DNA from: Providencia zhijiangensis
GTDB lineage: Bacteria; Pseudomonadota; Gammaproteobacteria; Enterobacterales; Enterobacteriaceae
Length of the DNA stretch: 64,000 nt
Reading direction: 5' to 3'
Assembly: GCF_030315915.2 (NCBI RefSeq)
Contig: NZ_CP135990.1
Span: 2,790,001 to 2,854,000, forward strand
In this document: positions 1-64,000 of the stretch, in pieces
Position numbering within the stretch: the first letter of the stretch is position 1
Layout of the letters: every line of letters begins with the position of its first letter
Notes under the pieces: generated by a model
Databases searched by the model: none
Seen by the model: only the letters and a program-made list of their open reading frames with translations
What the model was told of the DNA's origin: nothing
Program-made: the position numbers and the translations under genes

Positions 1-1198
1 ACGTAGTTTGTAAGAATGTCGGTTTTTCCTGATTGCCGCTTCCCGAACGGTAATCCCCTACAGTGACGGCATATTGAGTATGCCCTTCACGTTGGAGCAA
101 CGGAACGGATGAATATGGCACGGTAAAGCTCTGTACGGATCCATCCGCTTCCGTGATCGTCACATGCAAATCACCACTATTCCCCGCAGAATAGAGATCG
201 TTAATAACAAACGGTCCCGGTGGGAATGTGTTGCGATAGATCTCATAGCCATTTTGCTTAACAGAGACATCCGCTGTGCCGCGAGCGATCCCTCGGATCA
301 CGGGTGCAAATCCTTTTTGGCTTTCAGGCAGCATATTGTCGTCCGAAGCTAATTGGATGCCTCGGAAGTTAACGCTGTCGAAAATTTCGCCCGGTGTGTA
401 GCTATCACCCAGCGTTAAACGAGAGCGGATCACATTGATGCCGCGCTCTAAATAGGTATTGATATGTTCCCAGCGAGTTTCACTATTTGCTGTGCCTGTG
501 CTGTGGCTCCATGTGGAGTTATCTCGTAAGCGCCACGCGCCAAAGTTTAAACCACTTTGTAAATTCAAATAGTTATAGCTACTGTGCTTTCCGTCTTGGT
601 TACGCGCACTGCTTCCCGTCAGGCTATAGTTTAAAATACCTGCAGTGATCCCTGAATCCCAAAGCTCCGGAGGAATAAAACCTCGTGCTTTGTCTTTCAT
701 AAACAGCTGTGGAACGGTGATATATAACCGTTGCAAACCCACATCAAATCTCGCCGTTGAATCCTTCACGGTGGATGATAATGGTTCACAGGTATCTTTG
801 GGTTTCGTCTGTAATTCTGGCAGCGCTAATGTATTGATCCCCATCTTGGCCAATTCATTAGGCGTTAAACAAGGGGATAGCTGTTTATCATTTTTATCCA
901 GAACAAAGTTCACATCCCGGGTAAGTAAATAACCATCATTAAGATAGACATCAACACGATAAGTCCCTTCAGGAACTTCTTGCCCTTGTTCAAACGCAGA
1001 TAAATCTGCGACTGCTGAAGGATCATCCGCTAAGAAACGGGGGTTAAAATATAACTCTGCCGTCGCCCATGTTGGATAAAGGCATGCGCTTATCAAGAAT
1101 GCCAGCGGAACCAAAGGAAAATGGCGTTCGAATCTGCATCCCAAAAATGATCCTTTTTTTGAAATTAATAGCCCTTTTTCAGATGTCAGATGTGACAT
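1..1198 (-). CDS. Fimbrial outer-membrane usher (FimD/PapC family), 5' part only
   Basis: Reading the minus strand from ATG at 1198 gives an open frame of 399 codons that leaves the window at position 1. A strong GGAGGG ribosome site lies just upstream. The product starts with a long signal region of about 47 residues ending ...PTWATA, then ELYFNPRFLADDP, the usual usher N-terminus. Usher landmarks follow: DVYLNDGYLL, LTLGDSYTPGEIFDSVNFRG and the plug/barrel region GYEIYRNTFPPGPFVINDL. Ushers form the outer-membrane pore that receives chaperone-subunit complexes and assembles the pilus. The gene lies 85 nt after the chaperone gene on the same strand. The C-terminal half, and any tip-adhesin gene, are outside the window. 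Confidence 0.93.
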   Translation of the reverse strand, partial: MSHLTSEKGLLISKKGSFLGCRFERHFPLVPLAFLISACLYPTWATAELYFNPRFLADDPSAVADLSAFEQGQEVPEGTYRVDVYLNDGYLLTRDVNFVLDKNDKQLSPCLTPNELAKMGINTLALPELQTKPKDTCEPLSSTVKDSTARFDVGLQRLYITVPQLFMKDKARGFIPPELWDSGITAGILNYSLTGSSARNQDGKHSSYNYLNLQSGLNFGAWRLRDNSTWSHSTGTANSETRWEHINTYLERGINVIRSRLTLGDSYTPGEIFDSVNFRGIQLASDDNMLPESQKGFAPVIRGIARGTADVSVKQNGYEIYRNTFPPGPFVINDLYSAGNSGDLHVTITEADGSVQSFTVPYSSVPLLQREGHTQYAVTVGDYRSGSGNQEKPTFLQTT

Positions 1199-1283
1199 GC
1201 TCCCTCCGCTCAACAATGTTGCTCAGCAAATTTCCAATTTGGAATGATGTTTAATTATTTTCGAGAAATAAAAACGTATGTTT

Positions 1284-1982
1284 TTACTGCATTTTTCCTG
1301 TCATTTTCGGCGTTAGTGCGCCGTAATCATTAATGGTTTGGTAGCTAATAGCACCATTTCCATTGGAAGGAACATTCACTGACGCATCACCAAATGGAGG
1401 AACAAGCACATTATCCAATTTTGCTGCACCGATTTTTAAATCTGTGACAGTGGCAAAATAAGGCGTTGGGTTAACCACAATCAGTGAGCTGCCTTGGCGC
1501 TTAAAGCGTAATTCTTCAGCCACTTTATCCGGTGCAATAGAGAGACCTGTAGGACGGTAATACAATTTAATGCGGCTAATAATCGCTAACTGCAACGTAT
1601 TCTCGCTCATGTTCGCTTTGTCCATTGCTGGAATCGCTTTCACATTCAGCCAAAACAGCGTTTCTCTGTCTTTCGGCAATTGGTTATTGGTCGCATCAAT
1701 AATGCGCAGTGTATTTTCTTTAACGCCTTTCATCGTGAAAAGAGGTGGTGTAATCGCAAATTGGCTATCTTTTTGGCCATTGGCATTTTCAACCCACGAT
1801 TGGATCAGAAAAACGCCCTTTTCATCATTATTGGTCACGGCAAGTTGAACCTGCTTTTGATCCGCAGGATAAATCACTCGCGTTGCACCTAATGCAACAC
1901 CTGCATAAACCTGAGTGGACACGGTTGAACAGAGTAAAAGTAATAAGGCGGTAATGAACTTATATGTTTTTCTGGTTTTCAT
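1284..1982 (-). CDS. Periplasmic fimbrial chaperone (PapD/FimC family)
   Basis: The product has a signal peptide (MKTRKTYKFITALLLLLCST...VYA) and a mature start GVALGATRVIYPADQKQVQL, typical of PapD-like chaperones. It keeps NNDEKGVFLIQSWVE in domain 1, ETLFWLNVKAIP in the F-G region and YQTINDYGALTP near the C-terminus. It should cap pilin subunits by donor-strand complementation and deliver them to the usher. I chose the start at 1982 because AGGA lies about 10 nt upstream and the signal peptide begins there. An in-frame ATG at 2054, overlapping the stop of the upstream pilin gene, would add 24 residues before the signal peptide and is less likely. Confidence 0.93.
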   Translation of the reverse strand: MKTRKTYKFITALLLLLCSTVSTQVYAGVALGATRVIYPADQKQVQLAVTNNDEKGVFLIQSWVENANGQKDSQFAITPPLFTMKGVKENTLRIIDATNNQLPKDRETLFWLNVKAIPAMDKANMSENTLQLAIISRIKLYYRPTGLSIAPDKVAEELRFKRQGSSLIVVNPTPYFATVTDLKIGAAKLDNVLVPPFGDASVNVPSNGNGAISYQTINDYGALTPKMTGKMQ

Positions 1983-2046
1983 GTTTACATCTGTCCTTTT
2001 TTTACTAAAAAATGAAATCAATATGTCACTGTCTTTTTCGGTATTT

Positions 2047-2583
2047 TTATTCATAAGTCAGTGAGAATAGTGCTTGAGCATTCGCTTTTCCGCCCATGAT
2101 GTTCTCGCTTGTCGAGCGATACTTAGCAACAAAATGCAACGTCATATCCCCATCACGCAGATTAGCTATTTTACGTGGAGCACTATTCACCGGAATTAAG
2201 GTATTTTTTGAATCAAAAATGGCTACTCCTACACCTTTCGCGGTGCTAGGCCCATCGCCGATGGAAAAAATATCTGGGTTCCTTTCATTAGCCACACCGT
2301 TGAAGGTTATGGATATATACTCACTGACCGCATCGCTACACTCTCGTAGGTGAAGATCAAACGCAGTCGGTGCTGAATCTTGGCCTGGAGCCTTGAATGC
2401 ATTAGTGCGCACTTGCCCCATATTCACTACCAAATTACGATCTGAAGTTTCAACAGTGCAGCCTTCTGCAATTAACTCCCCTTGAAAGCGCATCCCGCCA
2501 CCAGGAAGTTGAACTTTCCATTTATTCCCAGCTTGCAAAAATGGAGAAAACAGAAGGAGTGAAACTGCCAGCAGCTCTCTCAT
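2047..2583 (-). CDS. Minor fimbrial subunit (FimA/FimI-type pilin)
   Basis: This 178-residue protein has a short signal peptide (MRELLAVSLLLFSPFLQAG) and a pilin fold signature: GGGMRFQGELIAEGCTVET near the N-terminus, a second cysteine in HLRECSD, and an alternating hydrophobic C-terminus ending ALFSLTYE, the penultimate-tyrosine motif recognised by chaperones. It lies between the major pilin and the chaperone, the position of fimI in type 1 operons. It is more divergent than the upstream pilin and probably acts as an anchor, terminator or minor shaft subunit. The exact role cannot be read from sequence. Confidence 0.85.
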   Translation of the reverse strand: MRELLAVSLLLFSPFLQAGNKWKVQLPGGGMRFQGELIAEGCTVETSDRNLVVNMGQVRTNAFKAPGQDSAPTAFDLHLRECSDAVSEYISITFNGVANERNPDIFSIGDGPSTAKGVGVAIFDSKNTLIPVNSAPRKIANLRDGDMTLHFVAKYRSTSENIMGGKANAQALFSLTYE

Positions 2584-2660
2584 AAACTTCCACCTTTTGG
2601 TTCGTGAATAAAAGCCATCCTTGGCTTATCAAATGGGATATCCCTAATCCTTTTTAATGA

Positions 2661-3209
2661 TTACTCGTATTGAACTGCGAAGGTTGCATCTGCGTTAGCA
2701 ACACCAGCAGTTGTTGCACCCAGTGCGAAGTAACGAGCTTGGAATGGCAGAACGTTTGCACCGTCATTCAGAGTGATAGGGTTACTGAATGTTGCACCAT
2801 CCAGACCCAGAGGCGCGCTCTTACCATCTAAAATTTGGATACCAACGTTAGTCGCTGCACCTGAAGCTGAAGAAGCAACAGATAATACTGTTGGGTTAGT
2901 TGCATCTGCAGCAACACCGGTAAAGGCAACTTTTGCAGAAGTAGCAACTGTTGTATCACAGTCGTTTAATTGGATATTGAAACCAACAGAACCACTGGTA
3001 TCGCCCAATTTAGCTAATTTAGCTGTACGAACTTGACCTAAACGAACAGTTTGCTCTACAGAACCAGCATCAACAGCACACGCTGCATTCACTAGCTCAC
3101 CTTTAAAGTGTACTTGACCGCCGTTTACGGTTGTTGTTGCAGCCATTGCAGCGACTGAACCTAAAGATAAAGCTGAAATAACAACAAGTGCTAGTGATTT
3201 AACTTTCAT
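2661..3209 (-). CDS. Major fimbrial subunit (FimA-like pilin)
   Basis: This 182-residue type-1-like pilin has a signal peptide ending AAMA. The mature protein has [15 protein letters not shown] (Cys44) paired with Cys84 in QLNDCDTT, the pilin disulfide. The C-terminus [10 protein letters not shown] has the donor-strand/penultimate-Tyr motif. The Ala/Thr/Val-rich composition is typical of shaft subunits. Start ATG 3209 is preceded by AAGGAA. It is the first structural gene of the operon, after the regulator and an inverted repeat (3295-3331), and is followed by minor pilin, chaperone and usher. This is fimA-fimI-fimC-fimD order. Confidence 0.92.
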
Positions 3210-3294
3210 AATATTTCCTTATGTATATTTATTAAGTACATCTTGATAGAAAAAAACAAATACAGACTTCATGACACCATAATTAAAACGACCG

Positions 3295-3331
3295 AATTTA
3301 ATTAAATTGCCTAAAACAATTTAATTAAATT
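3295..3331. repeat. 15-bp perfect inverted repeat between fimbrial regulator and pilin gene
   Basis: AATTTAATTAAATTG (3295-3309) is followed after 7 nt by its exact reverse complement (3317-3331). It lies 3' of the regulator gene and 5' of the pilin gene, both read on the minus strand. No T-run follows it on the minus strand, so it is a poor intrinsic terminator. It could be an operator for the regulator or an mRNA stem that lowers read-through or stabilises the pilin message. The arms are pure A/T except for one base, so the functional claim is weak. Confidence 0.55.
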
Positions 3332-3358
3332 TGAATGATTTTAAAAAATAAGGGTCTA

Positions 3359-3634
3359 TCACTCTATTTTCGAGTGTTTGTATACACTAGAATCAAACAG
3401 ATACTTCATTTTTTCGAAGAAAACATCAATATCCCTGCTACTCATCTCAAGTGCATTAAATAGTATGATAAGTTTGTCGAATGATATATTATTCACGCCG
3501 TTTTCATACCGAGATATTTGCTGCTGGCTTACATTAATACGCTTCGCCAATTCACTTCCTGTTAATCCTGTGCGCCTACGGTAGTCTTTTAACATCCTGC
3601 CAATATTATTTGATAATGGTTCATAATCTCGCAT
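3359..3634 (-). CDS. MrpJ-like XRE-family fimbrial regulator
   Basis: This 91-residue single-domain helix-turn-helix protein has its HTH at about residues 10-65: IGRMLKDYRRRTGLTGSELA, then KRINVSQQQISRYENG, then NISFDKLIILFNAL. The S-QQQ-SRYE core is characteristic of the MrpJ family of Proteus/Providencia, which represses flagellar motility when fimbriae are expressed. It is read in the same direction as the pilin operon, 149 bp upstream of the major pilin. MrpJ genes more often sit at the operon's 3' end. Family assignment is by motif. Its targets are inferred. Confidence 0.82.
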   Translation of the reverse strand: MRDYEPLSNNIGRMLKDYRRRTGLTGSELAKRINVSQQQISRYENGVNNISFDKLIILFNALEMSSRDIDVFFEKMKYLFDSSVYKHSKIE

Positions 3635-4685
3635 TTCAAACCTCTCAGATCATATTTCGCTGATTATTTTTTTATATTATCGATATAGGAAAATACTCTT
3701 CAGCTGTTATTAAGTTATAGAATTAAAACTGTAGTTAAAAATTGTTTTTTTCGATCGAAAAAGAGCTATTTGATATACGCAGGCTATCAATCATAAATAT
3801 TAATTCATTTAAATCAATAAATAATCAAATATGAGTAAAAAATTAAAATATAAAAATCAATGCCTTATAAATATCTTGAAATACCAAAATAAATAATTGA
3901 AGATATTTCTTTAAATGAAATAAGACACGTATAACACGATATACATGTGAAATAGACACAATAATTTACAATAAGGAGCAATATATAAAAACAAAACCGT
4001 TAATTAATGGAAAACAATAACCAGCACATTAAAATTAATTCGCAAAGATAAAGATAAAAACAAATCGAAAAAAAGATAATCGATATTGGAATACCCTTAG
4101 ATTTATAAAAAAATAATAAAACAGCACAAAATCGTAATACCCACAAAAAACCCCAATTAAGAGTTGAAAATAATTTTCAAGAAAAACAAAAAACTGAATT
4201 CATTATAGCTGCATATAAGAATAATCCTAGTAAGAGTTAAATAAATATGTAAGTAATTATTACACCCACTATTTAACCTTTATTTCGTGTTTTTAATTAC
4301 ATTATTTAAATTAAATTTAATAATTTTATAACTTTGTAGATTAAATAATCATGTATGTTTGAAAAATATCAATAAAACCTATTCATTAACTATCAATTAT
4401 TTATTTGATGATTTATTCAACTCGAATCACTGAACTAAAAGCTCAATATATACATTAAAGATAGTTTAGAAATAATAATGCAATTGATCAGTATAAATAC
4501 TAAGTAACATTGTATAGGTTTTTTATAGAGCTCCTAGGAAAGCTAGCTCGCCTATGTTGTGAGAGTTGAGTCGATAGCATTAGAGAACGATTGGATAAGG
4601 AAAGCAGTAAAGATACTCGGAATAACAGAAGGGAAATCGGTATTATTTAGACAACGTCGTTGATATGCCTTTAGAGGGTCAAATA
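3635..4685. other. AT-rich non-coding region upstream of the fimbrial operon
   Basis: About 1 kb of strongly A/T-dominated DNA with long runs of A and T, frequent stops in all frames and no convincing coding frame apart from the short candidate at 4559-4663. It probably holds the promoter(s) of the regulator/pilin operon and is the sort of DNA bound by H-NS. I saw no recombinase gene and no clear pair of inverted repeats that would mark a phase-variable switch. Confidence 0.6.
4559..4663 (+). pseudogene. Possible gene remnant: 34-codon open frame in an island of higher GC
   Basis: From GTG at 4559 the plus strand reads VRVESIALENDWIRKAVKIL and continues for 14 more codons to TGA at 4661. An in-frame TAG lies upstream at 4544. 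Base composition from about 4530 to 4670 is clearly richer in G/C than the DNA to the left, and the frame is protein-like (charged/aliphatic, ending RQRR). No good ribosome site is visible. It may be the 3' end of a decayed mobile or phage gene. I do not recognise the family, and chance is possible at this length. Confidence 0.25.
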
Positions 4686-4708
4686 AACCACCCACTATAG
4701 GGGTGGTT
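4686..4708 (-). terminator. Intrinsic terminator of the ydeP-like gene
   Basis: Inverted repeat AACCACCC (4686-4693) / GGGTGGTT (4701-4708) with a 7-nt loop. On the minus strand it is followed by TATTTGA, a weak U-rich tract. It lies 15 nt past the stop of the oxidoreductase gene. Confidence 0.65.
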
Positions 4709-4722
4709 AGAATTTAAAACAA

Positions 4723-7017
4723 TTAGGATACGGCACTTGCCTTCTCTAAAATTACTGGAATATTTTTATACGCAGGAATACCACATTGAGGGTCAAAGTT
4801 ATCAAGTGCTATCAAATTATTTGCTTCAGGAAAATAAGTGGCAACACAGCGATCAGCCATATCATAGATAACCACTTTTAGATTATCTAAACGACGTTTA
4901 GTCCTATTTTGTCGATTATCCAAGGCAATAACATTGACTCTATCACCCGCAGATAATTTTTGTTTTTTTGCCTGAGCTTCACTGATAAAGATGACGTCTC
5001 TCTGTCCAAAAACACCACGATAGCGGTCATTCATTCCATAAATAGTTGTATTGTACTGGTCATGACTACGTATAGTTGCCAAAACTAATTCGCTATGTGT
5101 CGCAGACTCTGGATCTTCAATGACACCTTCAGTTGTTATAAAGTTTGCTTTACCTGATTGAGTTAACCACTTACGCTGAGCCGCTGCATTTGTTAAATGA
5201 AAACCGCCAGGAATTCGGATTCTTTTGTTGTAATCTTCAAAACCTGGTAATACAGCTTCCATTGCATCACGAATTTTATCGTAATCATCAATGAAATCAT
5301 CCCATTCAACTTTTGAGTTAGGAATCGTCGCTTTGGCGAGACCAGCAACAATGGCACATTCAGATTTTAAATATGGGCTAGCAGGTTTTAGCTTGCCATG
5401 TGAAGCATGTACCATTGACATAGAATCCTCAACAGTAATGCTTTGCGGACCTGATTTTTGAATATCTACTTCTGTACGACCTAATACAGGAAATAAAAAT
5501 GTATTCTTTGCCGTCAACAAATGTGACCGATTAAGTTTGGTCCCAATATGAACAGCCATATCAAGTTTTTTCATTCCACTGTAGCACGCATCTTTATCCG
5601 GCATTGCAACAGCAAGATTCCCACCCATACAAATCAATGCGTTGACTTTCCCTTCAGAGATTGCTTGCATGCTAGCCACGGCCGCATGACCAAAAGCGAC
5701 AGGAGGCTTAAAACCAAAGCGTTGCTCAATTTTGTCTAGAAAAGATTGGCTTGGCTTTTCGGTTATTCCAACGGTACGATCGCCTTGCACATTAGAATGC
5801 CCTCTCAATGGACAAATTCCCGCACCATCCCGACCAATATTACCTTTCAATAATAAAAGATTGATCAGTTGCTGAATATTTTGAGTGCCATGCTGATGCT
5901 GCGTAATTCCCATTCCATAACAGATAATAGTGCTTTTTGCTTCAATATAAAGTTGAGCAATTTGTTCCATTTCATCGCGAGTCATGCCACTCACAGATAA
6001 AATATCATCCCAAGAAGTAGACAATACATCGTGCTTAAGCTCCTCGAAACCAACGGTATGAGTACTTATAAATTCATTATCTAATATAGACGCTTGACCT
6101 TTTGCTACCGCCGCATCGTGATGCTCAATAATGATGCGAATAACACCCTTAATTAATGCAGTATCTCCACCAATTCTAACTTTATAGTAATATCCTGCGA
6201 GGGGCGTGGACTCTAGCGCCAACATCTCAATTGGATCTTGCGGGTAAGTGAATCGTTCTAACCCTCTTTCTTTTAAAGGGTTAATTGCGATAATTTTGGC
6301 ACCTCGTTTTGATACTTCACGAAGTGAACTGAGCATTCGAGGATGATTCGTTCCTGGATTATGTCCAATACAAATCACTAAATCAGCCTTGTCAAAATCG
6401 TCAAGTAATACCGTACCTTTACCCACACCTATTGAGGCGGCAAGCCCGACACTTGTCGGCTCATGGCACATATTTGAACAATCTGGAAAATTGTTGGTTC
6501 CATACTCTCTGGCAAAAAGCTGATATAAAAACGCAGCTTCATTTGAAGTTCGACCTGAAGTATAAAATTCAACAGAATTAGGATCTGAGTAATTTGATAA
6601 CCGTTGACCTATTTGAGCAAACGCATCGTTCCATTCAATTTTTTCATAGCAATCTGTTTGCTCATTATATTTCATTGGGTGAGTTAGACGACCTTCATTT
6701 TCCAAGTCACAATCATTCCACGTTAACAATTCACTAACGGTATGTTTCGCAAAAAACTCAAGTGTTGCTCTCTTTGCCGTGGCTTCCCATGCCATCGCTT
6801 TTGCACCATTTTCACAGACATCAAACGATGCACTATGTTTAGGGTCGGGCCATGCGCAACCTGGACAGTCAAAACCTTGGGGCTTATTCATTTCAAACAT
6901 AGTAATAATATCGGGTACAATATCCATCTGCTCGCGTATAGCTTCAGCGACAGCTTTAACTGCCCCCCAACCCGCAGCAGGTCCAGTGTAATTTTCGATT
7001 TTTTCTTTCATTTTCAT
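4723..7017 (-). CDS. ydeP: YdeP-type molybdopterin oxidoreductase (FdhF-like)
   Basis: This 764-residue cytoplasmic protein matches the YdeP subfamily (TIGR01701-like) of bis-MGD oxidoreductases along its length. Examples are [90 protein letters not shown] and [20 protein letters not shown]. The C-terminal molybdopterin dinucleotide-binding domain includes [20 protein letters not shown]. In E. coli ydeP supports acid resistance and is under EvgA control, but its substrate is unknown. No partner subunit lies next to it, and it appears monocistronic with its own terminator. In this position between a fimbrial operon and argU it looks like accessory cargo. Confidence 0.9.
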
Positions 7018-7552
7018 TACTCTTTTAAATTTAAATGTAACAAGAAATAAACGTTATTTTATTACAGTGTAATTATGATTAATGTGGAGTGACGAATACC
7101 GACTTATCTTTTTTTGAATATAATTCAAAAAAAGAAATATTATTTCATGGATAACATATCAAATAGAATTAATAATAATAAGGAATTATCTTCCATTAAT
7201 AACTTTTAATGTATCGGCTATAGATTAAAACTCTAGTGGATTTAAAAAATATAAAATTATCAAATAAATATATAAATCCACATACATGTTCTTGCTCTGT
7301 TTTAAACAAATAGGACATTTTGCAATATAATATAATTCAATTAATGAAGTGTTAAATAACAAAATCAACAGTTAAATATTATATGGCTTAGTTTGAGCAG
7401 AAAGCACCATATTCATCACCTAACAAGGATATCAACATCCAAAATCTACAACTATTTTAGGTATTAATGATGAATTACCTTATAGTTAAATAGGTAGACG
7501 TTAATTGAACGAAGATAGGCTAAGATCAGCTGATTCCCTGAATTTTAGGCAT
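7018..7552. other. AT-rich intergenic region upstream of the ydeP-like gene
   Basis: No coding frame is convincing here. The region holds the presumed ydeP promoter, a 12-bp palindrome at 7108-7134, and further A/T-rich DNA up to the argU terminator. Confidence 0.5.
7108..7134. promoter_or_regulatory. 12-bp perfect palindrome upstream of ydeP-like gene
   Basis: CTTTTTTTGAAT (7108-7119) and ATTCAAAAAAAG (7123-7134) are exact reverse complements separated by 3 nt, about 90 bp upstream of the oxidoreductase start. It could be a regulator-binding site, or a bidirectional hairpin with T-runs on either strand. The A/T runs make chance more likely than for a mixed sequence. Confidence 0.35.
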
Positions 7553-7576
7553 AAAAAAAGACATCCTTTGATGTCT
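7553..7576 (-). terminator. Intrinsic terminator of tRNA-Arg
   Basis: Stem AGACATC/GATGTCT (7559-7565 / 7570-7576) with a 4-nt loop, followed on the minus strand by a T-run (A-run 7553-7559 on plus). It lies 24 nt past the tRNA 3' end. Confidence 0.85.
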
Positions 7577-7599
7577 ATTGAGATGCGCTTGCTTGAGAA

Positions 7600-7676
7600 T
7601 GGTACGCCCTACAGGATTCGAACCTGTGACCTACGGCTTAGAAGGCCGTTGCTCTATCCAACTGAGCTAAGGGCGC
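7600..7676 (-). tRNA. argU: tRNA-Arg (anticodon UCU)
   Basis: The 77-nt minus-strand sequence folds as a cloverleaf: acceptor GCGCCCT paired with AGGGCGT, D-arm AGCTCAGTTGGATAGAGC, anticodon loop CTTCTAA with anticodon TCT, T-arm with GGTTCGAATCC, and encoded CCA at 7602-7600. The sequence closely follows E. coli argU, which decodes AGA. The first acceptor pair is G1-U72 and the discriminator is A73, whereas as I recall E. coli argU has G-C and G73. argU next to folD is a known integration site in E. coli, but no integrase gene is seen here. Confidence 0.95.
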
Positions 7677-7715
7677 ATTGTATGCGCAGACAGCCTATCT
7701 GGCTGATGGCGTTGA

Positions 7716-7743
7716 ATTATACGGTTGCTGAGCGCCGAGTCAA
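7716..7743 (-). promoter_or_regulatory. Sigma-70 promoter of argU
   Basis: On the minus strand, TTGACT (7743-7738), a 16-bp spacer and a consensus TATAAT (7721-7716) lie 39 nt upstream of the tRNA 5' end. Confidence 0.8.
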
Positions 7744-7864
7744 TGGCTTTTCACTACTTAAATAACGATATGGTTACTTTATCTATCAGATAGACCTGAC
7801 ATTGCTAGCAAGTTCTGACAAAATAGAGGCATCCCCCGTGTCTCATATATGGATTAAGTTACAG

Positions 7865-8722
7865 ATGTTAGCAAAAATTATTGATGGGAAAACGATTGCG
7901 CAAGCAATTAGACAGGAAGTTGCTCAAAAAGTACAAACTCGTATTGCCAATGGTAAACGAGCTCCAGGGCTTGCCGTTATTCTCGTAGGCGCTAACCCCG
8001 CTTCTCAAATTTATGTTGGCAGTAAGCGACGTGCTTGCGAAGAAGTTGGCTTTATTTCTCGCTCCTATGATTTACCAGACACGACCACTGAAGCTGAACT
8101 GCTCAAGCTGATTGATGACCTTAACCAAGATAATGAAATTGATGGCATCTTAGTTCAATTACCATTACCTGCTGGCATTGATAACGTCAAAGTGATTGAA
8201 CGCATTCATCCCGATAAAGACGTCGATGGTTTCCACCCTTATAACGTCGGTCGCTTATGTCAACGTGCCCCTCGCCTGCGTCCTTGTACGCCAAGAGGGA
8301 TTGTTACCTTACTTGAGCGTTATGACATTAATACCTACGGTTTAAATGCCGTTATCATTGGCGCATCAAATATTGTTGGTCGTCCGATGAGCCTTGAATT
8401 ATTATTAGCGGGCTGCACCACCACCGTCACCCATCGCTTTACCAAAGATCTCGAACAGCATGTCCGTAATGCGGATCTACTGGTCGTGGCTGTGGGTAAA
8501 CCTAACTTTATTCCAGGCGAATGGATCAAACCGGGCGCTATCGTTATCGATGTGGGTATTAACCGCTTAGAAAATGGCAAAGTGACTGGAGATGTTGATT
8601 TCGATGAAGCGTCAAAACGCGCTGCATGGATCACGCCAGTACCGGGCGGTGTTGGGCCAATGACCGTGGCTACACTGATTCAAAACACGCTACAGGCGTG
8701 CGAAGAGTACCACGATATTTAA
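7865..8722 (+). CDS. folD: Bifunctional methylenetetrahydrofolate dehydrogenase/cyclohydrolase
   Basis: FolD interconverts 5,10-methylene-THF and 10-formyl-THF (NADP-dependent dehydrogenase plus cyclohydrolase) in the cytosol. The 285-residue product matches E. coli FolD nearly end to end: [10 protein letters not shown], the catalytic [13 protein letters not shown] (Tyr/Lys), [44 protein letters not shown] and [17 protein letters not shown] took ATG 7865 ([10 protein letters not shown]) because it fits the family N-terminus. An upstream TTG frame from 7802 would add 21 unrelated residues. ybcJ follows after 17 nt, so the two are probably cotranscribed. Confidence 0.97.
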
Positions 8723-8739
8723 TGTAATTTGGAGTCACA

Positions 8740-8952
8740 ATGGATATTTTTCATCTTGATGGTCATCCCCATATCGAGCTATGCGACCTGCTAAAAATTG
8801 AAGGTTGGGCAGAAAGTGGTGCGATGGCAAAATCAATGATTGCTGATGGCTTAGTGCAAGTTGATGGCGTTGTTGAAACACGTAAACGCTGCAAAATTGT
8901 CGCAGGCAAAGTCGTTTCTATGGGAAGCGAGCAAATCAAGGTACAAGAGTAG
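8740..8952 (+). CDS. ybcJ: YbcJ, small S4-like RNA-binding protein
   Basis: This 70-residue protein is an S4-type RNA-binding domain: IELCDLLKIEGWAESGAMAK, MIADGLVQVDGVVETRKRCK, IVAGKVVSMG. A GGAG ribosome site lies just upstream of ATG 8740. It follows folD as in E. coli and ends before a strong terminator. The fold suggests RNA or ribosome binding. The cellular role is not established. Confidence 0.92.
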   Translation: MDIFHLDGHPHIELCDLLKIEGWAESGAMAKSMIADGLVQVDGVVETRKRCKIVAGKVVSMGSEQIKVQE

Positions 8953-8973
8953 TTCTAACCACATCCTTGATGG

Positions 8974-9006
8974 AGGTAAGCTGAGACCCAATTCAGCTTA
9001 CCTTTT
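8974..9006 (+). terminator. Terminator of folD-ybcJ
   Basis: An 11-bp perfect stem AGGTAAGCTGA / TCAGCTTACCT (8974-8984 / 8993-9003) is followed by TTTTGTT. It also separates the operon from the convergent phosphatase gene. Confidence 0.85.
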
Positions 9007-9015
9007 GTTACCCAA

Positions 9016-10101
9016 TCAAAAAGCCCACTTACTGCTTGTTTTTGTTGGGGATAATGGTGCATTTGTGAATTCTTGTAATTGCCGATATTGCGCTTCATTT
9101 TGAACCATATTCGGGCTTCCTGTCTCCCGCAACGCTAATACGATATTTTCCATCGATAATTTATTTCCTGCCTTCCTCCACTGCATGCATGCTGCTAATA
9201 CCCCTGTTCGGCCAATGCCAGCTTTGCAATGAATAACGGGAAGTGGTTTATTTTTTCCTTCTATTTCTACTCCTTGATTTTTATAGAGTTCAAATAAGCT
9301 GCCTTCATTAATTGTTCCAATAATCCGGTTTAATTTAATTAATTCCTCGGTTGACACCGTTCCACCATCATCCCAATTAGTCACGTGGATCACAGGGATT
9401 GAATGCTTTTTATAGCCATTAAAAATATCCATTTTATATTGGCTAAACTCTAATGATTTTTCTCCTACATTGATTTGTTTAGGTTCTACTTTATAGTCTT
9501 TTTTTTCTCGCTTAGTGGTAACTTCAATGGCGCCATATTTTTGATTACTCATAAAGTAAGGTGGCAGCTTATCTTTTTGAAAAACAGAACCGTGGATCTC
9601 TTGCTTTGATGCTAAGACAACTAATATCGGAGTCTTATTTGCCATGAGCATAGATAGATGATTTTCAATGGCTTGAGCATTATCTTTGGGGTATTGGCAG
9701 CGAATAGCTAAATTTTCCCCATTAATTTGTAGTCGATTAGCTGCGAGAGGCACAATGGATTTATCGACACTCCGTATTGATATTTGCGTGTGTTTCGCAC
9801 TACCAATATTGGGATATCGCTGCCCTCTATTCTCCGTATCGTATTCAATGTTTTTTTCATTCAGCAATAACTGCGTTTTTTCAGTCAATTTATCGAATAC
9901 CGAAACTTGGGTAGCGGCTTCTATATTTAATTTCAACTTTAGCCTATTTTTTTTGACGGATTTTGCTTCAGACAAGTGAGGGCTAAGTTCGGAGATATTT
10001 TGGATAGAATGAATACGCTTAGGGAAATGGCTTGCAGTTGATGATGCAGGAAATTCTGTCGATTGAGATACGGTTAGTCGATTAGCGTTTATTGGAAACA
10101 T
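9016..10101 (-). CDS. YopH/SptP-like protein tyrosine phosphatase, probable type III secretion effector
   Basis: This 361-residue protein has a C-terminal tyrosine phosphatase domain at about residues 85-345. The P-loop is VIHCKAGIGRTG (Cys292, Arg298). Other landmarks are NLAIRCQYP, ENHLSMLMANKTPILVVLAS, KLPPYF, IPVIHVTNWDDGG (WPD-loop equivalent at Trp243-Asp245) and MVQNEAQYRQL (Q-loop Gln334/Gln338). These track YopH and the phosphatase half of SptP. The N-terminal ~85 residues are polar, Ser/Thr-rich and have no hydrophobic signal, as expected for a secretion/chaperone-binding region. The SptP GAP domain is absent. In YopH/SptP this enzyme dephosphorylates host phosphotyrosine proteins. 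Secretion is inferred, because no secretion apparatus lies in the window. It sits between core genes ybcJ and cysS and is relatively AT-rich, suggesting acquisition. Confidence 0.85.
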   Translation of the reverse strand: MFPINANRLTVSQSTEFPASSTASHFPKRIHSIQNISELSPHLSEAKSVKKNRLKLKLNIEAATQVSVFDKLTEKTQLLLNEKNIEYDTENRGQRYPNIGSAKHTQISIRSVDKSIVPLAANRLQINGENLAIRCQYPKDNAQAIENHLSMLMANKTPILVVLASKQEIHGSVFQKDKLPPYFMSNQKYGAIEVTTKREKKDYKVEPKQINVGEKSLEFSQYKMDIFNGYKKHSIPVIHVTNWDDGGTVSTEELIKLNRIIGTINEGSLFELYKNQGVEIEGKNKPLPVIHCKAGIGRTGVLAACMQWRKAGNKLSMENIVLALRETGSPNMVQNEAQYRQLQEFTNAPLSPTKTSSKWAF

Positions 10102-10240
10102 ATTTATCCTTATCTATGTTTTCATTGTGAGTGAATTCACCATTTCGGTGACCCAATGTTAAATTCCACTGTTAATATTTCACTCAACAGTATCGCCAAT
10201 AACCCTCATCCTCTCTTGCAAATTTAGCCGCAATACCCAT

Positions 10241-10277
10241 AAAAAAAGCCACCAAAAATAGATCATTTTTAGTGGGC
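10241..10277 (-). terminator. Terminator downstream of cysS
   Basis: On the minus strand a near-perfect stem (GCCCACTAAAAAT against ATTTTTGGTGGC, at 10277-10248) is followed by seven T (A-run 10241-10247). It ends transcription from cysS before the phosphatase gene. Confidence 0.75.
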
Positions 10278-10292
10278 CTTATTCTTATTTGT

Positions 10293-10328
10293 TAACCTGA
10301 TTAACCTGACTAACTTGGTCAACCTAAA
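10293..10328. repeat. Short 9-bp tandem repeat, four imperfect copies
   Basis: TAACCTGAT, TAACCTGAC, TAACTTGGT and CAACCTAAA follow each other without gaps between the terminator and the ERIC element. The frames are not part of a recognisable gene. Confidence 0.5.
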
Positions 10329-10384
10329 TTCTCTAAATTACTCGAATTGTAGCAAACAGGTATTACGCAAAGTTCGAGAAAGAG

Positions 10385-10513
10385 TAATATTCTAAATAGT
10401 TCGTGTTGTGGCTAGGCGGCTAGCAAGGATATCTCGGGGAGCATACATAAGTATGTGACCCGAGTAGCCGAGTGACGCCAACAACGCCACAGCGCGAAAT
10501 ATGACGAATATTA
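10385..10513. repeat. ERIC (IRU) element, 129 bp, abutting the cysS stop codon
   Basis: The element has terminal inverted repeats TAATATTC (10385-10392) and GAATATTA (10506-10513). Its central palindrome, GGGAGCATACATAAGTATGT followed by GACCCGAG, corresponds to the ERIC core (AGCTTACATAAGTAAGTGAC in the consensus). The distal part GCGCGAAATATGACGAATA also matches ERIC. The cysS stop codon (10513-10511) lies in the terminal repeat, so the element would be transcribed as a long hairpin at the cysS mRNA 3' end. A second copy is at 49751-49873. Confidence 0.9.
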
Positions 10514-11899
10514 TTTGCGACGCCACGTCGTGCCAGCAGACGAATCCTCCAACACAATTCCCATCGCTGTTAAAGCATCGCGTGCCTGATCCGCCAGCGC
10601 CCAATCCTTACTTTGACGCGCATCGTTACGCTGTTTAATCAGTGCTTCGATTTTTGCGACTTCCGCGTCATCTTCGCCTTGTGCGCCACCTTGCAGGAAG
10701 GTTTCAGGATCTTGCTCTAACAGACCCAGCACTTTTGCCAGCTCACGTAATTGAGCCGCCATACCGTTTGCTGCATCCATGTTTTCAGTTTTCAAGCGGT
10801 TTAATTCACGCGCCATATCAAACAATGCCGAATAAGCTTCTGGTGTATTGAAGTCGTCATTCATCGCTTCACAGAAACGGCTCTTATACACTTCACCGCC
10901 TGCTGGTGCAGCCGATTTATCCGTACCACGCAGCGCGGTATACAGACGCTCTAACGCGGTGCGGGCTTGCTTTAAGTTCTCTTCGGTATAGTTCAATTGG
11001 CTACGATAGTGACCCGAAAGCAGGAAATAACGTACGGTTTCTGCATCGTAGTACTCTAATACATCACGGATGGTAAAGAAGTTGTTGAGAGATTTAGACA
11101 TTTTCTCTCTATCAACCATCACCATACCGGAGTGCATCCAGTAATTAACGTACGGGCCATCATGGGCACAAGTAGATTGTGCAATTTCATTTTCATGGTG
11201 CGGGAACATTAAATCTGAACCGCCGCCATGAATATCAAAATGGTTGCCTAATGTTTTGCTGTTCATTGCCGAACATTCAATATGCCAACCTGGACGACCT
11301 AATCCCCACGGTGATTCCCAGCTTGGTTCACCCTCTTTGGACATTTTCCATAACACGAAGTCCATTGGATTACGTTTTACATCAGCCACTTCAACACGGG
11401 CACCCGCTTGAAGCTGGTCTAAATCTTGGCGAGATAATAAGCCGTAATTTGGATCAGTTTTGACTTCAAACATCACATCGCCATTATCTGCAACATAAGC
11501 ATGACCGCGCTCAATCAAGCTTTCGGTTAGCTCAATGATTTCATGAATATGGCGAGTAGCACGCGGTTCGCTGTCTGGACGTAGGATATTTAATGCATCA
11601 AAATCTTTGTGCATTTCCGCTAACATGCGCGTGGTTAACTCTTCCACGCTTTCATTATTTTCAGCGGCACGTTTAATGATTTTGTCATCAATATCCGTCA
11701 CGTTACGCACATAATTCAGGTCATAACCTAAATAGCGTAAATAGCGGCTAATTGCATCGAAAGCCACAAAGGTACGACCGTGACCAATATGACACAAATC
11801 GTAAATGGTGATGCCACACACGTACATCCCAATCTTTCCAGCATGGATGGGTTTAAATTCTTCTTTTTGACGACTCAGTGTATTGAAAATCTGCAGCAT
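10511..11899 (-). CDS. cysS: Cysteinyl-tRNA synthetase
   Basis: This class Ia synthetase charges tRNA-Cys. The 462-residue product has the HIGH motif in [13 protein letters not shown], the KMSKS motif in [12 protein letters not shown], zinc-binding Cys28 in YVCGITIYD, and WHIECSAMN and [12 protein letters not shown] contributing the other ligands. It ends TTWRRK like E. coli CysS (461 residues). Start ATG 11899 matches the family N-terminus ([15 protein letters not shown]). It is divergent from ppiB. Its stop codon coincides with an ERIC element. Confidence 0.98.
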
Positions 11900-12199
11900 C
11901 TTTTTATTTCCATTTTATTAGTACGTGTATATCTATCATACATCAGATTATCGCGATGTTGAGGATAAAATATCCAGATTCAACCTTACGAAAATAGCAC
12001 GGTATTGAATCGCGATCACCCGAAGAAAGCAAGGTTAGCACCTGACTTTATCGCCTGATTTATTAGGTCACTGTTATGGGATAACCTATTTTGCAAACAC
12101 ACTGTCGCTTCAAGTCAGGTTTTATCTGTGATATAAACTTGCTGATCTCAACGCTTTCGCAAGTTAGCGCATAAAAAACAATTATTCAGGATAGCTATT
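11900..12199. other. Divergent cysS-ppiB intergenic region
   Basis: About 300 bp with no coding frame. It should hold both promoters. A TATGAT hexamer on the minus strand about 40 nt upstream of cysS is a candidate -10, but I could not pair it with a clear -35. Confidence 0.4.
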
Positions 12200-12694
12200 A
12201 TGGTTACATTTCATACCAATCACGGTGACATCGTTATCAAAACTTTCGCAGACAAAGCACCCGTTACTGTCGAAAACTTTTTAACCTACTGCCGTGAAGG
12301 TTTCTACAATAATACCATTTTCCACCGTGTTATTAACGGCTTCATGATCCAAGGCGGTGGTTTTGAGCCGGGCATGAACCAAAAAGACACTAAAGCGCCT
12401 ATCAAGAACGAAGCTAATAACGGACTGAAAAACAGCCGCGGTACATTAGCAATGGCTCGTACTAACGATCCACACTCAGCAACAGCACAATTCTTCATCA
12501 ACGTCGCTGACAATGACTTCTTAAACTTCCGTTCAGAGCGCCCAGATGGTTGGGGTTACTGTGTATTTGCTGAAGTGGTTGAAGGCATGGACGTTGTTGA
12601 CAAAATCAAAGGCGTTTCCACAGGTCGCAGTGGTTTCCACCAAGACGTACCTCGCGAAGACGTAGTGATTGAAAAAGTGACTGTCAGTGAGTAA
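12200..12694 (+). CDS. ppiB: Cytoplasmic peptidyl-prolyl cis-trans isomerase B (cyclophilin)
   Basis: This 164-residue cyclophilin has no signal peptide. It contains [19 protein letters not shown] with the catalytic Arg, [20 protein letters not shown] and [18 protein letters not shown]. Family knowledge: it isomerises Xaa-Pro bonds during folding. An AGGA ribosome site precedes ATG 12200. lpxH begins 11 nt after its stop, so the two are cotranscribed as in E. coli. Confidence 0.97.
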
Positions 12695-12705
12695 TCCCTG
12701 AATTT

Positions 12706-13428
12706 ATGTCCACTTATATCATTGCAGACTTGCATTTAAGTGAAGATGAACCGGCGATCACCGCCGGTTTTCTTGCATTTATTGAACAGCAAGCCATCCA
12801 CGCCGACAGCCTGTATATCCTCGGTGATTTTTTCAATTATTGGATTGGCGACGATGATAATACCCCCTTGCATCATCAAATCGCTCAAGCCTTAAAACAG
12901 CTGAGTGAACGTGGAATTCCTTGTTATTTCATTCATGGCAATCGCGATTTTTTATTGGGTCAACGTTATGCAAAGCAGTGTGGCATGACCATTTTGCCCC
13001 AAGAAACTTTACTTGAACTTTATGATAAGCGTATTTTAATTATGCACGGCGATACGTTATGCACCGACGATGCCGCTTATCAAAACTACCGTAAAAAAGT
13101 CCATACTCCTTGGATCCAACGGGTATTTTTACTTCTACCGCTCTTTATTCGCCGCCGTATTGCGCAAAAAATGCGTCGCAATAGCCAATATGCCAGCAGT
13201 ATGAAATCCGAAGCCATTATGGACGTCAATTCTGACGCGGTGATTGATGCCTTAAATCGCCACCAAGCACAATGGATGATCCACGGACATACGCATCGCC
13301 CTGCTATCCACGAAATTAATATCGGTGGTCAACTTCATTTTCGTGGAGTTTTAGGCGCATGGCACAGCGAAGGTTCCGCCTTTGTGATCAACGAAAACGG
13401 CATTGAGCTTATTTTCTTTCCTTTTTAA
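12706..13428 (+). CDS. lpxH: UDP-2,3-diacylglucosamine diphosphatase
   Basis: LpxH hydrolyses UDP-2,3-diacylglucosamine to lipid X in lipid A synthesis, at the inner face of the inner membrane. The 240-residue product carries the metallophosphoesterase metal motifs in order: [50 protein letters not shown] and [12 protein letters not shown]. It also keeps the basic/hydrophobic membrane-binding stretch around [20 protein letters not shown]. Confidence 0.97.
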
Positions 13429-13517
13429 CATAGTTTCCTTTTTAGCATTCCTATCTTGATAAAGACACCTAGGTAAATTGTTGGTCGTCAGTACGACCGT
13501 TTGCTTACTTTATAATC

Positions 13518-13533
13518 ACGCAAACGTTTTCCT
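13518..13533 (+). promoter_or_regulatory. PurR operator upstream of purE
   Basis: ACGCAAACGTTTTCCT matches the 16-bp PurR consensus (ACGCAAACGTTTNCNT) at every defined position, 81 bp upstream of purE. A TATAAT hexamer at 13511-13516 lies directly beside it, so bound PurR would block the promoter, as for E. coli purEK. Confidence 0.85.
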
Positions 13534-13614
13534 TGTCCAATTACCGTGATATGATCGGGGCAATTCACATTCCCACCCTCAGGGTGATATTTTTCAATAC
13601 AGGGATCACACCAA

Positions 13615-14130
13615 ATGACTGCCCAAGTTCCTGCTCAATCTGCGGCAAAAATCGCCATTGTTATGGGTTCTAAAAGTGATTGGACAACCATGCAGCATGC
13701 TGCTGACGTGCTGACCGAACTGCAACTGCCTTTCCATGTTGAGATTGTTTCTGCACACCGCACGCCAGACAAACTGTTTTCTTTTGCTGAAAATGCCAAA
13801 CAGAACGGTTTTGATGTGATCATCGCAGGTGCCGGTGGTGCAGCCCATTTACCAGGAATGTTAGCCGCCAAAACGCTGGTTCCCGTCCTTGGTGTCCCTG
13901 TACAGAGCGCGGCATTAAGTGGTGTCGATAGCCTGTATTCTATCGTTCAAATGCCAAAAGGCATTCCCGTTGGCACACTTGCTATTGGGAAAGCAGGCTC
14001 AGCTAACGCCGCTCTGCTAGCCGCACAAATTTTAGCCACTCATGACAGCGAACTATTCAATCGCTTATCCGCATGGCGTGAAGCACAAACTAACGACGTA
14101 TTAAATAACCCAGATCCGAGGGAAGCGTAA
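13615..14130 (+). CDS. purE: N5-carboxyaminoimidazole ribonucleotide mutase
   Basis: This class I PurE (171 residues) converts N5-CAIR to CAIR in purine synthesis. Motifs are [43 protein letters not shown] and [20 protein letters not shown]. It shares one base with purK (TAATG overlap) and lies behind a PurR operator. Confidence 0.97.
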
Positions 14131-15215
14131 TGAAACCGGTTTGTGTCCTTGGTAACGGTCAATTAGGTCGCATGTTGCGCCAAGCAGGCGAACCGCTGGG
14201 TATTTCTGTCTTTCCGGTTGGGTTAGATGCCGAGCCTGAAGCCGTTCCTTATCAGCAAAGTGTGATCACTGCTGAAATTGAGCGCTGGCCTGAAACCCCA
14301 TTAACCAAAGAGTTAGCACGTCATAATGCATTTATTAACCGTGATATTTTTCCTCGGTTAGCTGACCGCTTCCCACAAAAAAGCCTGTTCGACTCGTTAA
14401 ATTTATCGACAGCGCCTTGGGCACGATTAGAATCACCAGACCAATGGCCTGAATTATTTGCCACTCTGGGTGATTTTTTAATCGTCAAGCGCAGAACGGG
14501 TGGCTACGATGGCCGCGGCCAATGGCGTGTTCGCCCCGGTGACGAGCAAAACCTCCCAGCAGAAATTTACGGTGAATGTATCGTAGAGCAAGGGATCCCA
14601 TTTGATGCTGAAGTCTCCGTGATTGGTGCTCGTAGTCAATCCGGCGAATCCGTATTCTACCCAATCACCCATAATCTTCACCAAGAAGGAATTTTACGCA
14701 CCAGCGTCGCTTTCCCTGATGCAAACCCTGCCCAGCAACAACAAGCACAGGCGATGCTCAGTGCCGTGATGGATGAGTTAGGGTATGTCGGTGTGATGGC
14801 AATGGAATGTTTTGTGGTTAGCGATAAACTGCTGATCAACGAAATCGCCCCTCGCGTTCATAATAGTGGACATTGGACACAAAACGGCGCTTCCATTAGC
14901 CAATTTGAGCTTCACTTACGCGCGATTTTAAATTTACCGATGCCAACGCCTGAAGTTTTCAGCCCTGCAGTAATGGTCAATTTAATTGGCACTGATGTTA
15001 ACCAAGAATGGTTAAATCTACCTTTAGTCCATTTACATTGGTATGAGAAAGAAGTGCGCCCAGTGCGTAAAGTGGGTCACTTAAATCTGACTCATAGTGA
15101 TGTTCATCAACTCGAAAATACCCTCGATAGTTTGATCCCAATGCTGCCAAATGAGTATAAAAGTGGCATTGAGTGGGCAAAAACAAAATTAGGCTGGTAC
15201 TCTCGCCAAAAATAG
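14130..15215 (+). CDS. purK: N5-carboxyaminoimidazole ribonucleotide synthase
   Basis: This ATP-grasp enzyme (361 residues) makes N5-CAIR from AIR, bicarbonate and ATP, and feeds PurE. It begins VCVLGNGQLGRMLRQAGEPL. It has the ATP-grasp core FLIVKRRTGGYDGRGQW and the metal/substrate segment ECFVVSDKLLINEIAPRVHN with NSGHWTQNGASISQFE. The start overlaps the purE stop, implying translational coupling. A strong terminator follows. Confidence 0.97.
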   Translation: MKPVCVLGNGQLGRMLRQAGEPLGISVFPVGLDAEPEAVPYQQSVITAEIERWPETPLTKELARHNAFINRDIFPRLADRFPQKSLFDSLNLSTAPWARLESPDQWPELFATLGDFLIVKRRTGGYDGRGQWRVRPGDEQNLPAEIYGECIVEQGIPFDAEVSVIGARSQSGESVFYPITHNLHQEGILRTSVAFPDANPAQQQQAQAMLSAVMDELGYVGVMAMECFVVSDKLLINEIAPRVHNSGHWTQNGASISQFELHLRAILNLPMPTPEVFSPAVMVNLIGTDVNQEWLNLPLVHLHWYEKEVRPVRKVGHLNLTHSDVHQLENTLDSLIPMLPNEYKSGIEWAKTKLGWYSRQK

Positions 15216-15217
15216 GG

Positions 15218-15270
15218 AAAATAGCGCTATTCGTGCCCGAGAGTAATATTTCGGGCATTGTGCTATTTTT
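15218..15270 (+). terminator. Terminator of purEK
   Basis: Nested stems: outer AAAATAGC (15218-15225) / GCTATTTT (15262-15269) and inner GCCCGA / TCGGGC, ending in a T-run. Confidence 0.75.
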
Positions 15271-15335
15271 GCCCTACTTTTATAGTGATTACTTGTGAGT
15301 GATGACTAACTCACTAGGGCACCACTGGAGTACAT

Positions 15336-16589
15336 ATGCCAGAAACACAAGCCTCACCATTTAGTCCGTTATACCAATGGTCAATTCTTATTCTCCTCGG
15401 GCTGGTTTACTTCCTTGCTACCGCCACCACCTTCACCTCATTAGGCGTAGTATTACCGAGCATGATCGGCGAATTAAAATGGAGTTGGACTGAGGCAGGC
15501 TTTGGTTTTACTTTACTCGGGTTAACCTGCGGTTTAGCGAGCTTTCTACCCTCATTGCTAATACGTAAAGTCGGTGTTCGTCTCACGCTGCTTTTAGGGA
15601 TGCTGGTGTTCTGCTCTGGCTTCTATAGCCTCTATTCCACCGAAGCTATCAGCACCTATTTCTTAGGCACTGCCTTGATTGGCATCGGGTTTACACTATT
15701 AGCGACCGTTCCGGGCACCTATGTACTTTCTCGCCTATTTGAAAAACAATCTCTGGCATTTGGATTGTATTTCACAATTGGCGGATTAGGCGGCGTTGCC
15801 GGTCCTTGGATTTACTTCTACGCATCGAATCAATTAGGCTCTTGGCGGATGCACTGGGTATTGTGTGCAGTTTATCTTAGCATCGTCACCATCATCACTA
15901 TCTTGGCATTACGTGAAGGAAAAAAAGAACAAGACCACGCCAAGAAAGTAATGCAAAAACAAGTCAGTCACGCGAATAAGCCTATTTATCGTACCGCTGA
16001 AGTTTGGACCGTTCGCCGCGCATTACGCACTTGGCAATTCTATTTAATTGCTGCGACGTATACCTCTTTCCTATGGTGCGGGATCACTGTGAACAGTTTT
16101 GCCGTAGCACACATTGAAGAGCGTGGATTTGGCATGACTATCGCGGTTTCTTTGCTGAGTACCATGGCGTTTGTGAATGCATTTTCGCGCTTCTTAGGCG
16201 GCGCAGCGGGTGAATGGCTGGAGCCGAAACGTTTATTGATCGGTAGCCTAATTATCATGGTGCTTGGCGTCGTGGCACTAAGTATCTCCACATCATGGTT
16301 CTGGCTGATTTTGTTCGTGATTTGTGTGGGTGTCGGCTACGGCATGACCTTCTTAGCGTCCAGTGTTTTACTGTCCAATTATTTTGGGCGCGGACCTTAT
16401 TTAGAGTTGTTCTCCGTCGTCAATTTAATCTCAACAATTGCCTGTTTAGCGCCATTTATCGCAGGGGCAATTAAAGATATTACGGGTAGTTTTACCCCTG
16501 CATTTTTAACCATCGCCGCCCCTGTCATTGTCATTCTCTTTTTTACGTTGATGATGAAGCCCCCTGCTTTAGAAGTAAAAAAAGATTAG
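15336..16589 (+). CDS. Major facilitator superfamily transporter, substrate unknown
   Basis: This 417-residue, about 12-helix inner-membrane protein has the MFS intra-loop signature LLIRKVGVRLTLLLG between helices 2 and 3. A second-half counterpart, FLGGAAGEWLEPKRLLIGSL, follows a basic central cytoplasmic loop (REGKKEQDHAKKVMQKQ). Helices near residues 15-35, 50-75, 80-100, 105-130, 140-165 and 170-195 precede the loop, with six more after it. A GGAG site precedes ATG 15336. It resembles organic-anion/oxalate-type MFS carriers in general layout, but I cannot assign a substrate. It stands alone between purK and the phytase-like gene. Confidence 0.85.
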   Translation: MPETQASPFSPLYQWSILILLGLVYFLATATTFTSLGVVLPSMIGELKWSWTEAGFGFTLLGLTCGLASFLPSLLIRKVGVRLTLLLGMLVFCSGFYSLYSTEAISTYFLGTALIGIGFTLLATVPGTYVLSRLFEKQSLAFGLYFTIGGLGGVAGPWIYFYASNQLGSWRMHWVLCAVYLSIVTIITILALREGKKEQDHAKKVMQKQVSHANKPIYRTAEVWTVRRALRTWQFYLIAATYTSFLWCGITVNSFAVAHIEERGFGMTIAVSLLSTMAFVNAFSRFLGGAAGEWLEPKRLLIGSLIIMVLGVVALSISTSWFWLILFVICVGVGYGMTFLASSVLLSNYFGRGPYLELFSVVNLISTIACLAPFIAGAIKDITGSFTPAFLTIAAPVIVILFFTLMMKPPALEVKKD

Positions 16590-16605
16590 CCCACAAAAAG
16601 AAAAA

Positions 16606-16626
16606 TGCTCGGGGATAACCCGAGCA
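16606..16626 (-). terminator. Terminator between MFS gene and phytase-like gene
   Basis: TGCTCGGG / CCCGAGCA stem (16606-16613 / 16619-16626). On the minus strand it is followed by TTTTTCTTTTTG, so it mainly serves the minus-strand gene. It may also stop transcripts from the MFS gene. Confidence 0.75.
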
Positions 16627-16697
16627 AATATCAAACCAAGGGAAAAACAAGGATCCATTTACACGTTCTACTTCTTACCGGTATAACCGATTACGCA

Positions 16698-18092
16698 TTA
16701 CTTCAATAACTCTGGTACTTTCAGCAAGATAAATTCATTATCATCCGCTTGATTGGGTTCACGACTGGAAGAGAATGGGTAGTTATTATCGTTACCGACA
16801 ATAATATGTTCATCATCCACCACATCCACGTTTTCAATCGTGAAGAATGGGAAGGTAAATACCCCATCATTTAGCGGTTTTCTGGCTAGATTATTAGGAT
16901 CTTGGATGCTCATCAGGTCAATATAGGCTTGCTTATCCACTGCACCACCTACATTTTTATCCGAAAACTCAATACGATAAACACGTTTAAATTTGGCTAA
17001 ATTGCTAAAGCAATTTTCTTTGTTTGTTGCGCCTTCCGCACACGCTTTATCCGCAGTGCCTTCCCCATTATCACGTTCGATAATTAAACCGTGAGTGTCA
17101 TCAATCAGGTTAAAATCACCGATGGCATTTTGATTATCTTCAAACACATATAACCAACTGCGCCCCGTCCAATCTTGCTTTTTCACATCAAATTCAAGAA
17201 TACGCGCCGCTTTTTTGCCGTTCACATTCTCGTGGTCTTGTTTATCTTCTTGCCACAAAGCCCCTTCCAGCATCGGATAAAGTTTGGTGCCATCCGGCGA
17301 TGATGCCATTCCCTCAAAACCTTTTGAGCGATTGACTTGGAAAGTCACTTTATCCGCAGGTTTACCCGGCGTTGTCAGTGTGTAGTGGTCAGGGGAAACA
17401 ACTTTCTTGCCTTCAACTTGCGTTTCAAATAGCGCCAACACCTTGCCATTTAAATCCATCTTGATGAGATAAGGTCCAAATTCATCTCCCACCCACAAAG
17501 CCCCATCCGCAAATTGAAAACTCTCTGGGTCAAAGTCACTGCCTGTTAAGTAACGCTGTTCACTACTTTCGTTAATAATATGAAAAGGAATGATTTTATT
17601 GGGGTCGTGGAAGAAAATCGTTTTCAACGGGTTGGTTTTTCCCGTTTTAAAATCAATATCATATTGGGTTAAATAGAGCATCGAATCGGGGGAATTCATT
17701 TTATTCCCAAAACCATTATCCGTCAGAACCCAGTAGGTACCATCATCCATACGCTTGATACCCGAATGACCTTGTAACGGCTGCCCCTTGATAGGCACAA
17801 ACTTACCTGTTGGGCGTCCATCGGACTTCCCTTCAACTTTACCCAGCGTATCAACACGGGTTCCTGTGGTGTATTTGCCGCTGTATTGCATATCGGACGG
17901 TGCATTTTCCGGCGTTGGTACTGTCGTATCCACCGATAAAATGGCATGCCCTGCGAGAGTGGCTGGAACTTGTTTTTGAGCAAACCCTGTGGTGCTAAAA
18001 GAAAGTAATCCCATCAGTAAAGAGAGTGATGTCAGCTTAAATGTTATTGGAGTTCGGCGAGCCATTGTTATTTTCCTATTTAGTCGCATCAA
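16698..18092 (-). CDS. Exported phytase-like (esterase-like activity) protein
   Basis: This 464-residue protein has an N-terminal signal peptide (cleavage likely after STTGFAQ). The body fits the Phytase-like family (PF13449): GHSGIKRMDDGTYWVLTDNG, FDPESFQFADGALWVGDEFG, NRSKGFEGMASSPDGTKLYP, HGLIIERDNGEGTADKA and ENVDVVDDEHIIVGNDNNYP. This is a beta-propeller-type domain with Asp/Glu-rich loops that could bind calcium. Phosphatase activity has been proposed for the family, but the substrate is not known here. An alternative start ten codons in (MARRTPITFKL) fits the signal peptide better. It is monocistronic. Confidence 0.8.
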   Translation of the reverse strand: MMRLNRKITMARRTPITFKLTSLSLLMGLLSFSTTGFAQKQVPATLAGHAILSVDTTVPTPENAPSDMQYSGKYTTGTRVDTLGKVEGKSDGRPTGKFVPIKGQPLQGHSGIKRMDDGTYWVLTDNGFGNKMNSPDSMLYLTQYDIDFKTGKTNPLKTIFFHDPNKIIPFHIINESSEQRYLTGSDFDPESFQFADGALWVGDEFGPYLIKMDLNGKVLALFETQVEGKKVVSPDHYTLTTPGKPADKVTFQVNRSKGFEGMASSPDGTKLYPMLEGALWQEDKQDHENVNGKKAARILEFDVKKQDWTGRSWLYVFEDNQNAIGDFNLIDDTHGLIIERDNGEGTADKACAEGATNKENCFSNLAKFKRVYRIEFSDKNVGGAVDKQAYIDLMSIQDPNNLARKPLNDGVFTFPFFTIENVDVVDDEHIIVGNDNNYPFSSSREPNQADDNEFILLKVPELLK

Positions 18093-18253
18093 TAATTGAC
18101 ACAGGAATCATAACCACGGTGAATGAAGGTTTTGTGAAGGATTAGAGACAGTTCGTTTAACCAGTCGCATTAACAAAATAATATTTATTTGATGTTGATA
18201 CATAAACTTAAAAAACTTATACAGCGAAGCTCAAGCATCCGATTTTCATTTTT

Positions 18254-18290
18254 AAATAGAATAGCCACCTTCGTGGCTATTCTATTTTTT
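18254..18290. terminator. 15-bp perfect hairpin downstream of ybbP
   Basis: AAATAGAATAGCCAC (18254-18268) pairs perfectly with 18273-18287 across a CTTC loop. A T-run follows on the plus strand, while the minus-strand side is A/T-rich without a clean T-run. It most likely protects or ends the ybbAP transcript. Confidence 0.65.
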
Positions 18291-18296
18291 ATCCCA

Positions 18297-20744
18297 TTAA
18301 CCGTTTGATAATCGGCGATGTTGATTGCCAGTACCGAGTAATCTCAGCCCCAACCAACCGCCGCACACCGATAATAAGAACCCAGCACAGAGCGGTAATA
18401 GCACCCACAAGCGCCATTCTGGCTGCCACGGGAAATCAAATACCTTAGTTTGCAGTAACCATAGTGCGACTTCAGCCCCAAATGCCGCAGCTAGCCCTGC
18501 CATTCCACCGAGTAAGGCAAATTCACTCCATAAAGTACGGCGCATCAATTTTTTGCTCGCACCGAGGGTGCGATACACCACCAGCTCCCGCTCTCGTTGG
18601 CTCATACCCACTTGAATCTGTGCGAGTAGCAATAATAAGCCACAGAAAATCACCAAGACCACCATCACTTCTAAAGCTTGGCTTACCTGCTGTAAAATCT
18701 GCTGAATTTGCGTGATGATAGCGCCAGTATCCAGCACATTAATCGTCGGATACTGATGGCTCAACTGAGTTAACAGTTGCCCATCACCATCATAATGGAA
18801 GCTACTCAACCACGTTTCTGGCATTGGTGATAACGTTTCTTCCGCAAAAATAAAGTAGAAATTAGGACGCAAACTTTCCCAATCCACTTTACGAATACTA
18901 CTCACTTTTGCCGTGAAAATCTGCGAACCTGCATTGAATGTTAGCTTATCGCCGATTTTTAACCCTAACTCTTTAACGACAGTTTGCTCAATGGAAACTT
19001 CCCCCGCTTTCGGTGGCCAACTCCCTTGCTCTAACTCGTTTGCAGGCGGCAATGTTGATTGCCACGTTAAACTAAGCTCTCGCCTAACCGTGTTATTATT
19101 GGGATCGCGAGCATCCGCCCACTCAATCGCAGACTGATCATTTATTTCCGATAAACGCGCTAACACAACCGGATTAAACTCCGTTGGAGTGACTTGGTAC
19201 TGCTTCAAAAGCTGCGTTACGGGATCAAGCTGAGACTGAGTCATATTGATCAGAAAATAGTTCGGGCTATCCGCAGGGAGCTGCTGCTGCCAGCGATCTA
19301 AAAGATCCCCTCGAACCAAAATCAATAACGCCAATAACATAAATGACAGTGAAAATGCGCTCATCTGCGTAATAGTTTGCAATGGTTGGCGTAACAAGCG
19401 ACTGACTGATAAACGCAAGCTTAGCTGGCGAAATTGCATTTTTCTCAGCAACCACAACCCTAGCCAACCAATTAATGCCAGAAGCACCGCTACTACGACA
19501 ATCCCCAGTAAGATTGACCATAGCAGTGGGTTTACCCCCGCAAACAGGAATAACCCGCCGACCACAATCAACGTAACCACAGGCAGATAATAATACAGTG
19601 GCCAAATGGGTGATTTGGCATCTTCCCGTAACACTCGAGAAGGTTGAGTGCCCATTAATTGGTAGTAAGGACGGATCCCCACAATAATCGCGATGATAAA
19701 CAGCGTGGCCACCGCCCAGATCCACGGCCAAAGACTGGCGCTCGGCAAGGCTTTAGGTAACATTGCCGACAATATCTGCATTAAAATGCCTTCAAAAGCC
19801 AGTCCCAGCAAAGACCCTAATAATGCCGCAGCCACTAAAATCACTAACCACTGACCAATAATCCACTTACGTAGCGCACTGCGGCCAGCCCCTAGTGTTT
19901 TCAAAACCGCAATAAGCTGATGACGGCTTCGACAATAATGGGTCATTGACACCACCACCGCCGCGATCGCCAATAACAGCGTTAGCAACACCGATAACAG
20001 TAAAAACTGCTGAGCGCGCTTAAAGGTTTTCCCCACCGCACCGCTGTCATCATCCAAAGTATACCAGCGCTGATCGCTACGTAACTGAGCATCATATTTC
20101 TCTTTGAATACATCAATCGCTTGGCGAGAACCCGCAAACATATCGCGATACGTTAAGCGGCTTCCCACTTGAATCGCCCCAGTTAATGGCGCATCCTCAA
20201 TCGAGATCAACACCCTCGGTGCAATTTGAAAGGGGTTAAAACCACTATCCGGCTCCTGAATTAACGTCCCTGAAATCGTGAACGTCCCATCGCCGATATC
20301 AATCTGTTCGCCAACCTTTAAGTTCAGTAATTCCAATAACCTCGGAGCGACGAGAATATGCCCTTTGGTGGGTTTTAACCCCGCAGGCTCGGTCACTAAG
20401 TCACCGTATAGCGGATACCCCGTATCTGCCGCTTTCACTAACACTAACTGCGGGCGCCCCTCTTCATCAGCAGTAGAATACGCCATGGTCGAAAATGAAA
20501 TCTGCTGGCTCAAAGTCAGACCTGCTTGCTTTGCAGCATCAAGCCAAGTTGAATCGCTCGGATGAGATGAACGCAGCACCAGATCCCCTGCCAGCAACTC
20601 TTGGCTCTGATAGCTCATGCTATTTTCAATGCGGTCACTGATACGCCCTAACGCCAGCACGCAGGCTACCGCCAAGGTTAACGCGAGCCACACAATCAAC
20701 AGAGACGGCGTTTTCCATTCACGCCAAAACCAGCGCCAAATCAT
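18297..20744 (-). CDS. ybbP: ABC transporter permease YbbP (FtsX/MacB-like)
   Basis: This 815-residue inner-membrane protein has the duplicated FtsX-type permease layout: an N-terminal helix (SLLIVWLALTLAVACVLALG), a large periplasmic domain, a helix bundle around residues 250-470 (LLLSVLLTLLLAIAAVVVSM and following), a second periplasmic domain, and a C-terminal bundle (MVVLVIFCGLLLLLAQIQV, LLPLCAGFLLSVCGGWLGL). It overlaps ybbA by 4 nt (ATGA), so permease and ATPase are translationally coupled. The substrate is unknown, with lipoprotein or lipid extraction proposed for relatives. Confidence 0.93.
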   Translation of the reverse strand: MIWRWFWREWKTPSLLIVWLALTLAVACVLALGRISDRIENSMSYQSQELLAGDLVLRSSHPSDSTWLDAAKQAGLTLSQQISFSTMAYSTADEEGRPQLVLVKAADTGYPLYGDLVTEPAGLKPTKGHILVAPRLLELLNLKVGEQIDIGDGTFTISGTLIQEPDSGFNPFQIAPRVLISIEDAPLTGAIQVGSRLTYRDMFAGSRQAIDVFKEKYDAQLRSDQRWYTLDDDSGAVGKTFKRAQQFLLLSVLLTLLLAIAAVVVSMTHYCRSRHQLIAVLKTLGAGRSALRKWIIGQWLVILVAAALLGSLLGLAFEGILMQILSAMLPKALPSASLWPWIWAVATLFIIAIIVGIRPYYQLMGTQPSRVLREDAKSPIWPLYYYLPVVTLIVVGGLFLFAGVNPLLWSILLGIVVVAVLLALIGWLGLWLLRKMQFRQLSLRLSVSRLLRQPLQTITQMSAFSLSFMLLALLILVRGDLLDRWQQQLPADSPNYFLINMTQSQLDPVTQLLKQYQVTPTEFNPVVLARLSEINDQSAIEWADARDPNNNTVRRELSLTWQSTLPPANELEQGSWPPKAGEVSIEQTVVKELGLKIGDKLTFNAGSQIFTAKVSSIRKVDWESLRPNFYFIFAEETLSPMPETWLSSFHYDGDGQLLTQLSHQYPTINVLDTGAIITQIQQILQQVSQALEVMVVLVIFCGLLLLLAQIQVGMSQRERELVVYRTLGASKKLMRRTLWSEFALLGGMAGLAAAFGAEVALWLLQTKVFDFPWQPEWRLWVLLPLCAGFLLSVCGGWLGLRLLGTGNQHRRLSNG

Positions 20745-21427
20745 GACTCTTCCCTCAGTTGCCCATCAACTAACCGTAATCGACGTTGGCAACGGGCAGC
20801 TAACTCATTGTCATGGGTGACCAAAATTAGCGTGGTACCGTGCTCTTTGTTCATCGCAAATAACAAATCGGCGATTTTATCCCCCGTATGCCGGTCAAGG
20901 TTCCCCGTCGGTTCATCAGCAAACAAAATTTTGGGCTGGCCGTTAAATGCGCGCGCCAATGCCACCCGTTGTTGTTCACCGCCCGAAAGCTGAGCAGGCA
21001 TATGCTTTAAGCGATTCCCTAACCCTAAATCCGTCAGTAAGCTCACTGCCTGCTGGTGACTTTTAGCCTCGGATTCGCCACGTAGTAATGAAGGTAATTG
21101 AACGTTTTCAAGCGCATTCAAGGTTGGAATAAGCATAAAGGATTGGAAAACAAAGCCGACACTTTGCGCCCGTAATCGCGCCCGCGCTTCTTCGTCCATG
21201 GTCGTTAAGTCTTGGTCAAGCAACTTCACGGTGCCGCTAGTGCCATCATCCAACCCAGCAATAATGCCTAGTAAGGTGGATTTTCCTGATCCTGACTCAC
21301 CAATTAAGGCAATTGTCTGACCAGACTCGACAATTAGCTCGACTCCTTGCAATATAGTCAGTTCATGTTCACCTTGACCAACACGTTTAATGAGATGATG
21401 AACTTCAAGAATATTTTGCGCCGACAT
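20741..21427 (-). CDS. ybbA: ABC transporter ATP-binding protein YbbA
   Basis: This 228-residue LolD/MacB-type ATPase carries Walker A GESGSGKSTLLG, Q-loop VGFVFQSFMLIPTL, signature LSGGEQQRVALARA, Walker B ILFADEPTGNLD and the H-loop ILVTHD. It powers YbbP, encoded immediately downstream with a 4-nt overlap. Its 5' end overlaps the divergent tesA 5' end by 33 nt, an arrangement I recall from E. coli. Confidence 0.95.
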   Translation of the reverse strand: MSAQNILEVHHLIKRVGQGEHELTILQGVELIVESGQTIALIGESGSGKSTLLGIIAGLDDGTSGTVKLLDQDLTTMDEEARARLRAQSVGFVFQSFMLIPTLNALENVQLPSLLRGESEAKSHQQAVSLLTDLGLGNRLKHMPAQLSGGEQQRVALARAFNGQPKILFADEPTGNLDRHTGDKIADLLFAMNKEHGTTLILVTHDNELAARCQRRLRLVDGQLREES

Positions 21428-22030
21428 ATATTGGTTTTTCTCCTGTTAGTTACCGCCAGTGGTCAAACACTCGCGGCAACGAAACTATTGATCCTCGGCG
21501 ATAGTCTTAGTGCAGGCTATCGAATACCCGCCGAGCAAGCTTGGGCAACATTACTTGCCGAACGTTGGCAAAAAAAGTCGCCACCGATTTTAGTTATTAA
21601 TGGCAGTATTAGTGGAAATACCGCCTCTCAAGGGTTAGAGCGTCTCCCCACTCTTCTAGCCCAGCACAAACCTGACTGGGTGCTGATTGAGCTGGGAGCT
21701 AATGATGGTTTGCAAGGGCTATCTGTTGAACAGTTAGGTATAACATTACAACAGATTATTGACCAAATAGAGCAAAATGGTGCTAAACCGCTCTTAATGC
21801 AAATTCGTATCCCGCCAAACTACGGTAAACGCTATACATCCAGCTTTGAAAAAGTGTACCCAACGCTGGCTGAAAAAAATAACCTTCCGCTGATCCCATT
21901 TTTTATGGAGAGCGTGATCACCAAACCGGAATGGATCCAGCCTGATGGTATTCATCCAACTGAGCAAGCCCAGCCCACGATTGCAGATTTTATGGAAAAA
22001 CAGCTATCGCCCTATTTATTAACCAAATAA
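21395..22030 (+). CDS. tesA: Thioesterase I / lysophospholipase L1 (periplasmic SGNH hydrolase)
   Basis: This 211-residue GDSL/SGNH esterase hydrolyses acyl-CoA and lysophospholipids in the periplasm. The signal peptide is MMNFKNILRRHILVFLLLVT ... TLA. SGNH blocks are ILGDSLSAGY (catalytic Ser), NGSISGNTASQG (Gly), ELGANDGLQG (Asn) and PDGIHPTEQA (Asp/His). I chose ATG 21395 because it matches the E. coli start and signal peptide. The same frame extends 16 codons upstream inside ybbA. A 17-bp tandem repeat begins at its stop codon. Confidence 0.95.
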   Translation: MMNFKNILRRHILVFLLLVTASGQTLAATKLLILGDSLSAGYRIPAEQAWATLLAERWQKKSPPILVINGSISGNTASQGLERLPTLLAQHKPDWVLIELGANDGLQGLSVEQLGITLQQIIDQIEQNGAKPLLMQIRIPPNYGKRYTSSFEKVYPTLAEKNNLPLIPFFMESVITKPEWIQPDGIHPTEQAQPTIADFMEKQLSPYLLTK

Positions 22031-22107
22031 AGTTGTTCATAAAATAAAGTTATTACCCAAATAAAGTTATTAGCTAAATAAATTTGTTGGGTAAATAAAT
22101 TATAATG
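22025..22107. repeat. 17-bp tandem repeat, nearly five units, between tesA and ybbO
   Basis: Units beginning AAATAAAGTT or AAATAAATTT start at 22025, 22042, 22059, 22076 and 22093, exactly 17 bp apart. Units 2 and 3 share 14 of 17 bases (AAATAAAGTTATTA), and the first unit contains the tesA stop codon. The last, partial unit contains a TATAAT (22101-22106) 45 bp upstream of ybbO. The spacing is seen directly. Any role in ybbO expression is inference. Confidence 0.8.
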
Positions 22108-22150
22108 AACCAATATGATAGCGAACATTTAGCCCAGAGTAGGTAAAGTT

Positions 22151-22936
22151 ATGCAAAAAACGGTATTAGTGACAGGGGCGTCAAGTGGCATAGGGTTGTG
22201 CGCTGCACAGACTTTAAAACAGCGTGGTTATCGCGTGATAGCCACCTGTCGAAAACAGGCTGATATTGAACGATTACAATCACTTGGCTTCGAAACTGTG
22301 GCGTTAGATTTAGACGACCCAGTAAGTGTTGAAGCCGCTGCTCAGCAGGTTCTGACGCTCTGTAATGGGAAACTTTTCGGATTATTCAATAACGCCGGAT
22401 TCGGAGTATATGGCCCATTGAACACCGTGAGCCGCCAGCAATTGGAATCCCAATTTTCCAGTAATTTTTTCGGAGTTCACCAATTGACCTTCCTGCTGCT
22501 TCCCGCCATGCTGCCGCATCATGAAGGTCGTATCGTGCAAACCAGCTCTGTAATGGGCATTATTTCAACGCCGGGTCGCGGAGCTTATGCCGCCAGCAAA
22601 TATGCGCTGGAAGCTTGGTCAGATGCCTTGCGCTTAGAATTACAAGGTTCTGGTATTCACGTCAGCTTAATTGAGCCTGGACCTATCCACAGTGCCTTTA
22701 CCCAAAATGTGGCGCAAACTCAGAAAGATAAGCCGGTTAAGAATCCGGGAATTGCCGCAAAATTTACGTTATATCCTGAAGATGTGGTCAAAAAATTGAT
22801 TTTGGCATTAGAGAGTCCGCGTCCACGTGTACGCTACTCCGTCACATTATTAACGGTTTTTGTGCGTATACTAAAACGTATATTACCCGATAAGCTGATG
22901 GACAAAGTCCTCGCGGGTCAGGGCAAGAAAGATTGA
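22151..22936 (+). CDS. ybbO: Short-chain dehydrogenase YbbO
   Basis: This 261-residue classical SDR binds NADP at TGASSGIGLCAA with a following CRK motif. It has NNAGFGVYGPL, catalytic Ser in TSSVMGIIS, and YAASK with catalytic Tyr/Lys. The C-terminal amphipathic region resembles YbbO of E. coli, reported to act on aldehydes/ketones. It is the first gene of a run with cnoX, qmcA and ybbJ, but a 63-bp gap to cnoX may include a separate promoter. Confidence 0.92.
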   Translation: MQKTVLVTGASSGIGLCAAQTLKQRGYRVIATCRKQADIERLQSLGFETVALDLDDPVSVEAAAQQVLTLCNGKLFGLFNNAGFGVYGPLNTVSRQQLESQFSSNFFGVHQLTFLLLPAMLPHHEGRIVQTSSVMGIISTPGRGAYAASKYALEAWSDALRLELQGSGIHVSLIEPGPIHSAFTQNVAQTQKDKPVKNPGIAAKFTLYPEDVVKKLILALESPRPRVRYSVTLLTVFVRILKRILPDKLMDKVLAGQGKKD

Positions 22937-22999
22937 AAAAACAGAACTAAGCCCCCATTTCATTGACATGATTAATAACGAATTTTAAAGAGACTGTTT

Positions 23000-23857
23000 A
23001 TGTTAGCTAACGCACAAATTATTGATATTAACGAGACCAACCTACACCAGACCATCGAACAATCCATGAACATGCCTGTCATGTTCTACTTTTGGTCACC
23101 ACGCAGCCCGCAAAGCTTAGAGTTCACCAGCATGTTAGAGCGTATTGCTCAAGATTACGCGGGGCTATTTATCCTTGCAAAAGTTAACTGCGATGAAGAA
23201 CAAATGATCGCCAGCCAATTTGGCTTAAAAGGCGTTCCAACGGTTTATGTGCTGCAAAATGGTCGCCCAGTTGATGGCTTCGAAGGTCCACAACCTGAAG
23301 AGGCGGTGCTGCAAATACTCTCTCGCGTATTACCAAGCCCAGAAGAGTTAAAAGCCGCGCAAGCCGCTGAATTAGTGGCTGAGGGCAAACTTCAAGAGGC
23401 TCTGCCATTACTGAAAGAAGCCAACCAACTTGCGCCTAAAAACAGCGATATCACATTCTTATTAGCCGAAGTGCAAATTGGTCTACATTTAATTGATGAT
23501 GCCGAAGCCTTGTTAGCCACTGTGCCAATGCAAGATAAAGATAGCCGTTATCAAGGCTTAGTGGCTCAAATCGAATTAACCAAACAAGCTGCGGATACCC
23601 CAGAAATTCAGCAGCTGATAAAAGAATTCAATCAAGATCAAGAAAATACTACGTTAGCCGTTCAACTGGCGTTAAAGCTTCACGAAGTCAATCGCAATGA
23701 AGAAGCGTTAGACATGCTGCTCACCTTCTTACGCAAAGACTTAAACGCAGGGGATGGCGCAATCAAAAAAACCATGATGGATATCATGTCAGCAATGGGA
23801 ACAGGTGATGCACTTGCGAGCAAGTTCCGTCGCCAAGTTTATTCATTACTTTACTAG
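23000..23857 (+). CDS. cnoX: Chaperedoxin CnoX (YbbN), thioredoxin-TPR protein without active-site cysteines
   Basis: This 285-residue protein has an N-terminal thioredoxin fold (about 1-110) and a C-terminal TPR-like domain. It ends [15 protein letters not shown], nearly the E. coli ending. CnoX holds unfolding proteins during oxidative stress and passes them to GroEL/DnaK. The usual CxxC position reads [12 protein letters not shown] (Ser36-Pro-Gln-Ser39). E. coli has SQHC, so here both cysteines are gone. The only cysteine in the protein is Cys64 in KVNCDEEQM, equivalent to E. coli Cys63. It lies 13 nt upstream of qmcA. Confidence 0.93.
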
Positions 23858-23870
23858 TTAAGGATTACCT

Positions 23871-24821
23871 ATGGATTTGTTCGCGTCTGGTGCGTTACCA
23901 GTTGTTATTCTTGTCATTATTGCCGTTGTTATCGTTACCACTTGCGTAAAAACGGTACCACAAGGCTTCCAGTGGACAGTTGAGCGCTTTGGGCGTTATA
24001 CCCGTACGTTACAGCCGGGTTTACACCTTTTAGTGCCATTTATGGATAAAATTGGTCGCCGTATCAATATGATGGAACAAGTCCTTGATATTCCATCCCA
24101 AGAAGTTATCTCTCGTGATAATGCCAACGTGACCATTGATGCAGTCTGCTTTATTCAAGTGATTGACCCAGTGCGTGCGGCGTATGAAGTCAGCAATTTA
24201 GAATTATCCGTTCTGAACCTCATCATGACCAACATCCGTACGGTTCTTGGGGCGATGGAGCTGGATGAAATGCTCTCCCAGCGTGATTCTATCAATGGCC
24301 GCTTACTGCACGTGGTGGATGAAGCCACCAACCCATGGGGCGTAAAAATCACCCGTATCGAAATTCGTGATGTCAAACCGCCAAAAGAACTGGTCAGTGC
24401 GATGAACGCTCAGATGAAAGCGGAACGAACCAAACGTGCCGATATTCTGGAAGCGGAAGGTATTCGTCAAGCGGCTATCTTAAAAGCGGAAGGTGAAAAG
24501 CAGTCGCAAATTTTGAAAGCGGAAGGTGAACGTCAATCCGCTTTCTTACAAGCAGAAGCGCGTGAGCGTGCGGCAGAAGCGGAAGCCAAAGCGACTCAAA
24601 TGGTTTCTGAAGCGATCGCCGCCGGTGATATGCAGGCTATCAACTACTTTGTGGCACAAAAATACACTGACGCCTTGACCAGCATTGGCTCAGCGGAAAA
24701 TAGCAAAGTGATCATGATGCCATTAGAAGCCAGCAACTTAATGGGCGCGATTGGTGGGATCACTGAACTCATTGGCGAAAGCAAAAAAATGGGCGCAAAC
24801 AAAAAGCAGGCTAAAGAATGA
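23871..24821 (+). CDS. qmcA: SPFH/band-7 membrane protein QmcA (YbbK)
   Basis: This 316-residue stomatin/prohibitin-like protein has one N-terminal transmembrane segment ([18 protein letters not shown]). A band-7 domain follows: [41 protein letters not shown] long helical Ala/Glu-rich segment with repeated ILKAEGEKQ-type heptads (residues about 180-240) promotes oligomerisation. QmcA-type proteins form large membrane assemblies. It overlaps ybbJ by 4 nt (ATGA), and the SPFH/NfeD pairing is conserved. Confidence 0.95.
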
Positions 24822-25297
24822 TAGAATTTATCAGCACTCAACCCGTCTGGTTTTGGCTATGTCTTGGGGGATTACTGCTGATTGCTGAACTTCTTGGCAC
24901 AGGTGGCTACCTACTTTGGTCCGGCATTGCCGCCGTCACCGTTGGAGTGCTCACCTTTGCATTGCCATTCCTCAGTTGGGAATGGCAAGGTATCTTATTT
25001 GCGGTATTTACCGTCGTTTCTGCGATTTTATGGCGAAAATGGCTCAGTCACCGCAAAGCCAGCCGTGCCGATGATGTCAATCAAATCAGCCACCAGCTGG
25101 TTGGTGTCAGGGCACGCTTGCTAACTGATACCGAAGAGGGGTTTAGCCGCGTGCGCCTCGCCGATGGCAGTTGGCGCGTATACAGCGACGTCCCATTAAA
25201 AGCGGAAGCTGAAGTGGAAGTGACCGCCGTGGACGGAAACACCCTAAAAGTTAAGCCTTACCATGGTGACAACAGCCACGCGCCAGATGGTCAATAA
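24818..25297 (+). CDS. ybbJ: NfeD-like membrane protein YbbJ
   Basis: This 159-residue protein has two or three N-terminal transmembrane helices ([53 protein letters not shown]). A C-terminal OB-fold domain follows: [47 protein letters not shown]. It is the usual partner of the SPFH protein upstream, with which it overlaps by 4 nt. Its last 47 nt overlap the 3' end of the convergent cueR gene. Confidence 0.92.
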
Positions 25298-25661
25298 TCG
25301 GGCAGTCTGCCCCTTCATCACCGGGGCAGACATCCACTAATTCTTGTAACGTATCTCGAATAGCCGACAGCTTTAAAATCGTCTGCTGAATTTCATCAAT
25401 TTTCGCTATCGTCGCACTTTTCACATCCGCACTGTGGCGGCTTGGATTACGAAACAATCCCAGTAATTCCCCGCACTCGTCCAGCGTAAACCCCACATCT
25501 TTGGCTTGCTTTAAAAGCATCAGCTCATCGAGATGTCTGGCTTGATAATAGCGATAACTATTATCCCCGCGTTCCGGTGGTGTGATCAGCCCTTTATCTT
25601 CATAAAAGCGAATTGCTTTAGCTGTCAGACCGGTTTTTTTGGCAATTTCACTAATATTCAT
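25251..25661 (-). CDS. cueR: Copper(I)-responsive MerR-family activator CueR
   Basis: This 136-residue MerR-type regulator has a winged HTH at [20 protein letters not shown], a dimerisation helix around residues 80-110, and the metal loop [13 protein letters not shown] with Cys112 and Cys120, the Cu(I)/Ag(I) ligands at the same numbering as E. coli CueR. The trailing GCCHH motif is also kept. It is divergent from copA and 117 bp from it, with the CueR site between them. Its 3' end overlaps ybbJ. Confidence 0.97.
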
Positions 25662-25669
25662 AATTCCCC

Positions 25670-25700
25670 TTGACCTTACCCTTGTGGGAAGGTTTAACCT
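25670..25700 (+). promoter_or_regulatory. CueR-dependent copA promoter
   Basis: TTGACC (25670-25675) and TAACCT (25695-25700) are separated by 19 bp, the overlong spacer typical of MerR-family promoters. The spacer contains the dyad ACCTTACCC / GGGAAGGT (within 25673-25693), almost the same as the E. coli copA site. CueR should bend this DNA to allow transcription when Cu(I) is bound. Confidence 0.9.
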
Positions 25701-25778
25701 TAACTACATAGCGGATTATAGACTGATTTTGTGTACAAATTATAGCCCCTCGTTATGAGAAGGCCCGGAGAATCAAAA

Positions 25779-28517
25779 ATGAAAATAATTCTATCCTTAC
25801 AAGGTTTGAGCTGCATGCATTGCGTCGGCTCCGTGACAAAAGCACTGCAAGCACGCCCTGATGTTGAATCGGTCAACGTCACTATTGATTACGCGGTAAT
25901 TGAAAGTAGCGCTAGCGTCGAATCCCTCATTCAAACCATTGTTGATGCGGGTTATGAAGCCACTGAAGCGACTGCGCCAAATGTTGAATTGCAACTCTCT
26001 GGCTTAAACTGCATGAAATGCGCAGGGAAAACCCAGCAAGCATTAGAAGCGGTTGAAGGCGTTGCTGCTGCGGTTGTAGATACTCAACTGGCGAAAGTTT
26101 ATGGCACTGCCTCTGCAGCGGATTTAATCGCAGCGGTAGAAGGCGCAGGATTCCACGCAGAACTTGCCCAAGAAGGTGCTAGCTCCCCAAAAACTGAGCC
26201 GCTGAAGACATCAATTGAACAGCCGGAAACGGGTTCAGCGGCAGTTTGCGATATTCCGGCACAAGAGTCTGACCTCGGCGAACAACCTGACATTGCCGTG
26301 ACCGATGACAGCATTCAATTATTACTCGATGGCATGACCTGCGCCAGCTGCGTCAGTAAAGTGCAAAAAGCACTTAATAGCGTACCTGGCGTGGAAAACG
26401 CACGAGTGAACTTAGCGGAACGCAGTGCTTTAGTCACTGGAACTGCGAAGCCCGATGACCTCGTTGAAGCTGTTGTAAAAGCCGGTTATGGCGCTGAAAT
26501 CATCCAAGATGAAGCCAAGCGCCGTGAACGCCAGCAAGAAATCGCGCAAGCTAATATGCGCCGCTTCCGTTGGCAATCTGCGCTAGCCCTTGCTTTAGGT
26601 GTGCCCGTGATGATTTGGGGGATGATCGGCGACAACATGATGTTAAGCGCTGATAACCACAACATTTGGCTCACTATTGGGGTGCTAACGCTGCTGGTGA
26701 TGATTTTTGCAGGTGGGCATTTTTATCGCAGTGCATGGCAAAGTTTAAAAAATGGCAGCGCCACCATGGATACCTTGGTTGCCTTAGGTACTGGTGCGGC
26801 TTGGCTCTACTCGATTGTCGTCAATATTTGGCCTGAGATGTTCCCAGAACAAGCTCGCCATCTTTATTACGAAGCCAGCGCCATGATCATCGGTCTGATT
26901 AACTTAGGTCATGCCCTTGAGCAGCGCGCACGCCAGCGTTCCTCCAAAGCCTTAGAGCGATTGTTGGATTTAACGCCACCAACGGCCCGCGTTGTCACCG
27001 AACAAGGGGAAGTCGATATGCCCCTTGCTCAAGTGAAACAAGGCATGGTTTTACGCTTAACCACTGGGGATCGTGTCCCTGTCGATGGCGAAATCATTGA
27101 AGGCGAAGTGTGGCTGGATGAAGCTATGCTAACGGGTGAGCCTATCCCGCAGCAAAAAAGCCGTGGCGATGCAGTACACGCAGGAACTGTTGTGCAAGAT
27201 GGTACCGTGTTATTCCGCGCTGCCGCTGTGGGTAGCCAAACCACGTTAGCGCGTATTATTCACTTAGTCCGCCAAGCGCAAAGCAGTAAACCGCAAATCG
27301 GGCAATTAGCGGACCGTATTTCGGCAGTGTTTGTCCCTGTTGTGGTAGCTATTGCAGTGATTTCAGGGGCAATTTGGTATTTCGTGGGCCCGGCCCCGCA
27401 AATTACCTACGCGCTGGTTATCACGACCACGGTACTGATTATTGCCTGCCCGTGTGCTTTAGGTCTTGCAACGCCGATGTCAATTATATCTGGTGTCGGT
27501 CGCGCTGCAGAATTTGGGGTATTGGTGCGTGATGCGGATGCACTACAACAAGCTAGCGAACTTGATACCATCGTCTTTGACAAAACGGGTACCTTAACTG
27601 AGGGTATGCCACAAGTTACTGATATTCACCTGTTCAACGGCTTTAATGAATCACAAGCTCTGCAATTTGCGGCGTCCCTCGAAAGTGGCTCTAACCACCC
27701 GCTGGCTCGTGCAATTGTTAGCCGAGCAAAAGGTCTGGATATTGTTGCCAATCAGCAATTTAGGACTTTGGCTGGATTAGGTGTCACCGCAGTTGTTGAG
27801 GGTAAAACCGTTTTACTCGGCAATCAGAAACTGCTGGCTGAAAACCAGATTGATACCCGTGAAATAGATGAAACGCTCCATCAGCAAGCGTCTCTTGGGG
27901 TTACGCCAGTGCTATTGGCGGTTGATGGTCAGATTGCGGCACTGCTGTCTATTCGCGACCCATTGCGTGAAGATAGTGTTAGCGCCCTCGCCCGTCTGCA
28001 TAAACAAGGCTTCCGCTTAGTGATGTTAACCGGGGATAACCCAGTCACAGCCAAAGCGATCGCCAAAGAGGCGGGAATTGACGAAGTGATTGCGGGGGTG
28101 ATGCCAGACGGAAAATCTGCTGCAATTGAAGCTTTGCAAGCCAAAGGTCATAAAGTGGCAATGGTGGGTGATGGTATCAACGATGCTCCCGCTCTCGCTC
28201 GCGCTGATGTCGGGATTGCCATGGGTGGCGGCAGTGATATTGCGATTGAAACTGCGTCAATTACCTTGATGCGCCAGAGTCTACACGGCGTTGCAGATGC
28301 AGTGTCTATCTCCAAAGGAACTCTGCGTAATATGAAACAGAACTTGTTTGGGGCCTTCGTGTATAACTCGCTAGGTATTCCGATTGCTGCCGGTATTTTA
28401 TACCCAATTACTGGTACGTTATTGAACCCTGTTGTGGCAGGAGCCGCCATGGCGCTCTCTTCCATTACCGTAGTCAGCAACGCCAACCGTTTATTACGTT
28501 TCAAACCTGAAAAATAG
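25779..28517 (+). CDS. copA: Cu(I)-exporting P1B-type ATPase CopA with three metal-binding domains
   Basis: This 912-residue inner-membrane pump moves Cu(I) from cytosol to periplasm. Three N-terminal HMA domains carry GLSCMHC (Cys12/15), GLNCMKC (Cys78/81) and GMTCASC (Cys188/191). E. coli CopA has two. The ATPase core follows: LTGEP actuator loop, [13 protein letters not shown] transmembrane metal site, [11 protein letters not shown] phosphorylation site, SNHPLA nucleotide-binding His-Pro, and [13 protein letters not shown] chose ATG 25779 for its GGAG site 8 nt upstream and family fit. An upstream frame from 25755 adds eight residues without a ribosome site. A predicted -1 frameshift signal lies between HMA2 and HMA3. 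Confidence 0.97.
26186..26242 (+). promoter_or_regulatory. Predicted programmed -1 ribosomal frameshift signal in copA
   Basis: The heptamer C CCA AAA (26186-26192, in-frame codons tcC CCA AAA) fits the X XXY YYZ slippery rule. After a -1 shift the next codons are AAC TGA (26192-26197), an immediate stop. Five nt after the heptamer begins a perfect 9-bp stem, GCCGCTGAA (26198-26206) / TTCAGCGGC (26234-26242). Its loop contains a small CCG-GAAA-CGG hairpin. The product would be residues 1-138 plus Asn: two HMA domains without the pump. E. coli copA uses C CCA AAG after its first HMA domain to make the chaperone CopA(Z). Function here is inferred. Confidence 0.75.
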
Positions 28518-28526
28518 CCGCATCAA

Positions 28527-28555
28527 GCCACCTTTATTCTTTAAAGGTGGCTTTT
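28527..28555 (+). terminator. Terminator of copA
   Basis: GCCACCTTTA / TAAAGGTGGC stem (28527-28536 / 28542-28551) with a 5-nt loop, followed by TTTT. Confidence 0.85.
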
Positions 28556-28661
28556 CCAACATTTTGACTCAACGCAATAAATCGCCCGAATACCTCAGTG
28601 ACTTCATCATTCCTGTTCTATAATTAAGTGATTTTAATTATTTTCACTGTTTGAGGGTTCC

Positions 28662-29234
28662 ATGTTAAATATTAATCGCGAAAAACTCACCAACTTAGCT
28701 AATGGTGATGTGAAAAAGCAACGTAATATTTTGGCGGTTCTCGCCGTGTTATTACTGCTAGGTGGTATCGCCTGTTTAGCTAATCCGGTTGCCTCTGGTA
28801 TTGCCGTCAGTGCTATTGTGGGCGTGTTATTAATCTTAAGTGGCGTCGGCGCCATTGTGAGCATCCTGAGCACCACTATCTATACAGGTTGGTCTCGTCT
28901 CTTTGGATTTGTCATCGGGATTATTTACTGCATCGTCGGTTATGCTTTTATCAAAGAGCCTTTACAGGGTTTAATCGCCATGGCAATGCTGATTGCAGCG
29001 CTGTTTATTATTGGCGGGGTAATGCGCCTATATGCCGGTATCCAGCAAATTAAATCTGCGGGTGGTTGGATGCAGATTATTATCGGGGTTCTGGACTTCT
29101 TTATTGCTTACTTATTAATTGGCAATGGTCCGATTACCTCAATTGCGCTGTTAACCGCATTAATCGGTATCGAATTAATTTTCAGTGCGTTTGGTTTATT
29201 CTCTCTATTAAGCCTATTAAAGCGCAAAGACTAA
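28662..29234 (+). CDS. HdeD-family (DUF308) membrane protein
   Basis: This 190-residue inner-membrane protein has about six hydrophobic helices: ILAVLAVLLLLGGIACLANP, GIAVSAIVGVLLILSGVGAI, a third around residues 85-103, MLIAALFIIGGVMRLYAGIQ, and two more before a basic C-terminus (LLKRKD). The helix-pair repeat with GG/SG motifs is typical of HdeD/DUF308, linked in E. coli to acid resistance at high cell density. It stands alone between terminators, downstream of copA. The biochemical role is unknown. Confidence 0.82.
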   Translation: MLNINREKLTNLANGDVKKQRNILAVLAVLLLLGGIACLANPVASGIAVSAIVGVLLILSGVGAIVSILSTTIYTGWSRLFGFVIGIIYCIVGYAFIKEPLQGLIAMAMLIAALFIIGGVMRLYAGIQQIKSAGGWMQIIIGVLDFFIAYLLIGNGPITSIALLTALIGIELIFSAFGLFSLLSLLKRKD

Positions 29235-29262
29235 TTTGCATAATGACTCACGTAATATAATG

Positions 29263-29293
29263 AATAGCGCCTGATGATGAGGTGCTATTTTTT
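29263..29293 (+). terminator. Terminator of the HdeD-like gene
   Basis: AATAGCGCC (29263-29271) pairs with GGTGCTATT (29281-29289, one G-T pair), followed by a T-run. Confidence 0.75.
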
Positions 29294-29423
29294 TATCTGC
29301 AATTTGTCTGCTTAGTGATAGGCAATATTTTAGTAATAGACCGTATCGTGCGGTGTAATTCGCAAATTCCCACAAGATTGTTTACTCTGTTTGTCTCAGT
29401 CGTTAAATCAGGATAAATATCAG

Positions 29424-30230
29424 ATGGGAAAACTACTCGAAAACTTAAAAAGTTGGCTGCACCGGGGAGTGGCTCCGAATTATCCTTATCCTGCTGTTGA
29501 TGTTCGCTTGCCTAATAATATAAAGCTGCACATTGTTGGCAGTATTCATATGGGAACTGAAAATATGTTTCCCTTATCCGCGACCTTGCTCGATAAAATC
29601 AACCATGCAAATGGTCTGATTGTTGAGGCGGATATCACTCAAGCAAACTCCCCTTTTCCAACGTCTACAGCCTTGATAGCGCCGATTTCCCAGCGATTAA
29701 CGGACACCGAATTTTCCCTGTTTTTGCAATACTGCCAAGAGATACGTCAATCCCCCACTCAGTTTGACCATCTTCCTTCATGGCAAGTCGCCCTGACCAT
29801 GCAAGCCACCCAAGCGCAGTTATTGGGTTTACGGGGTCACTACGGGATTGATTACCAACTGATCCATAACGCGCTAGCCCAAAATAAGCCCATCATTGAG
29901 CTAGAAGGTGTAGACTCCCAAGTGCAATTACTGCTCGATTTACCCGATGATGGTTTGCCATTATTGCAAGATACCTTAATCCATTGGCGTGCCAATGCCC
30001 GCTCCTTGCAAACCATGATTAGCTGGTGGCTGGATTTTCAACCGGAAAATTGCGTTACATTACCGAATACCTTTAGCGAAGGGGTTTATAATGTGCTGAT
30101 GACCCAGCGTAATCAGGAATGGGCAAGCAAGCTGAAAACCTTGCCTACGGGCAATTATGTTGTCGCCGTGGGGGCGCTGCATTTATTTGGTGAACAGAGC
30201 TTAATTGATTATTTACGAAACGATAATTGA
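29424..30230 (+). CDS. ybaP: TraB/GumN-family protein YbaP
   Basis: This 268-residue protein belongs to the TraB/PrgY/GumN family, proposed metal-dependent peptidases. The paired motifs are present: [12 protein letters not shown] near residue 40, VEADIT, and the C-terminal [12 protein letters not shown] chose ATG 29424 because AGGA lies 10 nt upstream. A TTG at 29391 would add 11 residues. No convincing signal peptide is visible. It is followed by ybaK within 40 bp, the same pairing as in E. coli. The physiological substrate is unknown. Confidence 0.85.
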
Positions 30231-30265
30231 TAAAACCCAGTCATGAAAAAAGAAAAGGAATAATT

Positions 30266-30745
30266 ATGACTCCGGCAGTAAAATTACTGGAAAAACAAAA
30301 AATTAAATTCACGCTACACCCTTATGATCACGATCCCAATGAGAGTAATTTTGGTGATGAAGCCGTCCAAAAATTAGGCTTAGATGCCAAGCAAGTCTTC
30401 AAGACCTTATTAGTCGCGCTTAATGGCGATCAAAAAACCTTAGCCGTGGCTGTCACTCCAGTCTCTGGGCAGCTCGATCTCAAATCTGTCGCCAAGGTAT
30501 TTAAAGTCAAAAAAGTCGAAATGGCCGACCCGCAGATTGCCCAAAAAACCACGGGATATTTGCTGGGTGGGATCAGCCCATTAGGTCAGAAAAAACGCCT
30601 TCCGACCGTGATTGATAGCCAAGCCCAAGAATTTACGACTATGTTTATTTCCGGTGGCAAGCGCGGTTTGGATTTAGAACTCGCACCAAGCGATCTGGCG
30701 AGTGTACTAAATGCCAGCTTTGCGGATATTAAGAAAGAATCGTAA
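30266..30745 (+). CDS. ybaK: Cys-tRNA(Pro)/Cys-tRNA(Cys) deacylase YbaK
   Basis: This 159-residue YbaK/EbsC editing protein removes Cys mischarged on tRNA-Pro. Family features include [32 protein letters not shown], the catalytic-lysine region [32 protein letters not shown] and [22 protein letters not shown] 30266 has AAGGAA upstream and gives the E. coli length. An upstream frame from 30227 overlaps ybaP. It ends at a strong bidirectional terminator shared with ushA. Confidence 0.95.
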
Positions 30746-30750
30746 AAAAT

Positions 30751-30776
30751 AAAAAGCCCCAATCAAGGGGCTTTTT
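30751..30776. terminator. Bidirectional terminator between ybaK and ushA
   Basis: AAAAAGCCCC ... GGGGCTTTTT hairpin (30751-30776) with A- and T-runs on both sides, serving both convergent genes. Confidence 0.88.
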
Positions 30777-30791
30777 CATACTCATTACCGA

Positions 30792-32462
30792 TTATTTATT
30801 TTTATAAACAATCTCGCCTTTTGGCTCGTAATCAGCAGCTTTTAATGGGGAATGTTTCTCAATATAACCTTTGAGCACTTCCGCATCCACAAAGCCCGTA
30901 TTAACGTAGTTTGGATGATTATCGATAGCTGGATAACCGTCGCCGCCAATCGCGTTGAAGTTTAACGTCGCCATACGATAAGTTTTATTCTTATCGACTG
31001 GCTTGCCATCAATCTTCACGTCGCTGATTGTGCCATCCGCATTCAGAGTCAGGCTCACATTATAGAACTGGCCGTAAGCACCAGAGTCAGGTTTCATGTT
31101 AGCGACCGCTTGCAGGTACGGCAGAACTTCTTCGCCTTTAAAGTCCACATACACTAATTCGTTAGCAAATGGCTGAACTTTCAGGACATCTTTATAGGTG
31201 ATATCGCCGCTTTCGATGGAATCACGCACGCCGCCGCCACTCATGATGGCAAAATCCGCCCCTGCACGCTCTTTTTGAGCCGCCAGCAGTAAATGCCCCA
31301 TATTGGTTTGCTCAAAGCGCACTTTATTACGGTCGCCCATTAGCTTGCCTTCCACTGAACCGACTTTCACGCCTAATTGCTGGTCACCTTTATCTTGATA
31401 AGGGGTTAGCAATTTTGTCATTTCAGGGTTATGTGCAATTTCCTGTGTGTAGTAGACGTAATCCGATGAACCGTCGTCTTTCTTCACTTTTTTCTTCAGG
31501 TTAATTGGGATCAGCTGATAGTGTTTTAAGGTGAATTTACCGTTTTTGAATTCAAAATCGGCACGACCCACATATTTACCCCACTCATGGGCTTGAACAA
31601 TCCAGGTGCCATTTTGGTTGTCTGGCGCACATGGCGTTCCCGGCACATAGTCTTCTTGTTTGTAGTTTTTATTCTCTTGAGACATACAAACAGGGTCTTG
31701 TGAGTGACCACCCACTATCATATCTAAATAGCCAGCAGGTAAGCTACGCGCCATTTCAACATCACCTGGTGCGTTAGAGCCATGTTTGCCGTCATCGTAA
31801 TGCCCCATATGGGTTGCTGCGATAATAATGTCCGGTTTCTCTGTTGCGCGTAACTCTTCCACCACTTTTTTAGCTTCAGCGGCAGGAACACGGAATTCAA
31901 CATCAGGGAAGTTTGCCGGATTACCGATTTTTGCCGTGTCATCTGTGGTTAAACCCAGAACTGCAATTTTCACGCCTTGCTTATCAAAAACCTGATAAGG
32001 CTTAAACAGACGTTTGCCTGTGCTGGTTTGATAAATGTTGGCAGATAAAAATGGGAATGTTGCCCATTTTTCTTGCTGCTTCAGAACTTCTAGCGGGTTA
32101 TCAAATTCGTGGTTACCAAGCGCCATCGCATCGTAGCCCACTAAATTCATCCCTTTAAAATCAGGCTCGGCATCTTGTAAGTCAGACTCTGGTACACCAG
32201 TATTAATATCCCCACCCGAGAGTAATAAAACGCTGCCACCTTGCTTCGCAACTTCGTCACGAATTTCATCAACCACGGTTTTTTGTGCCGCTAAGCCATA
32301 CTCACCTTTTTCATTGTGCCAAAAATGACCATGGTGATCGTTAGTATGCAAAATAGTGATGTTATAGGTTTTATCTTTTTCCCACGCATTTGCCATCGCT
32401 GCGGGTAGCAGCGCTAACGAGACAGTTAATGCGCATGCGGATGCCTTAAATGTCAGTTTCAT
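30792..32462 (-). CDS. ushA: Periplasmic UDP-sugar hydrolase / 5'-nucleotidase
   Basis: This 556-residue exported enzyme releases nucleosides and sugar-1-phosphates for uptake. It has a signal peptide ending PAAMANA. The N-terminal metallophosphoesterase domain carries ILHTNDHHGHFW, LLSGGDINTG, ALGNHEFDNPL, IAATHMGHYDDG and IVGGHSQDPVC. The C-terminal nucleotidase domain has the substrate region GQFYNVSLTLN and FNAIGGDGYPAI. It is divergent from fsr, as in E. coli. Confidence 0.97.
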   Translation of the reverse strand: MKLTFKASACALTVSLALLPAAMANAWEKDKTYNITILHTNDHHGHFWHNEKGEYGLAAQKTVVDEIRDEVAKQGGSVLLLSGGDINTGVPESDLQDAEPDFKGMNLVGYDAMALGNHEFDNPLEVLKQQEKWATFPFLSANIYQTSTGKRLFKPYQVFDKQGVKIAVLGLTTDDTAKIGNPANFPDVEFRVPAAEAKKVVEELRATEKPDIIIAATHMGHYDDGKHGSNAPGDVEMARSLPAGYLDMIVGGHSQDPVCMSQENKNYKQEDYVPGTPCAPDNQNGTWIVQAHEWGKYVGRADFEFKNGKFTLKHYQLIPINLKKKVKKDDGSSDYVYYTQEIAHNPEMTKLLTPYQDKGDQQLGVKVGSVEGKLMGDRNKVRFEQTNMGHLLLAAQKERAGADFAIMSGGGVRDSIESGDITYKDVLKVQPFANELVYVDFKGEEVLPYLQAVANMKPDSGAYGQFYNVSLTLNADGTISDVKIDGKPVDKNKTYRMATLNFNAIGGDGYPAIDNHPNYVNTGFVDAEVLKGYIEKHSPLKAADYEPKGEIVYKNK

Positions 32463-32742
32463 ACATTCTCCCTGCTGGTATAGAAATCTCTACCGATTAC
32501 GTAGTTTTTTATGCGTAATAAGCTTATGAGGTAATAAGCCATGTGTTAATAGACTCAGTCTTATAGCATAAAAATGATGGCAAGATCTGAGCGGCTATGC
32601 ACAAACAGAACGCTGTTACAAAGAAATGAGATCTGGATCGACTAATATTTTCCACCAATTTGCCCATGCCACTCATATTGCCATTTAAATAATTTCTATA
32701 TTAGTTATATTGGTTACAATTACGCAACAAACTAAAGTGACG

Positions 32743-33960
32743 ATGATGAGCGAGCAAACAGCAGCGAATGGCGGCGCCAAACCCGCTAATAAAACGGGAA
32801 AAACCGTTTTCAGTATTTTGACGGCAATCAGTGTCTCCCACTTACTGAATGACATGATCCAGTCGCTAATATTAGCGATTTATCCCCTATTACAATCTGA
32901 TTTTTCCCTAAGCTTCGCTCAAATTGGGATGATCACCCTCACTTACCAAGTCACGGCATCACTTTTACAGCCGATTATTGGTTATTACACCGATAAGCAC
33001 CCACAACCCTACTCTTTGCCAATAGGCATGAGCTTTACCTTGTCGGGCTTACTATTATTAGCGATGGCTGAAACCTTCCCAACCATCTTAATCGCTGCCG
33101 CGTTAGTGGGTACTGGTTCTTCTGTATTCCATCCTGAATCTTCACGGGTGGCGAGGATGGCATCCGGTGGTCGCCATGGTTTAGCACAATCCTTTTTCCA
33201 AGTGGGTGGCAACCTCGGCGCATCATTAGGCCCTCTACTTGCTGCACTGATTATTGAACCTTATGGCAAAGGCAACATCGGCTGGTTCTCGTTCGCAGCA
33301 CTACTCGCCATTATTATTCTTTTGCAGGTTAGCAGTTGGTATAAACAGCAGCATCGCGCAGCAAAGAAAAAACCCGTTATTCACGGAGAAATTAAAGTAC
33401 TGCCTCGCAAAGTGGTGATTGGCTCTCTCAGCGTTTTATTAGTTTTAATTTTCTCAAAATATTTCTATTTAGCGAGTATTAGCAGCTACTACACTTTCTA
33501 TTTAATCGATAAGTTTGGTGTTTCGGTACAAAACGCCCAAATTCACTTGTTTGTATTTTTATTCGCCGTTGCGGCGGGTACCATGATTGGTGGCCCTATT
33601 GGCGATAAAATTGGACGCAAGTATGTTATCTGGTTTTCTATCCTTGGAGTTGCCCCATTTACGTTGATTTTACCTCATGCGTCACTCTTCTGGACCGGCG
33701 TCCTGACGGTGATTATCGGAATGATTTTAGCCTCAGCATTTTCGGCGATTTTGGTGTACGCTCAAGAATTGATCCCAGGTAAAACGGGGATGGTTTCAGG
33801 GCTATTCTTTGGTTTAGCCTTTGGTATGGGAGGCGTTGGTGCTGCTGTCTTGGGTCATATTGCAGACCAAACCAGTATTGAGCAAGTTTATCAATATTGT
33901 GCCTTTCTACCATTATTGGGTATTTTTACTGTATTGTTACCAAATATAAACAACAAATAG
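32743..33960 (+). CDS. fsr: Fosmidomycin resistance MFS transporter Fsr
   Basis: This 405-residue inner-membrane exporter of the MFS closely follows E. coli Fsr: ISVSHLLNDMIQSLILAIYP, SSVFHPESSRVARMASGGRH, GLAQSFFQVGGNLGASLGPL, IFSKYFYLASISSYYTFYL and GPIGDKIGRKYVIWFSILGV. About 12 helices with a basic central loop (RAAKKKPVIHG). In E. coli overexpression gives fosmidomycin resistance. I prefer ATG 32743 (MMSEQTAAN), matching MAMSEQ in E. coli, over an upstream TTG at 32710. The ribosome site is weak. Confidence 0.95.
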   Translation: MMSEQTAANGGAKPANKTGKTVFSILTAISVSHLLNDMIQSLILAIYPLLQSDFSLSFAQIGMITLTYQVTASLLQPIIGYYTDKHPQPYSLPIGMSFTLSGLLLLAMAETFPTILIAAALVGTGSSVFHPESSRVARMASGGRHGLAQSFFQVGGNLGASLGPLLAALIIEPYGKGNIGWFSFAALLAIIILLQVSSWYKQQHRAAKKKPVIHGEIKVLPRKVVIGSLSVLLVLIFSKYFYLASISSYYTFYLIDKFGVSVQNAQIHLFVFLFAVAAGTMIGGPIGDKIGRKYVIWFSILGVAPFTLILPHASLFWTGVLTVIIGMILASAFSAILVYAQELIPGKTGMVSGLFFGLAFGMGGVGAAVLGHIADQTSIEQVYQYCAFLPLLGIFTVLLPNINNK

Positions 33961-33975
33961 CCTTATTACCTTATT

Positions 33976-34009
33976 TTATCCATACTTATGTTTTCATAAG
34001 TATGGATAA
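33976..34009 (+). terminator. 15-bp perfect hairpin after fsr
   Basis: TTATCCATACTTATG (33976-33990) pairs exactly with 33995-34009 across TTTT. No uninterrupted T-run follows (CCCTTCCTTTATTT), so it may act as a 3'-end stabiliser rather than a classic terminator. Confidence 0.55.
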
Positions 34010-34167
34010 CCCTTCCTTTATTTCACAAAAGACTTCCATAAAAATGACTAAAATAAAAAGCTTGTAACGATTTAGCCCTATCAGCTCGATTTTTTTTTAG
34101 AAACCAGTCAATTTTTTAAAGAAATTTGTTTTCAAAACCGCTAAAATAGATGAACACGCAATTTGTA

Positions 34168-34204
34168 TTTCAAAATGGTGATTAACGTCATCAACATTTT
34201 GAAA
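34168..34204. promoter_or_regulatory. Large imperfect palindrome upstream of ybaL
   Basis: TTTCAAAATG (34168-34177) and CATTTTGAAA (34195-34204) are perfect arms. With one mismatch the symmetry continues to GTGAT/ATCAA around TAACGTC. The centre lies about 70 bp before the ybaL start. It could be an operator or a 5'-UTR stem. Confidence 0.45.
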
Positions 34205-34256
34205 GCCAAAGGCATGTACCCACCTTTCTATTCATAAACAAACCAGAGGAGACTTA

Positions 34257-35999
34257 ATGGAGCATTCAACGCCCTTAATTACAACCATTGTTGGTGGTCT
34301 CGCCCTTGCATATATATTAGGCATGCTCGCGCAGCGCTTAAAAATTTCGCCACTTGTCGGTTATCTTGCCGCGGGTGTGTTAGCGGGTCCTTTTACCCCC
34401 GGTTTTGTTGCAGACACCACCCTAGCCCCTGAACTCGCTGAGATTGGGGTTATTCTTTTGATGTTTGGTGTTGGTCTACATTTCTCATTAAAAGATTTAT
34501 TAGCCGTAAAAGCGATTGCCATCCCCGGCGCCATCGCTCAAATAGCCGTCGCGACTTTATTAGGCCTTGGCTTATCGATGTTATTCGGTTGGGGCATATT
34601 TACGGGAATTGTCTTCGGTCTCTGTCTCTCAACCGCCAGTACCGTTGTATTACTACGCGCACTTGAAGAGCGACAACTGATTGAAAGCCAACGCGGGCAA
34701 ATCGCTATTGGCTGGCTGATCGTTGAAGACTTAGCCATGGTTCTCGCCTTGGTGCTGTTACCTGCTGCCGCAGGGATCATGGATAGCAATGAAGCCAGTT
34801 TTGGCGAATTAGCCATGAGCCTTGGATGGACAATAGGTAAAGTCATTGCCTTTATTGTCATTATGATTGTCATCGGGCGAAAAGTTATCCCATGGATTTT
34901 ATCTCGCACGGCATCAACAGGTTCCCGTGAACTGTTTACGCTTGCGGTTTTAGCGCTTGCATTAGGTATCGCCTATGCTGCTGTCGCGATTTTTGACGCC
35001 TCCTTCGCACTAGGTGCATTCTTCGCAGGCATGGTGCTAAATGAATCAGAGCTGAGCCATCGTGCGGCTCAGGACACTTTACCGTTACGTGATGCATTTG
35101 CAGTACTGTTCTTCGTGTCTGTCGGGATGTTATTCGACCCAGTGGTTCTCATTGAGCAACCGTTAGGGATCCTCGCTGTTCTCGGTATCATTATCATTGG
35201 TAAATCCGCCGCCGCGCTGGTGCTCGTACGAATGTTTGGGCACTCACGCCGTACCGCATTAACCATTTCTGTCAGCTTGGCACAAATTGGTGAGTTTGCC
35301 TTTATTTTGGCCGGTATGGGTCTAGCACTCGGAGTCATGGATAAAGACGCGCAAAACTTGGTATTAGCTGGTGCGATTGTCTCTATCATGTTAAACCCAG
35401 TGTTATTCAGCCTATTGGATAAATATCTGGAAAAAACCGAGACCATCGAAGAACAGCTTCTGGAAGAAACACTGGAAGAAGAGACTCAGATCCCTGTGGA
35501 TATTTGTGGTCATGCAGTGATAGTGGGTTACGGTCGTGTTGGCGGCATGCTGGCTGATAAACTGCGTCGTCGTGAAATCCCATTGGTTGTGGTTGAAGAT
35601 ACCCGTGCACGCTTTGAAGAGCTGGCTGAAAATGGTTTCTGTGCCATCTTAGGTAATGGTGCAAGTAAAGATATCTTAAGCTTGGCCCGCATTGAATGTG
35701 CAAAATCCCTGTTACTGACCATTCCAAACGGTTATGAAGCAGGTGAAATTGTGGCTACCGCCAAAGAGCTGAATCCGAATATCACCGTGGTCGTACGCGC
35801 CCACTATGATGATGAAGTCAGCTTTATTAGAGAGCGCGGTGCAGACCACATTATTATTGGTGAACATGAGATTGCAAAATCTATCACCACGTTAATGTGC
35901 AATGATGTGGCCGAATTTGGTTGTGCTATCCCGGATGATAAGGATAATCACAACTCAGATGGTAAAAATTTGGATGAATATCTAAAACCGAGCCACTAA
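34257..35999 (+). CDS. ybaL: CPA2-family cation/proton antiporter YbaL (KefB/KefC-like)
   Basis: This 580-residue inner-membrane protein has a 12-13-helix Na+/H+ exchanger domain (about 1-390). It includes YLAAGVLAGPFTPGF, LAEIGVILLMFGVGLHFS, STVVLLRALEERQLI and AIGWLIVEDLAMVLALVLLP. A cytosolic TrkA-N (RCK) domain begins AVIVGYGRVGGMLADKL, a Rossmann NAD-binding motif, with GNGASKDILSLARIE following. YbaL is a putative K+/H+ antiporter. Regulation by the RCK domain is inferred from the family. GAGGAG precedes ATG 34257. It is monocistronic with its own terminator. Confidence 0.95.
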   Translation: MEHSTPLITTIVGGLALAYILGMLAQRLKISPLVGYLAAGVLAGPFTPGFVADTTLAPELAEIGVILLMFGVGLHFSLKDLLAVKAIAIPGAIAQIAVATLLGLGLSMLFGWGIFTGIVFGLCLSTASTVVLLRALEERQLIESQRGQIAIGWLIVEDLAMVLALVLLPAAAGIMDSNEASFGELAMSLGWTIGKVIAFIVIMIVIGRKVIPWILSRTASTGSRELFTLAVLALALGIAYAAVAIFDASFALGAFFAGMVLNESELSHRAAQDTLPLRDAFAVLFFVSVGMLFDPVVLIEQPLGILAVLGIIIIGKSAAALVLVRMFGHSRRTALTISVSLAQIGEFAFILAGMGLALGVMDKDAQNLVLAGAIVSIMLNPVLFSLLDKYLEKTETIEEQLLEETLEEETQIPVDICGHAVIVGYGRVGGMLADKLRRREIPLVVVEDTRARFEELAENGFCAILGNGASKDILSLARIECAKSLLLTIPNGYEAGEIVATAKELNPNITVVVRAHYDDEVSFIRERGADHIIIGEHEIAKSITTLMCNDVAEFGCAIPDDKDNHNSDGKNLDEYLKPSH

Positions 36000-36040
36000 G
36001 TTCATTATCAATTAAGTTTATTTTTAATTGAAAACAAAAA

Positions 36041-36072
36041 AGCCGTAACTGATTAACGTTACGGCTTTTTTT
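36041..36072. terminator. Bidirectional terminator between ybaL and the DUF1937 gene
   Basis: AGCCGTAAC / GTTACGGCT stem (36041-36049 / 36058-36066) with T-runs on both strands, between convergent genes. Confidence 0.88.
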
Positions 36073-36073
36073 A

Positions 36074-36427
36074 TTATGAATTCAGCATTTTTTCAGCAAA
36101 TTCACTGTCAGTCCACACAGGTAAACCTTTATCTTTGAAGAATTGAATTTCTGCGGCAACACCACCGCTTTTTTCCCATCCCGCCAGCGTCAGAACAATC
36201 AAACCATCACAACGCTTTAAAAACTCCATATCAATCTCTGACCATGCCACTTTTTGCCCTTGAGAGGCTAAGTACTGGTTGATTGGATGAGTCATAGTAA
36301 TTTGGCTATAAGTTGCAATTCCTTTAAGCGCTAATTCCGCGGCATATTGGGTACAAGCTTGGAAACGCATTTCCACAACATTACTATCAGGATCAGAGTA
36401 TGGGCACGCAATAAAATAGAGTTTCAT
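36074..36427 (-). CDS. DUF1937-type small protein (nucleoside 2-deoxyribosyltransferase-like fold)
   Basis: This 117-residue cytosolic protein has YFIACPYSDPDSNVVEMRFQ, then ITMTHPINQYL, EIDMEFLKRCDGLIVLTLAG and WEKSGGVAAEIQFFKDKGLP. The pattern (Tyr-Ser-Asp start, central cRCDGLIVL strand, SxGvxxEI helix) fits DUF1937/PF09152 and recalls 2'-deoxyribosyltransferases such as those acting on deoxynucleotides. The substrate is unknown. It is a single gene between ybaL and the accessory catabolic cluster, with no operon partner. Confidence 0.75.
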   Translation of the reverse strand: MKLYFIACPYSDPDSNVVEMRFQACTQYAAELALKGIATYSQITMTHPINQYLASQGQKVAWSEIDMEFLKRCDGLIVLTLAGWEKSGGVAAEIQFFKDKGLPVWTDSEFAEKMLNS

Positions 36428-36541
36428 TTTAATTCCTAGTGTCGTATTTAACGAATTTTAAGCAAAGTAATCCTATGAAAAATAAATGAATTATTCTCCA
36501 TAGGGTATAAATTAAATGAGTAATACTTTGATTTTTATGGC

Positions 36542-37318
36542 TTACAGAATATCTGCAATAATAATTTTGGTTTTCGGGCGCTTTTTATTTTCAGCTAATT
36601 TAAAGTCTTTAGTGGTAGTAATGAGATAATCGATATTCTCCCATCCTGCCACAAAATTAATCGCATGCTTATGGGCTTTTGTTCCATCAGCTAACACCAT
36701 CAGCTTATCGCTATTTTCCTGCATTTTTTGCGCAATGGCTGCCTCATCAACGTGTTGATCCATTACACCATGCTGAGGATGAAAAGCACCAGCGCCGATA
36801 ACCGCATAATCCGCGAAAAATTCCGTAATATTCTTTAATGCGATTGCGCCTAAGCAGGCATTTTGTGCCGCATTAAATTGCCCACCAATCAAAATCGTTT
36901 CGATGGTCGGGTTTTCCTGCAATGTGCTCGCTAACAACGGTGAGTTTGTTATCACCGTAATATTATCAATCGACTTAATGCGTTGGCTAAACTCAAAGGT
37001 CGTCGTACCAAAATCAATAAACAGTGTGTCTCCGGGCTTAATTAATTCCGCTGCTTTTGCTGCTATCGCTTTCTTTTCATCAACAGCAGCTTGCGCTCGT
37101 TCTGTAAAATTACGCTCAAATTTGGACTGAATATTGACAGCCCCACCGTGAACTTTCTTTAATAATTTTTGAGTTTCAAGCTTACTCAGATCACGGCGGA
37201 TAGTTTCTTGCGCCACATTAAAATGCGTTGCAAGCTCCTGTACATACACCTGACCTTGAGTCGATAACATCTCAATGATGGTTTGGTGTCGTACTTTTGA
37301 GGAGCGTCCCTCACACAT
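36542..37318 (-). CDS. DeoR/GlpR-family transcriptional repressor of the accessory cluster
   Basis: This 258-residue protein has an N-terminal DeoR HTH (RHQTIIEMLSTQGQVYVQEL, ETIRRDLSKLE, KVHGGAV). The C-terminal sugar-phosphate sensor domain has DTLFIDFGTTTFEFSQRI, ITNSPLLASTL, LIGGQFN and LMVLADGTKAHKHA. DeoR proteins sense phosphorylated intermediates. It is the last gene of the minus-strand operon, 35 nt after the GlpB-like gene, so it is probably autoregulated and controls the divergent promoter region at 39981-40222. The ligand is unknown, and a product of the adjacent kinase is the obvious guess. Confidence 0.88.
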   Translation of the reverse strand: MCEGRSSKVRHQTIIEMLSTQGQVYVQELATHFNVAQETIRRDLSKLETQKLLKKVHGGAVNIQSKFERNFTERAQAAVDEKKAIAAKAAELIKPGDTLFIDFGTTTFEFSQRIKSIDNITVITNSPLLASTLQENPTIETILIGGQFNAAQNACLGAIALKNITEFFADYAVIGAGAFHPQHGVMDQHVDEAAIAQKMQENSDKLMVLADGTKAHKHAINFVAGWENIDYLITTTKDFKLAENKKRPKTKIIIADIL

Positions 37319-37353
37319 AGTTTAATCCTTCTGACCATTTAACATTTCCAGCA

Positions 37354-38583
37354 CTATACAACAGTGACAGTAATTTCAGTAGCACTCGCTTGGATTTTTG
37401 TTAAATCGATATTTTTCAGCAAAATACGACGAGTCGGTAAGCAGCGACGACGCTTTTCATACAGCACGGTATTGCCCGCCATCACACGGATTGTTCCCGT
37501 TATTGCCGTGTTGACTTGAATGTTGAAATCCACATTTTTCGCCGTATTTTCGGACATATTAATACATGCAGGTACTGTAAAATGAATTGGCTCAGCAAAT
37601 CGAACCGGCAATCTATTTCCTTGCTGTACATCCATTTGATGATGATTAGCTAATAAATCATCCGCAATATACCCGCCGGTGATCACCCCTTCTTGATAGC
37701 ACTGATCCCCCATATCCGCAGGATGTAGCATGTTACCCGCCGCGTAATAGCTGCCATCCGAACAGCGGCTACGCTGGTCAGTGACGGGTTTGCCTGTATT
37801 GGCCTCAAAATTCAGGTGGCTTTTACGAATTAACGTATTTTCACCCACAAAGCCCCCGGTGAAAATCACAGAGTCGCACTCAATTTTGCGTATTTGTCCT
37901 GCGGTTTCCACCATCACATATTCCACGCGCTCTAACCCACCAATTTCCGTAATTTTGCTATTCACATACACTGGCGTTCCCATGGCTTTAGCAAACAATG
38001 AGGCAGGTTTGAATGCCAGAATTCGTTCGCCGCTTTCAATCATGGCTTTGGCTTTTACGCCCGCATTTTTTAATGTCCATAATGCGGAGAAACTGACTAA
38101 CTCGCTACCAACGATCACCGGGTTTAAACACGGTTTTTGCCCTTTTAAATAGACAAATTGCTGCAGTGCACCCGCTGTTAAAATACCTTGAGGACGTAAG
38201 CCTGACACCAATCGAGGATGACGTGGAGTTTCTCGAACGCCTGTGGCAATCAAAATACGCTTACCGCGCATTTCAACCACCCCATCTGGTGTTGTGACTG
38301 TTAAAGTGCCATTAGGTTGTAATTGCGTCACAGTGCAACGCGTTAGTATTGGTGTATCGCCCAAGTCTTTAACAATTTTTTCCGCAAACTGGTTGCCTTT
38401 CATTGGGCGTTTGAATACTAACAAACCGAAAGTGGGATGTTGGCAATGACGAGGGACACCACCCGCGTGGGCTTCACGCTCTAAAATCGCAATATTGTGA
38501 ATACCACGGCGACGCAATGTTTGTGCTGCCGCGATACCTGCCGGCCCTGAGCCAATAATGATCACATCGTAATTTAAGCTCAT
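37354..38583 (-). CDS. FAD/NAD-dependent oxidoreductase subunit, GlpB/HcnB-like
   Basis: This 409-residue flavoprotein has an N-terminal FAD-binding dinucleotide fold, DVIIIGSGPAGIAAAQTLRR, with GGVPRHCQHPTFG just after. The central NAD-type motif is LIATGVRETPRHPRLVSGLR and the late FAD motif is GSYYAAGNMLHPADMGDQCY. The C-terminal ~75 residues form an extra beta-rich domain. It overlaps the upstream dehydrogenase gene by 4 nt (ATGA). Similar two-gene sets near glycerol kinase exist in other bacteria, where the DAO protein oxidises glycerol-3-phosphate and this one handles electrons. A membrane Fe-S subunit (GlpC-like) is absent. Confidence 0.82.
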   Translation of the reverse strand: MSLNYDVIIIGSGPAGIAAAQTLRRRGIHNIAILEREAHAGGVPRHCQHPTFGLLVFKRPMKGNQFAEKIVKDLGDTPILTRCTVTQLQPNGTLTVTTPDGVVEMRGKRILIATGVRETPRHPRLVSGLRPQGILTAGALQQFVYLKGQKPCLNPVIVGSELVSFSALWTLKNAGVKAKAMIESGERILAFKPASLFAKAMGTPVYVNSKITEIGGLERVEYVMVETAGQIRKIECDSVIFTGGFVGENTLIRKSHLNFEANTGKPVTDQRSRCSDGSYYAAGNMLHPADMGDQCYQEGVITGGYIADDLLANHHQMDVQQGNRLPVRFAEPIHFTVPACINMSENTAKNVDFNIQVNTAITGTIRVMAGNTVLYEKRRRCLPTRRILLKNIDLTKIQASATEITVTVV

Positions 38584-39980
38584 TTCACTGCCTCCATCGC
38601 TAAGGTATTGTCAAAGCGGTCGTTAATAATTTCAGCGACCTGACTACTACAATAAAAACCGTTGCAACGCCCCATCATGACGCGAGTTCGACGACGAAGT
38701 GCACCTAAACATTCTGGTGGAATGTCAGAATCAAACGCGGCTTCAATTTCTCGTTGAGTCACTAACTCACAGTGGCACACAATGCCGCCATTATTTTTAC
38801 ATTGGTAATCACGCTCATCATATTCAGAGAGCATCGGCATCTTAGGCCAAATTAATTCAGTTGGCGGTGATAGCTCAAATAATGCGTCAAAATTCTCTTG
38901 GTAAAGTTTCCCTAAGTGATTGGCGACCCCCAACGCTGCCGTTAAGCCCGTTGAACGAATTCCCCCAGCACATATCCACTGCCTTTCGGGGTAATCATTA
39001 ATTCGATAATATTTTTCTTCCGTGGCGGGACGTAATCCCGCATAGGTGGCCGTCACACTGTAATTATGCAGTGATGGCAACATCCGTGAGCCTTGGTCGA
39101 TTAAATCTTGCAAAACCTCTTGCTTCACTTCCGCTTTCCAGCGGTCTTGCTGTTCTTCCGCTGTTGGGCCTAACAGTAAATTACCGAAAATGGTTTTCGA
39201 TAACAGAACACCTTTAGTAATCGCTGTGGGTACAGGCAAAATGATCGCATTGATATCGGCCGCAGCCACTTTGTCGTATACCAAAAACTGACCTTTGCGC
39301 GGTTTAATTTCGAATGGTGATGGGTGGCAAATCGATTCCACAATATCCCCATTAATACCGGCACAGTTAATCACTAATCGGGCAGAAAATTCACCTTTTG
39401 ATGTGGATAATGTCCAAATTCCCGCATTTAGCTCACCCGCAGTCACTTCACAGTGGAATTGATATTCTGCACCGTGCTTCACGGCTTGAGTTAAATACGC
39501 CAGCGGCGTGCTCCATGGGTCAATCACCGATTCCCCCGGAACCTCAACCGCTGCCAGCGCACCTTCAGCCAAATGGGGCTCTCGACGATAAAGCTCTTCT
39601 TTATCTATCATGCCCACATCCATGACGTTGTTAGTGTGTGCTTGCTCTACAATGCCCGGCAACTTATTGAGCTGCTCTTCGTTCCAAGCCACGACTAACG
39701 CGCCAGTTTTGAGTAACGGCAAGTTCATTTTTTCTCTAATATCAATGAATTCCTGATACCCATCTTGCATGCATTCCAATTCTAATGTCCCTGGTGTGGC
39801 ATCAAAACCGGTATGTAACAACGCGCTATTTGCTTTGCTTGCTCCTGATAAAATATCGCCACCACGCTCTAACAGCAGTGTTTTAGCGCCCATCAATGTG
39901 AATTTTCGGGTCACTGCACAGCCAATGACACCCCCACCGATGACAATGACATCCCACATTTTTTTATTATTAGCATTCAT
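38580..39980 (-). CDS. GlpA-like FAD-dependent dehydrogenase with C-terminal [2Fe-2S]/BFD domain
   Basis: This 466-residue DAO-family flavoprotein starts MWDVIVIGGGVIGCAVTRKF. It has the GlpA/GlpD signature GASKANSALLHTGFD, the substrate/FAD region TYAGLRPATEEKYYRIND and CAGGIRSTGLTAALGVANH. The C-terminal BFD-like domain has four cysteines, IVCHCE and RCNGFYC, likely a [2Fe-2S] site. This is the architecture of GlpA-type sn-glycerol-3-phosphate dehydrogenases, but neighbours suggest a different phosphorylated polyol or amino alcohol. ATG 39980 has AAGGA upstream. An upstream frame to 40070 adds 30 hydrophobic residues and is unlikely. Confidence 0.85.
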   Translation of the reverse strand: MNANNKKMWDVIVIGGGVIGCAVTRKFTLMGAKTLLLERGGDILSGASKANSALLHTGFDATPGTLELECMQDGYQEFIDIREKMNLPLLKTGALVVAWNEEQLNKLPGIVEQAHTNNVMDVGMIDKEELYRREPHLAEGALAAVEVPGESVIDPWSTPLAYLTQAVKHGAEYQFHCEVTAGELNAGIWTLSTSKGEFSARLVINCAGINGDIVESICHPSPFEIKPRKGQFLVYDKVAAADINAIILPVPTAITKGVLLSKTIFGNLLLGPTAEEQQDRWKAEVKQEVLQDLIDQGSRMLPSLHNYSVTATYAGLRPATEEKYYRINDYPERQWICAGGIRSTGLTAALGVANHLGKLYQENFDALFELSPPTELIWPKMPMLSEYDERDYQCKNNGGIVCHCELVTQREIEAAFDSDIPPECLGALRRRTRVMMGRCNGFYCSSQVAEIINDRFDNTLAMEAVK

Positions 39981-40080
39981 GGCTGAAATCCTTAATATAA
40001 AACTTGGACACATAAAACCACATAATTCCCACAACCACAACACATAAAACAACACAAACCACAATAACACTCCAAAAACT

Positions 40081-40135
40081 TCTCACATTGTTATCTTATT
40101 GTGACAGTTCTCACATTCACAGAAGTTATTGTGAG
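40081..40135. promoter_or_regulatory. Divergent control region: repeated operator half-sites and a CRP-type site
   Basis: TCTCACATT at 40081 and 40109 is each followed by an inverted partner TTATTGTGA (ending 40104 and 40134), giving two tandem composite palindromes. The middle two half-sites form TGTGA-CAGTTC-TCACA (40100-40115), a perfect CRP core. The array lies between the two divergent transcription units of the accessory cluster. This suggests repression by the DeoR-type protein and activation by CRP. Confidence 0.65.
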
Positions 40136-40222
40136 TTTTTTGTGGATTTTATTTCCGATTAAACGATAGTAAGCAAAAAAACAAACCTATTTACAACATT
40201 TATAACACTGGGAAATTCAGCG

Positions 40223-41662
40223 ATGCTCAATCAACGTTATGCCGCTATCGATCAGGGAACAACGGGAACCCGGGTCGTCGTCTTTGAAGAAGGCGGCCAT
40301 TACTATTCCCCGATGAGTATTCCACACAAGCAAATCACCTTAAACAGTGGTTGGGTTGAGCACGATCCTGAAGAGATCCTAACGAACATCATTAAGTGTC
40401 TGAATAGTTGTGAAGTCGTTGATGCTATTGGTATTTGTCACCAAGGCGAAAGTATTGTTGCGTGGGATGCTCAGACTAAGCGCCCCCTTTATAACGCAAT
40501 TGTTTGGCAAGATCTGCGTACTGAAAAAACCATCCAGCAACTTAAAGAGGCGGGACTTGAGCCGCTTGTCCAAGCAAAGTCGGGGCTGCCCTTAGATCCT
40601 TATTTCTCGGCCAGCAAAATGGGATGGATTTTGGAGAATGTGGTGGGGGCCAAATCCCTTGCGGATAAAAATCGTCTACGCATAGGCACTATGGATGCAT
40701 TTTTCCTTGATCGTTTATGCGATGTTTTTGTGACGGATTATAACTCCGCATCACGTACCTCTTTACTCAACATTCATACGCTAGAGTGGGATCCACAGCT
40801 GTGTGAGATTTTTGGTGTACCAATCCACTGCTTGCCACCACTGCGCGACAATATTGGTGACTTTGGCTCCGTCAATCTCGACGGGCATCTCACGCCAGTC
40901 ACCGCGATTATTGTCGACCAATTTGCAGGAACCTTTGGCCATGGTTGTCGCCAAAAAGGGGATGCCAAGATTACCTTTGGTACTGGCGCATTTTTGCAAG
41001 CCTTGACGGGAAGCTATATCCCACAAACTCATCAAAGCGGATTATTACCCACACTTTGCTGGAAATTTCCAGGAGAAGCCCCTGTTTTCGGTTTAGATGG
41101 TGGTGTGTATAACGCCGCCTCGGCAATCAACTGGGCACGTAAAATCGGTCTATTTGAGGATTTTGATGAGCTTTCAGATTTTCGCGATGAGCCCGCGATT
41201 AAACGTGGTTTAGCGTTTGTACCTGCACTTTCAGGCTTAGGCTGCCCTTATTGGGATCGCAGCGCTGCTGGCTTATGGGCGGGACTCTCATTAGATACCG
41301 ATAAGAAAGATATGATGCAGTCGGTCTTAGAAGGAATCGCCGCCCGCTCCGCCGAAGTTATTTTCACAATGGAGAAAATCTCTCCATTAGGTCAGTCCAT
41401 TTCAGTCGATGGAGGGTTATCGTCAAATCAGTACTTTAAGCAGTTTTTAGCTAATTTATTACAAAAAAATATTGAAGCACCAGCAAATCGTGAAGTCACA
41501 GCACTCGGGGCTGCCTTGCTTGCTCGTAAAGGTTTGGGAATAAGCCATGAAATGGCGATACGACGCAATACTAGCGTCACACGCCCTGATGGAACCAACA
41601 TGCAAGGTGTAATGGAACAGTATCGCGACATTATTGCCCGTTCTCGCCAGCTCAGAAATTAA
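40223..41662 (+). CDS. FGGY-family carbohydrate kinase, glycerol kinase-like
   Basis: This 479-residue kinase transfers phosphate from ATP to a polyol. The N-terminal domain is RYAAIDQGTTGTRVVVFEE; other GlpK-like blocks are GWVEHDPEEI, NAIVWQDLRTEK, DPYFSASKMGWILE and DYNSASRTSLLNIHTLEWD. The C-terminal nucleotide site is KITFGTGAFLQAL, ISVDGGLSSNQYFKQF and EVTALGAALLA. Of the E. coli GlpK glycerol ligands, Glu84, Trp103, Tyr135, Asp245 and Gln246 have counterparts (Glu76, Trp95, Tyr127, Asp232, Gln233). Arg83 is replaced by Gly75 in ICHQGESIVAW. This hints at a bulkier or different substrate. It lies 35 nt upstream of the EutH-like permease and is cotranscribed with it. Confidence 0.88.
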   Translation: MLNQRYAAIDQGTTGTRVVVFEEGGHYYSPMSIPHKQITLNSGWVEHDPEEILTNIIKCLNSCEVVDAIGICHQGESIVAWDAQTKRPLYNAIVWQDLRTEKTIQQLKEAGLEPLVQAKSGLPLDPYFSASKMGWILENVVGAKSLADKNRLRIGTMDAFFLDRLCDVFVTDYNSASRTSLLNIHTLEWDPQLCEIFGVPIHCLPPLRDNIGDFGSVNLDGHLTPVTAIIVDQFAGTFGHGCRQKGDAKITFGTGAFLQALTGSYIPQTHQSGLLPTLCWKFPGEAPVFGLDGGVYNAASAINWARKIGLFEDFDELSDFRDEPAIKRGLAFVPALSGLGCPYWDRSAAGLWAGLSLDTDKKDMMQSVLEGIAARSAEVIFTMEKISPLGQSISVDGGLSSNQYFKQFLANLLQKNIEAPANREVTALGAALLARKGLGISHEMAIRRNTSVTRPDGTNMQGVMEQYRDIIARSRQLRN

Positions 41663-41697
41663 TTCTTCCAACAATAAAAAAGAAAGGAAACCCTACT

Positions 41698-42948
41698 ATG
41701 GCCGAATTCGGAAACTATATTATCTACTTAATCATGTGCGGTGCCGTGATTGGTGCCGTTGCATCGATTGTCAGGCCTGCCAGCGACCTCGGAAAAGAGT
41801 TTGTAAACGGTATTTTTTCTATTGGTCCCGTGTTTCTCGCTCAAGCTGGGATCATGGCAGCCGTTCCGCTACTTTCACAATTAATATCTTACATCCTAGG
41901 GCCAGTATTTAGCTCAGTAGGCTCAGATGTCTCCATTGCAGCGCTGTCTATTATCGCTGTGGATATGGGCGGATATCAGTTAGCCGATGCCTTAACTACA
42001 AATCGCGATATGTGGATCACCGCGATGTTGATCGGTTATACCTCTGGAGCAACCATTGTTTATCTGATCCCTGTTGGTTTAACGATGTTAAACCGTAAAG
42101 ATCACAAATATTTAGCCTTAGGGGCAATGGCAGGATTGATCTCAATCCCATTCGGGGTACTGGCTTCATTGCTGTTGATCACACTCAATAATATCCCGGT
42201 TCGCGATATTATTTCGACGAACTCCCCCGCCACGCATCAACTCACCCTTGATTTCTTGACGATGCTGCAATATTTAATGCCGCTATTCGTTTTCTGTTTC
42301 TTGCTGGCAGCGGGCTTAAAATATCGTCCAATGTTAATGGTTACGGGCTTTTTGATCTTCGGTAAGATCATGGATGCATTCGTAAAATTAGTATTAGCCT
42401 TCTCCATTGTGGAACATTTTACCGGCGTATTTAGTAAAGTCTTTGGGGCTTGGGGATTCGATCCGTTATTTGCCGATCAAAATGAATTATTCCGTGCGAT
42501 CGAGATTGCAGGTTATATCGGGATCATGCTCGCAGGTACATTCCCTATCTGTTACCTGTTCCAACGCTACTGCAAACCGTTAGTCAGCGCACTCAGCCGT
42601 CGATTAAAGCTGAGCGATACAGGTTCACTGGGTTTCATCATGGTGATGGCAAATATCATTGCAACTTACCACTTATTCAAAGAAATGCGTGCAAGGGATA
42701 AAGTATTGTGCGTGGCCTTTGGGGTCTGTGCTCAAGCGACGATTGGCGACCACTTAGCCTTTACCGCAAACTTCCAACCAACATTGGTACTACCAATCCT
42801 GTTAGGTAAATTAGTGGGTGGTTTCTTAGCGGTATTTATTGCGATTAAAATCTCTGTTCCACAAGCTATGCGCTATGAACAAGAAGATGAAAAAGCCGTT
42901 GAGGCTGTTAAAGCTGAGCACCCTGCGGGGATCGCCAAAGAAGCTTAA
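41698..42948 (+). CDS. EutH-like amino alcohol/polyol permease
   Basis: This 416-residue integral membrane protein (about 10-11 helices) matches the EutH family. Features include GAVASIVRPASDLGKEFVNG, FLAQAGIMAAVPLLSQLISY, VDMGGYQLADALTTNRDMWI, GYTSGATIVYLIPVGL and VCAQATIGDHLAFTANFQPT. EutH imports ethanolamine in eut operons. No eut genes are present here and the partners are a GlpK-like kinase and GlpAB-like dehydrogenases, so the substrate may be a polyol or amino alcohol other than ethanolamine. An AAAGGAAA site lies upstream of ATG 41698. A terminator follows. Confidence 0.85.
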   Translation: MAEFGNYIIYLIMCGAVIGAVASIVRPASDLGKEFVNGIFSIGPVFLAQAGIMAAVPLLSQLISYILGPVFSSVGSDVSIAALSIIAVDMGGYQLADALTTNRDMWITAMLIGYTSGATIVYLIPVGLTMLNRKDHKYLALGAMAGLISIPFGVLASLLLITLNNIPVRDIISTNSPATHQLTLDFLTMLQYLMPLFVFCFLLAAGLKYRPMLMVTGFLIFGKIMDAFVKLVLAFSIVEHFTGVFSKVFGAWGFDPLFADQNELFRAIEIAGYIGIMLAGTFPICYLFQRYCKPLVSALSRRLKLSDTGSLGFIMVMANIIATYHLFKEMRARDKVLCVAFGVCAQATIGDHLAFTANFQPTLVLPILLGKLVGGFLAVFIAIKISVPQAMRYEQEDEKAVEAVKAEHPAGIAKEA

Positions 42949-42970
42949 TCGTTCTCATCATGATAAAAAC

Positions 42971-42997
42971 AAAAACACCTCATTCGAGGTGTTTTTT
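42971..42997. terminator. Bidirectional terminator between the EutH-like gene and gsk
   Basis: ACACCTC / GAGGTGT stem (42975-42981 / 42986-42992) flanked by A- and T-runs on both sides. Confidence 0.88.
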
Positions 42998-43034
42998 ATT
43001 TCTGTGTTATTTATTTCTAACTACCAACTTCAAG

Positions 43035-44348
43035 TTAGCGATCCCAATAGGACTCTTCTAAGCTATCTTCTTTTTCTGGTAGCCCGCGGGTTAAGCGCGG
43101 TGAATGCTGAGAAAGAACTTGATAACTCACACGGTTCGCATACTTACACACCTGCGCCAGCGAGGAGTAAGTGAGATATTGGCGTTCGTGCTTACTGGAA
43201 TTCGGCACATTTGAACGGTGATAAGAGTTCGCCGTAATATCATGCAGTAACGCAGATAACGCCCCATCACCCGCGCCATTGGTGTTCATGATTTTTTCGG
43301 GGCCACCCATATAAGGTTCAATATGAGAGAAAATTCGACGAGGTTGTTTGCAATCTTGCATACGCATCGCGCGGCTAAATTCATACAGATTAAATTCAGC
43401 AATGGCTCCCGGCAGTAGTGGGTGCTGAGTTTTACGTTTATATTCTTCTTCTGTAAAACCTGCCATATACAGCCCTGAAGGCCCTGCGGTACATAAAACA
43501 AGGTCAACCCAATCCAGCGCCATATTAGATGCCAATAGGGGATCGCTAAAGCCGGTTAATTCTAAGGCCTCATCTTCGTTCATGGCGACCACGGAGACAT
43601 GATCTTTAAGGAAATCACGCCAGAATTGCGGGTCTTGAGCGATAACAAACTTGGTTCCCAATGTCAGTACCACGGGAACATTATGTTTTTTCGCATAATG
43701 GATAGCTTGCATCGTCGCATCCGGCATGGTTTCCCCCGGCTTGCAACGCACTAAATAAGCCGTTAATACCAGCGCTGATGCGCCTGCGATAATCTCTTCA
43801 GGAATGCTATCGGGGTGTAAGCGGTTCATATGCCCCGGGCTAATCGCAAACGTACGTTCACCGTTATCAGTCACGAGCGTAAAACAACGCCCGATAGGGC
43901 CATCTACCCCTTGTAGGTAGTTTAGATCCATACGGCTTGAAGTATGGCAGAGGTAGCGATAAGCATAACTACCAATCTGAATATTGTTGCACATCGTGCC
44001 CAATAAGACGGAGCGGTCATCGGCTAAGACAGAGTAATTGTGAAGCGTATTTCCTATCGTACCGCCTGCAAACTCATGGGTGATCAGTTTCTTATCGGTG
44101 AGCTCTTTGTAGAGCGCTTCAGCCGCATCGTCTTCGATAACTAAAGAGTGACCTTTACTTAATTGATAACGTTCAATAAATTCATCATCAATTTTGGCTT
44201 CAATATCGACGAGCGTTTGGTCGATGCCCACAATATACGATTTGCAGTTTTCATCATCAGAGAGCATCTCTTTCATCGGTTGTAAAAGAGGATCTCTGAG
44301 AGAGACGGGAAAGTAATGTTTAGATTTGCGTTGACCGGGGAATTTCAT
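43035..44348 (-). CDS. gsk: Inosine-guanosine kinase
   Basis: Gsk phosphorylates guanosine and inosine in purine salvage. The 437-residue PfkB/ribokinase-family product matches E. coli Gsk closely: FPGQRKSKHYFPVSLRDPLL, VVGIDQTLVD-like VGIDQTLVDIEAKIDDEFIE, FAGGTIGNTLHNYSVLADD, and the catalytic ATP/anion-hole motif MNTNGAGDGALSALLHDI. It ends LEESYWDR. I chose ATG 44348 (MKFPGQRK) because it equals the E. coli start. An upstream frame to 44408 adds 20 residues. Confidence 0.97.
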   Translation of the reverse strand: MKFPGQRKSKHYFPVSLRDPLLQPMKEMLSDDENCKSYIVGIDQTLVDIEAKIDDEFIERYQLSKGHSLVIEDDAAEALYKELTDKKLITHEFAGGTIGNTLHNYSVLADDRSVLLGTMCNNIQIGSYAYRYLCHTSSRMDLNYLQGVDGPIGRCFTLVTDNGERTFAISPGHMNRLHPDSIPEEIIAGASALVLTAYLVRCKPGETMPDATMQAIHYAKKHNVPVVLTLGTKFVIAQDPQFWRDFLKDHVSVVAMNEDEALELTGFSDPLLASNMALDWVDLVLCTAGPSGLYMAGFTEEEYKRKTQHPLLPGAIAEFNLYEFSRAMRMQDCKQPRRIFSHIEPYMGGPEKIMNTNGAGDGALSALLHDITANSYHRSNVPNSSKHERQYLTYSSLAQVCKYANRVSYQVLSQHSPRLTRGLPEKEDSLEESYWDR

Positions 44349-44399
44349 ATTGGGAACATTAAAAAAGGAACATTTCCGTATTCTAACACGATAAAACAA

Positions 44400-44431
44400 A
44401 ACCGGCACCCTTCGATAAAAAGGTGCCGGTT
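44400..44431 (-). terminator. Terminator of the wzz/fepE-like gene
   Basis: AACCGGCACC / GGTGCCGGTT stem (44400-44409 / 44422-44431), followed on the minus strand by TTGTTTTATC. Confidence 0.85.
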
Positions 44432-44456
44432 AGGTATTTATAACGCTTTAGAGTGA

Positions 44457-45584
44457 TTACTTACGGCGAGTATTTTGCTGATTATAGTTACGGTACAGGT
44501 CACGACCTAGTACAAACGCACAGCTCATAATAAAGCCAAGAATAGCGCCTAATGCCACGATAAGCATCGATTTAGGTGAGTCTTTAGTAATCGGTAAATC
44601 CGGAGTCAGGATAAATCTCACTGGCTCAAAATCTAATTCTTTAGTTGTGAGTGAGTTTAAGTTTTCAATATAGACTTTTGCATTTTGCAGTTTTTCACTG
44701 ATCAGCGCTAAGTCGCGGTTCTTTAACTCAATGCCCAATTTTTCTTCTAACGCTTCTGAACCTAATGCAATTGGGTAATCAGGGTCATCATTAATTGCCA
44801 CTGAGTCTCTTGCAATAGGACGTGTAATTCCGGCGGCTTTCGCGATGGTAATAGCGCGTTTTAAACGCTCAATTTTAACATCATAAGAAATCTGAATTTT
44901 GTTGGTATCTTGTTTTAATGCTTCAACGCTATAAATCAGTTGGCGTGCAATCGCATTATCCACTTCAGTTTTCATTCTTTTACGGACAATACTCGCCGTA
45001 TAGCGAATATACCCATCCATTAAATCTTGCGCTTCAACCGCTGTTGGCGCGGTAAATGACAGAACGACGTCGCTATCATCACTGTCTTTTTCTTTACCGT
45101 TGTATTTCAATTTAATCGAATCCGCTATGATGCGATTCACTAAGCGTTGAACCTCGAGAGGATCATTTTTATTCTCGAGTTTATCAAGCAGTGTTTTAAA
45201 ATAATCGGTGCTTTTAACGAAGGCTTCTTGGTTAACTTTAGAACGGTATTGAACGATAAATTCGTTATAAATACGCTGAGAACCCAAGTCAACTTCCATG
45301 CCTAATGCATTTAAGCGTGCTGAAAATTCATTAGCTTCTTTTACCTCTTCAGACGTTGGCGGAATAATAACCGCTTCACTCGTCCACTTCTGAGGTAACA
45401 TTTTGACAACCCCAATACTCAGTGCGGTAACAATGACTGTTGCAATAATAATCAATAACTTATTCTTGAACAGAACCGCTACCAGCGCCATGAGATCGAT
45501 CTCATCATTGTGCTGCAATTTATATTGCGGATCTTGCTCTAGCTGTTTTTTTAATTCTGGAGATAAATTGGTTTTTTCAGTCAT
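44457..45584 (-). CDS. Wzz/FepE-family polysaccharide chain-length determinant
   Basis: This 375-residue inner-membrane protein has the PCP1 layout: a short cytosolic N-terminus, TM1 (LLIIIATVIVTALSIGVVKM), a PQKWTSEAVIIPP periplasmic entry motif, a long helical periplasmic domain, the Pro/Gly-rich ITKDSPKSMLIVALGAILGF TM2 segment and a basic tail. It controls O-antigen or a related surface polysaccharide length with a Wzy polymerase. Large Wzz proteins of this size are FepE-like (very long chains). ATG 45584 has TTTGGAA upstream. It is a lone gene between gsk and hemH, with no polysaccharide genes nearby. Confidence 0.88.
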   Translation of the reverse strand: MTEKTNLSPELKKQLEQDPQYKLQHNDEIDLMALVAVLFKNKLLIIIATVIVTALSIGVVKMLPQKWTSEAVIIPPTSEEVKEANEFSARLNALGMEVDLGSQRIYNEFIVQYRSKVNQEAFVKSTDYFKTLLDKLENKNDPLEVQRLVNRIIADSIKLKYNGKEKDSDDSDVVLSFTAPTAVEAQDLMDGYIRYTASIVRKRMKTEVDNAIARQLIYSVEALKQDTNKIQISYDVKIERLKRAITIAKAAGITRPIARDSVAINDDPDYPIALGSEALEEKLGIELKNRDLALISEKLQNAKVYIENLNSLTTKELDFEPVRFILTPDLPITKDSPKSMLIVALGAILGFIMSCAFVLGRDLYRNYNQQNTRRK

Positions 45585-45695
45585 GTTAATTCCAAACAAC
45601 GCACTCTAAATTGTACCATTGAATATTGAGGTCATAATTATAGTCAAAATTTAAGTTTTGGATATAACCATTAACCTTCTTTATGAAATTACCTA

Positions 45696-46670
45696 TCAAA
45701 TCACTCTTTCTAAGTGATTTTTCAGAATTAACTGAATCATATTGATGCTGATATCGCTGTCATTCAGTGCAGGAATATAACGATATTGCTCACCACCATT
45801 ATGTAAGAAAAATTCTTTATTTTGCTCGCTAATTTCTTCTAATGTTTCTAAACAGTCCACCGAAAACCCTGGGCAAACCACTTGCACTGACTTAACACCC
45901 TCTGACGGTAGCTTTTTCATCGTCTGATCCGTGTATGGGCTTAACCACGGTTCACGACCAAATCGAGATTGGTAAGTCATTAACACTCGGTCACTTGGAA
46001 ATTTCAGGGCCTGCTTTAATAATTCTGTGGTTTGCTCACATTCTTTATCATAAATATCCCCTGAATCGCAGTAACGCTGCGGGATACCGTGGAAAGAGAG
46101 GATTAACCTATCCGGCTCACCATGTTCCGCAAAACTGGCTTCGATAGATTCCGCTAAGGCTTGAATATACGCTGGGTGTGTCGCATAGCTGCGAATAAAC
46201 TGCACTGACGGGATAGTCCGCATCGGTTTAAAGGCGCGAGTGATGGCTTCATAAACCGCGGCAGTCGTGGTGCATGAATATTGTGGATACAGCGGTAAAA
46301 CCACTAATTCCGTCACATCTTGTGCAATCAAGTTGTCGATAGCACTCTTTATTGACGGCGAGCCGTAAGTCATTCCCAGCTCAATCGGCGTATTAGGAAA
46401 AAATGCAGATAATTTTTCTTTCTGACGCTGTGAATAAACCAATAATGGCGAACCTTCATCCATCCAAATTGAGCCATAAAGTTTTGCTACTTTGGAAGCG
46501 CGGATTGGCAAAATAGCGCCATGTAAAATCGGCTTCCAAATCAATGGGGAAACATCAATAACACGCGGGTCAGTCAAGAATTCAGCTAAATAGCGTTTAA
46601 CGGCTGTTGTTGTTGGGGCATCGGGTGTCCCCAAATTTACCAATAGAATTCCATATTTTTTTTCTAACAT
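45696..46670 (-). CDS. hemH: Ferrochelatase
   Basis: HemH inserts Fe2+ into protoporphyrin IX, the last step of haem synthesis, at the inner membrane. The 324-residue product has [42 protein letters not shown], the catalytic His in [17 protein letters not shown], and [15 protein letters not shown]. The late Glu-rich [14 protein letters not shown] carries the conserved metal-site glutamate. The E. coli protein has 320 residues. Confidence 0.97.
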
Positions 46671-46751
46671 TAGAACAGCTCCTAATTGATAATTATTCCC
46701 AACAATAACAGATTTTAGTAACTAATTTTGCCAACTTGTGGCACAAAAAGA

Positions 46752-46775
46752 AAGGCAGCGTTTTTGCGCTGCCTT
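46752..46775 (-). terminator. Terminator of adk
   Basis: AAGGCAGCG / CGCTGCCTT stem (46752-46760 / 46767-46775), followed on the minus strand by TCTTTTTG. Confidence 0.85.
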
Positions 46776-46811
46776 GTTTATTTGAATCTATTTAGATCAC
46801 GCTCAGAAAAA

Positions 46812-47471
<660 letters not shown>

Positions 47472-47581
47472 CTATTTAGTTTTTTATAATTTGAAAAGAA
47501 AACGCTCTACCATACCATTAGCATGGCATCTGACTCAAGAAGACACGTAAACGTTTTCCCATTTATCTTTTTTCGCAAAAG

Positions 47582-47620
47582 AAAAAAACCACGCAAAAAA
47601 TCGCTTTTTTACGTGGTTTA
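47582..47620 (-). terminator. Terminator of htpG
   Basis: Long stem with ACCACG (47588-47593) / CGTGGT (47612-47617) and A/T-rich continuation; a T-run follows on the minus strand. Confidence 0.8.
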
Positions 47621-47648
47621 TGTTCGAAAACGAAAATACCTTAATGGA

Positions 47649-49523
47649 CTACTTTAAAAGTAATTCGTTGATTTTTTTGATGAATAAGTTTGGATCTTCC
47701 AGCGTACCGCGTTCTGCCAGCAAGGCTTGGTCGAGTAGTACATCCACCCAATCTGCAAACACGCTTTCATCTTCCACTTCAGACGCTTTTTTCACCAATG
47801 CATGGCTCGGGTTCAGCTCGAAGTTATATTTCACTTCTGGCGCCGCTTGACCCGCAGCCGCGAATAATTTCGCCATTTGGGTGCTCATTTCATCCGCATC
47901 TGTGGTCACAATGGCTGGTGTATCGGTTAAACGATGAGTCAGTTTCACCTCTTTCACACGGTCGCCCAAGAAGGTTTTTACGCGCTCAACAAATGGCTCT
48001 AACTGCTTCTCGGCTTCTTCTTGCTCAGCCTTGTTTTCATCCGCTAACTTGTCTAACGACTCATCAGCTTTGCTCACAGATTGGAACTGTTTGCCATCAA
48101 ACTCAGAGAGGTAGTTCATCATCCATTCGTCAATGCGATCGGATAACAGCAGAACCTCGATGCCTTTCTTACGGAACAGCTCTAAATGCGGGCTGCTTTT
48201 CGCGGCAGCGTAGCTATCGGCAGTGATAAAGTAAATCTTATCCTGACCTTCCACCATGCGGCTTACGTAGTCTTCCAGCGAAACATTTTGTACGCTACTG
48301 TCGTTATGGGTGGTTGCAAAGCGCAGCAGTTTTGCAATCGCTTCACCGTTGCCCATATCTTCCGCAGGGCCTTCTTTCATAACCAGCCCGAATTGCTGCC
48401 AGAAAGTTTGGTATTTCTCTGCGTCGTTTTTCGCCAATTTTTCCAGTGTTTGCAGAACACGTTTTGTCAGTGCACTGCGCAAGTTGCGAGTCAGTGCGCT
48501 GTCTTGCAGAATTTCACGGGAAACGTTCAACGGTAAATCGTTGGAATCCAATACCCCACGAACGAAGCGCAGGTAATTAGGCATGAACTGCTCAGCATCA
48601 TCCATAATAAAGACGCGTTGAACATACAGTTTTAAACCGTGGCGCTGGTCGCGGTTCCACAAATCAAATGGGGCTTGAGATGGAATATACAGCAGACTGG
48701 TATATTCCTGTTTCCCTTCCACACGGTTATGCGCCCACGTTAATGGGTCAGCGTAGTCGTGGGAGATATGCTTGTAGAACTCAATATACTCTTCGTCTGA
48801 GATTTCAGATTTGCTGCGAGTCCACAGCGCTTTCGCTTGGTTGATTTTTTCCCAAGTAACCGTGCCGTCTTCTTCGTTTTTCTCTTCGATTTCAACGGGC
48901 AGCGCAATATGGTCAGAATACTTGCTGATAACGGAACGTAAGCGCCAGTTATCTAAAAACTCTTTTTCGTCATCACGTAAGTGCAGGGTAATTTCGGTTC
49001 CGCGATCGGCTTTTTCGATATCTGCGATAGTGTATTCACCTTCGCCAGCAGATTCCCAGAATACTCCTTCGCTCGCATCAGCACCCGCTGCACGGCTGCG
49101 TACGGTGACTTTATCGGCAACGATAAATGCGGAGTAGAAGCCCACACCGAATTGGCCGATCATTTGGCTATCTTTGACTTGGTCACTGCCTAATGATTCT
49201 AAGAATGATTTGGTGCCTGATTTAGCGATAGTACCTAAGTTTTCAATGACTTCTTCACGGCTCATACCGATGCCGTTGTCACTGATAGTTAGCGTACCTT
49301 TGTCTTTGTCTGCGCTAATACGCACACGCAGTTCGCCGTCATTTTCATACAGTTCAGGCTTAGATAATGCACGAAAACGCAGTTTATCCGCCGCATCGGA
49401 TGCGTTGGAAATGAGCTCACGCAGAAAAATTTCTTTGTTTGAGTAAAGAGAGTGGATCATCAACTGTAGCAGTTGTTTGACTTCTGATTGAAACCCACGA
49501 GTTTCTTGTCCTTTCATACTCAT
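47649..49523 (-). CDS. htpG: Hsp90 chaperone HtpG
   Basis: This 624-residue cytosolic Hsp90 is an ATP-driven homodimeric chaperone. The N-terminal GHKL ATPase carries [36 protein letters not shown] and [18 protein letters not shown]. The middle domain has [20 protein letters not shown] with the catalytic Arg. The C-terminal dimerisation domain includes [20 protein letters not shown] and NPSHALV. Eukaryotic MEEVD is absent, as expected. A sigma-32-like promoter lies upstream at 49580-49607. Confidence 0.98.
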
Positions 49524-49579
49524 TAATCGCCTCTATATCATCAATCTAATAGTTAGTTTTGACTTATCGATGGAAACTA

Positions 49580-49607
49580 ATTTGGGGACAAAAAAATAGA
49601 ATTCAAC
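49580..49607 (-). promoter_or_regulatory. Sigma-32-type heat-shock promoter of htpG
   Basis: On the minus strand GTTGAA (49607-49602) and CCCCAAAT (49587-49580) are separated by 14 bp, close to the sigma-32 consensus (CTTGAA, 13-15 bp, CCCCATNT). They lie 56 nt upstream of the htpG start. Confidence 0.75.
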
Positions 49608-49750
49608 CACTAACCACAAATTAGCCGCCAAATTAATCTAAACGAAAGGAAATTACCAAAAACTACGATGCTTTGCTTTGAAGGTTTTGAATTAAGGTTT
49701 TTGCTTTGAGGGGTTTGCCTTTAAATTTTAAAAACAACTCCCCACCATCA

Positions 49751-49873
49751 TCCTCTAAATAATTTGTGCCGTAGCTAGGCGTCGAATGCATTAATCCCTG
49801 GGAGCATACACAAGTATGTGACTAGGGTTGATGCATGAAGACAACAACGCTACGGCGCAAAGAATGACGAGGA
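49751..49873. repeat. ERIC (IRU) element downstream of recR
   Basis: Terminal TCCTC (49751-49755) / GAGGA (49869-49873) and the longer inner repeat GTGCCGTAGC / GCTACGGCGC bracket the ERIC core GGGAGCATACACAAGTATGT followed by GACTAGGG. The element aligns along its length with the copy at 10385-10513, in the same orientation. It ends 2 nt from the recR stop codon (49878-49876), so it lies in the 3' end of the dnaX-ybaB-recR transcript. Confidence 0.88.
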
Positions 49874-49875
49874 CT

Positions 49876-50475
49876 TTAGAGCCGTTGGCGTCCCGCCAAC
49901 GAGTGAGAAAGGGTGGTTCCGTCAACCATCTCTAACTCCCCACCGACAGGCACCCCATGCGCAATCCGGCTCGCCGCCACCCCATACTGCGCACACATCT
50001 GCCCAATATAGTTCGCCGTCGCCTCCCCTTCTACTGTCGGGTTGGTCGCCAAAATCACTTCAGTGATGTTTTCCGATGCAAGTCGCTCTTCGAGCCTATC
50101 TAGCCCAATATCCATCGGTCCAATGCCATCTAATGGTGACAGATGCCCCATGAGTACGAAATAGCGACCTGAGAATTGACCGGTTTGCTCAATAGCATAA
50201 ATATCTGCGGGGCTTTCCACCACGCAAATCAGCCCATTTTGCTGACGGCGCGGGTTATCGCAGATATTGCAGGTGTCTTGCTCAGTAAATGTGCGGCAAT
50301 CGCGGCAATGCCCGATTTCGGACATTGCACGAGTCAGAGACTGAGCCAAACGCATTCCGCCACTACGGTCACGTTGCAGAAGTTGGAAAGCCATTCGCTG
50401 CGCTGACTTGGGTCCCACACCGGGGAGACAGCGCAGCGCTTCCATCAATGATTCAAGAAGCGGACTCGTTTGCAT
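49876..50475 (-). CDS. recR: Recombination mediator RecR
   Basis: RecR works with RecO/RecF to load RecA at gaps. The 199-residue product has the helix-hairpin-helix [20 protein letters not shown], a Cys4 zinc finger [16 protein letters not shown] (about 57-72), and a Toprim domain, [20 protein letters not shown] with [17 protein letters not shown]. Its ATG overlaps the ybaB stop (TAATG). An ERIC element lies just past its own stop. Confidence 0.97.
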
Positions 50476-50804
50476 TAGAATGGCATCTTAAAGCCTGGTG
50501 GCAGTTGCATACCGCTAGATACGCTAGCCATTTTTTCTTTTTGCGTTTCTTCGATACGACGAGCTGCGTCGTTGAATGCCGCAGCAATCAAGTCTTCCAG
50601 CATATCTTTGTCGTCTTCTAACAGGCTAGGATCGATTTCAACACGACGGCAGTTATGTGAACCGTTGATGGTCACTTTGACTAAGCCAGCACCAGATTCG
50701 CCAGTAGCTTCGAGTTGAGCGATTTCTTCCTGAACTTTCTGCATTTTATCTTGCATTTGCTGGGCCTGTTTCATCAGGTTACCCAATCCACCTTTACCAA
50801 ACAT
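50475..50804 (-). CDS. ybaB: Nucleoid-associated protein YbaB/EbfC
   Basis: This 109-residue protein is mostly helical with a central beta hairpin: [40 protein letters not shown] and [20 protein letters not shown]. It is a small DNA-binding dimer found with dnaX and recR in many bacteria. It lies 43 nt after dnaX and overlaps recR by one base. Confidence 0.96.
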
Positions 50805-50847
50805 AGTTTTCTCTCACAACTGAGGCTACAGATTCGCAACTGTAGCG

Positions 50848-52794
50848 TTAAACGGGGCGAATACTCTCTTCATCCAATTGCGCATCAAACATGGCGCGCA
50901 ATTTTTGAATTGTTTTATCCGCAATAATAGACTGACGGGCTTGCGCCAGTTTCTCTTCATAAATCGCCTGACGCCACTCCAGCGGCGTTTTCACCGCCGT
51001 ATTATCATCGTGAACGATTTTCAGTTCAACAGGGCGACCATAATGTTCACTCAACGCGTCTTGCAACGCTTTGAGAGCGTTAGGTTTATCAAGATGGCGT
51101 TGAGCAGAGCGCAAGTGCAATACAATTTGCGACTCATCCAATTCTTCTTTATATGAATTCAAAGCCAATTGTTCAACTAGCTTCGGAATATTTAATTGCG
51201 CAATTTCCCCTGACCAACTATCACGCTCGCGCCCTTCTTCGGTGATTTTTATTGCTAATTCAGGGGTTTTCTCATATTCCAACGCCTCTTTGATTTCAGT
51301 TGGCGTTGTTACTGCGTCTTTTGCGTCAAGAACTTCACCATTTTGAGGCTTCCACTGGTAAGGCTTCGGCTTCGCAGGCTTTGTCTTCTGTGACGCTTTT
51401 TCCATCACATTTTGCTGATGTTTGCTGGTTACCGCGGCCAGCCGTTCAAGTGCTGAAACCGCCGGCTTAGCCCTTTCGGACGTCACCGGATGAGTCTTTT
51501 TTGGACTCGGATCCTCACTTTGTGGCGTTTGTAGTGCCTGTCTGGCTTTTAATAGCTGCAATGTTGGGCTATTTTCCGGTAAGTTCTCTGCGCTCGCAGG
51601 CTGCGGGGCCGGGCGTCTTACCGTTGATGGTGCTGGCTCTGGCTGAAAAGTGGACGTCGGCGCGCTTGAAACTAATTTCGGCGGCAATTCCACTTCTTCA
51701 ATAATGCTCTTTGGGTGGAAGGCTAGCGCTCTTAATAGCGCCATTTCCACGCCCATGCGTCTTTCTGGCGCGAATGTCAGTTCTTTGCGCCCCACCAGCA
51801 AGGTTTGGTAGAAAAGTTGAAGATCCGCTGGAGAAATTAATCGTGCCACTTGTCTTAGGCGCCCTTCCGTGGAGGAAGGATCGGTTTCTTGTTCCGCGGG
51901 CAGTAGTTGGATCATCGCGATGCGGTGAAGCTGAGAGAGGATTTCAACCAGTAAGTTTTCCCAATCAGCGCCACGGGAAGCAGCTTGCTCGACTTGGGCC
52001 ATCACACCAAGACCATCAGCACGAACTAAGGCTTCAATAATGGCGAGCGGCTGCTCATCGTCAAGTGTGCCCAGCATTTGGCTAACGATATCCGCAGTGA
52101 CTTTACCTTGCCCCATGGCAATTGCTTGGTCAGTCAAGCTCAATGCATCACGCAAACTGCCGTCTGCGGCGCGGGCAATCAACTGACGAGCGCGAGTATC
52201 GTGCTCAATATTTTCCGCGTTTAGGATCAACTCAAGCTGTTCGCTGATTTGTGGGACATCCAACGCTTTTAGATGGAACTGCAAGCAGCGGGATAAAATC
52301 GTGACAGGCAGTTTTTGCGGATCGGTTGTCGCCAGTAAAAATTTGACGTGTTCCGGTGGTTCTTCCAGTGTTTTAAGCAACGCATTAAAACTGTGGCGCG
52401 ACAACATGTGAACTTCGTCAATAAGATAGACTTTAAAGCGACCACGCGCTGGTGCGTACTGAACGTTATCCAGTAATTCTCGCGTATCTTCGACTTTAGT
52501 GCGTGATGCCGCGTCAATCTCAATCAGGTCAACAAATCGCCCCTGTTCAATTTCCAAACAGTTGGCGCATTTTCCGCAAGGTGTTGCCGTGATCCCCGTT
52601 TCGCAGTTTAACCCTTTGGCAAACAAGCGGGCGATCGTGGTTTTCCCGACACCGCGGGTACCCGAGAAAAGATAAGCGTGATGAAGCCGTTGGTGCTCTA
52701 GCCCATTAGCAAGTGCAGTCAACACATGCTGCTGACCAACAACGTCTGAAAATTTTTGGGGGCGCCACTTACGGGCAAGTACCTGATAGCTCAT
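50848..52794 (-). CDS. dnaX: DNA polymerase III tau/gamma subunit
   Basis: DnaX tau (648 residues) is the clamp-loader ATPase and polymerase/helicase connector. It has Walker A AYLFSGTRGVGKTTIARLFA, the zinc module CGKCANCLEIEQGRFVDLIE, Walker B VYLIDEVHMLSRHSFNALLK, and sensor 1 KFLLATTDPQKLPVTILSRC. The middle is Pro/Lys-rich and the C-terminal tau domain IV/V follows. Start ATG 52794 (MSYQVLARKWRPQKF) equals E. coli. The in-frame GTG at 52803 is probably part of its ribosome site. A slippery A AAA AAG at codons 432-433 predicts the shorter gamma form. Confidence 0.97.
   Translation of the reverse strand: MSYQVLARKWRPQKFSDVVGQQHVLTALANGLEHQRLHHAYLFSGTRGVGKTTIARLFAKGLNCETGITATPCGKCANCLEIEQGRFVDLIEIDAASRTKVEDTRELLDNVQYAPARGRFKVYLIDEVHMLSRHSFNALLKTLEEPPEHVKFLLATTDPQKLPVTILSRCLQFHLKALDVPQISEQLELILNAENIEHDTRARQLIARAADGSLRDALSLTDQAIAMGQGKVTADIVSQMLGTLDDEQPLAIIEALVRADGLGVMAQVEQAASRGADWENLLVEILSQLHRIAMIQLLPAEQETDPSSTEGRLRQVARLISPADLQLFYQTLLVGRKELTFAPERRMGVEMALLRALAFHPKSIIEEVELPPKLVSSAPTSTFQPEPAPSTVRRPAPQPASAENLPENSPTLQLLKARQALQTPQSEDPSPKKTHPVTSERAKPAVSALERLAAVTSKHQQNVMEKASQKTKPAKPKPYQWKPQNGEVLDAKDAVTTPTEIKEALEYEKTPELAIKITEEGRERDSWSGEIAQLNIPKLVEQLALNSYKEELDESQIVLHLRSAQRHLDKPNALKALQDALSEHYGRPVELKIVHDDNTAVKTPLEWRQAIYEEKLAQARQSIIADKTIQKLRAMFDAQLDEESIRPV
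51467..51502 (-). promoter_or_regulatory. Programmed -1 frameshift signal for DnaX gamma
   Basis: On the minus strand, A AAA AAG (51502-51496) is in the correct phase (ccA AAA AAG; Lys432-Lys433). A purine-rich GAGGA lies about 9-10 nt upstream, resembling the internal Shine-Dalgarno that stimulates E. coli dnaX frameshifting. The -1 frame reads nine codons (Asp-Ser-Ser-Gly-Asp-Val-Arg-Lys-Gly) to TAA at 51469-51467, giving a 442-residue gamma. A GC-rich segment with CCGG elements follows but I could not define one clear stem. Confidence 0.8.
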
Positions 52795-52912
52795 GGATTC
52801 CACTGTTATTCAACATGGGACATTGATAAATATAATAATAGTACCATGCTACCACAGCCTCAACCCATTGGGCGAGACTGCAGTAAAAATAGTAAGAAGA
52901 GTGCGGAGCAGA

Positions 52913-53464
52913 TTAGTGGCCTGGGAACTCAACAAGACTATAGGAAGTAACGCCTTCTTTTGCTAAACGCTCAACGCCGCCTAAATCTGGCAGTCCGATA
53001 ACGAAAGCAGCATCCACCACTTTTGCGCCTAGCTGTTTGATCATTTTCACGGTCGCTTCGACAGTACCGCCAGTTGCTAGCAGGTCATCCACCACCAGCA
53101 CGTTGTCTTGTGCGGTAATGCTGTCTTTGTGGATTTCCAGAGTGTCGGTGCCGTATTCCAGATCATACGTCATACTTAAAACTTCACGCGGTAATTTGCC
53201 TTTTTTACGCACAGGCACAAAACCTACGCCTAAGCGTAATGCAACAGGAGCGCCGAACAGGAAACCACGGGCTTCAGTACCAACAATTTTGGTCACACCT
53301 TTGTTTTGATAATGCTCAACCAGCATATCGATTGTCGCTTGATAAGCCGCCGGGTCATTTAACAGTGTGGTAATATCGCGAAACAGCACACCCTCTTTTG
53401 GATAGTTAGGGATAGTCGCGATACTTTCTTTAATCAATTGCAGTTGTTGCTCTTTAGCGGTCAT
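52913..53464 (-). CDS. apt: Adenine phosphoribosyltransferase
   Basis: Apt makes AMP from adenine and PRPP. The 183-residue product has [20 protein letters not shown], the adenine-site region [18 protein letters not shown], and the PRPP motif [20 protein letters not shown]. It ends YSLVEFPGH as in E. coli. I chose ATG 53464 (MTAKEQQL) for family fit. An upstream frame to 53527 adds 21 hydrophobic residues. Confidence 0.97.
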
Positions 53465-53607
53465 AATAAAAACCAATATAGTAAATACGAAAGGGTAGAA
53501 TCTATGCAAACTACCATAAAAATGCAATAAGAAGCCGTCTATTTGCTGTAAGTTTTATTGTTGGATATCAATATTCCGCCACTTTTCACATTTATTGAGA
53601 ATAAAAA

Positions 53608-54156
53608 ATGAAAACACAGGCTCTGTTAGAGGCATTGAAAAAGCAGATTGATGAGTTAGCTGAGCGCGTCGCCCCCATCAAAGACCATGAGTTTTCACAC
53701 TCCCGATTTGATATGCAGCTATTTAGCCATAAATCCACCAAACTGGGTGATTGCCAGAAAGAGCTCAATACCTTGTATCAGCAATTGTGTAATAGCGTTT
53801 CGCTAAACCATGCCCAGCAAGTGAACTTTTTAACCGAAAAAATCGTGCATCAAATGCAAGCTATTTCCCGCGAACTCTCCACTCAAGGATTACGGGAAAA
53901 AGAAGATTCTTTTCGGACGAAAAAGGAGCAGGTTGATTTATATGAACGTTTATCACAACATCAAGATTATGAACGCCGTTTACAAGCAATGGTAAGCGAA
54001 AAAGAACTCTATTTAAGTGGCTTAACTGACTCACATTTACAGCACCAGTGCCAAAAAGAGCTCGCCGCGTTAGCCGGGCGCTTATACCGCTGTAGACAAG
54101 CATTAATGCGTATTGAAAAAGCCATCGAGCACCAAGAAAACCAATTTTTTGATTAG
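53608..54156 (+). CDS. priC: Primosomal replication protein PriC (N'')
   Basis: This 182-residue, largely helical, basic protein matches PriC: LEALKKQIDELAERVAPIKD, SRFDMQLFSHKSTKLGDCQK, VNFLTEKIVHQMQAISRELS and the C-terminal LYRCRQALMRIEKAIEHQEN. PriC reloads DnaB at stalled forks independently of PriA. It lies 10 nt upstream of rsmS and is divergent from apt. The ybaN gene found between priC and apt in E. coli is not here. Confidence 0.92.
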   Translation: MKTQALLEALKKQIDELAERVAPIKDHEFSHSRFDMQLFSHKSTKLGDCQKELNTLYQQLCNSVSLNHAQQVNFLTEKIVHQMQAISRELSTQGLREKEDSFRTKKEQVDLYERLSQHQDYERRLQAMVSEKELYLSGLTDSHLQHQCQKELAALAGRLYRCRQALMRIEKAIEHQENQFFD

Positions 54157-54166
54157 AGGATCGTGA

Positions 54167-54337
54167 ATGGAAACACTGGACACTGCACCACTCGAAACTC
54201 AGCTCGCGGTAGATTTAATTTACTTATTAGAATCGGCTGAAGTCGATACCCATACCGTCCTGAAAGCATTAGAGATAGTTAAGCAGGATTATCTCAACAA
54301 ACAGGCCGCCGAAGCAGCCTGTCAGAATGGTAATTAA
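54167..54337 (+). CDS. rsmS: Small protein RsmS (YbaM)
   Basis: ATG 54167 opens a 56-codon frame ending TAA 54335-54337, with AGAGGA upstream. The product, METLDTAPLETQLAVDLIYL followed by LESAEVDTHTVLKALEIVKQ and DYLNKQ, matches E. coli YbaM/RsmS (LAVDLIVLLEEN ... VLRALDIVKRDYEKK). RsmS is a DUF2496 protein linked to the pleiotropic regulation of secondary metabolites. It is cotranscribed with priC and convergent with mscK, whose stop lies 6 nt away. Confidence 0.9.
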   Translation: METLDTAPLETQLAVDLIYLLESAEVDTHTVLKALEIVKQDYLNKQAAEAACQNGN

Positions 54338-54343
54338 CGCAGG

Positions 54344-57300
54344 TTATTTTTCATCGCCATTTTTATCATTATCTTTGTCTTTGATAATTTTCGTCACTTC
54401 CTGCACTTCATCACCCTGATTGTTATGCAAATGCACTTCTAATTGATTGAAGGCGATATTGATATCGTTTTCACGGCATAACCGGTCAATTTCACGGTTC
54501 ACTTCATCACTGGTGATGGTACGCTCACCGATCTGGCGTACATAAAAACGCAGTTCGTGGTCTAACGTGCTAGCGCCAAAACTTAAGAAGTAGGCTGCAG
54601 GTGCAGGGTCCGTCATCACTTTGCTGTTAGAGGTTGCCGCTTGCAGTAATACGCGTTTCACTTTTTCCAGATCGGAACCATACGCAACACCTAAAGAGAC
54701 CGTAATTCGCGTAACCGTGTCTGAGAGCGACCAGTTGATTAAGCGCTCAGTAACGAATGCTTTGTTCGGGATAATCACCTCTTTGCGATCGAAATCCACA
54801 ATCGTAGTGGCACGAATACGGATCTTACTGATCGTTCCCGAGTAAGTCCCGATGGTGACGGTATCCCCAATACGAATCGGTCTTTCGAACAATAAAATAA
54901 TCCCCGAAACGAAGTTCGCAAAAATTTCCTGTAAACCAAAACCGAGACCAACGGTTAAGGCAGCGGCTAACCATTGCAACTGATTCCATGTCACCCCTAT
55001 CATCCCGAGGGAAGCAATCGCCCCGATACTGACAATCACATAGGTCAACATGGTGGTGATGGCATAGGTGGAACCTTGGCGAAGTTTGAGTCGTGACAAC
55101 ACCAACACTTCCAATAACCCTGGTAAGTTGCGCGTCATAATCCACGCCACCACTACAATCACCACCGCTAAAATTAGGTTGGCCAAAGTCACATGCTGCA
55201 TGATATTCGCCCCTTCCGCTGATGTAGCGGTATAGCTCCAGAGTTGGATGCTATCGAGGAAGGAGAAAATCGTAATAAAATCAGACCAAATGGCGTAAAA
55301 CGCAAACGCAAAGATAATAAACAGCACCATTGTCGTTAAGCGCAGAGACTGCTGGCTAATCAACTCAATGGTCATAGGCGGCTCTTTGATAGGCTCGTTT
55401 TCAGTTTCTTCTTGCTGTTTTGACTGCGCTCGACGCTCAAGCGCACGCTTATACGCCAGTTTTCTAGCGCCTAAACTTAAGCCTCGCAAGCAAACATTAT
55501 ACGTGATGTACCAAAGCACCAGAAGATACAAGCTATCTAACCAACGGTTGGCTAAACGGAGTGTGGTGTAATAGTAACCCGCAATCATCAAGCCAATTAA
55601 AATTAGCGGCGAGAATGTCAGTAACGTGATCAAAATGGAGCGCGTTAAGTGGCTACCCGTTTCCTTCCAAACCTGTTTACAGAACGGAATAGTAAAAATA
55701 CACAATAATAATAAACAGATAGAAACCACGAGCTGCCCAATCACATCCTCAGACACCTTCAGCGGGTTAATCATTCCATAGGTGGAAAAGAAGATAAGCG
55801 GGATCAGCGGCACCGATAAACGCACCATACGACGACGCATACGCTGGGCATTTTCATGTTCAATATTAAAGTGTTTCTCTGCAATACCTTGAGGTTTTAA
55901 TACCCTGAACGTTAATTCAAATAGCGCCCAGAAAATCGCGAGTTGCAAGAAATAAGACCAAATAAACTCCCCTTGCAGATTACCGGTTTTTAAGAACCAG
56001 TAACCAATGGCGATAACCACTAATGAAATTGGGATGGTTTGCAGCAACGTGAGTAACAGAGCCAACGGTGTATTCAGTACGCTGTCGTTACGCAAGCTAG
56101 ATAAACGCAGGTCAATATCATGTAGACGCTGAGTGATTTTTCGATTCAACCAGATAAAGATCAGTGCCGCCAATAACAACGGAATCGTCACCCACAGCGA
56201 GCTCAGCAAGCCTTTTTTCAGGCTCGATAATGAAAAATCAAAATCGAGGTGAGTTAGTTGATTTTTGGCCGCTTCAGGGAACGCTTTTAACCACTCAATA
56301 TCCATCGGTTTATTACTGTTTACCCAGAAAATCTGCTGAGCCAAAGTATGCTCAAGCGAGCTAACCACACTCAATAATTGGTTTTGATCCAGTTGCAAAT
56401 TAATGGCTTGGGAAATTTGACCACCTAATTGTAAATTCAATTCATCCAATAATTCACGGCGAACATCCAGAATTTTTACCAGCGCCGCTTTATCTTCTGG
56501 GGTAAACAAGCGGGCATTTTCTTGTTCTCCGACCTTAACCGCTTGCTCATGCTCCAGATTATTAATGTAATCCGTAGGTTGGTATAACGCATCACGCTGC
56601 TGGTTTATATCAAACTGCTCCAAACGTAGGTCGGCGATGGTGACAGGCAAATTTTTGGTGAGAATATCCGCGGGTAAATCAATTTGTTGCTGAAAAAGAA
56701 TTCGCGATAGCAGCAAGCTTCCGCGTAATACGTTGATTTGCTCTTTTAAGTTTCGTTCTGATTGAGTGGCGCGTTCTAACCAAGTTTTTACTCGGATACC
56801 ATTTTGCACCATTTTGTTGCCGTCTTGAGTCACTTCAATCAAGCGGTTGCTCAGCTTGTTATTGATCTCCACCTCTTTTTGTATAATCGGATTTTGCTGC
56901 ACCGCATCATCCGTAGAGGTATTTTGTGCTTCACGTACTGTCGATTGAGAATCACTGAGACGCACTTTGCTGATAGCGTCTTGGATCACCTGAATTCGGG
57001 CATCGAGTTGCTCAATGTACGCCGCCGTGTAATCACGCTGTTTCTGCAAAACATCTTGGAGTTGCGTATTAGCTTGGAGAACGCGCTTTTGAAATTCGTT
57101 TTGCTGCTGTAGAAGGTATTGCTCAAGTTGCAGCATATTCACTTGTGTGGTGCGCAGCTTGCTGGAGTCGGTCAATGTGCTGTTAAGCTCGTTACGGATC
57201 TCTTGCAGTCTTCGAGCATTGTCCAACATGATAGCTTGGGCGCGCTCAGGTTGAGTTTGCAAACCGATCAGTTGGCTGTTGTATGTGGCGAGATCATTTT

Positions 57301-57739
57301 GCTCAGCTTGCAGGTTATCCAAATGGGTTGCCAACATGGACTCTAATTGTTGCAGGCTGCTATTTTCAATTTGGTGCTGAAAGTTAATATCAGGATTTTC
57401 ATTCTGATTTTTTATTTGTAATAAACCTTGAACCGCTTTTTTTGACTCTTCACCGGAGTGACTTAATTTTTTTTGCAGTTCGTCTGAACGCTGATCGAGT
57501 TTTTCCAGTTCATCATAATAATTTAATGACTTTTCCAAATCGGCGATAGCGAGTTTATCTTCTTGCCCTGCATTGTTTTTTTTATTTAGCGAATTGAGCT
57601 CTGTTTTTATCTCGTTTTTGCTGGGAAGGTTACTAATTGTTGCTGCGGAAATTTGAAAAGAGAAAAAGGTGATGGCAAATGCCAAAAATATTCTAATTGA
57701 ATATAACCACGCTTTTCTGTATTGCATTAGTGGGCCCAT
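54344..57739 (-). CDS. mscK: Mechanosensitive channel MscK (KefA)
   Basis: This 1131-residue inner-membrane protein has a signal-like N-terminus and a long coiled-coil periplasmic domain (about 40-480, rich in Gln/Glu/Leu). Many helices follow, then the MscS-like C-terminal pore: LQWLAAALTVGLGFGLQEIF, ANFVSGIILLFERPIRIGDT, TIVDFDRKEVIIPNKAFVTE, and the cytosolic vestibule FNQLEVHLHNNQGDEVQEV. It is a K+-sensitive mechanosensitive channel protecting against osmotic downshock. ATG 57739 is used; ATG 57727 (MQYRKAWL) is an alternative. In E. coli it directly follows acrR, while here ychN intervenes. Confidence 0.96.
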   Translation of the reverse strand: MGPLMQYRKAWLYSIRIFLAFAITFFSFQISAATISNLPSKNEIKTELNSLNKKNNAGQEDKLAIADLEKSLNYYDELEKLDQRSDELQKKLSHSGEESKKAVQGLLQIKNQNENPDINFQHQIENSSLQQLESMLATHLDNLQAEQNDLATYNSQLIGLQTQPERAQAIMLDNARRLQEIRNELNSTLTDSSKLRTTQVNMLQLEQYLLQQQNEFQKRVLQANTQLQDVLQKQRDYTAAYIEQLDARIQVIQDAISKVRLSDSQSTVREAQNTSTDDAVQQNPIIQKEVEINNKLSNRLIEVTQDGNKMVQNGIRVKTWLERATQSERNLKEQINVLRGSLLLSRILFQQQIDLPADILTKNLPVTIADLRLEQFDINQQRDALYQPTDYINNLEHEQAVKVGEQENARLFTPEDKAALVKILDVRRELLDELNLQLGGQISQAINLQLDQNQLLSVVSSLEHTLAQQIFWVNSNKPMDIEWLKAFPEAAKNQLTHLDFDFSLSSLKKGLLSSLWVTIPLLLAALIFIWLNRKITQRLHDIDLRLSSLRNDSVLNTPLALLLTLLQTIPISLVVIAIGYWFLKTGNLQGEFIWSYFLQLAIFWALFELTFRVLKPQGIAEKHFNIEHENAQRMRRRMVRLSVPLIPLIFFSTYGMINPLKVSEDVIGQLVVSICLLLLCIFTIPFCKQVWKETGSHLTRSILITLLTFSPLILIGLMIAGYYYTTLRLANRWLDSLYLLVLWYITYNVCLRGLSLGARKLAYKRALERRAQSKQQEETENEPIKEPPMTIELISQQSLRLTTMVLFIIFAFAFYAIWSDFITIFSFLDSIQLWSYTATSAEGANIMQHVTLANLILAVVIVVVAWIMTRNLPGLLEVLVLSRLKLRQGSTYAITTMLTYVIVSIGAIASLGMIGVTWNQLQWLAAALTVGLGFGLQEIFANFVSGIILLFERPIRIGDTVTIGTYSGTISKIRIRATTIVDFDRKEVIIPNKAFVTERLINWSLSDTVTRITVSLGVAYGSDLEKVKRVLLQAATSNSKVMTDPAPAAYFLSFGASTLDHELRFYVRQIGERTITSDEVNREIDRLCRENDINIAFNQLEVHLHNNQGDEVQEVTKIIKDKDNDKNGDEK

Positions 57740-57897
57740 GATATCTCGTTGTGATCCTACTATTATCTAGCTCTTAAATTGTTTAGTTCTAATATACTTA
57801 GATCTAATATACTGAGTTCTAACTTGCTATTTGAGCTGCAATTTTGACAAACCGCAGCTCAATTCTCAAAAAGCTTTTTTAATCTATGGCGATAAAA

Positions 57898-58251
57898 TTA
57901 AAAGGTGAGAACTTTTTCAGCATCTAATGTCCACGCAGCCAAATCAACCAATGTACCGATTTCGACACCATCAATTAATGGCAGATCACTGATACCTCGA
58001 GCATCAGTGCAGGTTTTGCATAACTTAACAGGGACATTTTGCGCGGTTAAAATCTCTAACATTTGCTGAAGGTTATACCCTTCTTTCGGTTTTTGCGCTG
58101 TGATCCCAGCAGTAACTGCGTCAGACATTAAGAAAATTTTCAGGTCGGTTTGTGGGTGTTGCTCTTTTAGCGTGATAGCTAAGCGCAGAGAGTTAAACAA
58201 CATTTCACTTCCGTATGGCGCGCCATTCGCAATGATCAAAATGGATGACAT
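57898..58251 (-). CDS. ychN: DsrE/F-like protein YchN
   Basis: This 117-residue cytosolic protein, same length as E. coli YchN, reads ILIIANGAPYGSEMLFNSLR, FLMSDAVTAGITAQKPKEGY, LQQMLEILTAQNVPVKLCKT and DARGISDLPLIDGVEIGTLV. The DsrE fold and the Cys pair in KLCKTCTD suggest sulfur-relay or thiol chemistry, with hexamers known for YchN. The exact role is unknown. It starts 12 nt after the acrR stop on the same strand, hence is probably cotranscribed with acrR. This is not its E. coli location. Confidence 0.95.
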   Translation of the reverse strand: MSSILIIANGAPYGSEMLFNSLRLAITLKEQHPQTDLKIFLMSDAVTAGITAQKPKEGYNLQQMLEILTAQNVPVKLCKTCTDARGISDLPLIDGVEIGTLVDLAAWTLDAEKVLTF

Positions 58252-58263
58252 GGTTTTCTCCGA

Positions 58264-58914
58264 TTATTCGTTTGGCGTTGGTTTGACTCGCAGTGAGACG
58301 CTATTTTTAAGCGTTTCTAATAGAGTATCAACTAACGTCGTGGTATGTGCGTCTATCATAAAACGCTCTGGCTGTAATAACCAGTTTTCAAGTAAGCCCG
58401 ACATCAGTGCTCGGATCATCACCGCGCTACACGCTAAATCTAAATCGGCTGGAAGTTGTCCCGCATCCACGCAATCACGTAAATTTTTAATAATCCGCTG
58501 TTCACTTGCGAGATAGTTTTCACGCTTAAAATCAACGACAGATGCCATTTCTCCGACTAATTCGCATTTTAAGAAAAAGATTTCCATTAACGCGCGATTT
58601 TTAGGAGTACTAATAAAATCGGTAAGAATATATATTAGCAATTCTCTTAGTATTAAAAGTGGATCATTGGTATATTTCGAACGATAATAATCCTCAGCTT
58701 GAGTAATTTGATTATCGCTAAATTCACAGGCTTGATGGAACAGATCCACCTTATTCTTAAAATGCCAATATATAGCTCCCCGGGTAACACCCGCAGCTTT
58801 GGCTATATCGGCTAATGATGTGGCTGTTACTCCTCGTTCAGAAAATGTTTTGATGGCTGCATCTAATATTTCCTGACGGGTTTCTTCAGCCTGTTGTTTA
58901 GTTTTTCGTGCCAT
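58264..58914 (-). CDS. acrR: TetR-family repressor AcrR
   Basis: This 216-residue TetR repressor controls the divergent acrAB operon. The HTH is MARKTKQQAEETRQEILDAA then TSLADIAKAAGVTRGAIYWH FKNK-type. The C-terminal ligand domain is helical and more variable, opening when drugs bind. Its operator overlaps the region at 58943-58966, 29 bp from its start codon. ychN follows within 12 nt. Confidence 0.96.
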   Translation of the reverse strand: MARKTKQQAEETRQEILDAAIKTFSERGVTATSLADIAKAAGVTRGAIYWHFKNKVDLFHQACEFSDNQITQAEDYYRSKYTNDPLLILRELLIYILTDFISTPKNRALMEIFFLKCELVGEMASVVDFKRENYLASEQRIIKNLRDCVDAGQLPADLDLACSAVMIRALMSGLLENWLLQPERFMIDAHTTTLVDTLLETLKNSVSLRVKPTPNE

Positions 58915-58942
58915 TGACGCCCGTTTTTATCGAAAGCTGATT

Positions 58943-58966
58943 TACATACATTAGTGTATGTTTGTA
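58943..58966. promoter_or_regulatory. AcrR operator
   Basis: A 24-bp imperfect palindrome, TACATACATTAG / TGTATGTTTGTA, differs at only three positions from the E. coli acrAB operator (TACATACATTTG / TGAATGTATGTA). It lies between divergent acrR and acrA and should mediate AcrR repression. Confidence 0.88.
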
Positions 58967-59048
58967 CTATAGCATAGTGATAAATCATATAATTTGCTTT
59001 TTTTCTTAATTTTGTTTTGAACTCATATCGATTAATTGAGGTTAACTT

Positions 59049-60239
59049 ATGCGAAAAAACAGAGGGGTGTTACCTCTGGCTCTGTTGGTCCTTTCAGGCG
59101 GCTTAGCGTTATCTGGTTGTAACGAAGAACAGAAAGGTGGCGGTGAACGCCCGGCGCCTGATGTAGGAATTGTTACGCTGAAAGCTGAACCTCTGACCAT
59201 TAAGACCGAACTTCCTGGCCGTACATCTGCATTTCGTATTGCAGAGGTTCGCCCACAAGTAAGTGGCATCATCCTAAAACGTAACTACAAAGAAGGTAGC
59301 GATGTTGAGGCTGGCGTATCGTTGTATCAAATCGATCCGGCACCTTTCCAAGCAACCTACAATAGTGCTAAAGCAGAATTAGCCAAAGCGCAAGCAAATG
59401 CTAATCTCGCCGCATTAACTGTTAAACGTTATAAGCCACTGCTTGGCACGAATTACATTAGCCAACAAGAGTACGATCAAGCTAGCTCAACATATGCGCA
59501 ATCATTAGCAGCGGTAAAAGCCGCTGAAGCGGCAGTTGAAACAGCGCGTATTAACTTGGATTACACCAAAGTCACTTCCCCTATCAGTGGACGTACAGGC
59601 AAATCCAACGTAACTGAAGGTGCTTTAGTTTCTGCTGGTCAAGCAACTGAACTAATGCGCGTTCAACAGTTAGATCCAATCTATGTGGATGTCACTCAGT
59701 CGAGTGAAGATTTCTTACGTTTAAAAGCTGAAATCGAAAATGGTGCTCTGCAAAAAGAGCCGGGTAAAGCACCTGTTAGCTTAGTCATTAGTGGCGGACA
59801 AGAATACGCGCAGAAAGGACAATTAGAGTTTTCTGACGTGACTGTCGATGAAACCACAGGTTCCATCACAATGCGTGCTGTATTCCCTAACCCGAATAAA
59901 GAGCTGATGCCAGGTATGTTTGTTCGCGCTATTTTAGAAGATGGTGTGAAAGAAAACGCGATTTTAGTCCCACAACAAGGTGTTGCACGTACTCCACAAG
60001 GTGATGCGCAAGTGATGGTTGTTGGCGCTGAAAACAAAGTTGAAGTACGCAAAGTACAAGTCGCACAAGCGATTGGCAACAACTGGTTAGTGACTGAAGG
60101 CATGAAAGATGGCGACCGTGTCATTGTGATTGGCTTACAGAAAATCAAGCCAGGTATGGTTGTTGTGCCGAAGCAAGCAAACTTAGAAACTCAATCCATT
60201 GTAGACACTCAGGCAAAACCTGAAACCGCGTCTAAATAA
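59049..60239 (+). CDS. acrA: Periplasmic adaptor of the AcrAB-TolC efflux pump
   Basis: This 396-residue lipoprotein adaptor has a signal with lipobox LALSGC (Cys24). It has LPGRTSAFRIAEVRPQVSGI (lipoyl half), a coiled-coil hairpin around residues 95-170 (YNSAKAELAKAQANANLAAL), the second lipoyl half DYTKVTSPISGRTGKSNVTE, a beta-barrel domain and a membrane-proximal domain (GVARTPQGDAQVMVVG). It bridges AcrB and TolC. GAGG precedes ATG 59049. acrB follows 15 nt after its stop. Confidence 0.97.
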   Translation: MRKNRGVLPLALLVLSGGLALSGCNEEQKGGGERPAPDVGIVTLKAEPLTIKTELPGRTSAFRIAEVRPQVSGIILKRNYKEGSDVEAGVSLYQIDPAPFQATYNSAKAELAKAQANANLAALTVKRYKPLLGTNYISQQEYDQASSTYAQSLAAVKAAEAAVETARINLDYTKVTSPISGRTGKSNVTEGALVSAGQATELMRVQQLDPIYVDVTQSSEDFLRLKAEIENGALQKEPGKAPVSLVISGGQEYAQKGQLEFSDVTVDETTGSITMRAVFPNPNKELMPGMFVRAILEDGVKENAILVPQQGVARTPQGDAQVMVVGAENKVEVRKVQVAQAIGNNWLVTEGMKDGDRVIVIGLQKIKPGMVVVPKQANLETQSIVDTQAKPETASK

Positions 60240-60254
60240 GGGAGCTATTGATTA

Positions 60255-63200
60255 ATGCCTAAGTTTTTTATAGATAGACCAATTTTTGCATGGGTAATTG
60301 CGATTATCACCATGCTTGCGGGTCTGCTGGCAATTATCAAGTTACCTGTCGCTCAGTACCCGACGATTGCACCGCCGGCTGTTTCCATTTCAGCTAACTA
60401 CCCAGGGGCGGATGCGTCAACGGTACAAAATACGGTGACCCAAGTTATCGAACAGAACATGAACGGTATCGATAACTTGGTGTATATGTCATCAACCAGT
60501 GATTCATCAGGTTCAGCAAGTATTACGCTGACTTTTGAAGCGGGTACTGATGGCGATATCGCCCAAGTACAGGTACAGAATAAGCTCCAGTTGGCGATGC
60601 CACTATTACCTCAAGAAGTACAGCAACAAGGTATTAGTGTGGATAAGTCCACCAGCTCATTCTTAATGGTTGCAGGCTTTATTTCTAAAAACGGTTCAAT
60701 GGGTCAATACGACATTGCCGACTACGTAGGGTCAAATATTAAAGACCCACTTAGCCGTGTAAATGGTGTTGGTGAAACCCAGCTGTTTGGTACCCAATAT
60801 GCAATGCGTATTTGGTTAAAACCAGAGCAACTTGTTAAGTACAATATGACAACTTCGGATGTCATTAATGCTATTCGCGTACAAAACAACCAAGTTGCTG
60901 CCGGTCAGTTAGGGGGAACTCCTCCTGTTGGCGGCCAGCGTTTGAACGTCTCAATTATTGCTCAAACCCGTTTAAGTAACGTTGAAGAGTTCTCTAACAT
61001 CTTACTGCGTGTGAACCAAGATGGTTCACAAGTACGTTTGAAAGATTTAGCCACTGTTCAACTGGGTGCGGAGAACTACAGTACCGTTGCTCGCTTTAAC
61101 GGTATGCCAGCAGCAGGTATCGGTATTAAATTGGCAACTGGCGCTAACGCACTGGATACGGCGAATAACGTACGTGCAGCCTTAGCTGAGATGGAACCGT
61201 TCTTCCCTGAAGGGTTAGAAGTAGTTTACCCATACGATACAACGCCATTCGTTAAGATTTCGATTAACGAGGTAGTTAAAACGCTAGTTGAAGCGATCAT
61301 GCTGGTTGTTGTGGTTATGTATCTGTTCTTACAGAACATCCGTGCAACATTGATCCCAACTATCGCCGTACCGGTGGTTCTGTTAGGTACCTTTGCTATC
61401 TTGTCGGCCTTTGGCTACTCGATAAATACCTTAACCATGTTTGCGATGGTACTTGCCATCGGTCTTCTCGTGGATGACGCCATCGTTGTTGTTGAAAACG
61501 TTGAGCGTGTAATGCAAGAAGAAGGTCTGCCACCAAAAGAGGCGACCAAAAAATCCATGGGCCAAATTCAAGGTGCTCTGGTCGGTATTGCAATGGTGCT
61601 GTCTGCGGTATTTATCCCAATGGCCTTCTTCGGTGGGTCTACAGGGGCAATTTACCGTCAGTTCTCTATCACCATCGTTTCATCGATGCTGCTATCGGTA
61701 TTAGTTGCGATGATCCTGACCCCTGCACTGTGTGCAACTATGTTGAAGCCAATTGAAAAAGGCAGCCATGGTTCCACGAAAGGGTTCTTTGGATGGTTTA
61801 ACCGCGTATTTGAAAAGCAAGCTCACCATTACACAGACAGCGTAAGCCGTATGTTGAATGGAACAGGTCGTTACCTTGTGATCTACGTTTTACTGGTCGT
61901 AGGCATGGCATTCATGTTCGTTCGTCTGCCATCGTCATTCTTGCCAGCAGAAGACCAAGGGGTGTTCTTATCCATGGTGCAGTTACCACCAGGATCAACT
62001 CAAGAACAAACCGAAGTCATCTTGGATGAAGTCAGTAATTACTTCAGAGTAGATGAAGGTAAAAACGTTGAGTCTGTATTTACCGTTGGTGGCTTTAGCT
62101 TTGCAGGTGCAGGGCAAAACATGGGTCTCGCGTTCGTCGTTCTGAAAAACTGGGATGAGCGTAAAGGTAAAGAAAACCATGTGGATGCGATTGTTGCGCG
62201 TGCAAACGCAGCACTATCCAAAAAACAAGGTGCCTTTATTTATGCCTTTAACTTGCCTGCAATCGTCGAATTAGGAACATCAAACGGTTTCGATTTCGAA
62301 CTGGTTGATAAAGGCGGTTTAGGCCATGACAAACTGATGGAAGCACGTAATCAGTTACTTGGACTGGCAGCGCAGCACCCTGAAATTCTGCAAGGTGTAC
62401 GCCCTAATGGCCAAGATGATACATCGCAATACCGTATCTATATCGACCAACAAAAAGCACAGGCGCAAGGCGTTGCGATCAGCGATATCAACGCAACTCT
62501 CAGCTCCGTGTTTGGTGGTACTTACGTCAACGACTTTATCGACCGCGGTCGTGTGAAGAAAGTTTACGTACAAGGTGACGCGGAAAGCCGTATGTTGCCG
62601 TCAGATATCAGCAACCTGTATGTTCGTAATAACCAAGGGAAAATGGTGCCATTCTCGGCATTCTTAGATACATCTAAAGATCCTTGGAAATACGGTTCAC
62701 CACGTTTAGAACGTTATAACGGTGTTCCAGCGATGAACATTCAAGGCCAAGCAACAGAAGGTCAAAGTACCGGTGCTGCAATGCTGATGATGGAAAAACT
62801 GACCACAGAAAACCTACCTGCGGGTATCGGTTATGAGTGGACAGGTATGTCGTACCAAGAGCGTTTGTCTGGTAACCAGGCACCTGCCCTGTATGCGATT
62901 TCCCTGATTGTTGTATTCCTGTGTCTGGCTGCACTGTATGAAAGCTGGTCTGTACCGTTCTCAGTTATGTTAGTGGTGCCACTTGGGGTTATCGGTGCGT
63001 TACTCTTCACCTCCGTCCGAGGCTTAGATAACGACGTTTACTTCAAGGTAGGGCTGTTAACCACCATTGGGTTATCGGCGAAGAACGCAATCTTGATTGT
63101 TGAATTCGCCAAAGACTTGATGGAGAAAGAAGGTAAAGGATTGATTGAAGCAACATTAGATGCAGTTAAAATGCGTCTAAGACCAATCCTGATGACATCA

Positions 63201-63413
63201 CTGGCATTTATGCTGGGTGTTATCCCTCTGGTATTCAGTAATGGTGCAGGTTCTGCGGCACAAAACTCCGTCGGTACAGGTGTACTGGGTGGTATGTTCG
63301 CAGCAACATCATTGGCTATCTTCTTCGTTCCGGTATTCTTTGTGGTGATCCGTCGCCGCTTTGCAAAGGTACCAGAGCACGTTGATAACCATCAGCCACC
63401 AGCAAACCACTGA
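60255..63413 (+). CDS. acrB: RND multidrug efflux transporter AcrB
   Basis: This 1052-residue trimeric inner-membrane RND pump has [20 protein letters not shown], the proton-relay aspartates in [20 protein letters not shown] (TM4), the porter and docking domains, the TM10 lysine in [20 protein letters not shown], and a terminal [20 protein letters not shown] helix. It captures drugs, bile salts and detergents and expels them through AcrA-TolC. E. coli AcrB has 1049 residues. A strong terminator follows. Confidence 0.98.
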
Positions 63414-63429
63414 TTAAATTCATAAGTAC

Positions 63430-63462
63430 AAAAAGACCACAGCAATGTGGTCTTTTTTTTTT
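63430..63462 (+). terminator. Terminator of acrAB
   Basis: AAAAGACCACA / TGTGGTCTTTT stem across GCAA, followed by a run of ten T. Confidence 0.92.
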
Positions 63463-63578
63463 GCTATCGCTCAGGGATTTTTAGTAGGTCTATTCTATTT
63501 TTTGATAACTGCAGAATGAGAAATTAGCGTTATAGTCATCCTCGTTAAGGACATTTAATAGCAAGGAACTTATAACAG

Positions 63579-64000
63579 ATGGCTCATACAATAATGCTAA
63601 CTAGACCCTTTCTACTCAGTCGGAATATTCGTTCAACAACGGCTATTGAGCATCATTTTTTCTTGAGCAATGAAAACCATGGTCAACGGAGTTTGACCAT
63701 CCAAATCGCCAAGATGATATGGGCGAAAATCACCCAAATGGAGGGACGCTCTCCAAAACAACGAGTCATCAAGCTAGTTAATTCAAATTCATCTAGCCAA
63801 CCCTCATCATCCTCACCTTTTCAATTCGCAAAGCCTGTCTTGTTTGCTAATCGCTTCAATCATCAAAATGCCCCTTTTATCACTTCCTCGAAACAACACA
63901 ACTTCAATCCATCGAACACCATTTTCATTCCCCTTCATGACGGTATTTTGAGTGCAGGTCGTTATACGAAAATCGAGACTTTTCATCAACAAGCACACCA
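63579..64000 (+). CDS. Unrecognised protein, 5' part only
   Basis: ATG 63579 opens a frame of at least 140 codons with no stop before the window end; AAGGAA lies about 11 nt upstream. The product begins MAHTIMLTRPFLLSRNIRST, then SLTIQIAKMIWAKITQMEGR, then a Ser-rich low-complexity stretch (NSNSSSQPSSSS), then PVLFANRFNHQNAPFITSS. It has no signal peptide and no transmembrane segment. It is rich in Asn, Ser, Gln and Phe, a composition seen in secreted effectors and in poorly conserved accessory proteins. I do not recognise the family. In E. coli this position after acrB holds tomB-hha. Confidence 0.6.
   Translation, partial: MAHTIMLTRPFLLSRNIRSTTAIEHHFFLSNENHGQRSLTIQIAKMIWAKITQMEGRSPKQRVIKLVNSNSSSQPSSSSPFQFAKPVLFANRFNHQNAPFITSSKQHNFNPSNTIFIPLHDGILSAGRYTKIETFHQQAH

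Follow-up and report, generated by a model that had tools for sequence, protein, structure and literature searches.

The copA gene of Providencia zhijiangensis, analysed here within a 64,000-nucleotide stretch of the genome (the window), very probably carries a programmed −1 ribosomal frameshift of the CopA(Z) type. Ribosomes on copA would reach the heptamer C CCA AAA while a pseudoknot hinders them; in a fraction of these ribosomes the two tRNAs would re-pair one base back, on CCC AAA, add an Asn residue and stop at TGA, releasing a 139-residue protein whose two complete HMA domains would form a soluble copper chaperone. The remaining ribosomes would make the 912-residue pump with its three HMAs, so that both proteins would arise in a set proportion from one transcript, which is probably CueR-controlled. 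What we infer in this scheme is that slippage occurs in P. zhijiangensis itself, how often it does so, how the stimulator acts and that the product serves as a chaperone; the elements on which it rests, and their conservation in relatives, are described below.

The copA gene and its slip site

The protein encoded by the gene matches the NCBIfam equivalog model for CopA, NF007952, at 1606 bits (cut-off 1316), and Pfam finds in it E1-E2_ATPase, Hydrolase and three HMA stretches (Table 1). The ORF is open over 25755–28517, from an ATG at 25755; the ATG at 25779 appears the likelier start because it is better spaced from an upstream GGAG. The product of the divergent cueR gene scores 177.4 bits against TIGR02044 (CueR, cut-off 147.4) and 190.7 bits against PRK10227, which is under that model's cut-off of 244. 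The probable promoter region of copA (TTGACCTTACCCTTGTGGGAAGGT...) presumably resembles the E. coli copA promoter. Both the gene and its site are orthologous to those of E. coli, as indicated by the NF007952 match and the tree of ATPase parts, and by a quick HMA tree that carries no support values.

Around the heptamer, the copA frame reads TCC CCA AAA ACT GAG, with CCA and AAA as codons 137 and 138 from ATG 25779, while the −1 frame reads CCC AAA AAC TGA. A first-pass annotation of this DNA had proposed an in-frame C CCA AAA in copA with a −1 stop one codon on, a perfect 9-bp stem 5 nt 3' of the heptamer and a position after HMA2, all of which are found at the positions listed in Table 1. It had also predicted a 139-residue product ending in Pro-Lys-Asn, and the reading frames agree: counted from ATG 25779, the −1 product would have 138 + 1 = 139 residues, with the C-terminus ...SSPKN. 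Since the PF00403 domains lie where they do, the site falls after the second of three HMAs, and HMA2, ending at 26156, is complete before the −1 stop.

Table 1. Features of the copA locus, in window coordinates.
Feature	Position	Strand	Basis
cueR, Cu(I)-responsive MerR-type regulator, divergent from copA	25251..25661	−	TIGR02044
Probable CueR-controlled copA promoter region (TTGACCTTACCCTTGTGGGAAGGT...)	25670..25709	+	read from sequence
copA, Cu(I)-exporting P-type ATPase, three HMA domains	25779..28517	+	NCBIfam NF007952, Pfam
HMA1 (GLSCMHC), predicted chaperone part	25791..25958	+	PF00403, 43.7 bits
HMA2 (GLNCMKC), predicted chaperone part	25989..26156	+	PF00403, 36.8 bits
Slippery heptamer C CCA AAA	26186..26192	+	in copA frame; conserved
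−1 frame stop TGA	26195..26197	+	kept at equal place in 164/175 distinct family-level sequences
Predicted pseudoknot stem 1, 5' arm GCCGCTGAA	26198..26206	+	comparative
Predicted pseudoknot stem 2, 5' arm GCCGGAA, inside stem 1 loop	26222..26228	+	comparative
Predicted pseudoknot stem 1, 3' arm TTCAGCGGC	26234..26242	+	covariation
Predicted pseudoknot stem 2, 3' arm TTCCGGC	26254..26260	+	covariation
Last HMA (GMTCASC), remains on transporter	26325..26489	+	PF00403, 67.4 bits

Conservation, constraint and a predicted downstream pseudoknot

Within the genus, the heptamer and a near −1 stop are found together in 20 of 24 genomes, with two HMAs before the site in seven of them and three in 13. 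Of the four exceptions, G020 (locus L228) keeps the heptamer, with the −1 stop shifted to index 10 and the ORF broken, G017 and G007 have lost the ATPase part of copA, and G016 gave no match. In L228 copA is split into two open frames of 390 and 635 aa, and the same genome has further HMA ORFs of 245, 338 and 73 aa.

The wider survey was restricted to loci found by protein similarity, excluding those found by pattern (L256–L293). It yielded copA in 244 loci, 185 of them distinct over 480 bases; 175 of these represent family f1 together with 80 named Enterobacterales loci, and ten come from other families of the order. In the family-level group, 164 of 175 sequences have the heptamer and stop, four are role-swapped (see below) and seven have neither arrangement. 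The ten sequences from other families include one with the site, L242 (67% identical, A AAA AAG), and none was seen in the nine more distant members of the order (38–48% identical). Over the resulting 165 sites the −1 stop is TGA in 105 and TAA in 60, and it remains in place behind the alternative heptamers A AAA AAA of L231 (G170) and A AAA AAG of L242 (G185). Counted by a CxxC expression rather than by Pfam, the HMA motifs before and after the site number 1/1 in 98 of the 164 sequences, 2/1 in 44 and 3/1 in 22. The first-pass claim that the site lies after HMA2 instead of HMA1 is therefore right for the window, and is better put as a general rule: wherever found, the site precedes the last HMA, with one HMA after it and one, two or three before. 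A pattern scan made independently of the survey found CCCAAARNNTRRNCCGYTG in 229 of 392 family genomes and 81 of 154 genera; many of the non-matching genomes are reduced, a few matches are off-target, and the same pattern written backwards, as a control, matched 14 genomes.

The seven unswapped sequences without heptamer plus near stop are L027, L074, L081, L198, L200, L229 and L230. In L027, L074 and L229 (a longer copy of L059) C CCA AAA is kept and the near stop is absent; the upstream HMA is gone from L198, and L200 shares just 40% identity. The next −1 stop comes at index 26 in L074 (Xenorhabdus kozodoii) and at index 20 in L229 (G155), so that slippage, should it still occur there, would give the product a longer tail. 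The Moellerella loci L081, L052 and L227 (the last two from G150) have lost the heptamer though three HMAs precede the linker, and their HMA2 and HMA3 are near-identical. In L078, L080 and L084 (Xenorhabdus, Morganella) the upstream HMAs are fewer or partly missing, consistent with domain loss.

Constraint at synonymous sites was measured in 29 Morganellaceae copA genes (the window and L065–L092), aligned by codon according to their proteins, as the codon identity among pairs with the same residue, relative to each pair's own mean, in windows of nine codons. The slip site is the top of 907 such windows, with an observed-to-expected ratio of 2.08 against a mean of 1.01 (sd 0.19). CCA and AAA are each present in 28 of 29 genes; the codon before CCA ends in C in 28, though its amino acid varies, and the codon after AAA ends in T in 27, while CCG, CTG and, in the 3' arm of stem 1, GCG are each found in 28. 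The heptamer exception is L081 (Moellerella), and L074 has ACG at the T-ending codon. The first-pass annotation had suggested an alignment of this kind as a check, and its proposal passed: the heptamer is kept in the alignment, and the paired stem is kept in relatives with compensatory changes.

The structure behind the slip site appears, from comparison of relatives, to be an mRNA pseudoknot. Stem 1 has nine perfect pairs in the window and starts 5 nt after the heptamer. On 100 representatives its pairs are formed in 87.8% of cells, with changes on both sides in five of nine pairs, and those of stem 2 in 91.0%, with such changes in seven of eight pairs, stem 2 being counted in this comparison with one pair more than it has in the window. 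Taken together, both stems show standard pairs in 89.3% of cells and changes on both sides in 12 of 17 pairs. Cells with changes on both sides number 69 against 24.3 in shuffles, which do not keep relatedness (none of 500 reached the observed number), and structures with their partners slid along, which do keep it, were 18–55% paired. The constancy of the 5' arm of stem 1 partly reflects how the sequences were chosen, because the pattern by which the representatives were picked contains much of that arm; stem 2 is unaffected. A script run over 156 distinct sites (one of which, L290, is off-target) found stem 1, and in most of them stem 2, whose usual partners are the stem 1 loop and a stretch ~18 nt past stem 1. 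In roughly a dozen of the 156, Morganella copies among them, the best second stem lies elsewhere. As an example of the paired changes, Proteus has AACTGGAA/TTCCAGTT near the place of the window's GCCGGAA/TTCCGGC.

A heptamer in one gene carries little weight of its own. In-frame X XXY YYZ heptamers occur 75 times across 49 window ORFs, 12 of them, counting that of copA, followed by a −1 stop at most three codons on, and synonymous shuffling of copA gave some such heptamer with a −1 stop within three codons in 527 of 2,000 sequences, or one of the CCCAAAZ or A-run type with a close −1 stop in 249. The lone heptamer is therefore not significant and was dropped as evidence from a single gene. The pseudoknot structure is rarer by chance: under synonymous resampling the observed score was reached by stem 1 in three of 2,000 cases, by stem 2 in 28 and by both in none. 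Rfam gave no family match, its two hits lying far under gathering scores and being taken as chance. Transcriptional slippage, which needs a long homopolymer run, was ruled out, the A runs being too short (five A in the window and three in the enteric CCCAAAG copies).

These observations also bear on other readings of the site. Chance, or constraint on the protein through a conserved Ser-Pro-Lys-Thr-Glu-Pro-Leu linker, could make the heptamer, stop and stem incidental; the frequency of heptamer plus stop in the shuffles agrees with this, as does the conservation of Pro-Lys and Pro-Leu as residues. Yet the C-ending codon before Pro-Lys is kept despite a varying residue, CCA, CCG and CTG are fixed against their synonymous codons, the stop is maintained as either TGA or TAA and the stems have changed in a compensatory manner, so that we give this reading hardly any credence. 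Ribosomes could instead be made to pause by a conserved pseudoknot lying between domains, which would slow translation there without useful frameshifting. Such a pause, however, could do without conservation of the slippery heptamer or of the −1 stop, and the role-swapped genes need a change of frame to join their HMA and ATPase frames; a regulatory structure of this kind is highly improbable.

As to the form of the stimulator, the first-pass annotation had placed a small GNRA-type hairpin in the loop of stem 1, and CCG-GAAA-CGG is indeed present there. A stem with this nested hairpin and no pseudoknot is the minimum-energy fold of the window sequence, as computed by a program that cannot show pseudoknots, and the folding itself was nothing unusual (z −0.15). 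Over 100 sequences, however, the three pairs of the hairpin are formed in 42.7% of cells, against 91.0% for the competing stem 2 with its many changes on both sides, and the outer pair in seven of the 100 sequences. The hairpin was consequently rejected as a conserved element, and a stimulator of that form seems very unlikely; the predicted pairing with 26254–26260 is conserved in its stead. The interval annotated, which ended at 26242, was too short, as the second arm of the pseudoknot lies outside it. A programmed frameshift at a slip site followed by a pseudoknot remains the reading we prefer.

Apparently role-swapped copies and the fate of the HMA domains

In four genomes of two lineages, copA appears to have its roles swapped (L218 and L219 in G137 and G174, L220 in G129 and L221 in G027). 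These copies have one base fewer between the heptamer and the stem; frame 0 takes in the HMA domain and stops three codons past the Lys (CCA AAA TTG AGC CGC TGA in G137). From CCC AAA onwards, the −1 frame is the open ATPase frame, which extends over ~780–795 codons to the normal end. The heptamer and both pseudoknot stems are retained. The simplest reading of these sequences is that the same −1 slip would here make the pump. The case matters for the window too, since a swapped gene would be expected to last only where slippage at the site is truly frequent.

In a maximum-likelihood tree of 42 ATPase parts, the two swapped pairs fall in separate starred clades with standard genes beside each, and the four other searched members of the genus of G137 and G174 (G171, G172, G173 and G175) are standard. 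Among the nearest named relatives of the window copy is P. rustigianii (93% over 700 columns). Between G027 and G129, whose ATPase frames are 84% identical in DNA, the ATPase frame has a dN/dS of 0.148 at a dS of 0.56 and the chaperone ORF one of 0.255; between G137 and G174 the ATPase frame gives 0.072 at a dS of 0.048, and the chaperone ORFs 0.638 on a dS of 0.016, a divergence too small to show selection. Swapped ATPases compared with standard congeners gave 0.053–0.055, and two standard ones 0.060. The ATPase in the −1 frame of the swapped genes is intact, and these ratios place it under purifying selection.

The swapped genes might still make their ATPase by re-initiation at an internal start, or be pseudogenes or assembly errors. 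The G027/G129 clade does also hold decay, since the ATPase frame of G126, which shares the swap, is broken and HMA1 has been lost from G049; ahead of the last HMA motif, L218 and L219 offer ATG, GTG and TTG codons, including one GTG with a purine-rich stretch upstream, so that re-initiation may occur in these two, and their chaperone ORFs are the ones too similar to be informative. On the other hand, the swap is present in both assemblies of each pair (G137 with G174, G027 with G129), dN/dS for the ATPase is low in both pairs, L220 and L221 have no common start codon between the slip and the last HMA but an ATG within the HMA motif, and all keep the heptamer and both stems. We therefore think this explanation, which concerns the swapped genes only, unlikely, and take a frame change at the slip site as the better account of them.

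Further swapped copies were sought with a five-base-spacer pattern, which gave 38 matches in 37 of 392 genomes, 30 of them with loci. By tblastn, three of these 30 (L281, L283 and L285, from G137, G129 and G027, and so among the swapped copies described above) contain the region of copA from the last HMA to the membrane part. L284 (G126) is the broken copA copy; L256, L261, L275, L278 and L280 were rejected on reading, none being copA. Swapped copies with another stem would escape this pattern, because CCGCTGA is fixed in it.

The genome of P. zhijiangensis has four PF00403 matches at E ≤ 0.001, three in copA and one in a 785-aa ORF that is presumably ZntA-like, and this search found no stand-alone HMA gene. 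HMA tables likewise show no stand-alone HMA ORF in any of 13 genomes that have the site and lack a second CopA-like ORF (G000, G002, G010, G021, G035, G048, G080, G105, G115, G119, G160, G170, the A AAA AAA variant, and G173); G008 and G101, which do have a second CopA-like ORF, have one. An expectation that genomes without the site would carry a free copZ was unmet in G150 (Moellerella), G155 and G125, which have neither heptamer plus near stop nor a stand-alone HMA ORF; the chaperone product is thus not indispensable everywhere. Where the ATPase part has been lost, in two genomes of Providencia, a cueR-like gene stands beside a 139-residue two-HMA ORF without ATPase (G017, L202:1075–1494, + strand) or a 76-residue one-HMA ORF (G007, L203:1072–1302, − strand), and each has elsewhere another two-HMA ATPase ORF and a small HMA ORF (68 or 102 aa). 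These cases show, at the level of open frames, that the N-terminal part of copA can persist as a separate ORF. In the quick HMA tree (15 genes), first, second and last HMAs are broadly separate across genera, with the single upstream HMA of E. coli and the third HMA of Proteus in the first class, and the single upstream HMA of G055 in the second; on these placements, the set of HMA domains ahead of the fixed site seems to have changed over time by gain and loss.

Relation to known systems

The copA frameshift is likely to be an evolvable switch, in which the slip site and pseudoknot stay fixed while upstream HMAs are gained or lost, and in which the roles of the frames were swapped at least twice by a one-base change, frame 0 then giving the chaperone and −1 the pump. 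Such a swap could persist only where the slippage rate lies close to one that supplies enough of both products. The survey points to frameshifting in E. coli copA as a single instance of an element with wide conservation, from which chaperones of one, two or three HMAs may be released by a cut ahead of the last HMA. The role-swapped copies amount to natural experiments and suggest, from sequence alone, slippage frequent enough for either product. Standard gene callers would presumably take the swapped genes for broken ones and overlook the chaperone in the rest.

Meydan 2017 and Drees 2017 reportedly describe the CopA(Z) frameshift of E. coli; in literature searches that covered neither of these two, no paper on multi-HMA products or on the role swap was found. 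Frameshifting of the dnaX type also cuts a protein short, through a −1 slip onto an early stop codon; the event predicted for the window copA would be alike in this, though the gene is unrelated. Unlike the dnaX type, the role-swapped copies resemble elements whose shift makes a longer protein. The tandem HMAs of B. subtilis CopA (1p6t, 2rml) and ATP7B (2ew9) are likewise two linked HMAs and match the predicted product in sequence, but are by name parts of pumps and no natural free products.

Stand-alone CopZ, for example that of Enterococcus hirae, is an HMA-fold copper carrier serving CopA, as described in PMC7558416; it has its own gene and a single domain of ~70 residues, whereas the predicted product in the window lies inside copA and has two domains. 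A frameshift has also been claimed for human ATP7B, another copper ATPase with several HMAs. Its re-examination found it unsupported, with <0.5% in unfused reporters and no synonymous constraint (PMC9548414); in copA such constraint is strong.

The closest system is the programmed −1 frameshift that makes CopA(Z) in E. coli copA, as described in PMC7558416, PMC5009743, PMC6747150, PMC10187127 and PMC9548414, and there the nascent peptide has been reported to stimulate the shift (PMC7558416). The E. coli locus in our set (L096) has a C CCA AAG heptamer, a −1 stop at the equal place and the same two stems. The two genes are orthologous and alike in a site before the last HMA, in C CCA AAR, in the place of the −1 stop and in the pseudoknot stems. 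They differ in that E. coli has one HMA upstream, a 70-residue product and a heptamer ending in G, whereas the window has two HMAs, a predicted 139 residues and a heptamer ending in A. By its sequence, then, the element in the window is the known CopA(Z) element with a predicted two-HMA product; what is new, as far as could be seen, is the variation in domains across the family and the swap of roles.
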